Below, in pieces: positions 1-45,376 of a stretch of 45,376 nucleotides of DNA; within the stretch, counting starts at the first letter, position 1; each line of letters starts with the position of its first letter. Under the pieces are notes generated by a model. It was given only the letters and a program-made list of their open reading frames with translations, searched no databases and was not told the DNA's origin. The stretch comes from Candidatus Stahliibacteriota bacterium. GTDB taxonomy: Bacteria > Hydrothermota > UBA3072. The stretch is from the NCBI GenBank assembly GCA_030668705.1, contig DAOVFB010000002.1:1-45376 (forward strand), in the 5' to 3' direction. The translations under genes and the position numbers were made by a program.

Positions 1-27
1 ATGAAAATAAAACTTTAAGGAGGTTTT

Positions 28-351
28 ATGATAAAGGAAAAATCTATTAAGATAATCTTAGTGCTCATTCTCATTCTCCTTAGTTTGAATTTATTCAAAG
101 ATAAGTTATCTTTTCCTCTATTCTATGTAGAGGCAAAAGCCGAAACTAAGGCAGGTGAGGCACAAACGATTGCTCTTTCAAATGTTTCCGGAGTAGCGTG
201 TAGCGCCGATGGTAAATTTGTGTATGTAATAGGCGAATATTACGACAAAGAAGAGCAGATATCAAATAGAGAAGGCATTTACCGCTCCGATAATTTCGGA
301 AAGCCTGGAAGTTGGCAATTGGTAGCAAAACAAAACGTGGAAAAATTTTAG
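28..351 (+). CDS. Short exported protein with one beta-propeller-like blade
   Basis: A 107-residue protein with a consensus ribosome site AAGGAGG at 17-23, four bases before the ATG. The N-terminus has lysines followed by a strongly hydrophobic stretch (about residues 9-23), so it is a signal peptide or membrane anchor. The mature part contains a GVACSADGKFVYV run and a later IYRSDNFG run, which look like one blade of a YVTN/WD-type propeller. Such blades normally come in sets of six or seven, but here there is one and then a stop. The 37 bases after the stop, before the convergent TPR gene ends, show no continuation. It may be a naturally small protein or the leftover start of a larger one. 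Function unknown. Confidence 0.6.
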   Translation: MIKEKSIKIILVLILILLSLNLFKDKLSFPLFYVEAKAETKAGEAQTIALSNVSGVACSADGKFVYVIGEYYDKEEQISNREGIYRSDNFGKPGSWQLVAKQNVEKF

Positions 352-388
352 TATAGTTACAGAGACGTAAAAGAAACGGGGATGGGGG

Positions 389-2062
389 TCAATCCGCATC
401 TCGTTTAGCTTTTTCTAATTTCAGAAGTATCTTAACTGCATTCTTATTATCGGGATTCAACTTCAATGACTTCTTATAGTTTTCAATGGCGAGTTCTTTC
501 TTTCCCGCCTTCATATATGCATTAGCCAGGGCATAATAAGCTCTATAAGATTTCGGGAATAGAACTACATTGAGCTTGAAAGCCCTAATTGCGTCTTCTG
601 ATTTGTTTTTAATGAGCAAGTTAGTTCCTCTTTCCTGTATCAGACTTTCGCACAAATCAACAGCTTCCCCGTGGTTTTCCCTCAATTCATAATATTTTCT
701 ACTTGCAGCATCTATTCCCTTATTTTCCATTGTATTGAAAAGAGTTTGACAGATATTAAATTCTCTAACCCTCTTCATCCACAACATATCCTGCAGCCAT
801 GCTTTGTATTCTCTAAAGCTCTCCGAGTAGGGAGAAACCTCCTCAGGCATATACTTCTCCATTTTCTCCATTATTTCCAGACCCTTTGTGTAATCACCGT
901 TATCTATATAGTGTTTTGCCAACTCCCTTAGTACATATTGATAGTACTGTAATAGGTGGGAACAATATGGTATTTTTGAATCCTTCACTGTGGAAATGTA
1001 TCGATAACTCTCCGGATCCAGAAGAACCCTCTCTATTTCCTTAAGATTCATTTCAATTCTATACTCTTTTACATCTACCGGGAGCAGTCTATATGTCAAT
1101 CCGCACAGTTGCAGATGAGAACCAAGTTTTGGCATTCTATTTTCAGGCCATACCAGGGTAAAATATACTGGTCTCTTCCATCTATTATTTTTTATTACAT
1201 CCAAAATTAAGGCAGTTGAGGGATTCAAGAAACCCACAGAGTCTCTCATATAATCGGGTTTTAACTCCCATTCAATCACCTCCTTTGCAGTTGATAGATT
1301 AAATCTTTCTTTAACCTCTTCACTTAGAGGAATCCTTATTCTTTTCGTTTCCCATTCCTCGAGTTTCATACCTTCAATTTTCTCTTCATCCCAGGTTATC
1401 GGAAGAGGTATGAAGTAACCCTCAAGACCATTTTTCACGAACTTCACATATGGAGTGTAGTTCAATAAACCACCACTTACTACGGTAATATCCTTTCTGT
1501 AGTTTTCGACAAACTGACAATACCATATCGGGTGTGTTAAAGCATCACCAAACGTAAAAAGGATTGCATTTGAGTCACACGATTTTAGAGTATTTCGATT
1601 AAGTTCAAGAAGCCAGTTGGGGTAACCACCCTTCTCCCTTGCTTTTGTGTATTCCCCTTTTACCCTGAGTGTATCACCTATTCTCATATAAAAAAGGGCT
1701 CGAGTTCCATGTTCAACACCGATAAAATAATATGCATCCCCAATATCAGGATTCAGTTCCACAGCTTTATATAAGTATTTTAGAATTTTATTGGACTTTT
1801 TTTCATCATATTCACGAGGTGGTACATCGTATAAGATATGATGAAGTGAATAACCGAGATAATAATAGATTTCCGCATCATCCGGATATTCTGAAACTGC
1901 CTGTTTAAATAGAGAATATGCCTTTTTGTAATTACTATTATTAAACTCCTTTAGTGCTCTATTTTTCAGGTTCAGTTCCTGGGAATATAATAGTACGCTA
2001 AATAAAAAAACTAAAAATATGGATGAAACCCTCCTTAAATTAATTACTGTTTTCAATTTCAT
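389..2062 (-). CDS. Exported TPR protein with TMEM260/DUF2723-like soluble domain
   Basis: About 557 residues. I place the start at the ATG at 2062, which has AAGG-type ribosome sites just upstream and gives a compact signal peptide (basic start, then a hydrophobic run ending near LYSQ). The longer frame would start at TTG 2080. Residues about 25-115 hold TPR-like helices (NSNYKKAYSLFKQAV, then DAYYFIGVEHG), and TPR repeats return at the C-terminus (YRAYYALANAYMKAGKKELA). The middle has NAILFTFGDALTHPIWYCQ followed by YRKDITVVSGGLLN. I recognise this as the soluble region that follows the membrane domain in DUF2723/TMEM260-like proteins (NAILFTxGDxDTxPxWY). The membrane domain is absent here. 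Probably a periplasmic or surface scaffold; no reaction can be assigned. Confidence 0.75.
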   Translation of the reverse strand: MKLKTVINLRRVSSIFLVFLFSVLLYSQELNLKNRALKEFNNSNYKKAYSLFKQAVSEYPDDAEIYYYLGYSLHHILYDVPPREYDEKKSNKILKYLYKAVELNPDIGDAYYFIGVEHGTRALFYMRIGDTLRVKGEYTKAREKGGYPNWLLELNRNTLKSCDSNAILFTFGDALTHPIWYCQFVENYRKDITVVSGGLLNYTPYVKFVKNGLEGYFIPLPITWDEEKIEGMKLEEWETKRIRIPLSEEVKERFNLSTAKEVIEWELKPDYMRDSVGFLNPSTALILDVIKNNRWKRPVYFTLVWPENRMPKLGSHLQLCGLTYRLLPVDVKEYRIEMNLKEIERVLLDPESYRYISTVKDSKIPYCSHLLQYYQYVLRELAKHYIDNGDYTKGLEIMEKMEKYMPEEVSPYSESFREYKAWLQDMLWMKRVREFNICQTLFNTMENKGIDAASRKYYELRENHGEAVDLCESLIQERGTNLLIKNKSEDAIRAFKLNVVLFPKSYRAYYALANAYMKAGKKELAIENYKKSLKLNPDNKNAVKILLKLEKAKRDAD

Positions 2063-2103
2063 CCTTATTTCCTTTTCCAATCAATATCTATTTAATTTAA
2101 ATT

Positions 2104-2121
2104 AAAAATTTGCGAATTTTT
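2104..2121. terminator. AT-rich hairpin, possible weak bidirectional terminator
   Basis: Arms AAAAATT and AATTTTT flank a TGCG loop, giving a 7-bp stem with short T-runs on either side. It lies about 30 bases downstream of the aminotransferase stop on the minus strand. A 16-base AT palindrome (2091-2106) partly overlaps it. The stem has almost no GC, so termination would be weak. The symmetry may simply reflect AT-rich composition. Confidence 0.25.
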
Positions 2122-2152
2122 TACGAGTTAAGCGTCGAAATCTCTTAGTTTA

Positions 2153-3289
2153 TTAAGTGATACCGGCGATTAATATTTTACCTGCTTCTTTCAGGATAGT
2201 ATCAGATTGTGCGAATGAGAATCTAATTTTTTTCTTGCCTTTTTTCTTATCAAAATAGAATGCAGAACCGGGGACCACCGCTATTTTCTTATTCTTCAAT
2301 AGATATTTAGCAAATCCCCAATCAGTCCCATCCCAGATTTTGCCAATATCTGCAAATATGTAATACGTGCCTTTGGGTTCCTCGAAGACAAACCCTGCCT
2401 TCTTTAAAGCTTTACATAGCAAATCGCGCTTCTCTTTATATTTGTTCTGTAATCCTTCAATATAAGTAGTGGAAAATTCAAAATTCTCACAAGCCCACTG
2501 AAAAGGTGTTGGAGCACAAATAGTATTATAATAGTGAACTTTCATAATTTCTTTCATTATAGGTTCCCTTGCCACAACATAACCAATTCTCCATCCACTT
2601 ATCGATAGAACAACTGAGAAGCTCCCAATGAGTATAGTTCTGTCAATAAGATCTGGAATCTTCAGGGGAGATATATATTCACCCTCATACACAATATCTT
2701 TATATCTCTCATCAACTATGAGACATGCATCCTTTTCAAGGATTGCTTCGCCTATTGCTTCGATTTCTTCCTCTTTGAAAACCTTGCCTGTGGGGTTATT
2801 CGGATTATTCAATATAAATACAGTAAAGGGCGGTAATTTCTGAAGATCGGTATAATGAAATGAATAATCAGGTTCATTTAGAGACAGGAATATCGGTTTG
2901 CCTCGGCTTAACTTCGTAACCGGAAGGTAATTTTCGTAAAAAGGCTCAGGAATAACAACGCCCTTCTCGCTCTCGAGTAGACTGTACATAGCGGCAGCGA
3001 ACCCGGAACTCCCTCCACAGGTAATAAGAATTTCTTTCTCCGGATCGAAACTCGCTCCTGTCTCCCTCTCAATCCTATCTGCTATAAGACTCTTTAACGA
3101 CTTTCTGCCTCCGCTATAAGTATAGCCATTAAGCCCTCCCTCGATGGCTTCTTTTGCCCATCTTATAAGTGTCTCAGGGGTAAATATCTCAAGATTATTC
3201 TCTGCAAGATTCATTGCATCATTCTCTATGGCTAATCGCATCATCTCTGAAATTATGGAGCCCTCTATTTTTTCTAATATTGTATTCAT
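2153..3289 (-). CDS. Aminotransferase-fold (class I/II) protein lacking the PLP lysine
   Basis: A 378-residue fold-type-I aminotransferase. Landmarks are the YTYSGG entry loop (about residues 56-61), the PLP-phosphate region TCGGSSG, the NNPNNPTG loop (about 159-166), the DERY aspartate segment and the C-terminal IRFSFAQ arginine that grips the substrate carboxylate. In this family the Schiff-base lysine sits in S-[FLN]-S-K-x5-GWR. Here the aligned segment is SFSVVLSISGWR, so the lysine is Val226; codons at 2612-2614 and 2609-2611 both read GTT. The usual G-x-PD motif near the N-terminus is also altered (LAENNLE). Length and reading frame are intact, so this is not an obvious pseudogene. It may bind PLP or a ligand without transaminating, or use unusual chemistry. 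It has its own near-consensus promoter right after rpoD. Confidence 0.85.
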   Translation of the reverse strand: MNTILEKIEGSIISEMMRLAIENDAMNLAENNLEIFTPETLIRWAKEAIEGGLNGYTYSGGRKSLKSLIADRIERETGASFDPEKEILITCGGSSGFAAAMYSLLESEKGVVIPEPFYENYLPVTKLSRGKPIFLSLNEPDYSFHYTDLQKLPPFTVFILNNPNNPTGKVFKEEEIEAIGEAILEKDACLIVDERYKDIVYEGEYISPLKIPDLIDRTILIGSFSVVLSISGWRIGYVVAREPIMKEIMKVHYYNTICAPTPFQWACENFEFSTTYIEGLQNKYKEKRDLLCKALKKAGFVFEEPKGTYYIFADIGKIWDGTDWGFAKYLLKNKKIAVVPGSAFYFDKKKGKKKIRFSFAQSDTILKEAGKILIAGIT

Positions 3290-3295
3290 AATGGC

Positions 3296-3323
3296 ATTAT
3301 ACTGGCAATTTTAAACATGTCAA
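3296..3323 (-). promoter_or_regulatory. Consensus sigma-70 promoter, leaderless, for the aminotransferase
   Basis: On the minus strand TTGACA (3323-3318), a 16-base spacer and TATAAT (3301-3296) match the consensus perfectly. Six bases follow and then the ATG at 3289, so the expected +1 is the A of the start codon. There is no Shine-Dalgarno sequence. The -35 box begins three bases after the rpoD stop. Confidence 0.75.
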
Positions 3324-3326
3324 TCT

Positions 3327-4994
3327 TTAATAAGCCTCAAATTCCTCCAGCCTGAGGAACTCTTCCAATTTTCTCCTCTGATTACACCTCCTCATCTTTC
3401 GGAGAGCATTTGCCTCTATCTGTCTAATGCGTTCCCTTGTGACATTGAACATCAACCCTACATCCTCAAGTGTTTTCTGATTTCCATCTATTAGGCCGAA
3501 GCGCAACTGGAGCACTTTCTTCTCCCTGGGGGATAAAGCTGTATTCAAAGCCTCTTCTAAATATTCTCCTATCAAAGTAAGACATGTATTCTTCGCAGGT
3601 GAAAGAACATCCGTATCAGGGATAACATCCCCCAGAAGAACTTCTTCATCACCTGTAGCCGGGTCTTCTAAGGATAATGAACCGTGATCAAGTTCCCGGG
3701 CAATTCTTATCTTATCCATAGAAAAACCTGTCATTTCAGAGATTTCTTCAAGCGAAGGTTCTACACCATTTTCCTGAACCCAATTATGTTGTACTTTTTT
3801 GATTTTATTTATAACGGCAACTGCATGAACAGGAATGCGAATTGTATCGTGCTGTTCAGCTAAAGCTTTTGCTATTGCTTGCTTTATCCACCAAATACCA
3901 TAAGTGGAAAATTTATAACCTTTCAGATGATCAAATTTCTCCACTGCTTTTATCAGTCCTGTATTCCCTTCCTGAACCGCATCCATAAAGTCAACTCCCC
4001 TCCGAAAATACTTCTTTGCAATTGCTATTACCAGACAAATATTGGCCTCAATTAGTTGCCTTTTAGCTTTAAGAAAATATTCTTCCCATTTTTGTATCTT
4101 CTTCATCCTCGATTTGACTTCATCCCAATTTGCATGAATTTCTTTATTGAAATCCTTTAGAGCCTGCTTACGGCTTTCAACGGCTTTTCCGAGTCTTATT
4201 AATTCATCATCATTAGAATCCTTAATACGAATACATCCTTTATCCTGACCTATTCTTGAATGTAACTTTGCCTCCATGGAATCAATTGCGTCAACCATAC
4301 TCTGCTGTCTGTTGTATATCCCTTTTTGGACTTTAAGCATCCTTTTGAGATAAGGAGTTTGAATACGCAAAGTCTGAATCTCATCTATTATCCTTTTTTC
4401 ATACCTTTTATATCTCAGTTTATACCTTTCTCTGCCAGTATCAACATATACATCCTTATATTTTATGAGTCCTGCCCTCCATTTTCGCACCTTCTTCATA
4501 ATCTTCTTAAGCGACTGCTTTTCCCGATATCCATTATAACCTTTTGACCATTGGTGGTTATTGAGGTAGAGAAACTGTTCTATAGGGAGTGAAGCACTTT
4601 CTAGCCGTTCTTTATAGCTCAGGAATTCACTAATTACTGGGATGGACCGAAATAGGTATTTAGAAATCATTTTACGGCCCCTTTCCATTTTCGAGCCGAT
4701 ACTACACTCTCCTTCTCTCGTTAGAAGGCAAATGTTCTTTATCTCACGGAGATATAGTTTTATTGGTTCATCTGTTTGTCTGAGTGCTTGTTGACTTTTG
4801 TTATTTATTCGCTCCTTTACCTCCTCTTCCTCCTCGGTTAGAACATCGATACCACCTTTCTCTAATCTACTAATTATCTTTTTTAAATTTTTTTCTTCAA
4901 TGTCGAGTTCTCTCCTAAGGTCACTAAGGTTAATGTCGCCCTCACTGTTTACCAAATCCATAATCTCTTCCCAGACAATGCCATCAGATTCCAT
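3327..4994 (-). CDS. rpoD: RNA polymerase primary sigma factor (RpoD/SigA)
   Basis: A 555-residue group 1 sigma-70. An acidic helical N-terminus is followed by region 1.2 (DEPIKLYLREI, about residues 75-90). A non-conserved insert of about 210 residues comes next, as in long RpoD proteins. Then come region 2 (LVIAIAKKYFRRGVDFMD, VQEGNTGLIKAVEKF, GYKFSTYGIWWIKQAI, TIRIPVH), region 3, and region 4 with LSPREKKVLQLRFGL and the helix-turn-helix TRERIRQIEANALRKMR. It directs core polymerase to -35/-10 promoters, and TTGACA/TATAAT sites occur repeatedly in this window. The ATG overlaps the end of dnaG by 11 bases, giving translational coupling in a dnaG-rpoD macromolecular-synthesis operon. Confidence 0.97.
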   Translation of the reverse strand: MESDGIVWEEIMDLVNSEGDINLSDLRRELDIEEKNLKKIISRLEKGGIDVLTEEEEEVKERINNKSQQALRQTDEPIKLYLREIKNICLLTREGECSIGSKMERGRKMISKYLFRSIPVISEFLSYKERLESASLPIEQFLYLNNHQWSKGYNGYREKQSLKKIMKKVRKWRAGLIKYKDVYVDTGRERYKLRYKRYEKRIIDEIQTLRIQTPYLKRMLKVQKGIYNRQQSMVDAIDSMEAKLHSRIGQDKGCIRIKDSNDDELIRLGKAVESRKQALKDFNKEIHANWDEVKSRMKKIQKWEEYFLKAKRQLIEANICLVIAIAKKYFRRGVDFMDAVQEGNTGLIKAVEKFDHLKGYKFSTYGIWWIKQAIAKALAEQHDTIRIPVHAVAVINKIKKVQHNWVQENGVEPSLEEISEMTGFSMDKIRIARELDHGSLSLEDPATGDEEVLLGDVIPDTDVLSPAKNTCLTLIGEYLEEALNTALSPREKKVLQLRFGLIDGNQKTLEDVGLMFNVTRERIRQIEANALRKMRRCNQRRKLEEFLRLEEFEAY

Positions 4995-6672
4995 TAGTCA
5001 CCCCCTTTCGCATTCGCTCTCTCTTTTCTATGAGATCCTTGATTTCTCTAAGGAGCTCACTTCCATCACCTCCGCTCTCCTCAATTTTTTGTAATTCCCT
5101 ATCCTTTCTCTCTTTAAGTTCATTCAATAGGAAATTTTTTAATCCAATAGCGGAAGATAGGACAGAAATCTCGGGCTTCTCGTTTTCCCTCACAAGATAA
5201 TCTATATGGCTTTTAGGCAGTGATTCTATAATATCGTCAAGTTTCATCTCACCCCCCTCTTTTAACAATCTTAAAGCTTTCCTTAAATAGGGATTGCTAA
5301 TCTCTTCGTCATTAATTAGAGAAAATACTGTATCCTTTTCTTCTGGCCTTTGTGCTATTGCATAGAGCAGACTCAACTCGCACATCTCTCGCTCCGAGAC
5401 AGGAGTGATTTTCTCTATTTTTGAAGATGGACGCATGGGCTCTTTTGCCTCCAGAAGATACTCTTCTATCATCAATTTTCCGGACACTGCTTTCCTGTAT
5501 ATTTCTTTTTTAATAGGATCCTTAATTTGACTCAACATTGCAGATACACGTTCTATTGCCTTAGAAAGGCCTAAAGGAGATGCAAGGTCATATTCTTCTT
5601 TTATGCGATCAAGTGTATAATCGAATAATTCACTTGCCAGAGAGAGTAAACGCTGGAATTCTTTCTTTCCACCCTCAAGAATTATCTCGTCAGGGTCCTT
5701 CTTTGCGCCTGTATTTCCAACTTTTACGTTCACGCCACGGTCAAGTAACATACCCAAAGACCTGAGAGTTGCTGCTCTACCTGCCTTATCTCTATCAAAG
5801 AATATAATAACTTCGTTTGCGTATCGCGAAAGAAGTTCTGCCTGATCATTAGTTAAAGCAGTTCCAAGGCAGGCAACGGAGTTCTTGATATCCGCTTGAT
5901 ACAGGGAAAGGAAATCAAAATACCCTTCTACGAGAATTATCCTACCTTCCCTTCTTATATCCTCTTTTGTATGCCAGAGACTGTAGAGGTTTTTCCCTTT
6001 CTTATGGATAGGCGTATCAGGAGAGTTTAAATATTTTGGTCCAATTTTACTTAACCTTCTACCACCAAAACCTATCAGCTGCCCCCCTGAAGAGAACAAA
6101 GGGAAAAGAAGACGCAAAAAGAAGCGATCTTTTACAGTGGTGCCTGTTCTTTTTATAAGTCCTGAAGTAAGAAGGTCTTCTATCTTGAATTTTTTCTTTG
6201 CCACCTTTAAAAATTCACTGCCAGAAGGAGCAAATCCTAATTGGAATTCGTCAATCGTTTCTTCTTTTATTCCTCTTTTCCCTAGATACCCGAGAACCTT
6301 TGATGACTTTTGTAAGGAATCATGATAAAATTCTGCAGCAAAATCATGTATTGAATACAATACTTTATTTTTTCCTCCAAATTCCCCAATCTCTATACCT
6401 GCTTTATTTGCAAGCATCCGAACAGCTTCCTGAAAAGGCACTTTTTCGTACTCCATTACAAAGGTAATTATATCACCACTCTTTCCACAACCGAAGCAAT
6501 GAAAAAAGTTAAGTTCTGGAGTGACATAAAAGGACGGAGTATCATCCTCATGAAAGGGGCAATTTGTCACATAATTCTTTCCGGATTTCTTTAAGGGTAG
6601 ATATTCTTCGATAAGGTCAACTATATTGATAGCATCTTTGATTTGATGAACTACCCCCTCTGTAATTGACAT
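4984..6672 (-). CDS. dnaG: DNA primase
   Basis: About 562 residues from the ATG at 6672, which gives the canonical start MSITEGVVHQIKDAINIVDLI. The frame extends to a TTG at 6705 that I do not favour. Residues 30-65 form the CHC2 zinc-binding domain (Cys38, His41, Cys59, Cys62; CPFH and HCFGCG). The TOPRIM core follows, with ILVEGYFDFLSLY (catalytic Glu), CLGTALT and FFDRDKAG (DxD). The C-terminal third is the helicase-binding domain, less conserved. It makes RNA primers at the replication fork. First gene of the dnaG-rpoD operon. A TATAAT at 6693-6688 would give a leader of about 9 bases without a Shine-Dalgarno site. Confidence 0.96.
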   Translation of the reverse strand: MSITEGVVHQIKDAINIVDLIEEYLPLKKSGKNYVTNCPFHEDDTPSFYVTPELNFFHCFGCGKSGDIITFVMEYEKVPFQEAVRMLANKAGIEIGEFGGKNKVLYSIHDFAAEFYHDSLQKSSKVLGYLGKRGIKEETIDEFQLGFAPSGSEFLKVAKKKFKIEDLLTSGLIKRTGTTVKDRFFLRLLFPLFSSGGQLIGFGGRRLSKIGPKYLNSPDTPIHKKGKNLYSLWHTKEDIRREGRIILVEGYFDFLSLYQADIKNSVACLGTALTNDQAELLSRYANEVIIFFDRDKAGRAATLRSLGMLLDRGVNVKVGNTGAKKDPDEIILEGGKKEFQRLLSLASELFDYTLDRIKEEYDLASPLGLSKAIERVSAMLSQIKDPIKKEIYRKAVSGKLMIEEYLLEAKEPMRPSSKIEKITPVSEREMCELSLLYAIAQRPEEKDTVFSLINDEEISNPYLRKALRLLKEGGEMKLDDIIESLPKSHIDYLVRENEKPEISVLSSAIGLKNFLLNELKERKDRELQKIEESGGDGSELLREIKDLIEKRERMRKGVTNGI

Positions 6673-6687
6673 AATGGAAATTATGTA

Positions 6688-6693
6688 ATTATA
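6688..6693 (-). promoter_or_regulatory. Possible -10 box for dnaG-rpoD
   Basis: A perfect TATAAT lies 15 bases before the dnaG ATG on the minus strand, implying a start site near 6681 and a leader of about 9 bases. No convincing -35 box is found 16-18 bases upstream (ATTAGG or similar), so the call rests on the -10 box alone. Confidence 0.35.
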
Positions 6694-6768
6694 TTTTTTT
6701 CGCAACCCCCCTAATTAATAATCTATATCTTTAATTCAATCTCCCACAAGGGTCACAAAAGAAGATCA

Positions 6769-6798
6769 GCCACAGAGGCACAGAGAACACAGAGAAGA
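6769..6798 (+). repeat. Repeat family A, copy 1 (CACAGAG type)
   Basis: A 30-base element built of ACAGAGGC/ACAGAGAAC/ACAGAGAAG units of 8-9 bases. It differs at one position from copy 2 at 6904-6933. Confidence 0.8.
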
Positions 6799-6823
6799 GA
6801 TTTTGTTTTGCAGGAAGGAAGAT

Positions 6824-6857
6824 TAGACACAGATTTACACAGATATCAACTGATTAA
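6824..6857 (+). repeat. Repeat family B, copy 1 (AGACACAGATTTACAC type)
   Basis: A 34-base element starting TAGACACAGATTTACAC and ending AACTGATTAA. Further copies lie at 7330-7364, 7400-7432 and 10440-10470, all on the plus strand. Confidence 0.8.
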
Positions 6858-6863
6858 CTACTA

Positions 6864-6898
6864 AATCCTAAACCCTAAAACCTAAGACCAAACACCTA
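6864..6898 (+). repeat. Seven-base periodic array, telomere-like, copy 1
   Basis: Five consecutive 7-base units: AATCCTA, AACCCTA, AAACCTA, AGACCAA, ACACCTA. The periodicity is exact although the units drift. Confidence 0.65.
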
Positions 6899-6903
6899 AC
6901 AAT

Positions 6904-6933
6904 GCCACAGAGACACAGAGAACACAGAGAAGA
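6904..6933 (+). repeat. Repeat family A, copy 2 (CACAGAG type)
   Basis: Same 30-base element as 6769-6798, with GACACAGAG in place of GGCACAGAG, in the same orientation. Confidence 0.8.
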
Positions 6934-6953
6934 ATTTTTTTGTGTAAAAAACG

Positions 6954-7004
6954 CACACCACCAAAAATTAGCCACGGCAAACTCACGGTTAATTTTCAAT
7001 AAAG
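6954..7004 (+). repeat. Repeat family C, copy 1 (GCCACGGCAAACTCACGGTT type)
   Basis: CACACCACCAAA, a short variable stretch, then GCCACGGCAAACTCACGGTT and TTTTCAATAAAG. A second copy is at 7225-7279, and a partial CACACCACCAAA follows it at about 7281-7294. Confidence 0.75.
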
Positions 7005-7077
7005 GTGATATGTGATAGAACTCAAGCAAGAAGACAAGCAGGTGATATGTGTTATGAGATAGAAGATGAATATGCAC

Positions 7078-7126
7078 GTATCCCTTATCACTTACCACTT
7101 ATCACATACCACATATCCCATATCAC
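7078..7126 (+). repeat. Repeat family D, copy 1 (TTATCACTTACCACTTATCA type)
   Basis: A 49-base element starting GTATCCCTTATCACTTACCA and ending CATATCCCATATCAC. Internally it repeats a TATCAC/TACCAC theme of 6-9 bases. The second copy is at 7580-7651. Confidence 0.75.
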
Positions 7127-7224
7127 CCTACGAACCCAACGAACCCTATGAACTCAATAAACCCAGAACACACCACCCAAGGAAATGAAACCGCAGATAA
7201 ACGCAGATAGATATGAATAAAAGA

Positions 7225-7279
7225 CACACACCACCAAAGGGTTATGCCACGGTAAACTCACGGTTATTTTTTAATAAAG
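7225..7279 (+). repeat. Repeat family C, copy 2
   Basis: Matches 6954-7004: CACACACCACCAAA, then GCCACGGTAAACTCACGGTT and AATAAAG, in the same orientation. Confidence 0.75.
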
Positions 7280-7292
7280 ACACACACCACCA

Positions 7293-7327
7293 AATCCTAA
7301 ATCCTATATCCTAAATCCTAACCCCTG
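7293..7327 (+). repeat. Seven-base periodic array, telomere-like, copy 2
   Basis: Units AATCCTA, AATCCTA, TATCCTA, AATCCTA, ACCCCTG in exact 7-base register. It lies directly after the partial family C copy. Confidence 0.7.
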
Positions 7328-7329
7328 AA

Positions 7330-7364
7330 TTAGACACAGATTTACACTGATATCAACTGATTAA
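7330..7364 (+). repeat. Repeat family B, copy 2
   Basis: Nearly identical to 6824-6857, with TTTACACTGA in place of TTTACACAGA. Confidence 0.8.
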
Positions 7365-7399
7365 TATAAACTAAGAACACTGAACTCAGAACTAAATTT

Positions 7400-7432
7400 T
7401 AGACACAGATTTACACAGATTTGAACTGATTT
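7400..7432 (+). repeat. Repeat family B, copy 3
   Basis: Same element, with a diverged second half (TTTGAACTGATT instead of ATATCAACTGATT). Confidence 0.75.
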
Positions 7433-7503
7433 TCATTCAAAATTTATAATTCATAATTCAACATTAGAAACAATAAACCCAAGACCTAAAAGCTGGACGC
7501 TCG

Positions 7504-7557
7504 ACGCAAGGGACGCTATGAACGCAACAGACGCAATAGACGCAATGGACGCTCGAC
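7504..7557 (+). repeat. Nine-base tandem array (ACGCAAnnG)
   Basis: Six consecutive 9-base units in exact register: ACGCAAGGG, ACGCTATGA, ACGCAACAG, ACGCAATAG, ACGCAATGG, ACGCTCGAC. ACGC is invariant at the start of every unit and the last five bases vary. Confidence 0.8.
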
Positions 7558-7579
7558 TCTCGACTAATTCCCACATATC

Positions 7580-7651
7580 ACGTATCTCTTATCACTTACC
7601 ACTTATCACATACCACATATCCCATATTACTTACCACTTATCACATACCAC
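7580..7651 (+). repeat. Repeat family D, copy 2 plus partial copy
   Basis: Repeats the 7078-7126 element almost base for base, then continues directly into a partial copy (TTACCACTTATCACATACCA), so the element is locally duplicated. Confidence 0.75.
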
Positions 7652-7726
7652 GATAGTCCTTAACATACCAACCGACTAACCGACCAACTTATATACTTAT
7701 AGCTATTTTGTTGATAGCCTGGAGTA

Positions 7727-7742
7727 GCAGAGCTTGCTCTGC
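7727..7742. repeat. Perfect hairpin GCAGAGC-TT-GCTCTGC
   Basis: A 7-bp GC-rich stem with a 2-base centre (the central bases may open to a larger loop). It lies 20 bases before the larger palindrome at 7763-7790, with which it appears to form a compound element. No T-run follows, so it is not an obvious intrinsic terminator. Confidence 0.7.
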
Positions 7743-7762
7743 GTTGCCATGGCGCGAAACTT

Positions 7763-7790
7763 GTAGAGGCAATTCATGAATTGCCCCTAC
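7763..7790. repeat. 28-base near-perfect palindrome GTAGRGGCAATTCATGAATT
   Basis: Fourteen-base arms meet at CATG, with a single mismatch pair (A at 7767 against C at 7786). The two halves read GTAGAGGCAATTCA and TGAATTGCCCCTAC. It resembles GTAGGGGCAATTCATGAATT-type palindromes that I believe are dispersed in other uncultured bacterial genomes; that recollection is not checked. Strand is not defined. Confidence 0.75.
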
Positions 7791-7873
7791 TCCAATTCTA
7801 TCTTTTGACACTTTGCTCTATACTCTAAACTCTCTACGCTATATTCTTTCTCTCGACCCACTCATCTCACTCC

Positions 7874-7901
7874 TTGACTAACCAGGATGGATATTTATAA
7901 T
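7874..7901 (+). promoter_or_regulatory. Sigma-70 promoter, leaderless, for polA
   Basis: TTGACT (7874-7879), a 16-base spacer and TATAAT (7896-7901). Six bases follow and then the ATG at 7908, so +1 is expected on the start codon. The promoter covers the upstream in-frame ATG at 7887, which argues that residues coded from 7887 are not translated. Confidence 0.7.
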
Positions 7902-7907
7902 AATAAT

Positions 7908-10385
7908 ATGGGTAAATTAATCCTTCTTATTGACGGCTACTCTCTTGCATACCGCTCGTACTATGCTTTCATAAATAATCCACTGACTACTTCCGGGGGA
8001 CAACCGGTATCTGCCGTATTTGGCTTTACCCGAAGTTTAAAAAGGGTTCTTGAAGAATTAAAGCCGGATTACGGTGCTATCTGTCTCGATCGTCCCGAGC
8101 TTACTTTCAGAAAGAAAAAATATGCCGATTATAAAGCGCAAAGAAAAAAGATGCCAGAAGAACTTAGAGAACAAATTCCTTATATTATCAAAATATGTGA
8201 AGCAGCTGGGCTTTCAGTTATTACCCAACCTGGTTATGAAGCTGACGATATAATTGCTACTATAACAGGGAAAGCACGCGCTGAAGGAATAGAAACAGTA
8301 ATATTCACTCTGGATAAAGACCTAATGCAACTTACTGAGGATGGAGTAACCATATTAAATATGCGCACAGCGGGAGAAGAATGGATAGATAGGGAAAAAG
8401 TGGAGGAAAAATTTGGAATTCCCCCAGAACAATTATTGGATTTTCTTTCAATCACTGGAGATAGCTCTGATAATATACCCGGTATTAAAGGCATAGGGAA
8501 AAAAACAGCCAGCAAATTATTAGAAGAATTTGGTTCCCTTGAAAATATCTTTTCCAGCCTGGACAATATCAAAAACCCCTCGATAAGGAAAAAATTGGAA
8601 GGAAAAAAAGATGAAGCATTGAGATGGAAAGAATTAATACAATTAGAAAAAGATGTTCCTCTGGAGAAAGACATAGAAGAATTAAAGTATACCGGAATTA
8701 ACCGGGAAGATTTAGAACGGATACTTAATCAACTTGAGTTCTATTCTCTTTCAAGGGAATGGGTAAGGAAGGATACGAACTCTATTGATTATACTATTGT
8801 TGATAGAATAAAGATAGGGAAAAGAGATAATCTATCCCTCTTTCCAATAGAAGAAAATATAGCCATATCTAATGGAAGGGAACTAATGGTATGCAGTGAA
8901 AAAGAAGTCAACTCTATTCTACATAAAATGGACTGGAATTCATTGCTTACCGAAGATGCAAAAGAAATTGCCCATCTTCTCGGTTATTACCCTGAAGGTC
9001 ATATACTGGATATTTCGGTTATGCACTACCTGCTTTCACCAAACAGAAAGAACCATACACTAAACCGTATTCTTATTGAAATGGGGCTTTCGGTAAAAAA
9101 TGAAGGAGCTAAGGCAATTCTCCTGCATAAAGTGGCGGAAAACCTGGTAAATAATTTAAAGGCAAATGGTCTATTCGAACTTTATAAAGAGATAGAAGAA
9201 CCACTTATAGGTATATTGTTTTCCATGGAGAAACACGGAATACTTTTTAATATAGAGTTACTTAAAGAGCTTCAAGCCTCCATGGGAATAGAAATCAAGG
9301 AGACCGAGCAGAAGATATATGAACTGGCTGGCGAGGAATTTAATATCCGTTCATCCAAACAATTGGCAGAAATCCTGTTTACCAAGATGGGGTTACCTGT
9401 AGTGAAAACCACAAAGACAGGTTGCTCCACCGATATAGAGGTTCTCACCGCCCTATTAAACAGAAATCCTATAATAGCAGAAATATTGGAGTTTAGAGAA
9501 ATAGATAAATTAAAATCATCCTATATAAATTCTTTGATTGATTGCATTGACACCGAAACCGGGCGCATCTACACTACGTTCCAGCAGACTGTGGCCGCTA
9601 CGGGAAGAATTACAGCCAGAGACCCAAATTTACAAACACTCCCGATAAGAAGTGATAGAGGCCGGATGATAAGACAAGCAGTTATTGCTCCACCCGGATA
9701 TCATATTCTCTCATGTGATTATTCTCAAATAGAACTCAGAGTACTAGCGCATCTCTCAGGTGATGAAAAATTGATAGAGGATTTCATAAAAGGGGGTGAT
9801 ATTCATTCCATAACTGCCTCAAGAATTTTCGGCATTGAGCCAGGAGATGTTACAGCAGCCATGAGAAGGCGGGCAAAAGCGGTAAACTTTGGTATCATTT
9901 ACGGGATAAGTCCTTATGGACTCTCAAAACAACTCCGTATAACTCCAAAAGATGCCGGTATGATAATAGAGACTTATTACTCATCTCACAGCGGTGTGGA
10001 AAGCTGGCAAAAGGAAACAATAGATGCAGCTATTGATTCAGGTTGGGTTGAAACAATTTTCAGAAGAAAAAGGTGGATTCCTGAATTGCAAAATCTACGG
10101 CAGAAGGAGTATGGAAAAAGAATTGCTATGAATAGCCCTATACAGGGTAGTGCAGCAGACATCGTAAAAAAAGCTATGATAACGATTCAGGAAAGAATAG
10201 AAAAACTTGGATTAGATACCAGGATGATTCTCCAGATTCACGATGAGCTCCTCTTCGAGGTCCCGGAAAGAGAAAAGAGGGATATAATTGACCTAATTAT
10301 ACCAATTATGGAGTCTGTTATTGATTTAAGGGTTCCCCTAAAGGTAGGATACAAGCTTGGCGAGAACTGGGATGAAGCGCATTAG
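7908..10385 (+). CDS. polA: DNA polymerase I, proofreading domain degenerate
   Basis: About 825 residues from the ATG at 7908 (MGKLILLIDGYSLAYR); an in-frame ATG at 7887 lies inside the promoter. Residues 1-285 are the 5'-3' exonuclease (LLIDGYSLAYRS, YEADDIIAT, LSITGDSSDNIPGIKGIG). Residues about 300-430 occupy the 3'-5' exonuclease position, but the DxE metal motif is not visible, as in Taq-type enzymes. The polymerase domain has motif A (DYSQIELRVLAHLSGD), motif B/O-helix (RRRAKAVNFGIIYG) and motif C (QIHDELLFEVP). A phenylalanine sits at the sugar-selectivity position. It fills gaps and removes primers in replication and repair. Monocistronic, divergent from dnaG across the repeat island. 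Confidence 0.96.
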   Translation: MGKLILLIDGYSLAYRSYYAFINNPLTTSGGQPVSAVFGFTRSLKRVLEELKPDYGAICLDRPELTFRKKKYADYKAQRKKMPEELREQIPYIIKICEAAGLSVITQPGYEADDIIATITGKARAEGIETVIFTLDKDLMQLTEDGVTILNMRTAGEEWIDREKVEEKFGIPPEQLLDFLSITGDSSDNIPGIKGIGKKTASKLLEEFGSLENIFSSLDNIKNPSIRKKLEGKKDEALRWKELIQLEKDVPLEKDIEELKYTGINREDLERILNQLEFYSLSREWVRKDTNSIDYTIVDRIKIGKRDNLSLFPIEENIAISNGRELMVCSEKEVNSILHKMDWNSLLTEDAKEIAHLLGYYPEGHILDISVMHYLLSPNRKNHTLNRILIEMGLSVKNEGAKAILLHKVAENLVNNLKANGLFELYKEIEEPLIGILFSMEKHGILFNIELLKELQASMGIEIKETEQKIYELAGEEFNIRSSKQLAEILFTKMGLPVVKTTKTGCSTDIEVLTALLNRNPIIAEILEFREIDKLKSSYINSLIDCIDTETGRIYTTFQQTVAATGRITARDPNLQTLPIRSDRGRMIRQAVIAPPGYHILSCDYSQIELRVLAHLSGDEKLIEDFIKGGDIHSITASRIFGIEPGDVTAAMRRRAKAVNFGIIYGISPYGLSKQLRITPKDAGMIIETYYSSHSGVESWQKETIDAAIDSGWVETIFRRKRWIPELQNLRQKEYGKRIAMNSPIQGSAADIVKKAMITIQERIEKLGLDTRMILQIHDELLFEVPEREKRDIIDLIIPIMESVIDLRVPLKVGYKLGENWDEAH

Positions 10386-10439
10386 GACAGATACATCTCT
10401 TAATGTGAATTGCAAAATTATCCCCTCCTCCCCCTTTTT

Positions 10440-10470
10440 TGACACAGATTTCCACTGATTAAAACTGATT
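10440..10470 (+). repeat. Repeat family B, copy 4, outside the island
   Basis: TGACACAGATTTCCACTGATT and the following AAAACTGATT match the family B element. It lies between the polA stop and the convergent lipoprotein gene, showing that the family is dispersed and not confined to the dnaG-polA gap. The rest of this 126-base gap shows only a pyrimidine-rich run. Confidence 0.7.
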
Positions 10471-10511
10471 TTGATTAAACCCACCATCCCCGCAACCATT
10501 GGGTTACTTAG

Positions 10512-11111
10512 CTACCTTATCGGTAGGACGGTAAGCCTGACCTGATCTATCCAGACGGTTCCGCTACCTTCAACAATCATGTTTAACTGGACGATATCAA
10601 CTTTGCGTTTTTCCATTACCAGAAATTCTACTTCCATTTTCTCCCAATCAGTTGTCCCGCATAAACTATCCCTTGAACAATGAAGAAACGTCTCGACACC
10701 CTTGCCGTACTTTCCAGGAATCTGAACACCTATTTCTAAAAAGGCCTTACCTTTTAAATCTTTCGATTTACAGTAAACCTCCCATACGAGTTTTGGCCTC
10801 TCAACAGGAATATCCCTCAACACAAATAGATAGGCAGTAGTGGTATCTTCACAATCTATCCTTATAGATCCCAATCCATCATATGAGACCTTATTATCCA
10901 GTTTAATATTGAATTTCGCAATAGTTCTCGCCAGTGAATTAACAGGAAAATTATATACTAATGGTTTCTCCTTTTTACAACTTAAGAGAAAAAACAACAA
11001 AAATACTACAGGCAGGATAAAATGCCCACGCCTAAATTGACCTTTACTATAACCAATCAACCTTAGCCAAACTCTCTCGCATATATTTGATTTAAACCAA
11101 GTACCCTGCAT
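10512..11111 (-). CDS. Putative lipoprotein with a beta-sandwich-like domain
   Basis: 199 residues from the ATG at 11111, which has GGAGGAGGTGA upstream, though that sequence also encodes part of the preceding gene. A TTG at 11060 would give a more usual lipoprotein signal of about 28 residues. The hydrophobic run LPVVFLLFFLLSC ends in a lipobox (LLSC followed by KK), so the mature protein should start at a lipidated cysteine. The rest is beta-rich and ends with GSGTVWIDQVRL, a pattern common at the end of carbohydrate-binding-like jelly-roll domains. Last gene of the KsgA-DUF123 unit, overlapping DUF123 by 49 bases if the long start is used. Ligand unknown. Confidence 0.7.
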   Translation of the reverse strand: MQGTWFKSNICERVWLRLIGYSKGQFRRGHFILPVVFLLFFLLSCKKEKPLVYNFPVNSLARTIAKFNIKLDNKVSYDGLGSIRIDCEDTTTAYLFVLRDIPVERPKLVWEVYCKSKDLKGKAFLEIGVQIPGKYGKGVETFLHCSRDSLCGTTDWEKMEVEFLVMEKRKVDIVQLNMIVEGSGTVWIDQVRLTVLPIR

Positions 11112-11503
11112 GTCTCATTCACCTCCTCCTTTAATTTTAGAAGATTTCTTGCAAAGAAAAGATGAGAAGGGGCACTTGAATCAGAGGAACCGAACCCAGG
11201 GATATAACTCAGATTCCCTGATAATTTATTTGCCATCTCTTCTTCTTTTCCAGGTTTTACAGTCAAAGCAAAAACCCATTCTACAACTTTAAGGTGAGGA
11301 ACTATGTAATCGATATGCCAATGTGGGTTTTGAACACCTCCCTTCTCTATATTATTTAGATGCCTGTCTAATCTGTGGATTCCCGAGAGAGCAGATCCTA
11401 TATAGGCATAATACCCACTTTGAAATAATATCCTGCCAAGCTTACCCACCCCTATATTTTTCTCCGAAGAGAGCTTAAGTATTAAAATGTATATGCCCTT
11501 CAC
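11063..11503 (-). CDS. DUF123 protein (GIY-YIG-related)
   Basis: 146 residues. The N-terminal MKGIYILILKL, GYYAYIGSALSG, RLDRHL, HWHIDYI and GFGSSDSSAPSHLFF follow the DUF123 signature, a family related to GIY-YIG endonucleases and often fused to or near endonuclease III. Family members usually carry cysteines in the FGxSDCxCxSHL segment; here both are replaced (SSDSSAPSH). The start ATG overlaps the KsgA stop by four bases (ATGA), so translation is coupled. It may act on nucleic acid; activity is not established from the sequence. Confidence 0.85.
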   Translation of the reverse strand: MKGIYILILKLSSEKNIGVGKLGRILFQSGYYAYIGSALSGIHRLDRHLNNIEKGGVQNPHWHIDYIVPHLKVVEWVFALTVKPGKEEEMANKLSGNLSYIPGFGSSDSSAPSHLFFARNLLKLKEEVNETCRVLGLNQIYAREFG

Positions 11504-12264
11504 TTCATAAGTTCCCTGTAAAGTTTAACTACTTCATAAACACTTAAGGATTCGGCTCTACGTTCCAAAGGAAAATTTATATTCTTTATATCATAATCAA
11601 AAAGGTTATTCTTTAATGTTTTTCTCCTGTAGCGAAATATATCTTGCAAGAAGCGCTCAAAGCCGTCCGATACTTCTATCATAGGCTTCTTTCTGAGTGA
11701 GGCTTTTACCACTGCGGAAGTTACCTCGGGTGCAGGGAAAAATGACCGTGGGGGAATATCGAATTCAATATCCATTTGATATAGTATTTGAAAGAGAATA
11801 GATAGTGAAGAGTATGATTTTTCATTAGGTGTGGAGGTCAAACGTGTAGCTACTTCCTTTTGCATAACAACAACCCATTCCTTAAAATGATTCCTGTATT
11901 CCTTCAATCGAAGAAGTATCTTAATAGATACTGAAAATGGCAGCGCACCAACTATAACACGAGGCAGGGAATCATCAATGGAGAATTCGAGAAAATCATC
12001 ATTTATTACCTCTACACCCATACTTCTTAAATATTTACAAAAATCCGTATCAACCTCTACAGCCTCAACTTCATACCCCTTTTCAATTAGATGCTTTGTT
12101 ATAATCCCAAGACCCGGCCCAATCTCAAGAACCCTCGCATCCCCTACACAACCTACCAAATCAGCAATTTTCTGTGCTATATTTTCGTCCAGAAGTAAGG
12201 TTTGTCCCCGCGATTTCGAAAGATATTTATCTCCTAAGATTCGCTTAATGTCTTCAACCTTCAT
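11500..12264 (-). CDS. rsmA: KsgA/RsmA-family rRNA adenine dimethyltransferase, divergent motif
   Basis: 254 residues. The SAM-binding motif I is clear (VLEIGPGLGIITKHL, about residues 45-59), followed by the acidic loop VEAVEVDTDF and INDDFLEF. The C-terminal helical domain has SFFPAPEVTSAVVKASLR, typical of KsgA. Two diagnostic sites differ. The KxxGQNFL start is SRGQTLLLDENI, and the catalytic NLPY (motif IV, which positions the target adenine) reads ALPF at about residues 107-110. A normal KsgA dimethylates two adenines of helix 45 in 16S rRNA. The changed motif makes activity uncertain. It lies 43 bases after the DUF4015 stop, probably in the same operon. Confidence 0.82.
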   Translation of the reverse strand: MKVEDIKRILGDKYLSKSRGQTLLLDENIAQKIADLVGCVGDARVLEIGPGLGIITKHLIEKGYEVEAVEVDTDFCKYLRSMGVEVINDDFLEFSIDDSLPRVIVGALPFSVSIKILLRLKEYRNHFKEWVVVMQKEVATRLTSTPNEKSYSSLSILFQILYQMDIEFDIPPRSFFPAPEVTSAVVKASLRKKPMIEVSDGFERFLQDIFRYRRKTLKNNLFDYDIKNINFPLERRAESLSVYEVVKLYRELMK

Positions 12265-12307
12265 GACATCGAATTAGCACTGGAGGATTTTTTAATAATG
12301 ACAAGCA

Positions 12308-13309
12308 TTATAAAGAAAGTAATTGGGGGCGTACTCTCCCCAATTCTATATCCAGATCTATCAATTCCTGACAAGCCTTATCATAGTCCCCTCCTGCTTC
12401 CCAAAGTATAAACCCATCTCCTCTTGAATCATAAACAGCTCTTAGCTGATTCTTTATATATTCCTTACCTAACTTTGATTGTTTCCAATTAAAGGCTTGA
12501 ATGTAAGGAGTTATTCGGATTCCCTTATTTGATAACCTTTCTCTTGCTTTTTTTATTGACCTATAGATGATTGAATATGTTCGCCATTCCTTTGTTGAGT
12601 CAGCCATAAAAGCATTTCTGAAATGAGAAGGGTATAACATTGGATAAACAGCATCCACCTTCTCCGCCATTTTCTCGAGATTTTGCCCTTCTTTTATGAG
12701 AACATCTCCCCAGACGGCATAACCATACAGTGTAAGAGATATCTTCCGCCCCGGTGGTGCATGAGTAATAGCTGTATCCAGAAATTGAAGGAGTCGGCTG
12801 AGTTTATTGGTATTATTTTTATACCGTTTACTCCCTGAGGGATAACGGATATAATCAAACTGGACTTCATCAAAACCTATCTCATACGCTTTTTCTATAA
12901 TGCGTAAATTGTAGTTTCTAACTTCTTTTAGCGAAGGATCTGTCCAGTATCCCGACTTTTCCTCAAACCATATATTTCCCTTAGTATCCTTTAGTGCATA
13001 CCTACCGGAGTCTTTAAGAGCAAAATACCTGTCCTTAAAGACACATTGTCTTGCTATCAGGTATATTCCCTTCTCTTTTGCCACCTTTATAAAATCGCTA
13101 TAGAGAGAAAACATAACTCTACCTTTAACGTCTTTAATATCAATAACAGCAGTGTTAAGCAGTCCCAGATCTACCATCTGATAGAACTTATTCAAACCAT
13201 AACTGGAATGGATAACTCCGGGTGAGAGATATATTCCTTTAATTAAAGGTGGAGTGTTATCTGCCACCGGTATATCTCTCGGAGAGAAACAAAATAAAAG
13301 TAGAAGCAT
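12308..13309 (-). CDS. DUF4015 glycoside-hydrolase-like protein
   Basis: 333 residues. A short hydrophobic N-terminus (LLLLFCF) suggests export or a lipoprotein-like anchor. The body matches the DUF4015 putative glycosyl hydrolase family, a TIM-barrel relative: KGIYLSPGV, AVIDIKDVKGRV, LIARQCVFKD, WTDPSLKEVRNYNLRI, FDEVQFDYIRYPSG and a late YIQAF/FILWEAGG pair. The acidic residues in DIKD and DEVQFDYIRYP line the predicted sugar site. Likely acts on cell-envelope or extracellular polysaccharide; the substrate is unknown. An extended -10 promoter lies immediately before the ATG. It is followed by the KsgA, DUF123 and lipoprotein genes. Confidence 0.85.
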   Translation of the reverse strand: MLLLLFCFSPRDIPVADNTPPLIKGIYLSPGVIHSSYGLNKFYQMVDLGLLNTAVIDIKDVKGRVMFSLYSDFIKVAKEKGIYLIARQCVFKDRYFALKDSGRYALKDTKGNIWFEEKSGYWTDPSLKEVRNYNLRIIEKAYEIGFDEVQFDYIRYPSGSKRYKNNTNKLSRLLQFLDTAITHAPPGRKISLTLYGYAVWGDVLIKEGQNLEKMAEKVDAVYPMLYPSHFRNAFMADSTKEWRTYSIIYRSIKKARERLSNKGIRITPYIQAFNWKQSKLGKEYIKNQLRAVYDSRGDGFILWEAGGDYDKACQELIDLDIELGRVRPQLLSL

Positions 13310-13316
13310 TTATTAA

Positions 13317-13325
13317 AGTATAGCA
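13317..13325 (-). promoter_or_regulatory. Extended -10 promoter, near-leaderless, for DUF4015
   Basis: The minus strand reads TGCTATACT (13325-13317), an extended -10 (TGn plus TATACT). No -35 box is evident. Expected +1 is 13310, one base before the ATG at 13309. There is no Shine-Dalgarno sequence. Confidence 0.55.
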
Positions 13326-13395
13326 GTTTTCAATTGGTAGCCACTATGAGCATTGAATATACCCCTGCACGCATCAACTAATTTACTCATATACC

Positions 13396-14643
13396 CTATA
13401 ACTGATGTACAAACAGTCCTGACCTTAACTTAGGTTCAAACCATGTGGATTTAGGAGGCATATTGAGGCCTTCGTCAGCAACCGACATCAATTCCTCCAT
13501 CGATGTTGGATAGAGAGCAAATGCCAGGGCGAACTTCCCTGAATCTATGAGGTACAGAAGGCCCTCTAATCCTTTAATCCCTCCAACAAAATCTATCCTA
13601 TCAGATTGTTTCGGCTTCTTTATCGAAAGTATTGGATTGAGGAGATTTGCCTGAAGAATAGAAGCATCGATAGAGCCCACAACATCGTCTTTTAGGAAAG
13701 TGCCTTCCCTGGCTATCAAATGAAACCATCGCCCGTCAAGATACATCCCAAAATGATGTTTAGCCTCTGGTTCATATCTTCCACTCACTTCTTCAATTAT
13801 AAAATCCTTGCCTATTCTATCAATAAATTCTTTCTTGTTAAGACCGTTTAAGTCCTTTACCACTCGATTATAAGCCATTATCTTTAGTTCGGTATGGGGG
13901 AATATTACCGAAAGAAAATAATTGTACTCCTCTCTTCCAGTGTGATTTGGGTTCCCTTTTCTTCTGACTTCCCTTACAAGACTGGCTGACTTTGACCGAT
14001 GATGACCATCAGCAATATAAAGTGATTCCGCTCTTTTTATTATATTTTGTATCTCTTCAATCTCTTTTACTTCATCTATCCTCCAGACAGTATGGAGTAC
14101 ACCACCATCGCCCTCAAATTTATATAGTGATTCCCTCTTTCGTATTCTTTCATAGATATCGTGCAATCCAGCCGTGCTATCATCATCACGGTAGGAAAGG
14201 AATACTGGACCAGTTTGTGCATTTAAGATATCTATGTGCCTTGTTCTATCTTCCTCTTTAGCTTTTCGAGTGAGTTCGTGCTTTTTTATCTGATCTTTAT
14301 CGTATTCATCCACAGATGCCAGACATACAAGTCCATTTTGAATATGGGCACCAATCCCTTGAGTATATAAATAGAAAGAGGGAGAATCCTCTCCTATGAG
14401 ATGCCCCTCGTTTATTAAAATGTTCAAGTTCTCTCTGCTTTTCTCATACACTCTATCATCATAGGTATCAATCCCATCCGGTAAATCAATCTCTGCCTTT
14501 ACAACATGCAAAAAACTAATAGGATTATCTTTTGTGAGTTCCTTCGCCTCAGTTCTCCCCAAAACATCGTAGGGAGGAGATGCTACCTTTGCTACCTCTT
14601 CCTTCTTTGGTCTTAGTGCTTTAAAAGGTCTTATCCTTGCCAT
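13396..14643 (-). CDS. DUF1015 family protein
   Basis: 415 residues matching DUF1015 throughout. The N-terminus ARIRPFKALRP and ASPPYDVLGRTEA is characteristic. Other signatures are NPISFLHV, YLYTQ, HELTRKAKEEDRTRH and the family motif YIADGHHRSKSA (usually IADGHHRYxTA). The biochemical role of the family is not established. The start codon overlaps the stop of the upstream zinc-ribbon gene as TAATG, so it is translated as the last gene of the SPFH/zinc-ribbon operon, which may or may not imply a shared function. Soluble; no signal peptide. Confidence 0.9.
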   Translation of the reverse strand: MARIRPFKALRPKKEEVAKVASPPYDVLGRTEAKELTKDNPISFLHVVKAEIDLPDGIDTYDDRVYEKSRENLNILINEGHLIGEDSPSFYLYTQGIGAHIQNGLVCLASVDEYDKDQIKKHELTRKAKEEDRTRHIDILNAQTGPVFLSYRDDDSTAGLHDIYERIRKRESLYKFEGDGGVLHTVWRIDEVKEIEEIQNIIKRAESLYIADGHHRSKSASLVREVRRKGNPNHTGREEYNYFLSVIFPHTELKIMAYNRVVKDLNGLNKKEFIDRIGKDFIIEEVSGRYEPEAKHHFGMYLDGRWFHLIAREGTFLKDDVVGSIDASILQANLLNPILSIKKPKQSDRIDFVGGIKGLEGLLYLIDSGKFALAFALYPTSMEELMSVADEGLNMPPKSTWFEPKLRSGLFVHQL

Positions 14644-15359
14644 TACTTGCCTCCTCTCTTTAGGTGTTTCTTTATCTCATCCCAGTTTTTTAATGCATCT
14701 TTAAAAATTCTGAATCCCTTTATTCCATCAACAAGTAAGCCTTCCTCTTCATAGAATGGTATACCTGCTATCCTATACCGGTGGAACACAAAGTCAATAT
14801 CCGCATCGAGAATATCGGCTCTTGTATGTGCTTGTATTGAAAGAAACATAACTCTTGTGAGTTCCTTTGCATCTTTGTAAGTATACTCTGCTCCTATCAT
14901 ATGCTTAGGAGTTGTCCCTATAAGTTTTGGCGGATCCACTGTAAATTGAAATCCTGGCTCATCCATCAATTGGTACCTGTTGGTAATGCCAAAAGCAGGC
15001 ACAAAGAAAATCATCTTCTTCTCAGCATTCCTATCTTTGAATAAACCGGTAAGCAACTTACTGAATCGGCGGTTTATGAGTAACTCCTCGGGGATATCCT
15101 GATAATTTAATGAATATTGTTCTTTTATGGAGATAGTCGTCTGAATCTGCCACATGGGAAGATAATATAACGGCCTTTTCCCAACTTCTTTTAGGGGCTT
15201 TGCATAAATGACATCCACTTTCTTAAACCTATCTCCTTCAAGTTGAAATCCCAGGCCGCAAACTGAACAAAAATATACGCAATCTTCTTCTTTACTATCA
15301 ATTTCTTCCCCACATTCCGGACACCGGAATGGGATTAGTTTAATATCATTCTGTCCCAT
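14643..15359 (-). CDS. Zinc-ribbon protein, third of three
   Basis: 238 residues. The N-terminal zinc ribbon has FRCPECG and YFCSVCG, two CxxC pairs about 17 residues apart. A PLYYLPMWQI segment follows, similar to the Y-x-P motifs in the two upstream proteins. No membrane segment is evident, unlike its two neighbours. GGGAG lies 7 bases before the ATG. The start overlaps the preceding gene by 14 bases and the stop overlaps DUF1015 by one base. I do not recognise the C-terminal domain. It is part of the SPFH/zinc-ribbon operon. Confidence 0.75.
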   Translation of the reverse strand: MGQNDIKLIPFRCPECGEEIDSKEEDCVYFCSVCGLGFQLEGDRFKKVDVIYAKPLKEVGKRPLYYLPMWQIQTTISIKEQYSLNYQDIPEELLINRRFSKLLTGLFKDRNAEKKMIFFVPAFGITNRYQLMDEPGFQFTVDPPKLIGTTPKHMIGAEYTYKDAKELTRVMFLSIQAHTRADILDADIDFVFHRYRIAGIPFYEEEGLLVDGIKGFRIFKDALKNWDEIKKHLKRGGK

Positions 15360-16305
15360 ATTGCAACTCCCATATAAGAAAGAGCACTGCCAGACCTACC
15401 AGAAGAGTCCATCCCCTACCTATAACCGAAGGAAGTACAGAAATTGTAACCCCGGCCAGACCAATAATAGCATACAGGGGATTTAACTTAATCACCCTTC
15501 TCTCTTTCTTGCGAACCACTGCTTCTTTAATCAATACTTCTCCGGAAACTGCATCAATGGAATATGTATAAGGAACACCATCCACTTCCAGACGTGAGAA
15601 ATATACAGGACAATAGTAAACGATGGCGCTCTTCTTGATTGCTCTGAGGTTCCATTTAAACTTATCCCATCCACGATATTCCCCGGTAATATTGCTTATC
15701 AGTGTATCTTCTCCCTGTTTCAAGTATTCCTTGATTGACAAAGGCAGATCGAATACATTACCGAACTGGTGCAAAAGGCTATCATCATATGGTTCGAATT
15801 TCTTCTCCTCGAGTTTTATCCTTTCTATCCCAAAACGATAAAAATTTGAGGGGTCTATTCTCATTTCCAGAATGCGTCTTACCTTCTTTTTTACTCTCTT
15901 CTCTCCTACAACTCGAGTTCCAATAGAAGAGGACCCACGGGGGTAAGTTCCACTGGAAAGCAAATTGGCCTGGCTTCCACCTGAACTATCGTAGTGATAA
16001 TCCTTTTTCACCTCTCCCTTCTTATACCCGTGTATCCATCCAATTATCTCTGCCCTGAGTTTTATCATGGGGATAAAAAGCAGGTCCAGATCGATAATCT
16101 TTGCATCCTTTCCAGCAATGCTTTTTATTATACCTCGTGGATTCTTTACAACAGGTCTTGAAAAGACCCTGGGCATTCCTAATCGCTCGGTTATGAGGAG
16201 TCTACTCCCACAGTAGTCGCATTGAACATTAGTATGCCCTTCCAGGGCATTTACCTCAGCCCCGCAATTGGGGCATACAAAGGAAATGACAACTCTTTCA
16301 GACAT
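15346..16305 (-). CDS. Zinc-ribbon membrane protein, second of three (YdjG-like)
   Basis: 319 residues from the ATG at 16305 (MSERVVISF); the frame can extend six codons to TTG 16323. An N-terminal zinc ribbon (FVCPNCG, QCDYCG) is followed by a soluble domain and the motif YSIDAVSGEVL, then two hydrophobic segments near the C-terminus (LYAIIGLAGVTISVLPSVIG and TLLVGLAVLFLIWEL). The design, zinc ribbon in the cytoplasm and membrane anchor at the end, resembles TFIIB-type zinc-ribbon proteins of the Bacillus YdjG kind. The start overlaps the upstream gene by 8 bases. Likely an envelope-associated partner of the SPFH protein; this is inference from context. Confidence 0.75.
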   Translation of the reverse strand: MSERVVISFVCPNCGAEVNALEGHTNVQCDYCGSRLLITERLGMPRVFSRPVVKNPRGIIKSIAGKDAKIIDLDLLFIPMIKLRAEIIGWIHGYKKGEVKKDYHYDSSGGSQANLLSSGTYPRGSSSIGTRVVGEKRVKKKVRRILEMRIDPSNFYRFGIERIKLEEKKFEPYDDSLLHQFGNVFDLPLSIKEYLKQGEDTLISNITGEYRGWDKFKWNLRAIKKSAIVYYCPVYFSRLEVDGVPYTYSIDAVSGEVLIKEAVVRKKERRVIKLNPLYAIIGLAGVTISVLPSVIGRGWTLLVGLAVLFLIWELQYGTE

Positions 16306-16960
16306 TTTCCCTCTGATATTCAAAGAAGTAAAAACCTACAGTAATTGAAATGGCTATAAAAATCTTAAGGATTGGATTAAAGGGTAAGAATAAGACAAGG
16401 AGTGAAACAATTAACCAGTTAAGAATAGCCAATGGATGTTTATTCATGTTTACTTCTCTCCTAGAGAGCAGGGTGTTAGAAAGAATATTTCCCGTTGCTG
16501 CATCTACATAGTAGATAGTATCACCATCTAATGCGGTAAAGAAAGGCAAATAGACTATGACTATTGAATCTGCCTTTTCAAGCCCGGCCATATCAAGCGC
16601 AACATCTACTGAATACTCAGGTTCCTCAACATCAAAGGTTAGCGGCACTCTATCCCCACGAGGAACATACCGGTCTATACCGTATAAATCAATTGCTTTT
16701 CCAGGGATAAAATGGGTTTCACCCTCTCTTACTATCCTATAGAATGGGAAATACTCCATCTCTACAGTTAATTTCTTCCCCGCAAAGTTCTTAAGGAGTT
16801 TTACGGCAACAGAGGAGTGGTGTGTGGGTTTTATAGATTCACGCGATAAGAATACACCCTTCCTGTAAACTAAATGAACACCGCAATATGGACATTTTCT
16901 GATGATACGGTCAGTTCCTACATCTATTAATGCATCACATTGTGGGCAATGAATCTTCAT
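16298..16960 (-). CDS. Zinc-ribbon membrane protein, first of three
   Basis: 220 residues. CxxC pairs at residues 5/8 and about 23/26 (HCPQCD, KCPYCG) form the N-terminal ribbon. The middle has EYFPFYRI, YLPFFTA and IYYVDAATGNIL, the last resembling the YSIDAVSGEVL motif of the next protein and the end of PepSY-type domains. Two transmembrane segments close the protein (about residues 175-215). It lies 63 bases after the SPFH gene. Together with the next two genes it forms a run of three zinc-ribbon proteins that look like diverged duplicates. Function unknown. Confidence 0.75.
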   Translation of the reverse strand: MKIHCPQCDALIDVGTDRIIRKCPYCGVHLVYRKGVFLSRESIKPTHHSSVAVKLLKNFAGKKLTVEMEYFPFYRIVREGETHFIPGKAIDLYGIDRYVPRGDRVPLTFDVEEPEYSVDVALDMAGLEKADSIVIVYLPFFTALDGDTIYYVDAATGNILSNTLLSRREVNMNKHPLAILNWLIVSLLVLFLPFNPILKIFIAISITVGFYFFEYQRENV

Positions 16961-17023
16961 CTACTACTTTTTAAGAAAAACCGCAGAATATTATGTTCCT
17001 GATATGACATTTCATAAAGAACT

Positions 17024-18067
17024 TTATAGCTTCTTTCCGCAGCCAGGACAGAATTTTGAATCAGGTGGAATTTCTTTTCCACATTCAGGGCAAAAACGGC
17101 TTCCCTCTAATTTTGCTCCACATTTAGGACAGAATTTTGCATCATCTGGAACTGGTTTCCCACACAGAGGACAACTCCGGCTGGGAGTTGCTCCAGAATC
17201 CTTTTCTTCTGTAGTTCTCTGTTCCCTACCTTTCTGAAGCATGCCCGGAATCATCGCACCCATACCAATACCTGCACCAACACCAACCCCCGTGCCTGCT
17301 GCTCCACCTTCCTGAGATGCAGCATCCCTGAGAGCCTTTGCAGCCTGAAACTGAGTAAACTTATCCAGGTCCCCTACAACCCCCATACCTGTCCTTTCAT
17401 CTATTATCTTTTGTACCTCAGGGGGAGGCGTTATTGATCTTATATAAAAATCCGTAAGATTAAGACCATATTTATCGAAATCTTCATCTATTCTTGATTT
17501 CGCACCGGCCGAGAGTTCATCATAATCCCTGGCAAGATCAAAGATGGTAGAATAAGTCTCACCAAGGAAATCAGTCAATCTTGAGATGATAACATTCTTA
17601 AAGAAGTTCTCAATCTCGTCTCTATCCGTGATGCTCTCTGTTCCAACAATCTTATTCACAAATAACTGGGGCTGTTCGACTCTATACGAATATATTCCAT
17701 TAGCTCTTATCCTTATCATCTTGAGCTCTTTATCTCTGAAGGGAACGGGTTCCTGTGTTCCCCATTTCGCATTGGTGAAGACCCTTTTACTAACGAAATA
17801 TACCTCGACCCGAAATGGGCTCTTCCCCCCAAAGACAGCACCCACTACTCTCTTGAGAACCGGAAGGTTGGCAGTTGTCAACGTATGTCTCCCTGGTCCA
17901 AAGGTATCAAGAGCCCTGCCATCCCGGAAGAACACTGCTGATTGGTTCTCTCTTACTATGAGCTGACTACCCAGGGAAGTTTCTGCTGAACCATCCTGTG
18001 GAATCCTATGAACTATCTCATTACCCTCATCATTTAAAAACTCGATAACTTCCAGAAATAGAGACAC
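17024..18067 (-). CDS. SPFH-domain protein with C-terminal double zinc ribbons (YdjI-like)
   Basis: 347 residues from a GTG at 18067, with a GAGGGGGT ribosome site just upstream. Residues about 20-230 form an SPFH/band-7-like domain of the YdjI type (LGSQLIVRENQSAVFFRDG, FGPGRHTLTTANLPVLK, ITPPPEVQKIIDERTGMG). A glycine/alanine-rich linker follows (about 265-285), then two zinc-ribbon units (CPLCGK/CPKCGA and CPECGK/CPGCGK). In Bacillus subtilis the related YdjI works with YdjG and YdjH in the PspA envelope-stress locus. Here no PspA gene is present. It starts one base after the stop of the helical protein, so the two are coupled. Probably organises a membrane-surface assembly. Confidence 0.85.
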   Translation of the reverse strand: MSLFLEVIEFLNDEGNEIVHRIPQDGSAETSLGSQLIVRENQSAVFFRDGRALDTFGPGRHTLTTANLPVLKRVVGAVFGGKSPFRVEVYFVSKRVFTNAKWGTQEPVPFRDKELKMIRIRANGIYSYRVEQPQLFVNKIVGTESITDRDEIENFFKNVIISRLTDFLGETYSTIFDLARDYDELSAGAKSRIDEDFDKYGLNLTDFYIRSITPPPEVQKIIDERTGMGVVGDLDKFTQFQAAKALRDAASQEGGAAGTGVGVGAGIGMGAMIPGMLQKGREQRTTEEKDSGATPSRSCPLCGKPVPDDAKFCPKCGAKLEGSRFCPECGKEIPPDSKFCPGCGKKL

Positions 18068-18068
18068 T

Positions 18069-18542
18069 TTAGACCCCCTCTATAATTTCAGAACGCTTCT
18101 TAAGGAGTTTTAATCCATTCTCAATATAATCGTTTACATCATCAAGCTCGGAATCAATATCAGTACAGGATATAAAATCTTTCACCCAATGGAGAAGTTC
18201 AAGGTCAACTTTATAAACAGAACGTAATGTATCCATGGAAATCTCCTTCTCGTCAAAGAACCCGCTATATCCATACTCAGCATATCTTATTCCATCCATT
18301 AACTTCTCCAATCTTTTCCTTATCTGTTCAATTCCGTCAAGTGGGGAGAGATCCCCGGACTTAGTTATAATTCTACCCTTTTCATTTAGAATATCCTGGA
18401 TATCATTTAACTTATGGAATATCCTCTCTCTCAATCTCTGGTCGTTCTCCCTTCTCTTTTCCTTTTTGTAGTATCCTCCGAATCCAGGGATTCTTTTTGC
18501 AATATCATCAACCCACTCACTAAGTGATTCCTCTAAAGACAT
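18069..18542 (-). CDS. 157-aa helical protein of the SPFH/zinc-ribbon operon
   Basis: 157 residues, charged and mostly helical, with no signal or membrane segment. The N-terminus IPGFGGYYKKEKRRENDQRL is the most distinctive feature. I have the impression that a GYxxKExRRxxDxxLR pattern recurs in proteins encoded beside SPFH/zinc-ribbon genes in other bacteria, but cannot verify this. A GGAG site precedes the ATG by a normal distance. It lies between DUF4870 and the SPFH gene, one base before the latter. Likely a cytoplasmic partner of the SPFH protein. Not a PspA homologue as far as I can see. Confidence 0.7.
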   Translation of the reverse strand: MSLEESLSEWVDDIAKRIPGFGGYYKKEKRRENDQRLRERIFHKLNDIQDILNEKGRIITKSGDLSPLDGIEQIRKRLEKLMDGIRYAEYGYSGFFDEKEISMDTLRSVYKVDLELLHWVKDFISCTDIDSELDDVNDYIENGLKLLKKRSEIIEGV

Positions 18543-18595
18543 AATTTACTCCTTTAAAGTTCGACTTATTTTCAATCCTTGCTAATATCCCTTCC

Positions 18596-18946
18596 TTAGA
18601 ATTTAAACTTCTCTGACAACATATATATTCCCAGAGGAGCTTCCCAGTATTTCCCTGTTAGGGATTGAATAATTCCAGCAATAGCAAGAACCACCAAAAT
18701 GATCCATCCAACAATCCAAATAAACCAACCTAAAATCGGGATATGACTTATTATCCATAGAGCAAACCAGCACAAAAACATTACCAATCCCTGCTTTGCG
18801 TGATGTTTACAGAATGAGTTATCCGGTTTCACCAGGAGTGGAATAAGCAATAGAATACCAAGATATGAAAGCCATGCGATACTTTTCCCTTCTTCTATAG
18901 CACTATCCGTATCAATAATCTCTTTCCCCTTTTTCACATCAGCCAT
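18596..18946 (-). CDS. DUF4870 small membrane protein (Tic20-like)
   Basis: 116 residues from the ATG at 18946, chosen because AAAGGAGG lies 6 bases upstream; the frame runs on to a TTG at 19006. The sequence matches DUF4870: GKSIAWLSYLGILLLIPLLV, a polar FCKHHAKQGLVMF loop (the family's HAKQ motif), then two more membrane segments ending with AGIIQSLTGK. About three transmembrane helices in all. First gene of the SPFH/zinc-ribbon operon. Many DUF4870 proteins lie beside envelope genes; no molecular function is established. Confidence 0.85.
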   Translation of the reverse strand: MADVKKGKEIIDTDSAIEEGKSIAWLSYLGILLLIPLLVKPDNSFCKHHAKQGLVMFLCWFALWIISHIPILGWFIWIVGWIILVVLAIAGIIQSLTGKYWEAPLGIYMLSEKFKF

Positions 18947-19258
18947 TTTAACCTCCTTTGCTATTTTTTCTTTAAAAAATTCTGGATTCAAGTAAAAAAT
19001 TCCCAAATCTTCCTATAGTATTATCCATATCCAACCCTGTTATTCACTGATTTCAATATAACAATTTCATAAAGAAAAGTCAAGAAAAATATTTACTCTT
19101 CATTAAGGAGATTTAAGTATCGGGCGTAAAGCTATAAATTGTGTAAATGTTTGCCTTTTAAAGTATGTAACTTTTTCGACTAAATATAAATACAGGCCAG
19201 TAAATTAAACGGTAGATAGCAAAAATTTAAGACATTAAAAAGAAGCAAACGGCAAGTT
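18947..19258. other. AT-rich intergenic region before the SPFH operon
   Basis: 312 bases between the DUF4870 start and the DUF1858 stop. Apart from the Shine-Dalgarno site and one possible promoter (19055-19084, minus strand) I see no gene, repeat or hairpin. Confidence 0.6.
19055..19084 (-). promoter_or_regulatory. Possible sigma-70 promoter for the SPFH/zinc-ribbon operon
   Basis: The minus strand has TTGACT (19084-19079), an 18-base spacer and TATATT (19060-19055). The implied leader of about 100 bases carries the AAAGGAGG site, unlike the leaderless promoters elsewhere in the window. Confidence 0.4.
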
Positions 19259-19462
19259 TTATTCTCTTATTATCTTATTCAACTCCATAATCAATGAATC
19301 AACATTTACATTGTTTCTATCTGCTTCCTCACCAATAGTTCCCCAAACCGGATCTCCACAGACTATCGGATTCATACCAAAATCCATAAATACATCAATA
19401 GTATCGGGGTATTCTCTTACAACATCCTCTACTGTCGAGAGAGCAGTAATTTCCTTATGCAT
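19259..19462 (-). CDS. DUF1858-like small protein
   Basis: 67 residues from the ATG at 19462, with a GAGG site just upstream; a TTG at 19471 would add three residues. It fits DUF1858, a domain also found in hybrid-cluster-associated proteins: TVEDVVREYPDTIDVFMDFGMN, then one cysteine (PIVCGDP), then an IGEEADRNNVNVDSLI helix. The family typically has CxxC at this site; here only a single cysteine is present. It overlaps or abuts the end of the second GWxTD gene, so it belongs to that operon. Possibly a redox or binding module; function unknown. Confidence 0.75.
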   Translation of the reverse strand: MHKEITALSTVEDVVREYPDTIDVFMDFGMNPIVCGDPVWGTIGEEADRNNVNVDSLIMELNKIIRE

Positions 19463-19467
19463 AAGCC

Positions 19468-20736
19468 TCAATATCCTGGCCCCGAAATTTTACTTCTGTC
19501 TTCGGGAAGGATAAGGCCTTCCCAGTTTGGTTCTGTGGGTTCTGCATCAATGCTGGAGTATATTATATCGTACTCACCTGACATATCCCTATCCATAAAA
19601 ATGAACCATTCCCCAGTGTCAAAATAGTGCCAGATGATATAAGGATCGACCTCTAGTTCAGAGGTTCTCCTTATTATATCATCAGGGGGGCCATATTTTA
19701 TATAGATCCTTCCCCTATCGGTAAACCGTCCTTCCTTTCCCCTTTTTTCGGTAGAAAAGTTTTGATCTGAATTTTTCACTCTCGTAACAAAGTCGATTAA
19801 TGCTTCATTCTCTCTTGTATCTGGATCTGGGTCCCTTCTACTCCAGAATTTAAGGAGGAACAATTTCTTTCCTGGAAGGGTAAGGGAATTTAACTCCCTC
19901 ACCTCCCTTGAACTCGCAATATAATTTATGAAGGAAGCATATTCCAGAATAGAATCAGGAATAGAAAAAGTTGCTTTTCTTTTGATTTCTTTAATAGAAA
20001 AGCGCTTACTGGACATCGCCACATGCAAATCACCACGCGCTATTAGTTTTAGTGTATATGTTCCCGGAGAATAGCCCAAGACATTTGCTATCATTGGTAT
20101 AACAATCATGTCACCTGCAGTTTCGTAATGACTATTAAATACTGTGTCTATCTCATCTCCCCTACCTGTGATGATATATGTAATCAAAACAGAATCTTCC
20201 TTTAAACCATAAAGTTCGCAATAACTCGCAAGTAGATACCTATTTTTACTGAACGTTCTCCTCGGGAAAGGAATCAGCTTATAACCATTCTTTACAAAGC
20301 TGTTTTCCTCAGTTGTCGGTAGCAGAGTATGAGACACCTGAATATCACTAAATTGGAATTTGTCACCCCAATCTCGAGAAACAATTGTGGTTTCAGCCCA
20401 GAATGGCTCTCCTTTATTGTTTTCTATCTCTAATCTAATATTATATCTTTTTTTCGAACCGAGCACAACAAGCCGAACATCAGAGAATTCTAACTCCTCA
20501 TCCGGGTTGGAAACATTAACGGTTTTATGAAACGTCTCACTGAATGTTTCTTTTGTAGCTTTATCAGTAATTCGAAGAATAACGGGAAATTCAGCAGTGA
20601 ATTTTCCGCCTGCCTCATTAAACTTTAATCCTTTAGTGGGCATTGAGTAGTATATCTCACAGTACGTTTCCTCCGGAGACAGGGAAAATTGGGCTATATC
20701 AAGATTTATCGTTAAACTTAACAATACAAGTACCAT
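19468..20736 (-). CDS. GWxTD-domain exported protein (second of pair)
   Basis: 422 residues. An N-terminal hydrophobic run (VLVLLSLTINL) suggests export. The C-terminal third is a GWxTD domain: REVRELNSLTLPGKKLFLLKFW followed by RRDPDPDTRENE, then FTDRGRIYIKYGPPDDI and IIWHYF. The name-giving motif is changed from GWxTD to GRFTD. The middle is beta-rich. It abuts its upstream paralogue with no gap (TAG directly followed by ATG). GWxTD proteins are typical of the Bacteroidetes/Fibrobacteres side of the bacteria and have no established function. Confidence 0.85.
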   Translation of the reverse strand: MVLVLLSLTINLDIAQFSLSPEETYCEIYYSMPTKGLKFNEAGGKFTAEFPVILRITDKATKETFSETFHKTVNVSNPDEELEFSDVRLVVLGSKKRYNIRLEIENNKGEPFWAETTIVSRDWGDKFQFSDIQVSHTLLPTTEENSFVKNGYKLIPFPRRTFSKNRYLLASYCELYGLKEDSVLITYIITGRGDEIDTVFNSHYETAGDMIVIPMIANVLGYSPGTYTLKLIARGDLHVAMSSKRFSIKEIKRKATFSIPDSILEYASFINYIASSREVRELNSLTLPGKKLFLLKFWSRRDPDPDTRENEALIDFVTRVKNSDQNFSTEKRGKEGRFTDRGRIYIKYGPPDDIIRRTSELEVDPYIIWHYFDTGEWFIFMDRDMSGEYDIIYSSIDAEPTEPNWEGLILPEDRSKISGPGY

Positions 20737-21861
20737 CTAAAAACCTCTCGGTGGGTTTATTAGTTTATATTCTCCAAGATTATATTGTTCGACAAAAACC
20801 AATCGGTAATCCTTAATATAATAGTACCATATCTCATATGCTTTACCCTCCATCTCAAAAGGATGGCGCTCAACGTAATCGGGAGGACCAAGAAGAATGT
20901 AAGCCTTACCCCTATCGCTCTTCCACCCTTCAGTAAGTCCCGTGGAAAAATGCTCCTGTACATAATCTATCTTTCTAAAATATTCTTCCTTGAATTCATT
21001 GATTTCATCACCACTGGTGGGATCACGCTTTCTCCAGAATTCCTGCCAGAGTTCCTTCCTTTCTTCGACCTTAGCTTTAAGGAGTTCGTCCATTTCCTTT
21101 GTTGTTGCTATATATGTAAGCTCTCTGACCCTTTTGAAAAACATTTTTGATTGGAAAAATGGTTCTCGTATTTCGAAATCCATGGACCTTTCTCGGATTT
21201 CCCTGCCATTAGTACCTTTCAGTTGCACCACCAATTTATACGTATTTTCAGGGAATTGATTTGCCCCTAAATTTATATTGATTAAATACCTCTTACTACC
21301 TTCAAGCAATGTATCAGTCTTGGAATATATACCCCCTTTGCTGCTCCTGTAGTAATAAGATAATTGCCCTCCAACTTTCCCCTTATCAAATACTATAATT
21401 TTGACCCTTACTGTGTCCTTGGTACTGATGATATGTGAAGGGTCAGAAAACCATTGTATTGAACCAATATCCAGCGGCTCTATCTCCGGAATCTCAATAT
21501 CCTCCTCCCAACTCCAGCGTCTGTTGGATTGGAGATCCCAGATATTTAAAATTACCTTATAATCACCATTCCTAAGTTCTTCCTTAAGTGTCCCAGCAGA
21601 ACTCTTATTGGGAGAAATGGTTTCCAAATAGTCCTTTACCACTATTTTCTCTTTGTTACTCATTCCTCCAATTTGATGTTTCCCTTTCTTAACAACAAGG
21701 ACTGAGATGTACCTTGCCTCGTAGAGAGTGTCTTTTTTATAAAAGGTAACATCAGAATACGGAATCTTATAATGAGCAATTACGTAGGGTATTAGATTCG
21801 TATCTCTCTCTACTTGAAAATCAGTATTTATTGCACCAGAAAGAAAGAAAATAAACCACAT
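20737..21861 (-). CDS. GWxTD-domain exported protein (first of pair)
   Basis: 374 residues with a hydrophobic start (MWFIFFLSGA). The C-terminal GWxTD domain reads MDELLKAKVEERKELWQEFW, RKRDPTSGDEINEFKEEYF, then TEGWKSDRGKAYILLGPPDYV and YEIWYYY. The motif is GWKSD instead of GWxTD. The beta-rich N-terminal half resembles that of the next gene, so the two are probably ancient duplicates. The operon continues with the second GWxTD gene and DUF1858. A leaderless promoter lies just upstream, partly inside the end of pilR. Function unknown. Confidence 0.85.
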   Translation of the reverse strand: MWFIFFLSGAINTDFQVERDTNLIPYVIAHYKIPYSDVTFYKKDTLYEARYISVLVVKKGKHQIGGMSNKEKIVVKDYLETISPNKSSAGTLKEELRNGDYKVILNIWDLQSNRRWSWEEDIEIPEIEPLDIGSIQWFSDPSHIISTKDTVRVKIIVFDKGKVGGQLSYYYRSSKGGIYSKTDTLLEGSKRYLININLGANQFPENTYKLVVQLKGTNGREIRERSMDFEIREPFFQSKMFFKRVRELTYIATTKEMDELLKAKVEERKELWQEFWRKRDPTSGDEINEFKEEYFRKIDYVQEHFSTGLTEGWKSDRGKAYILLGPPDYVERHPFEMEGKAYEIWYYYIKDYRLVFVEQYNLGEYKLINPPRGF

Positions 21862-21867
21862 ATTCTT

Positions 21868-21895
21868 ATGTTAACATGCTATTCTTTAATGTCAA
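21868..21895 (-). promoter_or_regulatory. Sigma-70 promoter, leaderless, for the GWxTD operon
   Basis: Minus strand TTGACA (21895-21890), a 16-base spacer and TAACAT (21873-21868), then six bases and the ATG at 21861. The -35 box lies in the last codons of pilR. The -10 is only four of six, but the geometry matches the other leaderless promoters exactly. Confidence 0.5.
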
Positions 21896-23222
21896 GTGAA
21901 CCTAAATCCAAACTCTTTAGCTTTCGATACAGGGTCGAGGGATGGACACCCAGAAGGTCTGCAGCCTCTTTTTTCTTTCCCCTCGAAATCTTTAAAGCCT
22001 TTATAACCGCTTGTCTTTCAAGAAATTCAAGGTTTAATGACCCGGACAACTCTTTCCTATTGGTATTTTTAGGGAAGGAGTCTTTATCAATTATATCGCA
22101 ATCTTCCAGTACTATCACTCTCTCGAGAAGATTTTCTAATTCTCTTACATTTCCCTTCCAATCATATTCGAAAAGTGTTTTCATTGCCTCATCAGATAGT
22201 TCCTTCCTTTTCATATTCAGTCTTTTTGATATCCTTTCGATAAAATGTTCTACAAGAAGCGGGATGTCTTCTTTTCGCTCGCGAAGAGGCGAAACACAAA
22301 TTGGTATTACATTCAAACGATAGTAGAGATCATCTCTAAATTCTCCTTTTTCAACTAACTCTTCAATATTCCTATTAGTTGCAGATATTATTCTAACATC
22401 AACATGTTCTGGTTTTGTATCTCCGAGGGGGGTAAATTCCATTGTCTGAATTGCCCTGAGGAGCTTTGGTTGAAGACCCAGAGGAAGAGTGCTTATTTCA
22501 TCAAGAAATAAAGTTCCTCTATTTGCAACCTTGAACAGGCCTTTCTTATCCTTATCTGCACCTGTAAAGGCTCCCTTCTTATATCCGAACAATTCTGATT
22601 CCAGTAGTTCAGATGGGAATGCAGCACAATTTATAGGGACAAATTTCCCTACTCTACTTGAATTATAATGCAAAAGATTTGCAACCAGTTCTTTACCCGT
22701 CCCACTCTCTCCTGTAATAAGAACCGGAGAATCAGTAACAGCAACCTTTTCAATCTTTCTCTTTATATCCTCAATCTTCTCGCTCTTGCCAATAAGTTCA
22801 AACTCTTTAAGCTTCTCCCTCCTGAGGTTTACATTCATTTCTTCAATTCTTGCTTTTTTCAGCGCTTTCCTCAAACGCAATAATAACTCAGCCATCCTGA
22901 AAGGCTTTGTTATGTACTCAGAAGCACCCCCTCTAATAGCCTCAATCGCTGATTCCACTGAAGAGTAAGCCGTTATCAATATAACAACAACACCAGGATC
23001 TTTCTCCTTGCAGTACTTCAATACTTCCATCCCCGAAGCCTCAGGCATTTTTATGTCGGTTATTACTGCATCGTAATTCCCCTCTCCAAATTTTTCTATC
23101 GCTCCAATTGGATTACAAAATACGTCCACACTATAACCTTCTTCCAGGAGACCCAGCTTGATTACTTCAAGGAGATTCCTTTCGTCATCTATTACGAGAA
23201 TCCTTTCTTTCACATCCTTCAT
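21879..23222 (-). CDS. pilR: NtrC-family sigma-54 response regulator (PilR-like)
   Basis: 447 residues. An N-terminal receiver domain (ILVIDDE, AVITDIKMPEASG with the phospho-acceptor Asp, TAYSS, KPF) is followed by an AAA+ domain (about residues 140-370) with Walker A GESGTGKE, the sigma-54-contact loop GAFTGA, and GTLFLDEIS. The C-terminus is a Fis-type helix-turn-helix (AADLLGVHPSTLYRKLKSL). It should activate sigma-54 promoters after phosphorylation by the kinase encoded just upstream; the two genes overlap as ATGA. Position at the end of a pil operon suggests a PilR role, activating pilin expression. A sigma-54-like site lies at 45353-45368. Confidence 0.9.
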   Translation of the reverse strand: MKDVKERILVIDDERNLLEVIKLGLLEEGYSVDVFCNPIGAIEKFGEGNYDAVITDIKMPEASGMEVLKYCKEKDPGVVVILITAYSSVESAIEAIRGGASEYITKPFRMAELLLRLRKALKKARIEEMNVNLRREKLKEFELIGKSEKIEDIKRKIEKVAVTDSPVLITGESGTGKELVANLLHYNSSRVGKFVPINCAAFPSELLESELFGYKKGAFTGADKDKKGLFKVANRGTLFLDEISTLPLGLQPKLLRAIQTMEFTPLGDTKPEHVDVRIISATNRNIEELVEKGEFRDDLYYRLNVIPICVSPLRERKEDIPLLVEHFIERISKRLNMKRKELSDEAMKTLFEYDWKGNVRELENLLERVIVLEDCDIIDKDSFPKNTNRKELSGSLNLEFLERQAVIKALKISRGKKKEAADLLGVHPSTLYRKLKSLDLGSLDIKE

Positions 23223-24718
23223 ATTGTAATCCTGAATTTAGTACCCTTGTTTAATTGACTGTCAACCTTACAATCCCAGCCGTGTAACTCTATAATCTTT
23301 TTTACAATAGCAAGTCCAAAGCCAAATCCATCATTAAAACGAGAATAGAATGGAGAGAAAATTCTCTTTATATCCTTTTCAGGTATCCCACAGCCCGTAT
23401 CTTCCACTCCGATAACAATCTTCCCGTCTGTATGGCAATTAAAAATTAGTTGTCCTCCGTTTCTCATTGCCTTAAGGGAATTCGTACCAAGATTAAGGAG
23501 TGCACTTCTCAGAAGTGCCTGGTCTGCTTTTATTTTTATAGTATCACTAACTCTATTTTCGATGCTAATATTATCATCGAAATACTTGCTTTTCTTAAGT
23601 AATATTTCTACTTCTCCACAGAGGTCACGCAGATGAACCTCCACTGGATTAATTTCTAAACCCCTGGTAAAATCCAGAAAGTTCAGAACCAATCCATCCA
23701 GATGGTCAGACTCCTCTATAATTAACCTTTTAAGGCGTCTGTTCTTATCAAAGTATTCTCCTTTCTCCACATCAAATAACTCAGCTGAAGCCCTTATCGA
23801 AGACACAGGGTTTCTGACACTATGCGCAAGGTTTGCAGCAAATTGTCCAATGGTAATTAGCTTCTCACGCATTTGTATTTCCTCTTCACGTTGCTTTTCC
23901 AGAGTTACATCATTAATCAATAAAATAGTTCCCTGTCCCTGGTGTAATTCATTTCTTCTAATCCTATAAATCCTATCCCGAAAATCAATCTCCGCTTCTT
24001 TTTTTTCATCGGAAAATACCTTCTCCAGCGAGTCATAGAAAGGACCAGGTAAAATTCTGTCAATATACTTACCCGGCTCTAAATCATCATCAAGTAAAAT
24101 CGAAGCTATTTCATTACTCCAGACAATTCTTCTCTTATCGTCAATGGTTAGAATTCCATAATCAATGGCTCCTAATATATCACCTGTGGTAACTCTCAAT
24201 CTAATCATTTCCCTCCTAAATCTTTCAACAACAAAAGAGGAAAGAGCAGCAGTAAACAAAAAGGATAGGGAATAAATGATATAATTCAGCAAAACATCTG
24301 GCAGGGAAGGAACCGGAGGCAAAGTAATCAGCACAAGACGCTCAGGTATATAACCGGGGAATACAAGACAAATCAACCCATAGAGTAAACCAGAGTAACC
24401 AGCTGTAATAAAAGAATCAAGAGGAGCAAGCAAATAAGCGGAAAGGACTATGAAAGTAAAATAAAATGGCGCAAAAGGACTATATACGCCACCGGTAAAG
24501 ATGATAAATATAGAAAGATAGGTAGAATCGATAAGGATATTGAAAAGCTTTATTTCCTTCTGAAGGGTACGAACGAGAATTTCATCAATAATAAAAAGAA
24601 GTAAAAAAATTAATAAAGGGAATAAACTCCCCCCCTCCTTAATAAAGAAAATAGTAATACCCAGGACAGAAATAAAAAGAACGGTCCGGTAAAGAAAATA
24701 TCTACTGAATCGGTTCAC
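23219..24718 (-). CDS. pilS: Membrane sensor histidine kinase (PilS-like)
   Basis: 499 residues from a GTG at 24718, three bases after the pilC stop. About six transmembrane segments occupy residues 1-170, with the GGVYSPFAPFY loop seen in PilS-like kinases. A PAS-like segment follows (DYGILTIDDKRRIVWSNE). The H-box is IGQFAANLAHSVRNPVSSIR (phospho-acceptor His). The ATPase domain has the N-box (NLGTNSLKAM), G1 (VEDTGCGIP), F (FSPFYSRF) and G2 (GFGFGLAIV). It should phosphorylate the PilR-like regulator. In other bacteria PilS senses pilin in the membrane. Confidence 0.88.
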   Translation of the reverse strand: MNRFSRYFLYRTVLFISVLGITIFFIKEGGSLFPLLIFLLLFIIDEILVRTLQKEIKLFNILIDSTYLSIFIIFTGGVYSPFAPFYFTFIVLSAYLLAPLDSFITAGYSGLLYGLICLVFPGYIPERLVLITLPPVPSLPDVLLNYIIYSLSFLFTAALSSFVVERFRREMIRLRVTTGDILGAIDYGILTIDDKRRIVWSNEIASILLDDDLEPGKYIDRILPGPFYDSLEKVFSDEKKEAEIDFRDRIYRIRRNELHQGQGTILLINDVTLEKQREEEIQMREKLITIGQFAANLAHSVRNPVSSIRASAELFDVEKGEYFDKNRRLKRLIIEESDHLDGLVLNFLDFTRGLEINPVEVHLRDLCGEVEILLKKSKYFDDNISIENRVSDTIKIKADQALLRSALLNLGTNSLKAMRNGGQLIFNCHTDGKIVIGVEDTGCGIPEKDIKRIFSPFYSRFNDGFGFGLAIVKKIIELHGWDCKVDSQLNKGTKFRITI

Positions 24719-24721
24719 TAT

Positions 24722-25930
24722 CTATCCCATAAACTGAGAAGCCATCTGGAAGATCGGAAGATACATGGCCATAACCATACCACCGATAATGACTGCAAGA
24801 AACACAATAACTACTGGTTCAAGTGCACTCATTAGATTCTGTACCGCCTGATCCACCTCATCATCATAGAAGTCTGCGACCTTTTCTAACATTTCATCCA
24901 ATCCACCAGTTTGTTCTCCAATCGTTATCATTTGAATAACCATTGGAGTAAATATGCCTTTTTCTTTAGCGAGTGGCTCAGCTATTGATTCTCCCTGTGC
25001 AATTGATGTTCTCGAACGTAATATTGCATTTTCTACGACTTTGTTGCCTGTGGTTCCAGCGGTTATTTCCAGAGCATCCAATATATTAACACCACTGGCC
25101 AGCAAAGTGGCAAGGGTGCGAGAGAATCTTGTGATTGCTTGTTTATTAATAAGTGTTCCGAATATTGGAACTTTCAAAAGGAAAGCATCTATGCGGAGAT
25201 GTCCATCCTCTGTTCTATAATAATATCTTATGGCAATCAATAATCCCACCACCACCGCTATGATATAAAGTATATAGCTTTGCAAGAAATTGCTAAGTGC
25301 TATTACGACTCTTGTAGGTCCTGGTAACTGTGCTCCAAGTCCACTATACATTTGTGCAAAGGTCGGAATAACAAAGAGTAACATTATTGCAACAGCCATA
25401 ACAGCAACTATAGCAATCATTGCAGGATATATCATCGCGCCTTTAATCTTTCTTTTTATCTCATCAGCCTTTTCAAGATATTCAGCCAGTCTACCAAGTA
25501 TCGTTGCGAGTGCACCACCTTTTTCACCAGCTTCCACCATATTAATATAGAGATCGCCAAAGGTATCCTTATACCTTCTGAGACCATCGGCCAATGTAGA
25601 TCCTCCTTCGACAGAGGAGATAATGCCTTTCAGAATATCCTTAAACTTCTCTGATTTAACCTGTTCAACCTGTATTTCAAGACATTTTATTAAAGGCAGC
25701 CCTGCATTTATCATCACTGAGAACTGTCTGGTAAAAACAGAAATATCCCTGTTTGATACCTTCCCCTTTAAGAAAGGTAATGTTATTTCCCTTGGTTTTG
25801 GACGCACTGAAGTAGGTACAACTTTTCTTTCTCTTAATATACGATGTACTTCTTCAGGATTACTTGCTGCTATCTCTCCATTTTCTATAGAGCCACTTGG
25901 CGTCCTGCCTTTCCATAAATAGACTGGCAT
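24722..25930 (-). CDS. pilC: Type IV pilus inner-membrane platform protein PilC
   Basis: 402 residues. A short N-terminal cytoplasmic segment is followed by two T2SF/GspF repeats. Signatures are FTRQFSVMINAGLPLIKCLE, VEAGEKGGAL, KIKGAMIYPAMIAIVAV and, in the second half, FSRTLATLLASGVNILDALE, ITIGEQTGGLDEML and ALEPVVIVFLAVIIGGMV. Three membrane segments, as in the family. It couples PilB and PilT motor action to pilin assembly and disassembly. AGGAGGTG precedes the ATG. Encoded after pilT and before pilS. Confidence 0.95.
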   Translation of the reverse strand: MPVYLWKGRTPSGSIENGEIAASNPEEVHRILRERKVVPTSVRPKPREITLPFLKGKVSNRDISVFTRQFSVMINAGLPLIKCLEIQVEQVKSEKFKDILKGIISSVEGGSTLADGLRRYKDTFGDLYINMVEAGEKGGALATILGRLAEYLEKADEIKRKIKGAMIYPAMIAIVAVMAVAIMLLFVIPTFAQMYSGLGAQLPGPTRVVIALSNFLQSYILYIIAVVVGLLIAIRYYYRTEDGHLRIDAFLLKVPIFGTLINKQAITRFSRTLATLLASGVNILDALEITAGTTGNKVVENAILRSRTSIAQGESIAEPLAKEKGIFTPMVIQMITIGEQTGGLDEMLEKVADFYDDEVDQAVQNLMSALEPVVIVFLAVIIGGMVMAMYLPIFQMASQFMG

Positions 25931-25940
25931 TCTTCACCTC

Positions 25941-27017
25941 CTATTGTACAACCGCTGTTTTTTTCTGTATCATTTGCTCTAACTCATTTGGGTCCCTGGA
26001 ATATGACATACCATCCTCTAACGATATCTTCCGTTCTACATACAACCTATAGAGTGACTGATTCATGGTCATCATGCCATATTTTCTCCCTGCCTGGATA
26101 TGGGAGTAGATTTGATGAATCTTCCCATCTCTTATCAAAGCCTTTATGGCAGGGGTTCCATATAATATCTCCAATGCGAGTTCTCTACCCCCAGAAATTT
26201 TAGGGATTAAACTTTGAGTTATAATCCCTAAGAGTACAAAGGATAATTGAGCGCGAACCTGAGCCTGCCGGGTGGATTCAAATACATCTACTATTCTTGA
26301 AATTGACTCAGCAGCTGAATTTGTATGAAGTGTAGCAAGTGTCAGGTGACCGGTTTCAGCGATATTCAATGCTGATTCCATAGTTTCCTGGTCACGCATC
26401 TCTCCTATCATAACCACATCAGGATCCTGTCTTAATATATATTTTAATGCAATCATAAATTTATCAGTATCAGAACCGATCTGTCTCTGATTTACAATTC
26501 CTCTCTTGTGTCGGAAAAGATATTCAATAGGATCTTCTACTGTTATAATATGGGATTTTCTCTCTCTACTTATTTTATCAATAATTGCAGCGAGTGTTGT
26601 TGATTTACCGCAACCGGTCGGACCGGTAACCAGAATTAATCCCTTTTTCGCATTAGCCATTTCAGCAACTACAGCAGGAACCCCTAATTGCTTAAAGGTA
26701 CGAATCTTAAAAGGTATTGTTCGTATAGCGGCAGCAATCTGACCCCTCTGGTAGAAGACATTTGCCCTGAAACGAGAGAGACCTGGAATCCCAAAACTTA
26801 AATCAAGCTCCTTATTCATCTCGAATTTCTTCTTCTGTTGATCATTTAGTACTGAATAAATGAGTCTTTTCAACAGATCCGGAGAAAGGGGGTCATAGTT
26901 AGTACGCTCCAATTCCCCATCCTTTCTATACATAGGTGGTGCTGCCACTGTAAGGTGAAGATCAGTTGCATCTCGTTTAACCATCTCTTCTAATAAATCT
27001 TTCATATTAAGTGCCAT
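25941..27017 (-). CDS. pilT: Type IV pilus retraction ATPase PilT
   Basis: 358 residues. Landmarks are the N-terminal DLHLTVAAPPMYRKDGEL, Walker A GPTGCGKSTT, the Asp box VEDPIEYLF, Walker B MIGEMRD and the His box TGHLTLATLHTNSA. A C-terminal AIKALIRDGKIHQI matches the AIRNLIREGK retraction motif that separates PilT from PilB. It powers pilus retraction and thus twitching or DNA uptake. The GAGGGG ribosome site lies close before the ATG. The 23 bases before pilT hold no promoter, so it is read with pilB. Confidence 0.95.
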   Translation of the reverse strand: MALNMKDLLEEMVKRDATDLHLTVAAPPMYRKDGELERTNYDPLSPDLLKRLIYSVLNDQQKKKFEMNKELDLSFGIPGLSRFRANVFYQRGQIAAAIRTIPFKIRTFKQLGVPAVVAEMANAKKGLILVTGPTGCGKSTTLAAIIDKISRERKSHIITVEDPIEYLFRHKRGIVNQRQIGSDTDKFMIALKYILRQDPDVVMIGEMRDQETMESALNIAETGHLTLATLHTNSAAESISRIVDVFESTRQAQVRAQLSFVLLGIITQSLIPKISGGRELALEILYGTPAIKALIRDGKIHQIYSHIQAGRKYGMMTMNQSLYRLYVERKISLEDGMSYSRDPNELEQMIQKKTAVVQ

Positions 27018-27042
27018 AAAACCCCTCTAAATTTTAATTCTC

Positions 27043-28782
27043 TTATATTTCAACTGTTACCCTCATTACCTCTTCTGGAGTAGTTATTCCCTCCTTTAAT
27101 TTCAGCAATGCATCCCCCCGAAGAGTCCTCATACCTTCCTCTTCCGCCCTTTGTCTCAGTGCATCAGTTGTAGCTCCTTTTAGAATCATATTCCTTAATT
27201 CCATTGAAATAGGCATCACTTCCGTTACAGCAATTCTCCCTTTGTAACCACTAGAATTGCAGAGCTGACATCCATCTCCTGCCGTATATATTTCATTATT
27301 TCTTATTTCATCATCCGTAAGCCCTAATTGATTCAAAAGCTTGACTTTGTCAGTTTCACCCGTCTCTATTCTCCTCCTACATTTCGGACATACTTTTCTG
27401 AGAAGCCTTTGCGCTTGAACGAGATTCAGGGAGCTTGAAATAAGAAAAGGCTCTATCCCGATATCAATCAGCCTGTTTATTGAACTAGGGGCGTCATTGG
27501 TATGTAGAGTAGATAGAACTAGATGACCCGTTAGAGCAGCTCTTATCGCGATGGAAGCAGTGTCGATTTCCCTGATCTCTCCAACCAATATCACATTAGG
27601 AGATTGTCGGAGGAAGGCTCTAAGCGCTTCTGCAAAATTAAACCCTATCACGGGATTTACCTGCACCTGGTTTATACCCTTCAAATTATACTCAACAGGA
27701 TTTTCAACAGTCATCAGGTTAATCTCCGGAGAATTCAACCGAGCGAGTGCAGAATATAGTGTGGTTGATTTCCCACTTCCAGTAGGTCCAGTAACAAGAA
27801 TAAGACCATACGGCTTTTCTATTGCATTTAAAAATTTACGAAGTGCGTCAGGCTCAAAACCAAGGTCTTCCATATTTAACATAAGCGATGATGGATCCAG
27901 GATTCTCATTACCACCTTCTCTCCAAAAACAGTTGGTATAATACTGACTCGAAGGTCTATTGGTTTCCCGTCAACTCTTATTTTTATTCTTCCATCTTGA
28001 GTGAGCCGTCGTTCAGAAGCATCCATTGAACCTGTCATTATCTTCACTCTTGTGGATATTGCATTTTTCAATCGATAAGGTGGCTCTGAAACCAGCTGCA
28101 AGACTCCATCTATTCTAAACCGAACCCTGAGAACCTTCTCGTATGGTTCTATGTGTATATCTGATACACCCTTTTTTACTGCGCTAGAAATAAGGTAATT
28201 TACAAATTTGATTACAGGTTTCTCAGAAGCTTCCTTCCTCCAATCCTCTTCTTCCTCCTCCTCGTCCTCCTCCCCAACAAAGACATCCTCAATGCCCCCG
28301 GAGGTAAATTCAAATTCCTCCTCTTCCTCTTCCTTTTCCTCGACCCTGTCTACTTCTTTGGTAACAGGATAGTACTCTTCCAGTAATTGTTTCATCGTAT
28401 GGAAAGTTACTACAACTGGTTCAACTTCGAGATTTGTTTTAAATTCGACAGCATCTACTGCAACCAGATCACCAGGGTTTACCATCCCAAGAATCAGTTT
28501 CCTTCCCCTTTTGTTTATAGGAAATACCTGGTGTCTCTGTGCCATATCAGGAGGAATAAGCTTTGTCAGTTTACGATCGACATCTTCAAATCGAACATCA
28601 ATAGAAGGCACTTTGAATTTTTGACTTAAGGTTTTTGCAAGGTCCTGCTCAGAAATATAACCTTCCTCAATAAGGATAGCTCCCAGCTTCTTTGCTACTT
28701 TTTTTTGTTTATTCAGAGCACTTTCCAATTGTTCGCGAGTAATCTTTCCAGCAGATATAAGAATTGCGCCAAGTTTTTTCAT
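27043..28782 (-). CDS. pilB: Type IV pilus assembly ATPase PilB, second paralogue
   Basis: 579 residues. The N-terminal MshEN-type domain (LGAILISAGKITREQLESAL) is a fold that binds c-di-GMP in some relatives. An acidic linker at about residues 150-180 (runs of Glu and Asp) is unusual for the family. The ATPase domain has GPTGSGKSTT, LVGEIREIDTA, GHLVLSTLHTNDA and a four-cysteine zinc site (CPKC plus CQLC). GGAG precedes the ATG, one base after the stop of the first pilB. Like PilB it should drive pilus extension. Having two in series is discussed in the findings. Confidence 0.93.
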   Translation of the reverse strand: MKKLGAILISAGKITREQLESALNKQKKVAKKLGAILIEEGYISEQDLAKTLSQKFKVPSIDVRFEDVDRKLTKLIPPDMAQRHQVFPINKRGRKLILGMVNPGDLVAVDAVEFKTNLEVEPVVVTFHTMKQLLEEYYPVTKEVDRVEEKEEEEEEFEFTSGGIEDVFVGEEDEEEEEEDWRKEASEKPVIKFVNYLISSAVKKGVSDIHIEPYEKVLRVRFRIDGVLQLVSEPPYRLKNAISTRVKIMTGSMDASERRLTQDGRIKIRVDGKPIDLRVSIIPTVFGEKVVMRILDPSSLMLNMEDLGFEPDALRKFLNAIEKPYGLILVTGPTGSGKSTTLYSALARLNSPEINLMTVENPVEYNLKGINQVQVNPVIGFNFAEALRAFLRQSPNVILVGEIREIDTASIAIRAALTGHLVLSTLHTNDAPSSINRLIDIGIEPFLISSSLNLVQAQRLLRKVCPKCRRRIETGETDKVKLLNQLGLTDDEIRNNEIYTAGDGCQLCNSSGYKGRIAVTEVMPISMELRNMILKGATTDALRQRAEEEGMRTLRGDALLKLKEGITTPEEVMRVTVEI

Positions 28783-28783
28783 T

Positions 28784-30478
28784 CTACCGCTCCATTGTCT
28801 CTCTGCTTATTTCATCAATAGTGGTCACACCTTCCAGCACTTTTTTTAATCCTTCTACCCTGAGGGTCTCCATTCCTTCTTTTACAGCCTGCTCTTCAAT
28901 ATCATCTGAAGTAGCTCCTTCTGTTATCATTTTCCTGATAATTGGAGACATTGCAAGTACCTCAAAAAGACCACTCCTGCCTTTATAGCCAGTTCCCTTG
29001 CAATAATTGCACCCTATTCCATGAAAAATCTCCTTGCCTCTAAATACTTCAGGCCGGAACCCCCTCTTTATTATTTCCTCATCTGATAACTTATGTGGAG
29101 CCTTGCAGCGGGGACAAACCTTTCTTACAAGTCTCTGAGATATTATAAGTTCAAGGGTCGAAGCCATGAGAAAGGGAGCAACACCCATATTTACAACACG
29201 AGTAATAGTAGCAGCAGCAGAATTTGTATGGACGGTTGAGAGAACAATATGTCCTGTTAAGGCAGCCCGTATTGAAATATCCGTTGTAGGCTTATCTCTG
29301 ATTTCTCCAACCATTATAACATCCGGGTCCTGCCTCAGGAAAGATTTCAGAGCAGAAGTAAATGTAAGCCCTATCTCTTCACGAACCTGTACCTGATTTA
29401 TACCAAAAAGCGTATACTCTACCGGATCCTCTGCGGTTGAAATGTTTACCGTAATTTTATTAATCTCTCTTAATATGGAATATAGAGTCGTTGTTTTTCC
29501 ACTGCCTGTCGGTCCGGTAAGCAGTATAATTCCATGAGGTTTTTGGATTGCTATCCTCGTATCCTGTAAGCCCTTTTCCGTAAAACCCAGTTTGGAAAGA
29601 TCAAACTCAATACTCTCTGAGTCCAAAATCCTGAGTGCAACTTTCTCTCCAAATATTGTAGGGACAGTGGATATCCTAAAATCAATCCTTCTCCCATCTA
29701 TCCGTGCCTCAAAACGACCATCTTGAGGCTGTCTTTTTTCCTGGATTTTTAGATTTGACATAACTTTTAATCTTGAAACTACTGCTTTGTGAAGCCTCCA
29801 GGGTGGTGGCGTATAATTACGAAGGACACCATCTATTCTAAGGCGAACTCGGACGTCTTTTTCGTAAGGCTCTACATGCAAATCACTCGCCCCTTCTACC
29901 ACTGCCTTCTTTAAAAGGTAATTAACGTACTCCACTACCGGGCCCGAATCTACCTGCGCTGCCAAATCTGAAACTGTTTCTTCCCCCTCTGCTTCGTCTA
30001 CAATTTCTAATGAATCATCGTCAAAGACGATATCACCAATTACCTCATCTTCAAGTGCCTTAGTCTCGTAGTGATCCTTTAAAACCTTCTCTATTGAAGT
30101 CTCAACAGCTACCATAGGTACTACAGTGCAGCCAGTTCTAAAGCGGATATCATCTTGAACCTGGACATCTGTGGGGTTAATCATAGCGAGATACAAAACA
30201 TTCCCTTCACGTTTCAAAGGAATTACACCATAGGCTCTTGCGATTTCGGGAGGAATCAAATTAAGAACTTCTTTATCCATGGGATACTCGGAAAGCATCA
30301 CCCCTTTTGCGTCCAAATGCTTTTCGAGAGCCTTGAGAAGTGTCCTTTCATTAACAAACCCCAGTGCCATAAGATTAGCGCCAAGTCGCCCTCCCGTCTC
30401 CCTTTGCCTTCTAAGAGCTAATTTTAACTGTTGTTCTGTAATAGAACGCTCTACTAATAATATTCTTCCAACTCTCAC
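28784..30478 (-). CDS. pilB: Type IV pilus assembly ATPase PilB, first paralogue
   Basis: 564 residues from a GTG at 30478. MshEN domain (VGRILLVERSITEQQLKLAL), then the ATPase domain with GPTGSGKTTT, VGEIRDKPT, TGHIVLSTVHTNSA and a zinc site (CPRC plus CNYC). It lacks the Glu-rich linker of the next gene but has a shorter acidic stretch (DDDSLEIVDEAEGEE). Heads the operon pilB-pilB-pilT-pilC-pilS-pilR. A near-consensus promoter lies directly before the start, with +1 expected on the GTG, so this mRNA is probably leaderless. Confidence 0.93.
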   Translation of the reverse strand: MRVGRILLVERSITEQQLKLALRRQRETGGRLGANLMALGFVNERTLLKALEKHLDAKGVMLSEYPMDKEVLNLIPPEIARAYGVIPLKREGNVLYLAMINPTDVQVQDDIRFRTGCTVVPMVAVETSIEKVLKDHYETKALEDEVIGDIVFDDDSLEIVDEAEGEETVSDLAAQVDSGPVVEYVNYLLKKAVVEGASDLHVEPYEKDVRVRLRIDGVLRNYTPPPWRLHKAVVSRLKVMSNLKIQEKRQPQDGRFEARIDGRRIDFRISTVPTIFGEKVALRILDSESIEFDLSKLGFTEKGLQDTRIAIQKPHGIILLTGPTGSGKTTTLYSILREINKITVNISTAEDPVEYTLFGINQVQVREEIGLTFTSALKSFLRQDPDVIMVGEIRDKPTTDISIRAALTGHIVLSTVHTNSAAATITRVVNMGVAPFLMASTLELIISQRLVRKVCPRCKAPHKLSDEEIIKRGFRPEVFRGKEIFHGIGCNYCKGTGYKGRSGLFEVLAMSPIIRKMITEGATSDDIEEQAVKEGMETLRVEGLKKVLEGVTTIDEISRETMER

Positions 30479-30484
30479 ACTATG

Positions 30485-30513
30485 AATATAAAAGTATTGA
30501 GTATAAATGTCAA
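30485..30513 (-). promoter_or_regulatory. Sigma-70 promoter, leaderless, for the pil operon
   Basis: Minus strand TTGACA (30513-30508), a 17-base spacer and TATATT (30490-30485), then six bases and the GTG at 30478. The expected +1 is the G of the start codon. It is divergent from the promoter at 30528-30555, the two -35 boxes being 14 bases apart. Confidence 0.65.
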
Positions 30514-30527
30514 GTATTAAAAATGGG

Positions 30528-30555
30528 TTGACAAATCAAGATATCTCAATATTAT
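30528..30555 (+). promoter_or_regulatory. Sigma-70 promoter, near-leaderless, for the MBL-fold gene
   Basis: TTGACA (30528-30533), a 16-base spacer and TATTAT (30550-30555). Expected +1 is about 30562, four bases before the ATG at 30566. No Shine-Dalgarno sequence. Confidence 0.6.
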
Positions 30556-30565
30556 GAATTGAATT

Positions 30566-31396
30566 ATGAAGGTTAAATTCTGGGGTACTCGAGGATCAAT
30601 ACCATCACCGGGAAAAGATACTGTTAAATACGGCGGTAATACTACCTGCATGGAGATAGCCCTTAAGAATAACAGAGAAATCATAATAGATGCAGGAACC
30701 GGTATAAGACTGTTAGGCAAAGAGATAACCTCCAAAGGTATTAAGCATCTTGATCTCTTTCTCACCCACTCACATTGGGACCACATACAGGGATTCCCAT
30801 TTTTTACGCCTATTTTCAGTAAGGACTTCTCGTTGAATATCTATGGAGTTTCTCCAACCTTTGAGAGATTGCTGGATATACTAAAGGGACAAATGGAAAC
30901 TATTTACTTTCCGGTTCAATTTAAACATCTTGCAGCAGAAATAAGGTTTAAAAAAATTGGCAACTCCGGAATTTTGATAGACAACGCAAAAGTTAATTCA
31001 ATAAGGACAAATCATCCACTTGAAACTCATGCTTTCAAGTTTGAAGAAAATGGGAAGTCCTTCGTTTTTATGTCAGATAATGAATTGGATCATCCCGATA
31101 TTGCTAAGGTTCCTTACAAGAAGCACTTAGACTTTGTAAAAGGTGCAGATATTCTCGTTCATGATGCTCAATATAGAAAGGGAGAAATGAGCAAATGCAA
31201 AGGATATGGGCATTCTTCCTGGCAGAAAGCAGTATCTTTTGCAAAGCAGGCAAAGGTAAAGAAGCTCTACCTGACACATCATGACCCTTACAGGCCGGAT
31301 TCGGAAATAGATGAAATAGTTGGCAAAGCGAATAAAATCTCCGGAGATGGATTAACAGTTATGGGAGCTATCGAAGGTGAAAGTTTCGAAGTATAA
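30566..31396 (+). CDS. Metallo-beta-lactamase-fold hydrolase
   Basis: 276 residues. The N-terminus MKVKFWGTRGSIPSPG and YGGNTTCMEI is typical of an MBL subgroup related to class II cyclic-nucleotide phosphodiesterases. The metal motif THSHWDHIQG (HxHxDH) is followed by TNHPLETHAFKFEE, MSDNE, HDAQYRKGEM and a final GYGHSSWQKAV and LTHHDP, which supply the remaining histidine and aspartate ligands. All key ligands appear intact, so it should be an active metal hydrolase, probably a phosphodiesterase; the substrate is unknown. Cytoplasmic. Confidence 0.9.
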   Translation: MKVKFWGTRGSIPSPGKDTVKYGGNTTCMEIALKNNREIIIDAGTGIRLLGKEITSKGIKHLDLFLTHSHWDHIQGFPFFTPIFSKDFSLNIYGVSPTFERLLDILKGQMETIYFPVQFKHLAAEIRFKKIGNSGILIDNAKVNSIRTNHPLETHAFKFEENGKSFVFMSDNELDHPDIAKVPYKKHLDFVKGADILVHDAQYRKGEMSKCKGYGHSSWQKAVSFAKQAKVKKLYLTHHDPYRPDSEIDEIVGKANKISGDGLTVMGAIEGESFEV

Positions 31397-31426
31397 ACCG
31401 AATTGATACTGGAGTGGCATAGCTAG

Positions 31427-31454
31427 CTTAAAGATTTTAGTTAAACTCTTTAAG
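31427..31454. terminator. Hairpin between the MBL and SLBB genes
   Basis: Arms CTTAAAGA and TCTTTAAG, an 8-bp perfect stem with a 12-base loop, 30 bases after the MBL stop. No T-run follows (TTCCCAGG), so termination is uncertain. It could instead be an operator next to the SLBB promoter at 31475. Confidence 0.3.
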
Positions 31455-31474
31455 TTCCCAGGAATGATAACACC

Positions 31475-31502
31475 TTGACAAAACCCATATTTATATCATA
31501 TT
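31475..31502 (+). promoter_or_regulatory. Sigma-70 promoter for the SLBB gene
   Basis: TTGACA (31475-31480), a 16-base spacer and CATATT (31497-31502, four of six). Expected start is near 31509, giving a short leader that contains GGAGGA before the TTG at 31528. This promoter is not leaderless. Confidence 0.5.
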
Positions 31503-31527
31503 TTCCACAAAAAAGATGGAGGAAGAG

Positions 31528-34005
31528 TTGATAAAACAAAAATATATTTTTCTATCCTTAATTGTTACGCTCCTTATCTCTGCAACAAATTTATTTGCAC
31601 AGACAATAGACAAAAGTCTAATAGAAGAACTTCGGCGAGGCCGTGAAGTTATCTCCAAGGAAGAGCCGAAGGAAACAGAAATGCCTTTGCCAGAGGCGGA
31701 AATATTTAGGGCCGAATCCCTCTCAACAATCGAGGAAATGTTTAAGAATCGATATTTCATAACCAATGACAGACTTAAACTTGTATCTCTAAGGGACTCA
31801 CTTAAGGGTTTATTTAAAGCAGAATCGCTTAAGATCGCAATAAGAGGCGAATATCGTCTTTCAGACACTCTCTATTTCCAACTCTTAATAGAATTACCTA
31901 AAGTAGAAGAAAAACTTGATTCAACAATTGTGACACTCAGACAATTTGGGTACAACATGTTTCAAGTGGCCCTTCCCGTAATACCATCTTTCACTCCTGT
32001 AGCAGAAGACTATATACTTGGACCTGGGGATGAGATTACAATTGAGGTCTCCGGGCAGATGAATGAATCATGGGACAAGATAATTGACCGTGATGGAAAG
32101 ATAGTGATACCAAAGGTAGGACAGATTAATATCTGGGGAAAAACCTATAAAGAAGCAAAGGAAACCATAGAAAGAGCACTCAAGAAAGAATTCACAAATA
32201 TTGAAGTCAGTGTTGTGCTGGGGGAACTAAGGAGTGTTAACATATTCATATTAGGCGAAGTAAGAAGGCCCGGTTTATATAATATCAGTGCTCTTTCAAA
32301 CCCACTCTCCGCTCTCTTCAAAGCGGGCGGACCGAAGAAGTCCGGGAGTTTAAGACGCATAAAATATATCTCAAATAAAGGGTATACCAGCACTTCCGAT
32401 TTGTATGATATCCTGATCGAAGGGAAAAGATTGGCGAATATACAGTTGGAAACAGGGGATATCATCTATGTTCCTCCTATCGGAGGAATTGTCGGTGTAA
32501 CAGGAGCAGTAACAAGGCCAGGCATTTTCGAATTAAATAAGTCAGCCGATCTATCGGATATATTCCTGATGAGTGGAGGAATGCTCCCTATCGGGGGAAC
32601 TTTTAGAATTCAATTAGAGCGTGTTTCTTATGGTGAAAAGAAAGTAATTGAAGATTTCAGGTTCCAGTCTAGGGAAGAATTCAGAAAAAAAGCACATGAA
32701 ATAAAAATAAAGAACGGTGACCTTATTGAAACATTTGAAGTTCCACCAATTAGGCGCAATTATATCACAATTTCTGGAAATGTTGAGAGAAGTGGTACCT
32801 ATGGTTTGAATGAAGGAATGACTATCCTGGATCTCATTAGAGAAGCCGGTGGGTTTAAAAAAGGAACCTATTTAGAGAGAGCAGAACTCCTCCGTTTTCG
32901 TGGAGTAAGGAATCCCGAAATTATAGAGATAAATCTAAATAAAATAATGGATGAAAACTCCAGAGAAAATATCGAATTGAAAGAATGGGACAATCTGAGA
33001 GTTTATTCTATTGACGAGATACAGGAAAAATTCACTGTAAGCATAAGTGGTGCAGTAAGGCATCCCGGGGTATACCCGTTAAGTCCGGATATGTCAGTAG
33101 ACGATTTACTTTTCAAGGGCATTCTTACGCGAACTGCTACAGAAAAAGCGGAACTTTTCAGCATAGACCCTGATTATGGTGTTTCAATAAGAACTATTGA
33201 ACTCACCGATAGTGCAGCTCTCAATATAGTGCTCAAGCCCAACGACCATATTCTGGTGAAGATGAAACCAGCCTATCGTGAAGTTGGATATGTTTCCCTT
33301 ATTGGCGAATTTACTTATCCAGGTACCTACCCGATAAAAGAGGGTGATTTAATAAAGGATGTCATAGAAAGGGCAGGAGGATTTACAAAAGACGCTTACC
33401 TTGGGGGAGCAAGATTTTCGAGAAAATCAGTAGCTGAACTTCAGCATAAGGCTATTAAGAATTTAATCAGGGAAACCAGACTGAGGCTCCTTGCGGAGCA
33501 AAGAACAACTATGGAAGCCGGTCTTTCACCTGAAGAAGTAGCCAACCGCAGGCAGTACCTCGCAAACCAACAAGCAGAGCTTACCCAATTAAGCAGGATG
33601 GAAACTCCCGGGAGAGTGGTAATAGACCTTAATGACCCTGAGCAGTTAAATATGCCTCTTGAAGATGGAGATATTCTCAATATTCCGAAATTACCCAAGA
33701 CCGTTCAGGTTGTGGGTCAGGTATACAATCCTACAGGAATCACGTACGAAGAAGGTCTGTCACTCAAGGATTATTTAAGTATGTCAGGTGGACCAAAGCC
33801 AACAGCGGATAAGAAAAGAATCTATGTTAGAAGAGCGTCAGGTAAAGTTGTTAGGAATCCCGATGAAATTAAACCAGGTGATACAATCATAGTCCCCGAA
33901 AAAGTGGAGGTTGGCAAATCCTTCTGGGAGATTGCAGGAACTTTCGCAACTCTTATTTACCAGATAGGACTTGGTGTTGCGGCATTCAGTGTGTTTGTAA
34001 AATAA
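31528..34005 (+). CDS. SLBB-domain polysaccharide export protein (Wza-like)
   Basis: About 825 residues. I choose the TTG at 31528 over the in-frame ATG at 31516 because GGAGGA (31518-31523) fits it and the result is a clean signal peptide (MIKQKYIFLSLIVTLLISAT, then NLFAQ). A poly-export domain (YILGPGDEITIEVSG) is followed by about six SLBB units, recognisable by G-x-V-x-x-P-G-x-Y and AGG patterns (VRRPGLYNI, VTRPGIFEL, VERSGTYGL, VRHPGVYPL, FTYPGTYPI, VYNPTGITY). A final hydrophobic helix could span the outer membrane. Probably exports a surface polysaccharide. There are no glycosyltransferases nearby. Confidence 0.9.
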   Translation: MIKQKYIFLSLIVTLLISATNLFAQTIDKSLIEELRRGREVISKEEPKETEMPLPEAEIFRAESLSTIEEMFKNRYFITNDRLKLVSLRDSLKGLFKAESLKIAIRGEYRLSDTLYFQLLIELPKVEEKLDSTIVTLRQFGYNMFQVALPVIPSFTPVAEDYILGPGDEITIEVSGQMNESWDKIIDRDGKIVIPKVGQINIWGKTYKEAKETIERALKKEFTNIEVSVVLGELRSVNIFILGEVRRPGLYNISALSNPLSALFKAGGPKKSGSLRRIKYISNKGYTSTSDLYDILIEGKRLANIQLETGDIIYVPPIGGIVGVTGAVTRPGIFELNKSADLSDIFLMSGGMLPIGGTFRIQLERVSYGEKKVIEDFRFQSREEFRKKAHEIKIKNGDLIETFEVPPIRRNYITISGNVERSGTYGLNEGMTILDLIREAGGFKKGTYLERAELLRFRGVRNPEIIEINLNKIMDENSRENIELKEWDNLRVYSIDEIQEKFTVSISGAVRHPGVYPLSPDMSVDDLLFKGILTRTATEKAELFSIDPDYGVSIRTIELTDSAALNIVLKPNDHILVKMKPAYREVGYVSLIGEFTYPGTYPIKEGDLIKDVIERAGGFTKDAYLGGARFSRKSVAELQHKAIKNLIRETRLRLLAEQRTTMEAGLSPEEVANRRQYLANQQAELTQLSRMETPGRVVIDLNDPEQLNMPLEDGDILNIPKLPKTVQVVGQVYNPTGITYEEGLSLKDYLSMSGGPKPTADKKRIYVRRASGKVVRNPDEIKPGDTIIVPEKVEVGKSFWEIAGTFATLIYQIGLGVAAFSVFVK

Positions 34006-34036
34006 TACACCATAAAGAGAACTAAATCCTTCTCTC

Positions 34037-34064
34037 TTGACTAATAGAATAAACCCTGTAATAT
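34037..34064 (+). promoter_or_regulatory. Sigma-70 promoter, near-leaderless, for DUF502-corC-dnaE
   Basis: TTGACT (34037-34042), a 16-base spacer and TAATAT (34059-34064). Expected +1 is about 34071, four bases before the ATG at 34075. No Shine-Dalgarno sequence. Confidence 0.55.
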
Positions 34065-34074
34065 TAGACTGAAT

Positions 34075-34683
34075 ATGAGCCTTAAAAACAAGATAAAGAG
34101 ACACTTTATAACCGGTCTGGTAGCAATACTTCCTCTTGCACTCACAGTTGGAGTCGTATGGTTTTTAATTCAAAGAATCGGCGGCTTTCTGGGGAATTAC
34201 TTTACCCGAATACCAACGTTTGCCAATATTTCAAGACCATTGAGTTCTTTCCTTGGTTTTGTAGCTGTGATAATAGGGGTATATCTGATAGGTCTTGTTA
34301 CCTCGGGGTTTCTTGGCAGATGGTTTGTAAAGCAGATGGATAACATGATGACAAAGGTACCATTCATAAAAGTTCTATACAATGCATCCCGACGACTGGC
34401 TAATACCATTTTTCTGGATCGCTCTGCCTTTAGTAAAGTAGTACTCATTCAGTACCCATGGGAAAATACATACACACTTGCATTCCTCACCAACAAAGAT
34501 AAATGGACAATTAGTAATAAGGAATATTACAATATCTTCCTTCCAACAAGTCCCAATCCCACTTCCGGTTACTATCTTTTATATCCAGTATCTGATGTTC
34601 TTCTAACGGACATATCTATCCAGGAAGGTTTTAAGATTATAGCCTCAGGGGGTATTATAATCCCCGATGAAAGAAGGTTTTAA
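34075..34683 (+). CDS. DUF502 membrane protein
   Basis: 202 residues. Two membrane segments (ITGLVAILPLALTVGVVWFL and FLGFVAVIIGVYLIGLVTSG) are followed by a soluble domain with VPFIKVLYNASRRL, VVLIQYPWENTYTLAFLT, IFLPTSPNPTSGYYLL and a C-terminal SGGIIIPDE. This is the DUF502 family of integral inner-membrane proteins of unknown function. Near-leaderless start. Its stop overlaps the ATG of the CorC-like gene (TAATG), so the two are coupled. Confidence 0.92.
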   Translation: MSLKNKIKRHFITGLVAILPLALTVGVVWFLIQRIGGFLGNYFTRIPTFANISRPLSSFLGFVAVIIGVYLIGLVTSGFLGRWFVKQMDNMMTKVPFIKVLYNASRRLANTIFLDRSAFSKVVLIQYPWENTYTLAFLTNKDKWTISNKEYYNIFLPTSPNPTSGYYLLYPVSDVLLTDISIQEGFKIIASGGIIIPDERRF

Positions 34684-35462
34684 TGCTGAAGTGGTTCAGA
34701 AAGTCGCAAATTAAAACAGAAAAAAAACTAAAAGAATTAATTGCTGAAGTCGAAGATGAAGGAGTGATAACAGAAGACGAAGAAGAACTGCTTACCGCTA
34801 TATTCGAACTTGATAGGACAGTTGCGGAAGACGTTATGGTCCCCCGTACGGATATGCAGTGTATTTCTATCGACTCGTCAATGGATGATCTTATCAAGCA
34901 CTTCAGGGAAAAAAGACATACCAAGATACCGGTATTTGAGGGGTCTGTAGACAATATAGTTGGCATGATATATATGACAGAGGTTCTCCGTCTATGGGGA
35001 GGTGAAATGAAGTTCTATGCTGGAGACATCATGCGATTACCATACTTTATACCTTATACCAAAAATGTTCTTTCGACTCTTAGAGAATTCCAGAAGAAGC
35101 ATATCTCCATAGCAATCGTTATGGACGAATTTGGTGGTGTAGCAGGGCTTCTCACCACAGAAGACCTCATCGAGGAAATAGTCGGGGAACTTCAGGATGA
35201 ACTGGATAAAGAAAAAACAACTTATGAGAAATTAGAGGACGGCTCCCTGGTCTTGCCAGGGGTCTTTGAACTCGACCGTCTGGAAGAAATCCTGGATGTT
35301 AAGTACGATGTCGAAGACATACGCACAATTGGCGGACTTCTCATCGATAAGCTGGAACATGTGCCCCATGAAGGTGAAGAAGTTAAGATTTCTGGAACTC
35401 TTATCACAATACTTAAAGCTTCCAAACAACGTATCAGTAGAGTCAAAGTGAAAAAACTATGA
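34683..35462 (+). CDS. CorC-like CBS-domain protein
   Basis: 259 residues and no membrane segment. Two CBS motifs (about residues 55-115 and 120-180): VMVPRTDMQCI, TKIPVFEGSVDNIVGMIY, then ISIAIVMDEFGGVAGLLTTEDLIEEIVGE. A CorC_HlyC domain follows (LVLPGVFELDRLEEIL, TIGGLLIDKLEHVP). The membrane DUF21 part of full-length relatives is absent, as in E. coli CorC. Probably linked to magnesium or cobalt efflux or envelope function. The gene overlaps dnaE by four bases (ATGA). Confidence 0.9.
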   Translation: MLKWFRKSQIKTEKKLKELIAEVEDEGVITEDEEELLTAIFELDRTVAEDVMVPRTDMQCISIDSSMDDLIKHFREKRHTKIPVFEGSVDNIVGMIYMTEVLRLWGGEMKFYAGDIMRLPYFIPYTKNVLSTLREFQKKHISIAIVMDEFGGVAGLLTTEDLIEEIVGELQDELDKEKTTYEKLEDGSLVLPGVFELDRLEEILDVKYDVEDIRTIGGLLIDKLEHVPHEGEEVKISGTLITILKASKQRISRVKVKKL

Positions 35463-38400
35463 GTTTCACACATTTGCACGTCCACAGTCATTATTCGATT
35501 CTTGATGGAGCCATTAAGATAGATGATTTAATCTCCCGTGTTAAGGAACTGGATATGGATGCTATAGCTCTGACTGACCATGGTAATATGTTCGGTGCTT
35601 TCGAATTCTATCAGACTGCTGTTAGCAGAAATATAAAGCCAATTATCGGGATGGAAGGATATTTCTCTGTAGAGGGAAGAAAAGAGAAGTCTAAGAATTA
35701 CCATATAACCCTGTGGGCCAAAAATGAAGAGGGATACAAGAACTTGATGAAGTTGTCATCCCTTGCTTATATAGAGGGATTTTACAGGAAACCTCGCATG
35801 GATAAAGAATTACTTCTAAAATATAAAAAGGGGATTATTATCGGAAGCGGATGCAGAAGTGGAATAATACCTGGACATATTGAAGAGGGAAAAACAGAAG
35901 AGGCCCGTAAATATACAGAATATTTCAAGAAAGAATTCGAAGATGACTTCTATATGGAAATAATGAGGGTAGGGATACAGAGGGAAAACGAAATCAATGA
36001 AATCTTGATTTCAATGGCAAGAGAATTTGATGTTCCATTACTTGCAACCAACGACGTTCACTACTTAGGAAAAGAAGATTCAAAGAAACATAATATACTC
36101 CTTGCTCTCCAGACGAAAAAGACAATAAGCGAAGAGAATAAATTCTCACTCCCAACCGATCAATTCTATCTCCGTTCCACCGAGGAAATGGAAGAATTGT
36201 TTAAGGATCTTCCCGAAGCAATTCGTAACACTGAGGAAATTAAAGAAAAATGCATACCTGTCCCATTTGAAACAGATAGGACACTATTGCCTTCCATAGA
36301 AATTCCAAAGGGATTTAAAGGGGCAGAAGAGTATCTTGAATATCTTGCTCTAAAGGGCCTGAAAGAAAAGCTTCTGCGTGTGACTCCTGGAGAGAAAGAA
36401 CGTCTTACCTATGAACTCTCGGTTATAAAAGAGATGGGACTCACAGGTTATTTTCTGATAATAAAAGATATCGTGGATTATGCACGAGAGCATAAAATTC
36501 CAGTGGGTCCAGGCAGAGGCTCAGCTACCAGCAGTCTTGTTTTATATAGTCTTGGCATTACCAATATAAATCCCCTAAAATACGGTTTGATCTTTGAGCG
36601 TTTCTTGAATCCACAGCGAGTCTCGATGGCAGATGTGGACATAGATTTCTCTGATACCAGACGAGATGAAGTGATTCAACATATAAAGGAGAAGTACGGA
36701 GAAAGGAACGTGGCCCAGATAGTCACTTTCAGTATCTTAAAGGCCAGATCGGTTATACGAGATGTAGGTAGAGTCCTTGAAATTCCCTACGGTGAATGCG
36801 ATAAAATAGCTAAAGAAATAGATAGAGATATCTCAATTGAAGATGCCATCAACAAATCAGTGGAACTCAAGGAAAAAATAAACAATAGACCGGACCTGAA
36901 GGAACTTATACAATATGCACAAGGACTGGAAGGGCTAATAAGACAGACCTCTACACATGCAGCAGGTGTAGTCATTGCTCCTGGAGATATTACCGATTAC
37001 GTCCCTTTATTTATAACTAAATCCAACGGAGAAGAGTTAATTTCAACCCAGTTCCCAATGGAAACCCTGGAACGGCTTGGATTACTCAAAGTAGATATAC
37101 TCGGTTTAAAGACACTCTCTGTCATAATGGAGACGCTTAAAAATATTCCACATAAGGTAGACATATATAACCTCCCTAAAAATGATAAAAAGACCTTTGA
37201 ACTATTAAGAAGAGGAGATACTACAGGTGTCTTTCAACTGGAATCATCAGGTATGAAACAAATGCTTCGGAAAATCCAACCTACAAATTTTTCCGACCTG
37301 GTTGCAACAGTGGCACTCTATCGGCCGGGCCCATTGCAGAACATCGATCAAGATGAATTTGCTCTAAAGAAAAAAGGAAAGATGGATGCGGAATATATTC
37401 ATGCCAAATTAAAACCTGTTCTTGAAGAAACTTATGGAATTATGCTATATCAGGAACAGGTGATGAAGATAGCCAATGTAATAGCCAACTTTTCATTGGG
37501 AGAGGCAGATATACTCCGGAAGGCTATGGGTAAAAAGAAACTGGACGTAATGGAATCTATGCAGGAAAAGTTTATTAAAGGCGCAATCAAAAATGGACTC
37601 ACAGAGAAACAGGCACATGAAATATTTAGCGAAATGAGTTCTTTTGCAAGTTACGGTTTTAATAAAGCTCACTCTGTGAGTTATGCTGAAATTGCCTACC
37701 AAACTGCATATCTGAAAGCTCATTACCCTGTTGAATTCTATGCCGCCTCGCTCACCAGTAGTATCGGCCAGGAAATGGAAGATATCAGGAAGTTTATAAA
37801 AGATTCAAGAAAACATGGAATAGAGATAAAACCTCCTGATGTTAATATCTCTATGTACCAATTCGTTCCTGAAGAGAACGCAATTAGATATGGACTGGGA
37901 GGGATTAAAAATGTAGGAGAGAGCGCCGTTATAGCGATAGTAAAAGAAAGAGAAAAAGAAAAATATAAGGACTTTTTTAACTTTGTGGAGCGGGCAGGGG
38001 GAAGATTGGTAAATAAGAAAGTTATAGAAAATACGATAAAAGCAGGATGCTTTGATACGCTTCCAGGGAACCGACATTCACTCCTTTCATCAATACAAAA
38101 AGCCATAGATCAGGCAAAAAAGAAAGGGAAAGGGAAGATGCAATCACTCTTTGGAGAAGAAGATAAGGAACTTATACCTACCCCACCATTTGACCTTGAG
38201 GAGAAGCTCAGGTATGAGCAAGAAGCTCTGGGTTTCTTTTTCTCCGGTCACCCTCTTGCACAGTTTAAGAATCTTACATCCACAGTCTTTACCTCCTCAT
38301 CTAAACTTTCAGAACTGCCGGATAATAAGCTAATTATAAGCGGAGGAGTGATTACAAATTTAGAAAAAAAGACATCCAGTAAAAACCGCCGCTGGGCAAA

Positions 38401-38824
38401 ACTTACAGTTGAAGACATGGATGGAAATTATTCAGTTCTCATCTTTCCAAAACTATTCAAAGAGATAGGCGACAAATTAAGTTCATTCCAGAACATTGCT
38501 GTAAAGGGACGCGTGAAAGATGGCAAACAGGGCTCCTTATCCGAAATAAACGCCGAAATGATAATCCCCCTCGGAGACATAGAGAATTACCTGAAGGCCG
38601 CTTATTTAATCCTGCACTTTTCGCGCTTAGAGGAAGAAGATATACAGGGAATAAAAAGAGTGCTTTTAGAAAATCCTGGTAAATTACCTTTAAGATTTTT
38701 ATGTAGGGATAAAGGAAGTGAGATACGATTGGAATCGAGAGATATAAAGGTAAAACCGACTGAGGAAATGATAGAGAAAATTTTAAAGATAGTGGGAGAA
38801 GGTAATATTAGATTCACAATATAA
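35459..38824 (+). CDS. dnaE: DNA polymerase III alpha subunit
   Basis: 1121 residues. The N-terminal PHP domain (FTHLHVHSHYSILDGA, LTDHGNMFGAFEFY, GSGCRSG, TNDVHYLG) keeps its metal ligands, so it may have proofreading nuclease activity, as in some bacteria lacking a separate exonuclease. The polymerase core has GPGRGSATSS, the DVDIDFSD aspartates, VTFSILKARSVIRDVGR, THAAGVVIAPGD and FNKAHSVSYA. A C-terminal OB fold (about residues 955-1040) starts LIISGGVITNLEKKTS. The leading replicative polymerase. Translationally coupled to the CorC-like gene. Confidence 0.97.
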   Translation: MSFTHLHVHSHYSILDGAIKIDDLISRVKELDMDAIALTDHGNMFGAFEFYQTAVSRNIKPIIGMEGYFSVEGRKEKSKNYHITLWAKNEEGYKNLMKLSSLAYIEGFYRKPRMDKELLLKYKKGIIIGSGCRSGIIPGHIEEGKTEEARKYTEYFKKEFEDDFYMEIMRVGIQRENEINEILISMAREFDVPLLATNDVHYLGKEDSKKHNILLALQTKKTISEENKFSLPTDQFYLRSTEEMEELFKDLPEAIRNTEEIKEKCIPVPFETDRTLLPSIEIPKGFKGAEEYLEYLALKGLKEKLLRVTPGEKERLTYELSVIKEMGLTGYFLIIKDIVDYAREHKIPVGPGRGSATSSLVLYSLGITNINPLKYGLIFERFLNPQRVSMADVDIDFSDTRRDEVIQHIKEKYGERNVAQIVTFSILKARSVIRDVGRVLEIPYGECDKIAKEIDRDISIEDAINKSVELKEKINNRPDLKELIQYAQGLEGLIRQTSTHAAGVVIAPGDITDYVPLFITKSNGEELISTQFPMETLERLGLLKVDILGLKTLSVIMETLKNIPHKVDIYNLPKNDKKTFELLRRGDTTGVFQLESSGMKQMLRKIQPTNFSDLVATVALYRPGPLQNIDQDEFALKKKGKMDAEYIHAKLKPVLEETYGIMLYQEQVMKIANVIANFSLGEADILRKAMGKKKLDVMESMQEKFIKGAIKNGLTEKQAHEIFSEMSSFASYGFNKAHSVSYAEIAYQTAYLKAHYPVEFYAASLTSSIGQEMEDIRKFIKDSRKHGIEIKPPDVNISMYQFVPEENAIRYGLGGIKNVGESAVIAIVKEREKEKYKDFFNFVERAGGRLVNKKVIENTIKAGCFDTLPGNRHSLLSSIQKAIDQAKKKGKGKMQSLFGEEDKELIPTPPFDLEEKLRYEQEALGFFFSGHPLAQFKNLTSTVFTSSSKLSELPDNKLIISGGVITNLEKKTSSKNRRWAKLTVEDMDGNYSVLIFPKLFKEIGDKLSSFQNIAVKGRVKDGKQGSLSEINAEMIIPLGDIENYLKAAYLILHFSRLEEEDIQGIKRVLLENPGKLPLRFLCRDKGSEIRLESRDIKVKPTEEMIEKILKIVGEGNIRFTI

Positions 38825-38858
38825 ATTTCCCAATATAAACAAATAAAACGGAGGGACC

Positions 38859-39494
38859 ATGGCTATATTGATACTTTCTTTCATAACCAGTTATAACCAA
38901 CCAACCCTGGGAGTTGATAACCCACTGCCAGTGCTCTTAAACCATGGAGAAGTTTATATCCAGATAAAGAATGAACCCATTAATAAGCTGCGGACAAAGA
39001 TAGGAGTAGGGATCTGGAACAGTATATTTCTGGGGATTAGTTACGGAGGGGGAAACCTCGTCGGCTACGGAGATATAGAATGGGAGGAGCAACCAGCTCT
39101 TGATTTCAGAATACGGTTATTCGAAGCAGGGGGGATAGAAAGCGTAATAGGATTCAATAATGAACCGATAGAAAATTATATTGGAAAGGGAGTATTCTGT
39201 GTAGTTGGGTATCGAATGTACCTTGGTGGCCTCCGATTACTTTTAAGCGGGGGTGGGAACTATAACACTACAGAAAATGGGGCTGATCTATTCGCAAATC
39301 TTGCAATGAATATAAACGGCCCCCATACATTCCATGTAGAATATATCCTTGGAGCAAATGATGTGGAGAAGAATCGTCTTCATATTGGCTATAGAATACA
39401 ATCCGGGGCTCTTGGCGTACAGATGGACCTTAAGGATATTTTATCAGGTGATTTGGGAAGACAAATACAGATATTCTACAGGGAGAACTTTTAA
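38859..39494 (+). CDS. Barrel-like hypothetical protein
   Basis: 211 residues preceded by GGAGGG 4-6 bases before the ATG. The start is moderately hydrophobic (AILILSFITSYNQP) and may be a signal peptide. The rest alternates short polar and aromatic stretches with glycines (IFLGISYGGGNLVGYG, LGGLRLLLSGGGNY, NRLHIGYRIQSGALGVQ) and ends with QIFYRENF, a terminal aromatic residue as in outer-membrane beta-barrels. Probably an eight-strand-sized barrel or beta-sandwich. I do not recognise the family. Between dnaE (34 bases) and purA (11 bases), probably co-transcribed. Confidence 0.65.
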   Translation: MAILILSFITSYNQPTLGVDNPLPVLLNHGEVYIQIKNEPINKLRTKIGVGIWNSIFLGISYGGGNLVGYGDIEWEEQPALDFRIRLFEAGGIESVIGFNNEPIENYIGKGVFCVVGYRMYLGGLRLLLSGGGNYNTTENGADLFANLAMNINGPHTFHVEYILGANDVEKNRLHIGYRIQSGALGVQMDLKDILSGDLGRQIQIFYRENF

Positions 39495-39505
39495 AAGAAG
39501 GAAAA

Positions 39506-40699
39506 ATGAATACAGCACTTATTGGCCTGCAATGGGGGGATGAAGGTAAGGGAAAACTAATAGATTATATAGCAGACTCTTTTGATGTGGTTTGCCGATA
39601 CCAGGGTGGTGCTAATGCCGGACATACAGTAATATTCGAGGATAATAAAATCTCTCTTCATCTAATACCCTCTGGCATATTTCATCCGGATAAAGTTTGC
39701 ATAATAGGAAATGGAACTGTAATCGATATCGAACAACTCGTGAGAGAATTAAACGAACTAAAGGAAATTGGAATCGGGTTCGAGGATAGATTCTATATCA
39801 GTAAAAGAGCACATATCATCCAACCCGCTCACTTTCTCATAGAAAAAGACATAAAGAAAGAGATTGGAACTACAGGAAAGGGAATTGGACCCGCTTATGC
39901 AGATAAAATGAGTCGAGGCGGCATCAGGATGGGTGATATCTTCAACTCAGAATATCTTCAGAAATTTGGAATATCCAGTGATTTTATCGAGACACTAACA
40001 GAATTTCGGGAAAAGTATGGTCACTTTATAGTCAATACAGTAGAGCTGTTACACAGCTTTGCTAAGAAAAAGAAGAAGATACTCTTTGAAGGCGCTCAGG
40101 GTGTTATGCTGGACATAGACTTCGGGACTTATCCCTTTGTCACTTCATCCAACCCAACACCAGGAGGTATCTTTACAGGAACCGGAGCTTCCCCCTTCTC
40201 TGTCTCTCGAATAATAGGGGTTACAAAAGCATATTCCACCAGGGTCGGCAAGGGCCCATTTCCTACGGAGATGAGTGATAAGCTTCAAAACCAAATCAGA
40301 GAATCTGGCGGAGAATATGGTGCCACGACTGGAAGACCCAGAAGATGTGGATACCTGGATCTTGTATCCCTCAAATATGCAGTTCAAATCACCGGAATAA
40401 CAGAACTGGCTCTTAGCAAAATCGATGTGCTGGATGGACTTGGTGAAGTAAAATTGGCTACCGAATACAAGATAGACGGCAAAACAATAGACAGGTTTCC
40501 TCCCGAGATATGGAAGGTAGAACGCGCTAAACCTATTTATAAAAGTTTCCCGGGATGGAAAAACACAAAGGGGATAAACGAATATAGGAAGCTGCCAGAA
40601 GAAGCAAAAGAATATATAAGTTATATTGAAGACTTTTTAGGTAGCAAAATATCAATGATATCAACAGGAAGGAAAAGAGGTGATTTAATAAGTGTTTAA
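39506..40699 (+). CDS. purA: Adenylosuccinate synthetase
   Basis: 397 residues, shorter than the usual 425-430. It joins IMP and aspartate using GTP in the first step from IMP to AMP. Motifs are LQWGDEGKGK (GTP-binding and catalytic Asp), GGANAGHT (catalytic His), GTTGKGIGPAYADK (IMP site), LFEGAQGVMLDIDFGTYPFV, ASPFSVSRIIGVTKAYSTRV and TGRPRRCGYLD. No domain is missing by eye, so the shortness comes from trimmed loops. AAGAAGGA precedes the ATG. Its end overlaps the secA start by 8 bases. Confidence 0.96.
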   Translation: MNTALIGLQWGDEGKGKLIDYIADSFDVVCRYQGGANAGHTVIFEDNKISLHLIPSGIFHPDKVCIIGNGTVIDIEQLVRELNELKEIGIGFEDRFYISKRAHIIQPAHFLIEKDIKKEIGTTGKGIGPAYADKMSRGGIRMGDIFNSEYLQKFGISSDFIETLTEFREKYGHFIVNTVELLHSFAKKKKKILFEGAQGVMLDIDFGTYPFVTSSNPTPGGIFTGTGASPFSVSRIIGVTKAYSTRVGKGPFPTEMSDKLQNQIRESGGEYGATTGRPRRCGYLDLVSLKYAVQITGITELALSKIDVLDGLGEVKLATEYKIDGKTIDRFPPEIWKVERAKPIYKSFPGWKNTKGINEYRKLPEEAKEYISYIEDFLGSKISMISTGRKRGDLISV

Positions 40700-43600
40700 T
40701 GTTCTAAAGAAAGTAATACCATCACATAACGAACGCGTATTAAAAGGACTTTATCCAATCGTTGATGAAATAAATAGAAAGTGGGAGGGGTTTAAAAAAC
40801 TAAAGGAAGAGGACCTACCAGGAAAAACAGAGGAATTCAAACAAAGATTAAAAGAAGGTGAAACGGTTGATAATTTAATAGTAGAGGCTTTTGCACTTGT
40901 AAAAAGAACATGTGAACTTATGCTGGGCAAATCCTGGATGATTACAGGCTTAGAATGGGAATGGGGAATGATTCCGTTTGATGTCCAGTTAGTCGGAGCC
41001 ATAGTCCTCCATCAGGGAAATATTGCAGAAATGAAAACAGGAGAGGGTAAAACCCTTGCCGCTACAATGCCTCTATACCTCAACGCACTTTCCGGGAAAG
41101 GGGCTCATCTGGTAACTGTAAACGATTATTTGGCAAGAAGGGACCGAGAATGGATGGGGCCCATCTATGAAGCCCTTGGGTTAACAGTAGGAGTCATACA
41201 AAGCGAGATGAAACCCGAAGAGAGGATAGTAGAATACAACTGCGATATCACCTACGGAACCAACAATGAGTTTGGATTTGATTATCTAAGAGACAATATG
41301 GCAGTAATTCCAGAATACCGCGTCCAGCGAGGGCATAATTATGCTATAGTCGACGAAGTAGACTCTGTACTTATCGATGAAGCAAGAACCCCTTTGATTA
41401 TCTCTGGCCCGGTGCAACACTCAGTGACACGGCAATATGAAGAAATAAAGCCAGCTGTGGAAGAGATGGTTCACAAACAGACACTTATGTCAAACAGACT
41501 GATTGCAGAAGCCAAGGTACTATTTAAAGAAGGGAAAGAAAAAGAAGCAGGGGAAAATTTACTTCTGGCTAAAAGGGGGGCCCCAAAAAACAAGCAATTG
41601 TTAAAACTCCTGCATGATCCAGACCTTGAACAATTAGTACTGATTACAGAGTCCAGATATATCAAAGATAAAAACATGCACGAGATAGATGAACAATTAT
41701 ATTTCTCCATTGATGAAAGAGAGCATTCAACAAATATATCGGAAAAAGGACAGGACCTGATTACCCGAAGAGAACGTGAAAATTTTTTCCTATTACCAGA
41801 TTTATCCATACAACTGCATGAAATAGAGAATGACAAATCCCTCTCATCCAGAGAAATGATAGTGGAAAAAGAAGCCATTGAACGTGAATACGCGGAGAAA
41901 TCAGAGAGAATACATGCAGCAAATCAGCTTACCAAAGCCTATGCTTTATTTGAGAAGGACGTTGAATATATAGTAAAACAGGGAAGAATACTAATTGTAG
42001 ATGAATTTACAGGACGCCTCATGCCAGGACGGAGATACTCAGACGGTCTCCATCAAGCACTGGAAGCAAAAGAAAAAGTGGAAGTAGAACGGGAAACACA
42101 GACCTTCGCTCAGATAACCCTCCAGAATTACTTTAAGATGTATGATAAACTTTCAGGCATGACAGGAACAGCTGCCACAGAAGCAGCGGAATTCACGGAC
42201 ATCTACGGACTGGATGTAGTGCAGATACCAACTAATAAACCTGTTCGGAGAATTAATTACGAAGACCTTATCTACCGAACAAGAAGAGAAAAATACAACG
42301 CAATAATAAAAAAAATCAAGGAATTACATAAAAATGGTCTTCCTATTCTTGTAGGTACAGTCTCTGTTGATGTTTCCGAACTCCTCTCAAGGATGTTAAA
42401 GAGAGAAGGAATCCCGCACCAAGTCTTGAACGCGAAATACCATGAGAAAGAATCAAAGGTTATAAGTCATGCAGGCGAAAAGGGCCAGGTTACCATTGCT
42501 ACCAACATGGCAGGAAGAGGGACCGATATAAAATTGGCAAGAGAGATAGTAAAATGTGATGAATGTAGTTTAAAACTTGAGGAGGGACAGAAACCCCCTG
42601 AAGATATTGATGTCAATGCGTGCAAAGAAAATGTACCCTGTGGCCTACATGTTGTTGGAACCTCAAGACATGAGGCGAGAAGAATTGATAATCAGCTACG
42701 TGGACGTTCAGGAAGGCAGGGGGATCCTGGTGCTTCTCGATTTTATGTATCCCTGGAAGACAATCTCATGCGTATTTTTGCAACCGAAAGGATAGCTCAT
42801 GCTATGGATAGGATGGGTATCGAGGAGGGAGAGCCAGTAAAGCATCCTCTTATCTCAAAAGCTATAGAGAATGCCCAGAAACGCGTAGAACGAATGAATT
42901 TCGATATAAGAAAGAGATTACTTGAATTTGACGACGTGATGAACAAGCAAAGAGAGGTTATCTATAAAATAAGAAATGATATACTGGATGGTAAGGATCT
43001 TAGAAACAGCGTGATAGAATGGATAGAGGATACCCTCTATGAAACAATAGATTCTTACCTCTCTGGAAAATATCCCGATGAGTGGGACTGGGATGGCTTT
43101 AAAACTGACCTGATAGAATTTTTCCTGCTCGATTTTGATTTAGGTAAAGAGGAGAGAGCGCGAATTGACAAAAAGAAACTTGAAGAGGACCTGGAAAAAT
43201 TAGTTGAGGCACGCTACAATGAGAAAGAAAAAATGATTGGTGAAGAAATGATGAGAGAATTCGAACGTCTAATCATCCTCAGGGTAATAGATAACCAATG
43301 GCGTGACCATCTGTATGAATTGGACGCACTAAGGGAAGGTATAAACTTACGAAGTTTTGCACAAAAGGATCCACTTGTAGAGTACAAACGGGAATCCTTT
43401 ACAATGTTTGAGTATCTCCTCTTAAATATAGCTAAATCGTCAGTGAGACTATTATACCGTTTCCGCCCAGAGGCAGTAGAGGTACCGAAAGAAATTCGAG
43501 GAGTTGAGGTAAAGGAAGAATTTCAAGGGGTCGAGATGAAAGAGGAAAAGAAAGTAAAAGTGCCTACGGAAGAAATACCAACCATAGGGAATCCTGAACT

Positions 43601-43736
43601 GGATGAAAAATTCCGAAAAGCTATTGAAGAATTAAGGATGAAAGGTAGGGGTATGAAAGATATTGGAAGGAATGATAGGTGTCCTTGCGGAAGTGGAAAG
43701 AAATTCAAGAAATGTCATGGGAAATGGGTAAAATAA
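40692..43736 (+). CDS. secA: Preprotein translocase ATPase SecA
   Basis: 1014 residues from a GTG at 40692, with GAGGTGAT about 8 bases upstream. Motifs are Walker A MKTGEGKTLAA, DEAD-like IVDEVDSVLIDEARTPL, GRLMPGRRYSDGLHQA, GTDIKLA and the helicase motif RRIDNQLRGRSGRQGDPG. The C-terminus is the SEC-C zinc motif (RCPCGSGKKFKKCHGKW). Two insertions stand out: about 70 extra residues between 240 and 405 (ahead of the HAANQLTKAYALF helix), known in Bacteroidetes-like SecA, and a four-cysteine loop at residues 621-651 (Cys622, 625, 644, 650) just before CGLHVVGTSRHE. It drives Sec export. Confidence 0.97.
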   Translation: MFNVLKKVIPSHNERVLKGLYPIVDEINRKWEGFKKLKEEDLPGKTEEFKQRLKEGETVDNLIVEAFALVKRTCELMLGKSWMITGLEWEWGMIPFDVQLVGAIVLHQGNIAEMKTGEGKTLAATMPLYLNALSGKGAHLVTVNDYLARRDREWMGPIYEALGLTVGVIQSEMKPEERIVEYNCDITYGTNNEFGFDYLRDNMAVIPEYRVQRGHNYAIVDEVDSVLIDEARTPLIISGPVQHSVTRQYEEIKPAVEEMVHKQTLMSNRLIAEAKVLFKEGKEKEAGENLLLAKRGAPKNKQLLKLLHDPDLEQLVLITESRYIKDKNMHEIDEQLYFSIDEREHSTNISEKGQDLITRRERENFFLLPDLSIQLHEIENDKSLSSREMIVEKEAIEREYAEKSERIHAANQLTKAYALFEKDVEYIVKQGRILIVDEFTGRLMPGRRYSDGLHQALEAKEKVEVERETQTFAQITLQNYFKMYDKLSGMTGTAATEAAEFTDIYGLDVVQIPTNKPVRRINYEDLIYRTRREKYNAIIKKIKELHKNGLPILVGTVSVDVSELLSRMLKREGIPHQVLNAKYHEKESKVISHAGEKGQVTIATNMAGRGTDIKLAREIVKCDECSLKLEEGQKPPEDIDVNACKENVPCGLHVVGTSRHEARRIDNQLRGRSGRQGDPGASRFYVSLEDNLMRIFATERIAHAMDRMGIEEGEPVKHPLISKAIENAQKRVERMNFDIRKRLLEFDDVMNKQREVIYKIRNDILDGKDLRNSVIEWIEDTLYETIDSYLSGKYPDEWDWDGFKTDLIEFFLLDFDLGKEERARIDKKKLEEDLEKLVEARYNEKEKMIGEEMMREFERLIILRVIDNQWRDHLYELDALREGINLRSFAQKDPLVEYKRESFTMFEYLLLNIAKSSVRLLYRFRPEAVEVPKEIRGVEVKEEFQGVEMKEEKKVKVPTEEIPTIGNPELDEKFRKAIEELRMKGRGMKDIGRNDRCPCGSGKKFKKCHGKWVK

Positions 43737-44443
43737 TGGATAGGAATAAAGTCTGGAAAGAAGTTCGATCCTGGTTAGTGGCTATCGGATTCCTTCTCTT
43801 CCTTCGTGGGTTTATCATTCAAACATTTCATGTCCCTTCGGGTTCAATGGAGCATACCATCCTGATAGGTGATTTCCTTATTATTAACAGATTGAAATAT
43901 GGAGTAAAACTTCCATTCACTGATCGGTATCTCATAAAAACAGCAAGACCTAAAAGGGGCGACATCATCGTATTTCGTTACCCAATCCAGAAGAGAGGAA
44001 TAATGACCACTAACTTTGTCAAAAGATGTGTAGCCATCGAAGGTGACACAGTATATATAAAACACAAACAATTATATATAAACGGGAAACAGGAAGAGGC
44101 GGATTTTGTATTATTCATAGATCAAAAAGAATATCCACCTCTTGATCTGGATAAAGATACCTTCCAAAAATTATGGGAGAGAAGAAAGCTCACTCGATAT
44201 CCCTATGTCAGAGATAATTTTGGACCCATTGTAGTTCCTAAGGATTACGTTCTTGCGTTAGGTGACAATCGGGACAATTCTGATGATTCCCGATTCTGGG
44301 GCCCTGTCCCTGTTGACTATATCTCGGGAACCCCAATGTTTGTATACTGGTCCTGGAGACCAAATATCTCTTTAAGTAACCTATGGAGGAAAATACGCTG
44401 GGAAAGAATAGGGAAAATATTCTCATGCCCTCCGGAGTTGTGA
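43736..44443 (+). CDS. lepB: Signal peptidase I
   Basis: About 235 residues from the ATG at 43736, which overlaps the SecA stop as TAATG; the frame extends upstream to a GTG at 43679 inside secA. An N-terminal membrane segment (SWLVAIGFLLFLRGFIIQTF) leads to the catalytic serine motif (VPSGSMEHTILIGDFL), the lysine motif FVKRCVAIEGD and the C-terminal ALGDNRDNSDDSRFWGPVP box. It cuts signal peptides from exported proteins after Sec translocation, so its coupling to secA makes functional sense. Serine, lysine and box E are intact. Confidence 0.95.
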   Translation: MDRNKVWKEVRSWLVAIGFLLFLRGFIIQTFHVPSGSMEHTILIGDFLIINRLKYGVKLPFTDRYLIKTARPKRGDIIVFRYPIQKRGIMTTNFVKRCVAIEGDTVYIKHKQLYINGKQEEADFVLFIDQKEYPPLDLDKDTFQKLWERRKLTRYPYVRDNFGPIVVPKDYVLALGDNRDNSDDSRFWGPVPVDYISGTPMFVYWSWRPNISLSNLWRKIRWERIGKIFSCPPEL

Positions 44444-45138
44444 TAAATAGAAAAAATCTACTCATATTTGATTTAGATGGGACAATAATAAATGTATTCG
44501 GGTGCGGCAGGAAAGCATTGGATACAACTATGAGGATAATGTATGGAATAAAGGGGGCTGGGGAAAAACTGGATTTCTCTTCATCCACTGATTATGGCGT
44601 TTTCTTAAGATTAATCGAACAGTTCAACCTAAATGAAATTTTCTTTAATAGAATTGAAGAATTCTATTCTATCTATTCCAAGGAACTCAAAGAAGAGATA
44701 GAAAAGAATGCTGGCTCAAGACTTCTGCCTGGCTTAACCGAACTGCTTGATTACTTCTTCCAGGAACCATCGTTCTATCTTGCACTTGCCACCGGAAATA
44801 TGAAAGTTGGAGCAAGAACAAAATTGGCCCACTTCGGGCTCGAGGAATATTTTCCGGTGGGTGGATTTGGGGACCACGCAAAGAGTAAAAAAGATGTTAT
44901 CTCCACCACATTCCAAAAAGCAAGTGAATTCTATGGGGAAAAATTCAAAAATGATGAGGTCTTTGTTATAGGTGATACCACAATGGATATAGATGCAGCA
45001 AAGAACTTTGAATTTCATTCCATTGCAGTCGCCACAGGATTCGAGGAAAAAGAAAAACTCATTCAGGCTAATCCCGATTGGCTATTTGACAATATCTCAT
45101 CTACCTCTGAATTCTTAAAAGTCATAAGTAATCTTTAG
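44425..45138 (+). CDS. HAD-family phosphatase (phosphoglycolate-phosphatase-like)
   Basis: About 237 residues from the ATG at 44425; a GTG at 44440 is an alternative and overlaps the lepB stop. HAD motif I is LLIFDLDGTIINVFG (nucleophile Asp and acid/base Asp), motif II is LALATGN, motif III uses a lysine in the AKSKKDVI region, and motif IV is VFVIGDTTMDIDAA. A helical cap lies between motifs I and II. The type fits the phosphoglycolate-phosphatase-like group; substrate unproven. Last gene of the purA-secA-lepB cluster, overlapping lepB by 19 bases. Confidence 0.9.
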   Translation: MPSGVVINRKNLLIFDLDGTIINVFGCGRKALDTTMRIMYGIKGAGEKLDFSSSTDYGVFLRLIEQFNLNEIFFNRIEEFYSIYSKELKEEIEKNAGSRLLPGLTELLDYFFQEPSFYLALATGNMKVGARTKLAHFGLEEYFPVGGFGDHAKSKKDVISTTFQKASEFYGEKFKNDEVFVIGDTTMDIDAAKNFEFHSIAVATGFEEKEKLIQANPDWLFDNISSTSEFLKVISNL

Positions 45139-45276
45139 CTAATTTAGTTCCTGACTCAACCAAATTTCTCCTTTTACATTTAAATTTTCCCTTATATCCT
45201 AACTTTAATGGGGGAAGGTTAGAGGAATATTGTTGCAATAAAAAGTCTAAAAAGTTCAGCCTATGAACGAGTAAAG

Positions 45277-45304
45277 AAAAGTGTGACATTCATGTCACAC
45301 TTTT
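45277..45304. promoter_or_regulatory. 12-bp-arm palindrome, likely enhancer or terminator
   Basis: Perfect arms AAAAGTGTGACA and TGTCACACTTTT around a TTCA loop. It lies 139 bases after the HAD stop and about 88 bases before the start site implied by the sigma-54-like element at 45353. That is a typical position for an NtrC-family enhancer. As a terminator it would have only a short T-run. It is not a standard CRP site: TGTGA and TCACA are separated by eight bases, not six. Confidence 0.65.
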
Positions 45305-45352
45305 AGACCCTCAAGAATTCTTAAGGAGTTACCTATCAGTGAGTTAGTTTTT

Positions 45353-45368
45353 TGGCACAAAATTTGTA
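45353..45368 (+). promoter_or_regulatory. Sigma-54-like promoter at the right edge
   Basis: TGGCACAAAATTTGTA fits TGGCACR-N4-TTGCW at every position except the C of the -12 element (T here). The -24 part is perfect and the spacing exact. The expected +1 is about 45379, just past the window. A sigma-70 reading does not work (no well-spaced -35/-10). Confidence 0.5.
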
Positions 45369-45376
45369 CTATATTT

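Follow-up and report, generated by a model that had tools for sequence, protein, structure and literature searches.

A small helical protein paired with a zinc-ribbon SPFH protein in bacteria and archaea: a candidate PspA-independent relative of the YdjI-YdjG module

The window analysed here, a 45,376-nucleotide stretch of a contig from a WOR-3 bacterium, carries seven same-direction genes on the minus strand (positions 13396-18946). All seven open reading frames were verified in the window, as an original prediction made from the letters alone had described them, and Pfam backs DUF1015, the SPFH protein with its double zinc ribbon and, barely above the Pfam cut-off, DUF4870. The features of the locus, listed in the direction of reading, are:

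19055..19083, minus strand: promoter-like TTGACT-17-TATATT upstream of the DUF4870 gene (count of such sites in the region at chance level)
18596..18946, minus strand: DUF4870 membrane protein with three hydrophobic segments, a variable neighbour (PF09685, 9.4e-06)
18069..18542, minus strand: H157, a 157-aa helical protein without Pfam or NCBIfam match (relatives, alignment, AF2 model)
17024..18067, minus strand: SPFH protein (Band_7_1) of 347 aa, which starts at a GTG and has no transmembrane segment (PF13421, E 1e-62)
17027..17179, minus strand: both zinc ribbons at the C terminus of the SPFH protein, at residues 297-347 (PF12773 DZR, PF13240 twice)
16298..16960, minus strand: Z220, YdjG-like, with one N-terminal zinc ribbon, a weakly PepSY/YpeB-like middle and a C-terminal hydrophobic hairpin (AF2 model, structural matches, profile match)
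15346..16305, minus strand: Z325, a paralogous zinc-ribbon protein with a C-terminal hydrophobic segment (alignment, hydropathy)
14643..15359, minus strand: Z238, a paralogous soluble zinc-ribbon protein with no transmembrane segment (alignment, hydropathy)
13396..14643, minus strand: DUF1015 protein, a variable neighbour (PF06245, 1.2e-107)

The H157 gene lies directly upstream of the SPFH gene, with one base between them. Three junctions overlap (DUF1015/Z238 by 1, Z238/Z325 by 14 and Z325/Z220 by 8 bases, the last with the ATG start of Z325 at 16305; an alternative TTG at 16323 gives 325 aa) and the other three are gaps (Z220/SPFH +63, SPFH/H157 +1, H157/DUF4870 +53 bp). The tight packing described originally thus holds for the overlaps of 1-14 bases and the one-base gap, but not for the gaps of 53 and 63 bp. 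Promoter-like sites in the region numbered 23, compared with 20.8 expected from shuffles, which is chance level. A PADLOC search for a defence role gave nothing except weak ribbon matches, and a literature search on DUF1015 as a serine-kinase relative found no paper naming both.

The original prediction had taken all seven genes, DUF4870 and DUF1015 included, as one envelope system. In favour of that proposal, the genes share a strand in the window and are closely spaced, and the relative G003 has the identical seven genes. Among the relatives examined, however, G003, G006 and G007 are the only ones in which DUF1015 adjoins the set, and it is missing there in G001, G002, G005 and G009. DUF4870 is a neighbour of the set in G001, G003 and G005, but G002 and G009 are without it at this position. 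In the neighbourhoods examined in other phyla, neither gene turns up repeatedly with H157. Because these two genes come and go, the seven are not one system; we regard the proposal as very unlikely, and DUF1015 probably lies outside the module. Outside the class, the order H157-SPFH is broadly conserved, whereas DUF1015 and DUF4870 are confined to near relatives. The conserved core is a two-gene module, H157-SPFH, kept in archaea as well as several bacterial phyla. Conservation beyond close relatives had been proposed as a check on the neighbourhood, and it is this pair, not singled out as a core at the time, that shows it. A search of genome contigs found 142 H157 relatives. SPFH adjoins H157 in 66 of 80 named loci and is the very next gene in 59 of them, mostly at spacings between -17 and about +90 bp. 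Of the 13 WOR-3 genomes that have a strong SPFH match, 11 also have H157, and one exception is a contig edge. All 28 Chloroflexota genomes with H157 also encode SPFH, unlinked in 13, and four genomes have SPFH only. The Bathyarchaeia genomes divide into 76 with both, 1 with H157 only, 2 with SPFH only and 72 with neither; in the single H157-only case, H157 adjoins a divergent SPFH. In Acidobacteriota, H157 occurs in 31 of 35 genomes of one SPFH subfamily and in 0 of 57 of the other, whose examined members mostly pair with YdjG-like proteins. As counter-examples to the pairing, three Acidobacteriota retain H157 next to a double zinc ribbon on its own, with SPFH missing. In G004 a broken H157 fragment is left where SPFH is gone, a case of co-decay. 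A mirror-tree comparison of 64 pairs gave r = 0.61, where permutations reached 0.15 at most; like the Fisher values for co-occurrence, this figure ignores shared ancestry. H157 and SPFH co-occur near-obligately, and their pairing is well supported; the suggested check of co-occurrence came out near-perfect. The two could instead be neighbours co-inherited in a few lineages with no functional coupling, given a sample dominated by some clades (Anaerolineales, Bathyarchaeia) and statistics computed without phylogeny correction. Adjacency across several bacterial phyla and archaea, co-presence of unlinked genes in Chloroflexota, the partition by subfamily in Acidobacteriota and the co-decay in G004 all speak against this explanation, and we consider it highly improbable.

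The H157 protein of the window matched no Pfam and no NCBIfam family. Across 71 members drawn from both domains, ten residues never vary (R31, R38, G91-Y92, G94-F95-F96, L106, D113 and R150). The AF2 model of H157 (pLDDT 87) is a bundle of five helices, and the protein is all-helical and predicted to be cytoplasmic. A structure search against the PDB returned generic helical bundles only, with IncA at Z 12.7 and a designed bundle at Z 12.1, both below what counts for helical proteins, and a sequence search of solved structures returned mostly designed coiled coils. In the fold search, PspA was not among the best matches, and CdvB (ESCRT-III) appeared at a Foldseek probability of 0.25, which is evidence neither way. 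H157 was considered as a divergent PspA and rejected: hhalign gave a probability of 0.5% against a PspA alignment (12 genomes with the pair), and hmmsearch gave no matches. It was likewise rejected as a membrane-binding amphipathic protein, with ordinary moments and an N-terminal helix that is not distinct; because that helix is only mildly amphipathic, it offers no membrane-binding signal. A search for H157 on plasmids gave no match. The sole named relative of the family is NF047596 (LIMLP_15305), a Leptospira-only equivalog, which 70 of 71 family members match below E 0.01 (best 3.2e-19), with scores in the members examined of 23-67 bits against a curated cut-off of 210. Distant kinship is supported for the family, while the window H157 itself has no match. 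Running NF047596 against WOR-3 genomes produced no match either, but the control genomes were equally blank, which leaves that search uninformative. For the Leptospira relative, the literature gave one incidental mention, and no function was found there.

The SPFH protein scored 211.9 bits against PF13421, for which the Pfam gathering cut-off is 24 bits, and is a Band_7_1 member. Its ribbons match PF12773 DZR (1.2e-13) and PF13240 twice, with CxxC motifs at 299, 313, 326 and 340, and an NCBIfam search added a weak HflK match. Z220, Z325 and Z238 each contain a CxxC...CxxC pair, and their Pfam ribbon matches are all sub-threshold. By hydropathy, the C-termini of Z220 (220 aa) and Z325 (325 aa) are hydrophobic and that of Z238 (238 aa) is not, which agrees with the three zinc-ribbon proteins, two of them membrane-anchored, that had been predicted. 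Several of the ribbons are similar to the RNAP subunit P type, including that of Z325 (NCBIfam, 6.4e-06, under the cut-off). In Z220 (AF2 model, pLDDT 85.6), a fold search of the middle domain gave no clear match, only weak PepSY/YpeB and triphosphate-tunnel hits; the weak structural matches include YpmB (2gu3, Z 4.6 over 55 residues) and YpeB (5boi, Z 3.8), and Pfam gave a weak PepSY match (E 0.072). Z220 aligned with a YdjG-like protein at 96% probability over 76 columns; Z325 and Z238 matched it over the ribbon only. More broadly, zinc-ribbon open reading frames are enriched beside the H157-SPFH pair (30/181 near, 3/243 far). Beyond this class, the three-protein set itself was found in two Acidobacteriota only, and because most pairs are without it, the membrane tether must differ elsewhere.

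The absence of PspA, noted originally for the locus, extends to the rest of the host genome, which is 93% complete: the best PF04012 match there reached 16.2 bits against a cut-off of 33.9. PspA was found in 0 of 14 WOR-3 relatives and, of 46 other genomes tested, 29 had none, with control genomes positive; none was seen in any H157 neighbourhood examined. Neither of the two observations named originally as counter-evidence, a neighbourhood confined to close relatives and a pspA gene tied to this locus, was made. TPM proteins of the YdjH type (PF04536) were found in 0 of 13 genomes, host included, again with positive controls. H157 and SPFH co-occur, are mostly adjacent and are usually without PspA, which gives the pair the appearance of a so far undescribed module with two parts. 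Could the pair nonetheless belong to an ordinary Psp-type system, with PspA or another ESCRT-III protein encoded elsewhere or too divergent to recognise, and H157 merely accessory? A PspA_IM30 match does occur somewhere in 17 of 60 genomes tested, and YdjI works with PspA (PMC8581546). The absences just described and an H157 profile that is not PspA-like weigh the other way, and we judge this explanation quite unlikely. An assembly that handles proteins or nucleic acids instead of the membrane surface, for example a protease or ribosome-associated regulator on the lines of HflK/C with FtsH, with H157 as client adaptor, would suit the RNAP subunit P-like ribbons and the HflK match. It is at odds with the C-terminal membrane segments on two of the three zinc-ribbon partners, with the lack of a protease gene recurring beside the pair, and with the closest studied relative being a membrane stress factor (PMC8581546); it too is unlikely.

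The reading we favour, at a probability of roughly 0.6, infers the function: a module related to YdjI-YdjG that would work independently of PspA and combine an SPFH oligomer with a helical partner of its own and with membrane anchors that carry zinc ribbons. The oligomer would be built from the soluble SPFH protein with its zinc-ribbon tail, and H157 would bind it as a dedicated cytoplasmic helical subunit or adaptor. In the host organism, the three YdjG-like zinc-ribbon proteins, two of them with C-terminal membrane hairpins, may hold the assembly at the cytoplasmic membrane, on its inner face. The whole could then act as a membrane-surface scaffold like B. subtilis YdjI-YdjGH, with H157 in place of PspA and no TPM protein; DUF4870 and DUF1015 would be loosely attached neighbours. 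The zinc dependence that the original prediction gave such a scaffold is likewise putative.

SPFH proteins serve to organise membranes in every domain of life, and for most prokaryotic ones we know of no partner. H157, a small and strongly conserved family that has no entry in Pfam and is tied to one SPFH subfamily from WOR-3 to Bathyarchaeia, is a concrete candidate for such a partner. We put at about even odds the broader view that H157 is a dedicated and near-obligate subunit of an undescribed bacterial and archaeal SPFH complex, and that H157- and PspA/YdjGH-based scaffolds are parallel, mutually exclusive solutions built on the same SPFH core.

Other SPFH systems offer partial parallels. 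Band-7 operons pair an SPFH/flotillin protein with a YqiJ/YuaF (NfeD-type) membrane partner (PMC11237479) and share with this locus an SPFH domain and a dedicated small partner gene. Here, in contrast, the partner is soluble, helical and matches no described family, and its SPFH protein carries zinc ribbons but lacks a membrane segment. In methanogens, ESCRT/adaptin-linked loci tie an SPFH zinc-ribbon protein to membrane remodelling (PMC10936438); an archaeal SPFH protein with a zinc ribbon is common to both, whereas no ESCRT-III or adaptin was recognised, without dedicated profiles, beside the archaeal H157-SPFH pairs examined.

The closest likeness is to B. subtilis pspA-ydjGHI, in which YdjI depends on YdjG and YdjH to reach the membrane and recruits PspA (PMC8581546), and YdjG combines zinc ribbons with a YpeB-related domain (PMC11237479). 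In both, zinc-ribbon membrane proteins are encoded alongside a Band_7_1 SPFH protein that is soluble and carries zinc ribbons at its C terminus (PMC8581546, PMC11237479). The description of our SPFH protein as YdjI-like is borne out at the level of the Pfam family; the H157-linked subfamily, on the other hand, is separate from that paired with YdjG-like proteins in Acidobacteriota. The H157-free Band_7_1 proteins placed on the tree were ones other than YdjI. Where the ydj operon has one double-ribbon YdjG, this locus has three single-ribbon YdjG-like proteins, and the host genome has neither PspA nor a TPM gene. H157, in turn, is an extra partner that the ydj operon does not have. Set beside the YdjI-PspA system, the locus retains the SPFH scaffold and seems to exchange its effector.

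The seven genes under study form one co-directional set:

13396-18946, minus strand, seven co-directional genes

From 5' to 3' they encode a DUF4870 protein, a 157-residue helical protein (H157), an SPFH protein with a Band_7_1 domain and two zinc ribbons at its C-terminus, three zinc-ribbon proteins of 220, 325 and 238 residues (Z220, Z325 and Z238), and a DUF1015 protein. Spacings along this order are +53, +1, +63, -8, -14 and -1, and the set therefore has two looser joints (+53 and +63), which the original prediction did not mention. Two adjoining genes lie upstream on the same strand (19468-21861); a GWxTD domain was confirmed in the first (19468-20736), and the second (20737-21861) looks similar to it. 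The genome belongs to candidate division WOR-3, as do most of its relatives in the named collection.

Among these relatives, the order H157-SPFH-Z220-Z325-Z238 was found again in other genera of the same family and in a member of the class (G009). A member of the same taxonomic order (G006) reads SPFH-Z220-Z325-Z238-DUF1015, its contig beginning within SPFH; another (G001) lacks H157 and has DUF4870 immediately upstream of SPFH. The three zinc-ribbon proteins share an N-terminal ribbon and motifs and look like paralogues by sequence, Z325 and Z238 being 15-21% identical to Z220 in alignment. DUF4870 and DUF1015 were present variably, and more distant WOR-3 families retained only H157-SPFH, followed by unrelated genes. 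The original prediction was largely right, the genes being real and PspA missing, and neither of the refuting conditions set with it came true, but the looser joints and the inconstant DUF4870 and DUF1015 argue against the seven-gene operon as a unit. In the same family, G004 carries an H157 remnant (L132; residues 1-42, with an internal stop) and also lacks an SPFH gene, suggesting that the two were lost jointly.

The best-supported finding is instead an H157-SPFH pair conserved across two domains of life. A degenerate-pattern scan of genome contigs yielded 142 H157 relatives, the best 80 of which came from WOR-3/TA06, Zipacnadia/Armatimonadetes/WS1, Acidobacteriota, Planctomycetota, Chloroflexota, Coatesbacteria, Bathyarchaeota and Nitrososphaeria, so conservation extends well beyond close relatives. 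Ten residues are invariant in a 71-member alignment (R31, R38, G91, Y92, G94, F95, F96, L106, D113 and R150, window numbering). No Pfam family covers H157; 70 of the 71 members matched NCBIfam NF047596, a Leptospira equivalog whose function is not known, at 23-67 bits in those examined against a cut-off of 210. An SPFH gene lay nearby in 66 of the 80 loci and was the immediate neighbour in 59. The remaining loci were chiefly contig ends or Anaerolineales with the genes unlinked. In nine Anaerolineales loci (L092, L094, L104, L108, L110, L112, L117, L118 and L120) a CoxM/xanthine-dehydrogenase-like FAD-binding gene adjoins H157 in place of SPFH.

The co-occurrence that had been proposed as a check was borne out. 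In a sample of 201 Chloroflexota genomes, all 28 with H157 had a strong Band_7_1 match, non-adjacent in 13, and four further genomes had Band_7_1 without H157. Among 151 Bathyarchaeia, 76 had both genes, 72 neither, one H157 alone and two SPFH alone; in the genome scored as having H157 alone (G445), H157 adjoins a divergent SPFH gene that fell below the Band_7_1 threshold, and in one SPFH-only genome (G464) SPFH lies at a contig edge. One Bathyarchaeia genome (G176, L090) holds two complete pairs. H157 was present in 11 of the 13 WOR-3 genomes with a strong SPFH gene, and in one of the two exceptions the contig begins within SPFH. Band_7_1 occurred in 92 of 199 Acidobacteriota, in two score groups, with H157 in 31/35 genomes of the lower-scoring group and 0/57 of the higher; the boundary was set by eye at a gap (E 1.2e-75 / 6.5e-73) after both tables had been seen, so the p-value of this partition is indicative only. 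Four Acidobacteriota genomes had H157 without SPFH: G627, where the locus runs into a contig edge, and three others in which a divergent H157 stands beside a lone double zinc ribbon of 67-77 residues near secA (L212, L213 and L214 in G550, G577 and G590). The latter look like a reduced form retaining the ribbon tail alone. Across 64 pairs, tree distances of H157 and SPFH correlated with r 0.61, where permutations reached at most 0.15. Neither this value nor the co-occurrence statistics are corrected for common descent; better arguments are that both genes are kept even where they are unlinked, that H157 follows one SPFH subfamily, and that the pair is spread over many phyla.

Paired-CxxC ORFs, a few of them ordinary zinc enzymes, were enriched beside the pair (30/181 near vs 3/243 farther off). 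In Bathyarchaeia such an ORF lies immediately upstream of H157. The window's set of three ribbon proteins recurs in Holophagae and Thermoanaerobaculia (L082, L075), and in one Anaerolineae locus a ribbon protein occurs together with DUF2207. In two Chloroflexota loci (L111:1-1944, with H157, and L210:4251-6923, without it) SPFH adjoins a zinc-ribbon protein and a DUF2207 membrane protein whose tail is rich in glycine. In Blastocatellia (L063:7558-8730, L065:7554-8744) the gene between H157 and SPFH encodes a zinc-ribbon protein that also carries Toastrack (DUF4097), a known partner domain in Psp-type systems (PMC11237479).

No pspA tied to the operon was found: the best match in the window genome, 93% complete, scored 16 bits against a cut-off of 33.9, and no TPM protein was detected at that completeness. 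PspA had no match at E 1e-5 in 14/14 WOR-3 relatives tested or in 29/46 other H157 genomes, and its gene was in none of the 80 H157 neighbourhoods. H157 itself was ruled out as a PspA by profile comparison. In the window the pair is accompanied by three YdjG-like proteins, with PspA absent.

Most of the H157-free Band_7_1 genes examined (Acidobacteriota L196, L198, L201 and L206, and Paracoccus, Vibrio and Enterococcus plasmid genes) adjoin a double-ribbon YdjG-like protein, with TPM too in Enterococcus. Eleven such genes formed one clade of an SPFH tree whose root is uncertain and whose sequences do not include B. subtilis YdjI, with H157-linked archaeal and bacterial sequences on both sides; a few others fell within the H157-linked group.

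Because the conserved residues of H157 are concentrated at the start of its long helix and in the loop joining helices 3 and 4, this constant partner would most simply be a bound subunit or adaptor of SPFH. That it takes over the effector role of PspA is conjecture that fits the data. In B. subtilis, YdjI recruits PspA and depends on YdjG/YdjH for its membrane location (PMC8581546); Z220 and Z325 would by analogy be expected to anchor the SPFH oligomer in the window organism. Profile comparison aligned Z220 with YdjG-like proteins (96% probability, 76 columns) over the ribbon and the next segment. Its AlphaFold model, which weakly resembles PepSY/YpeB structures, has a ribbon, an alpha/beta domain and a C-terminal helical hairpin, an architecture in keeping with what has been published on YdjG (PMC11237479). 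The window's SPFH protein resembles YdjI in having two terminal zinc ribbons and no membrane segment.
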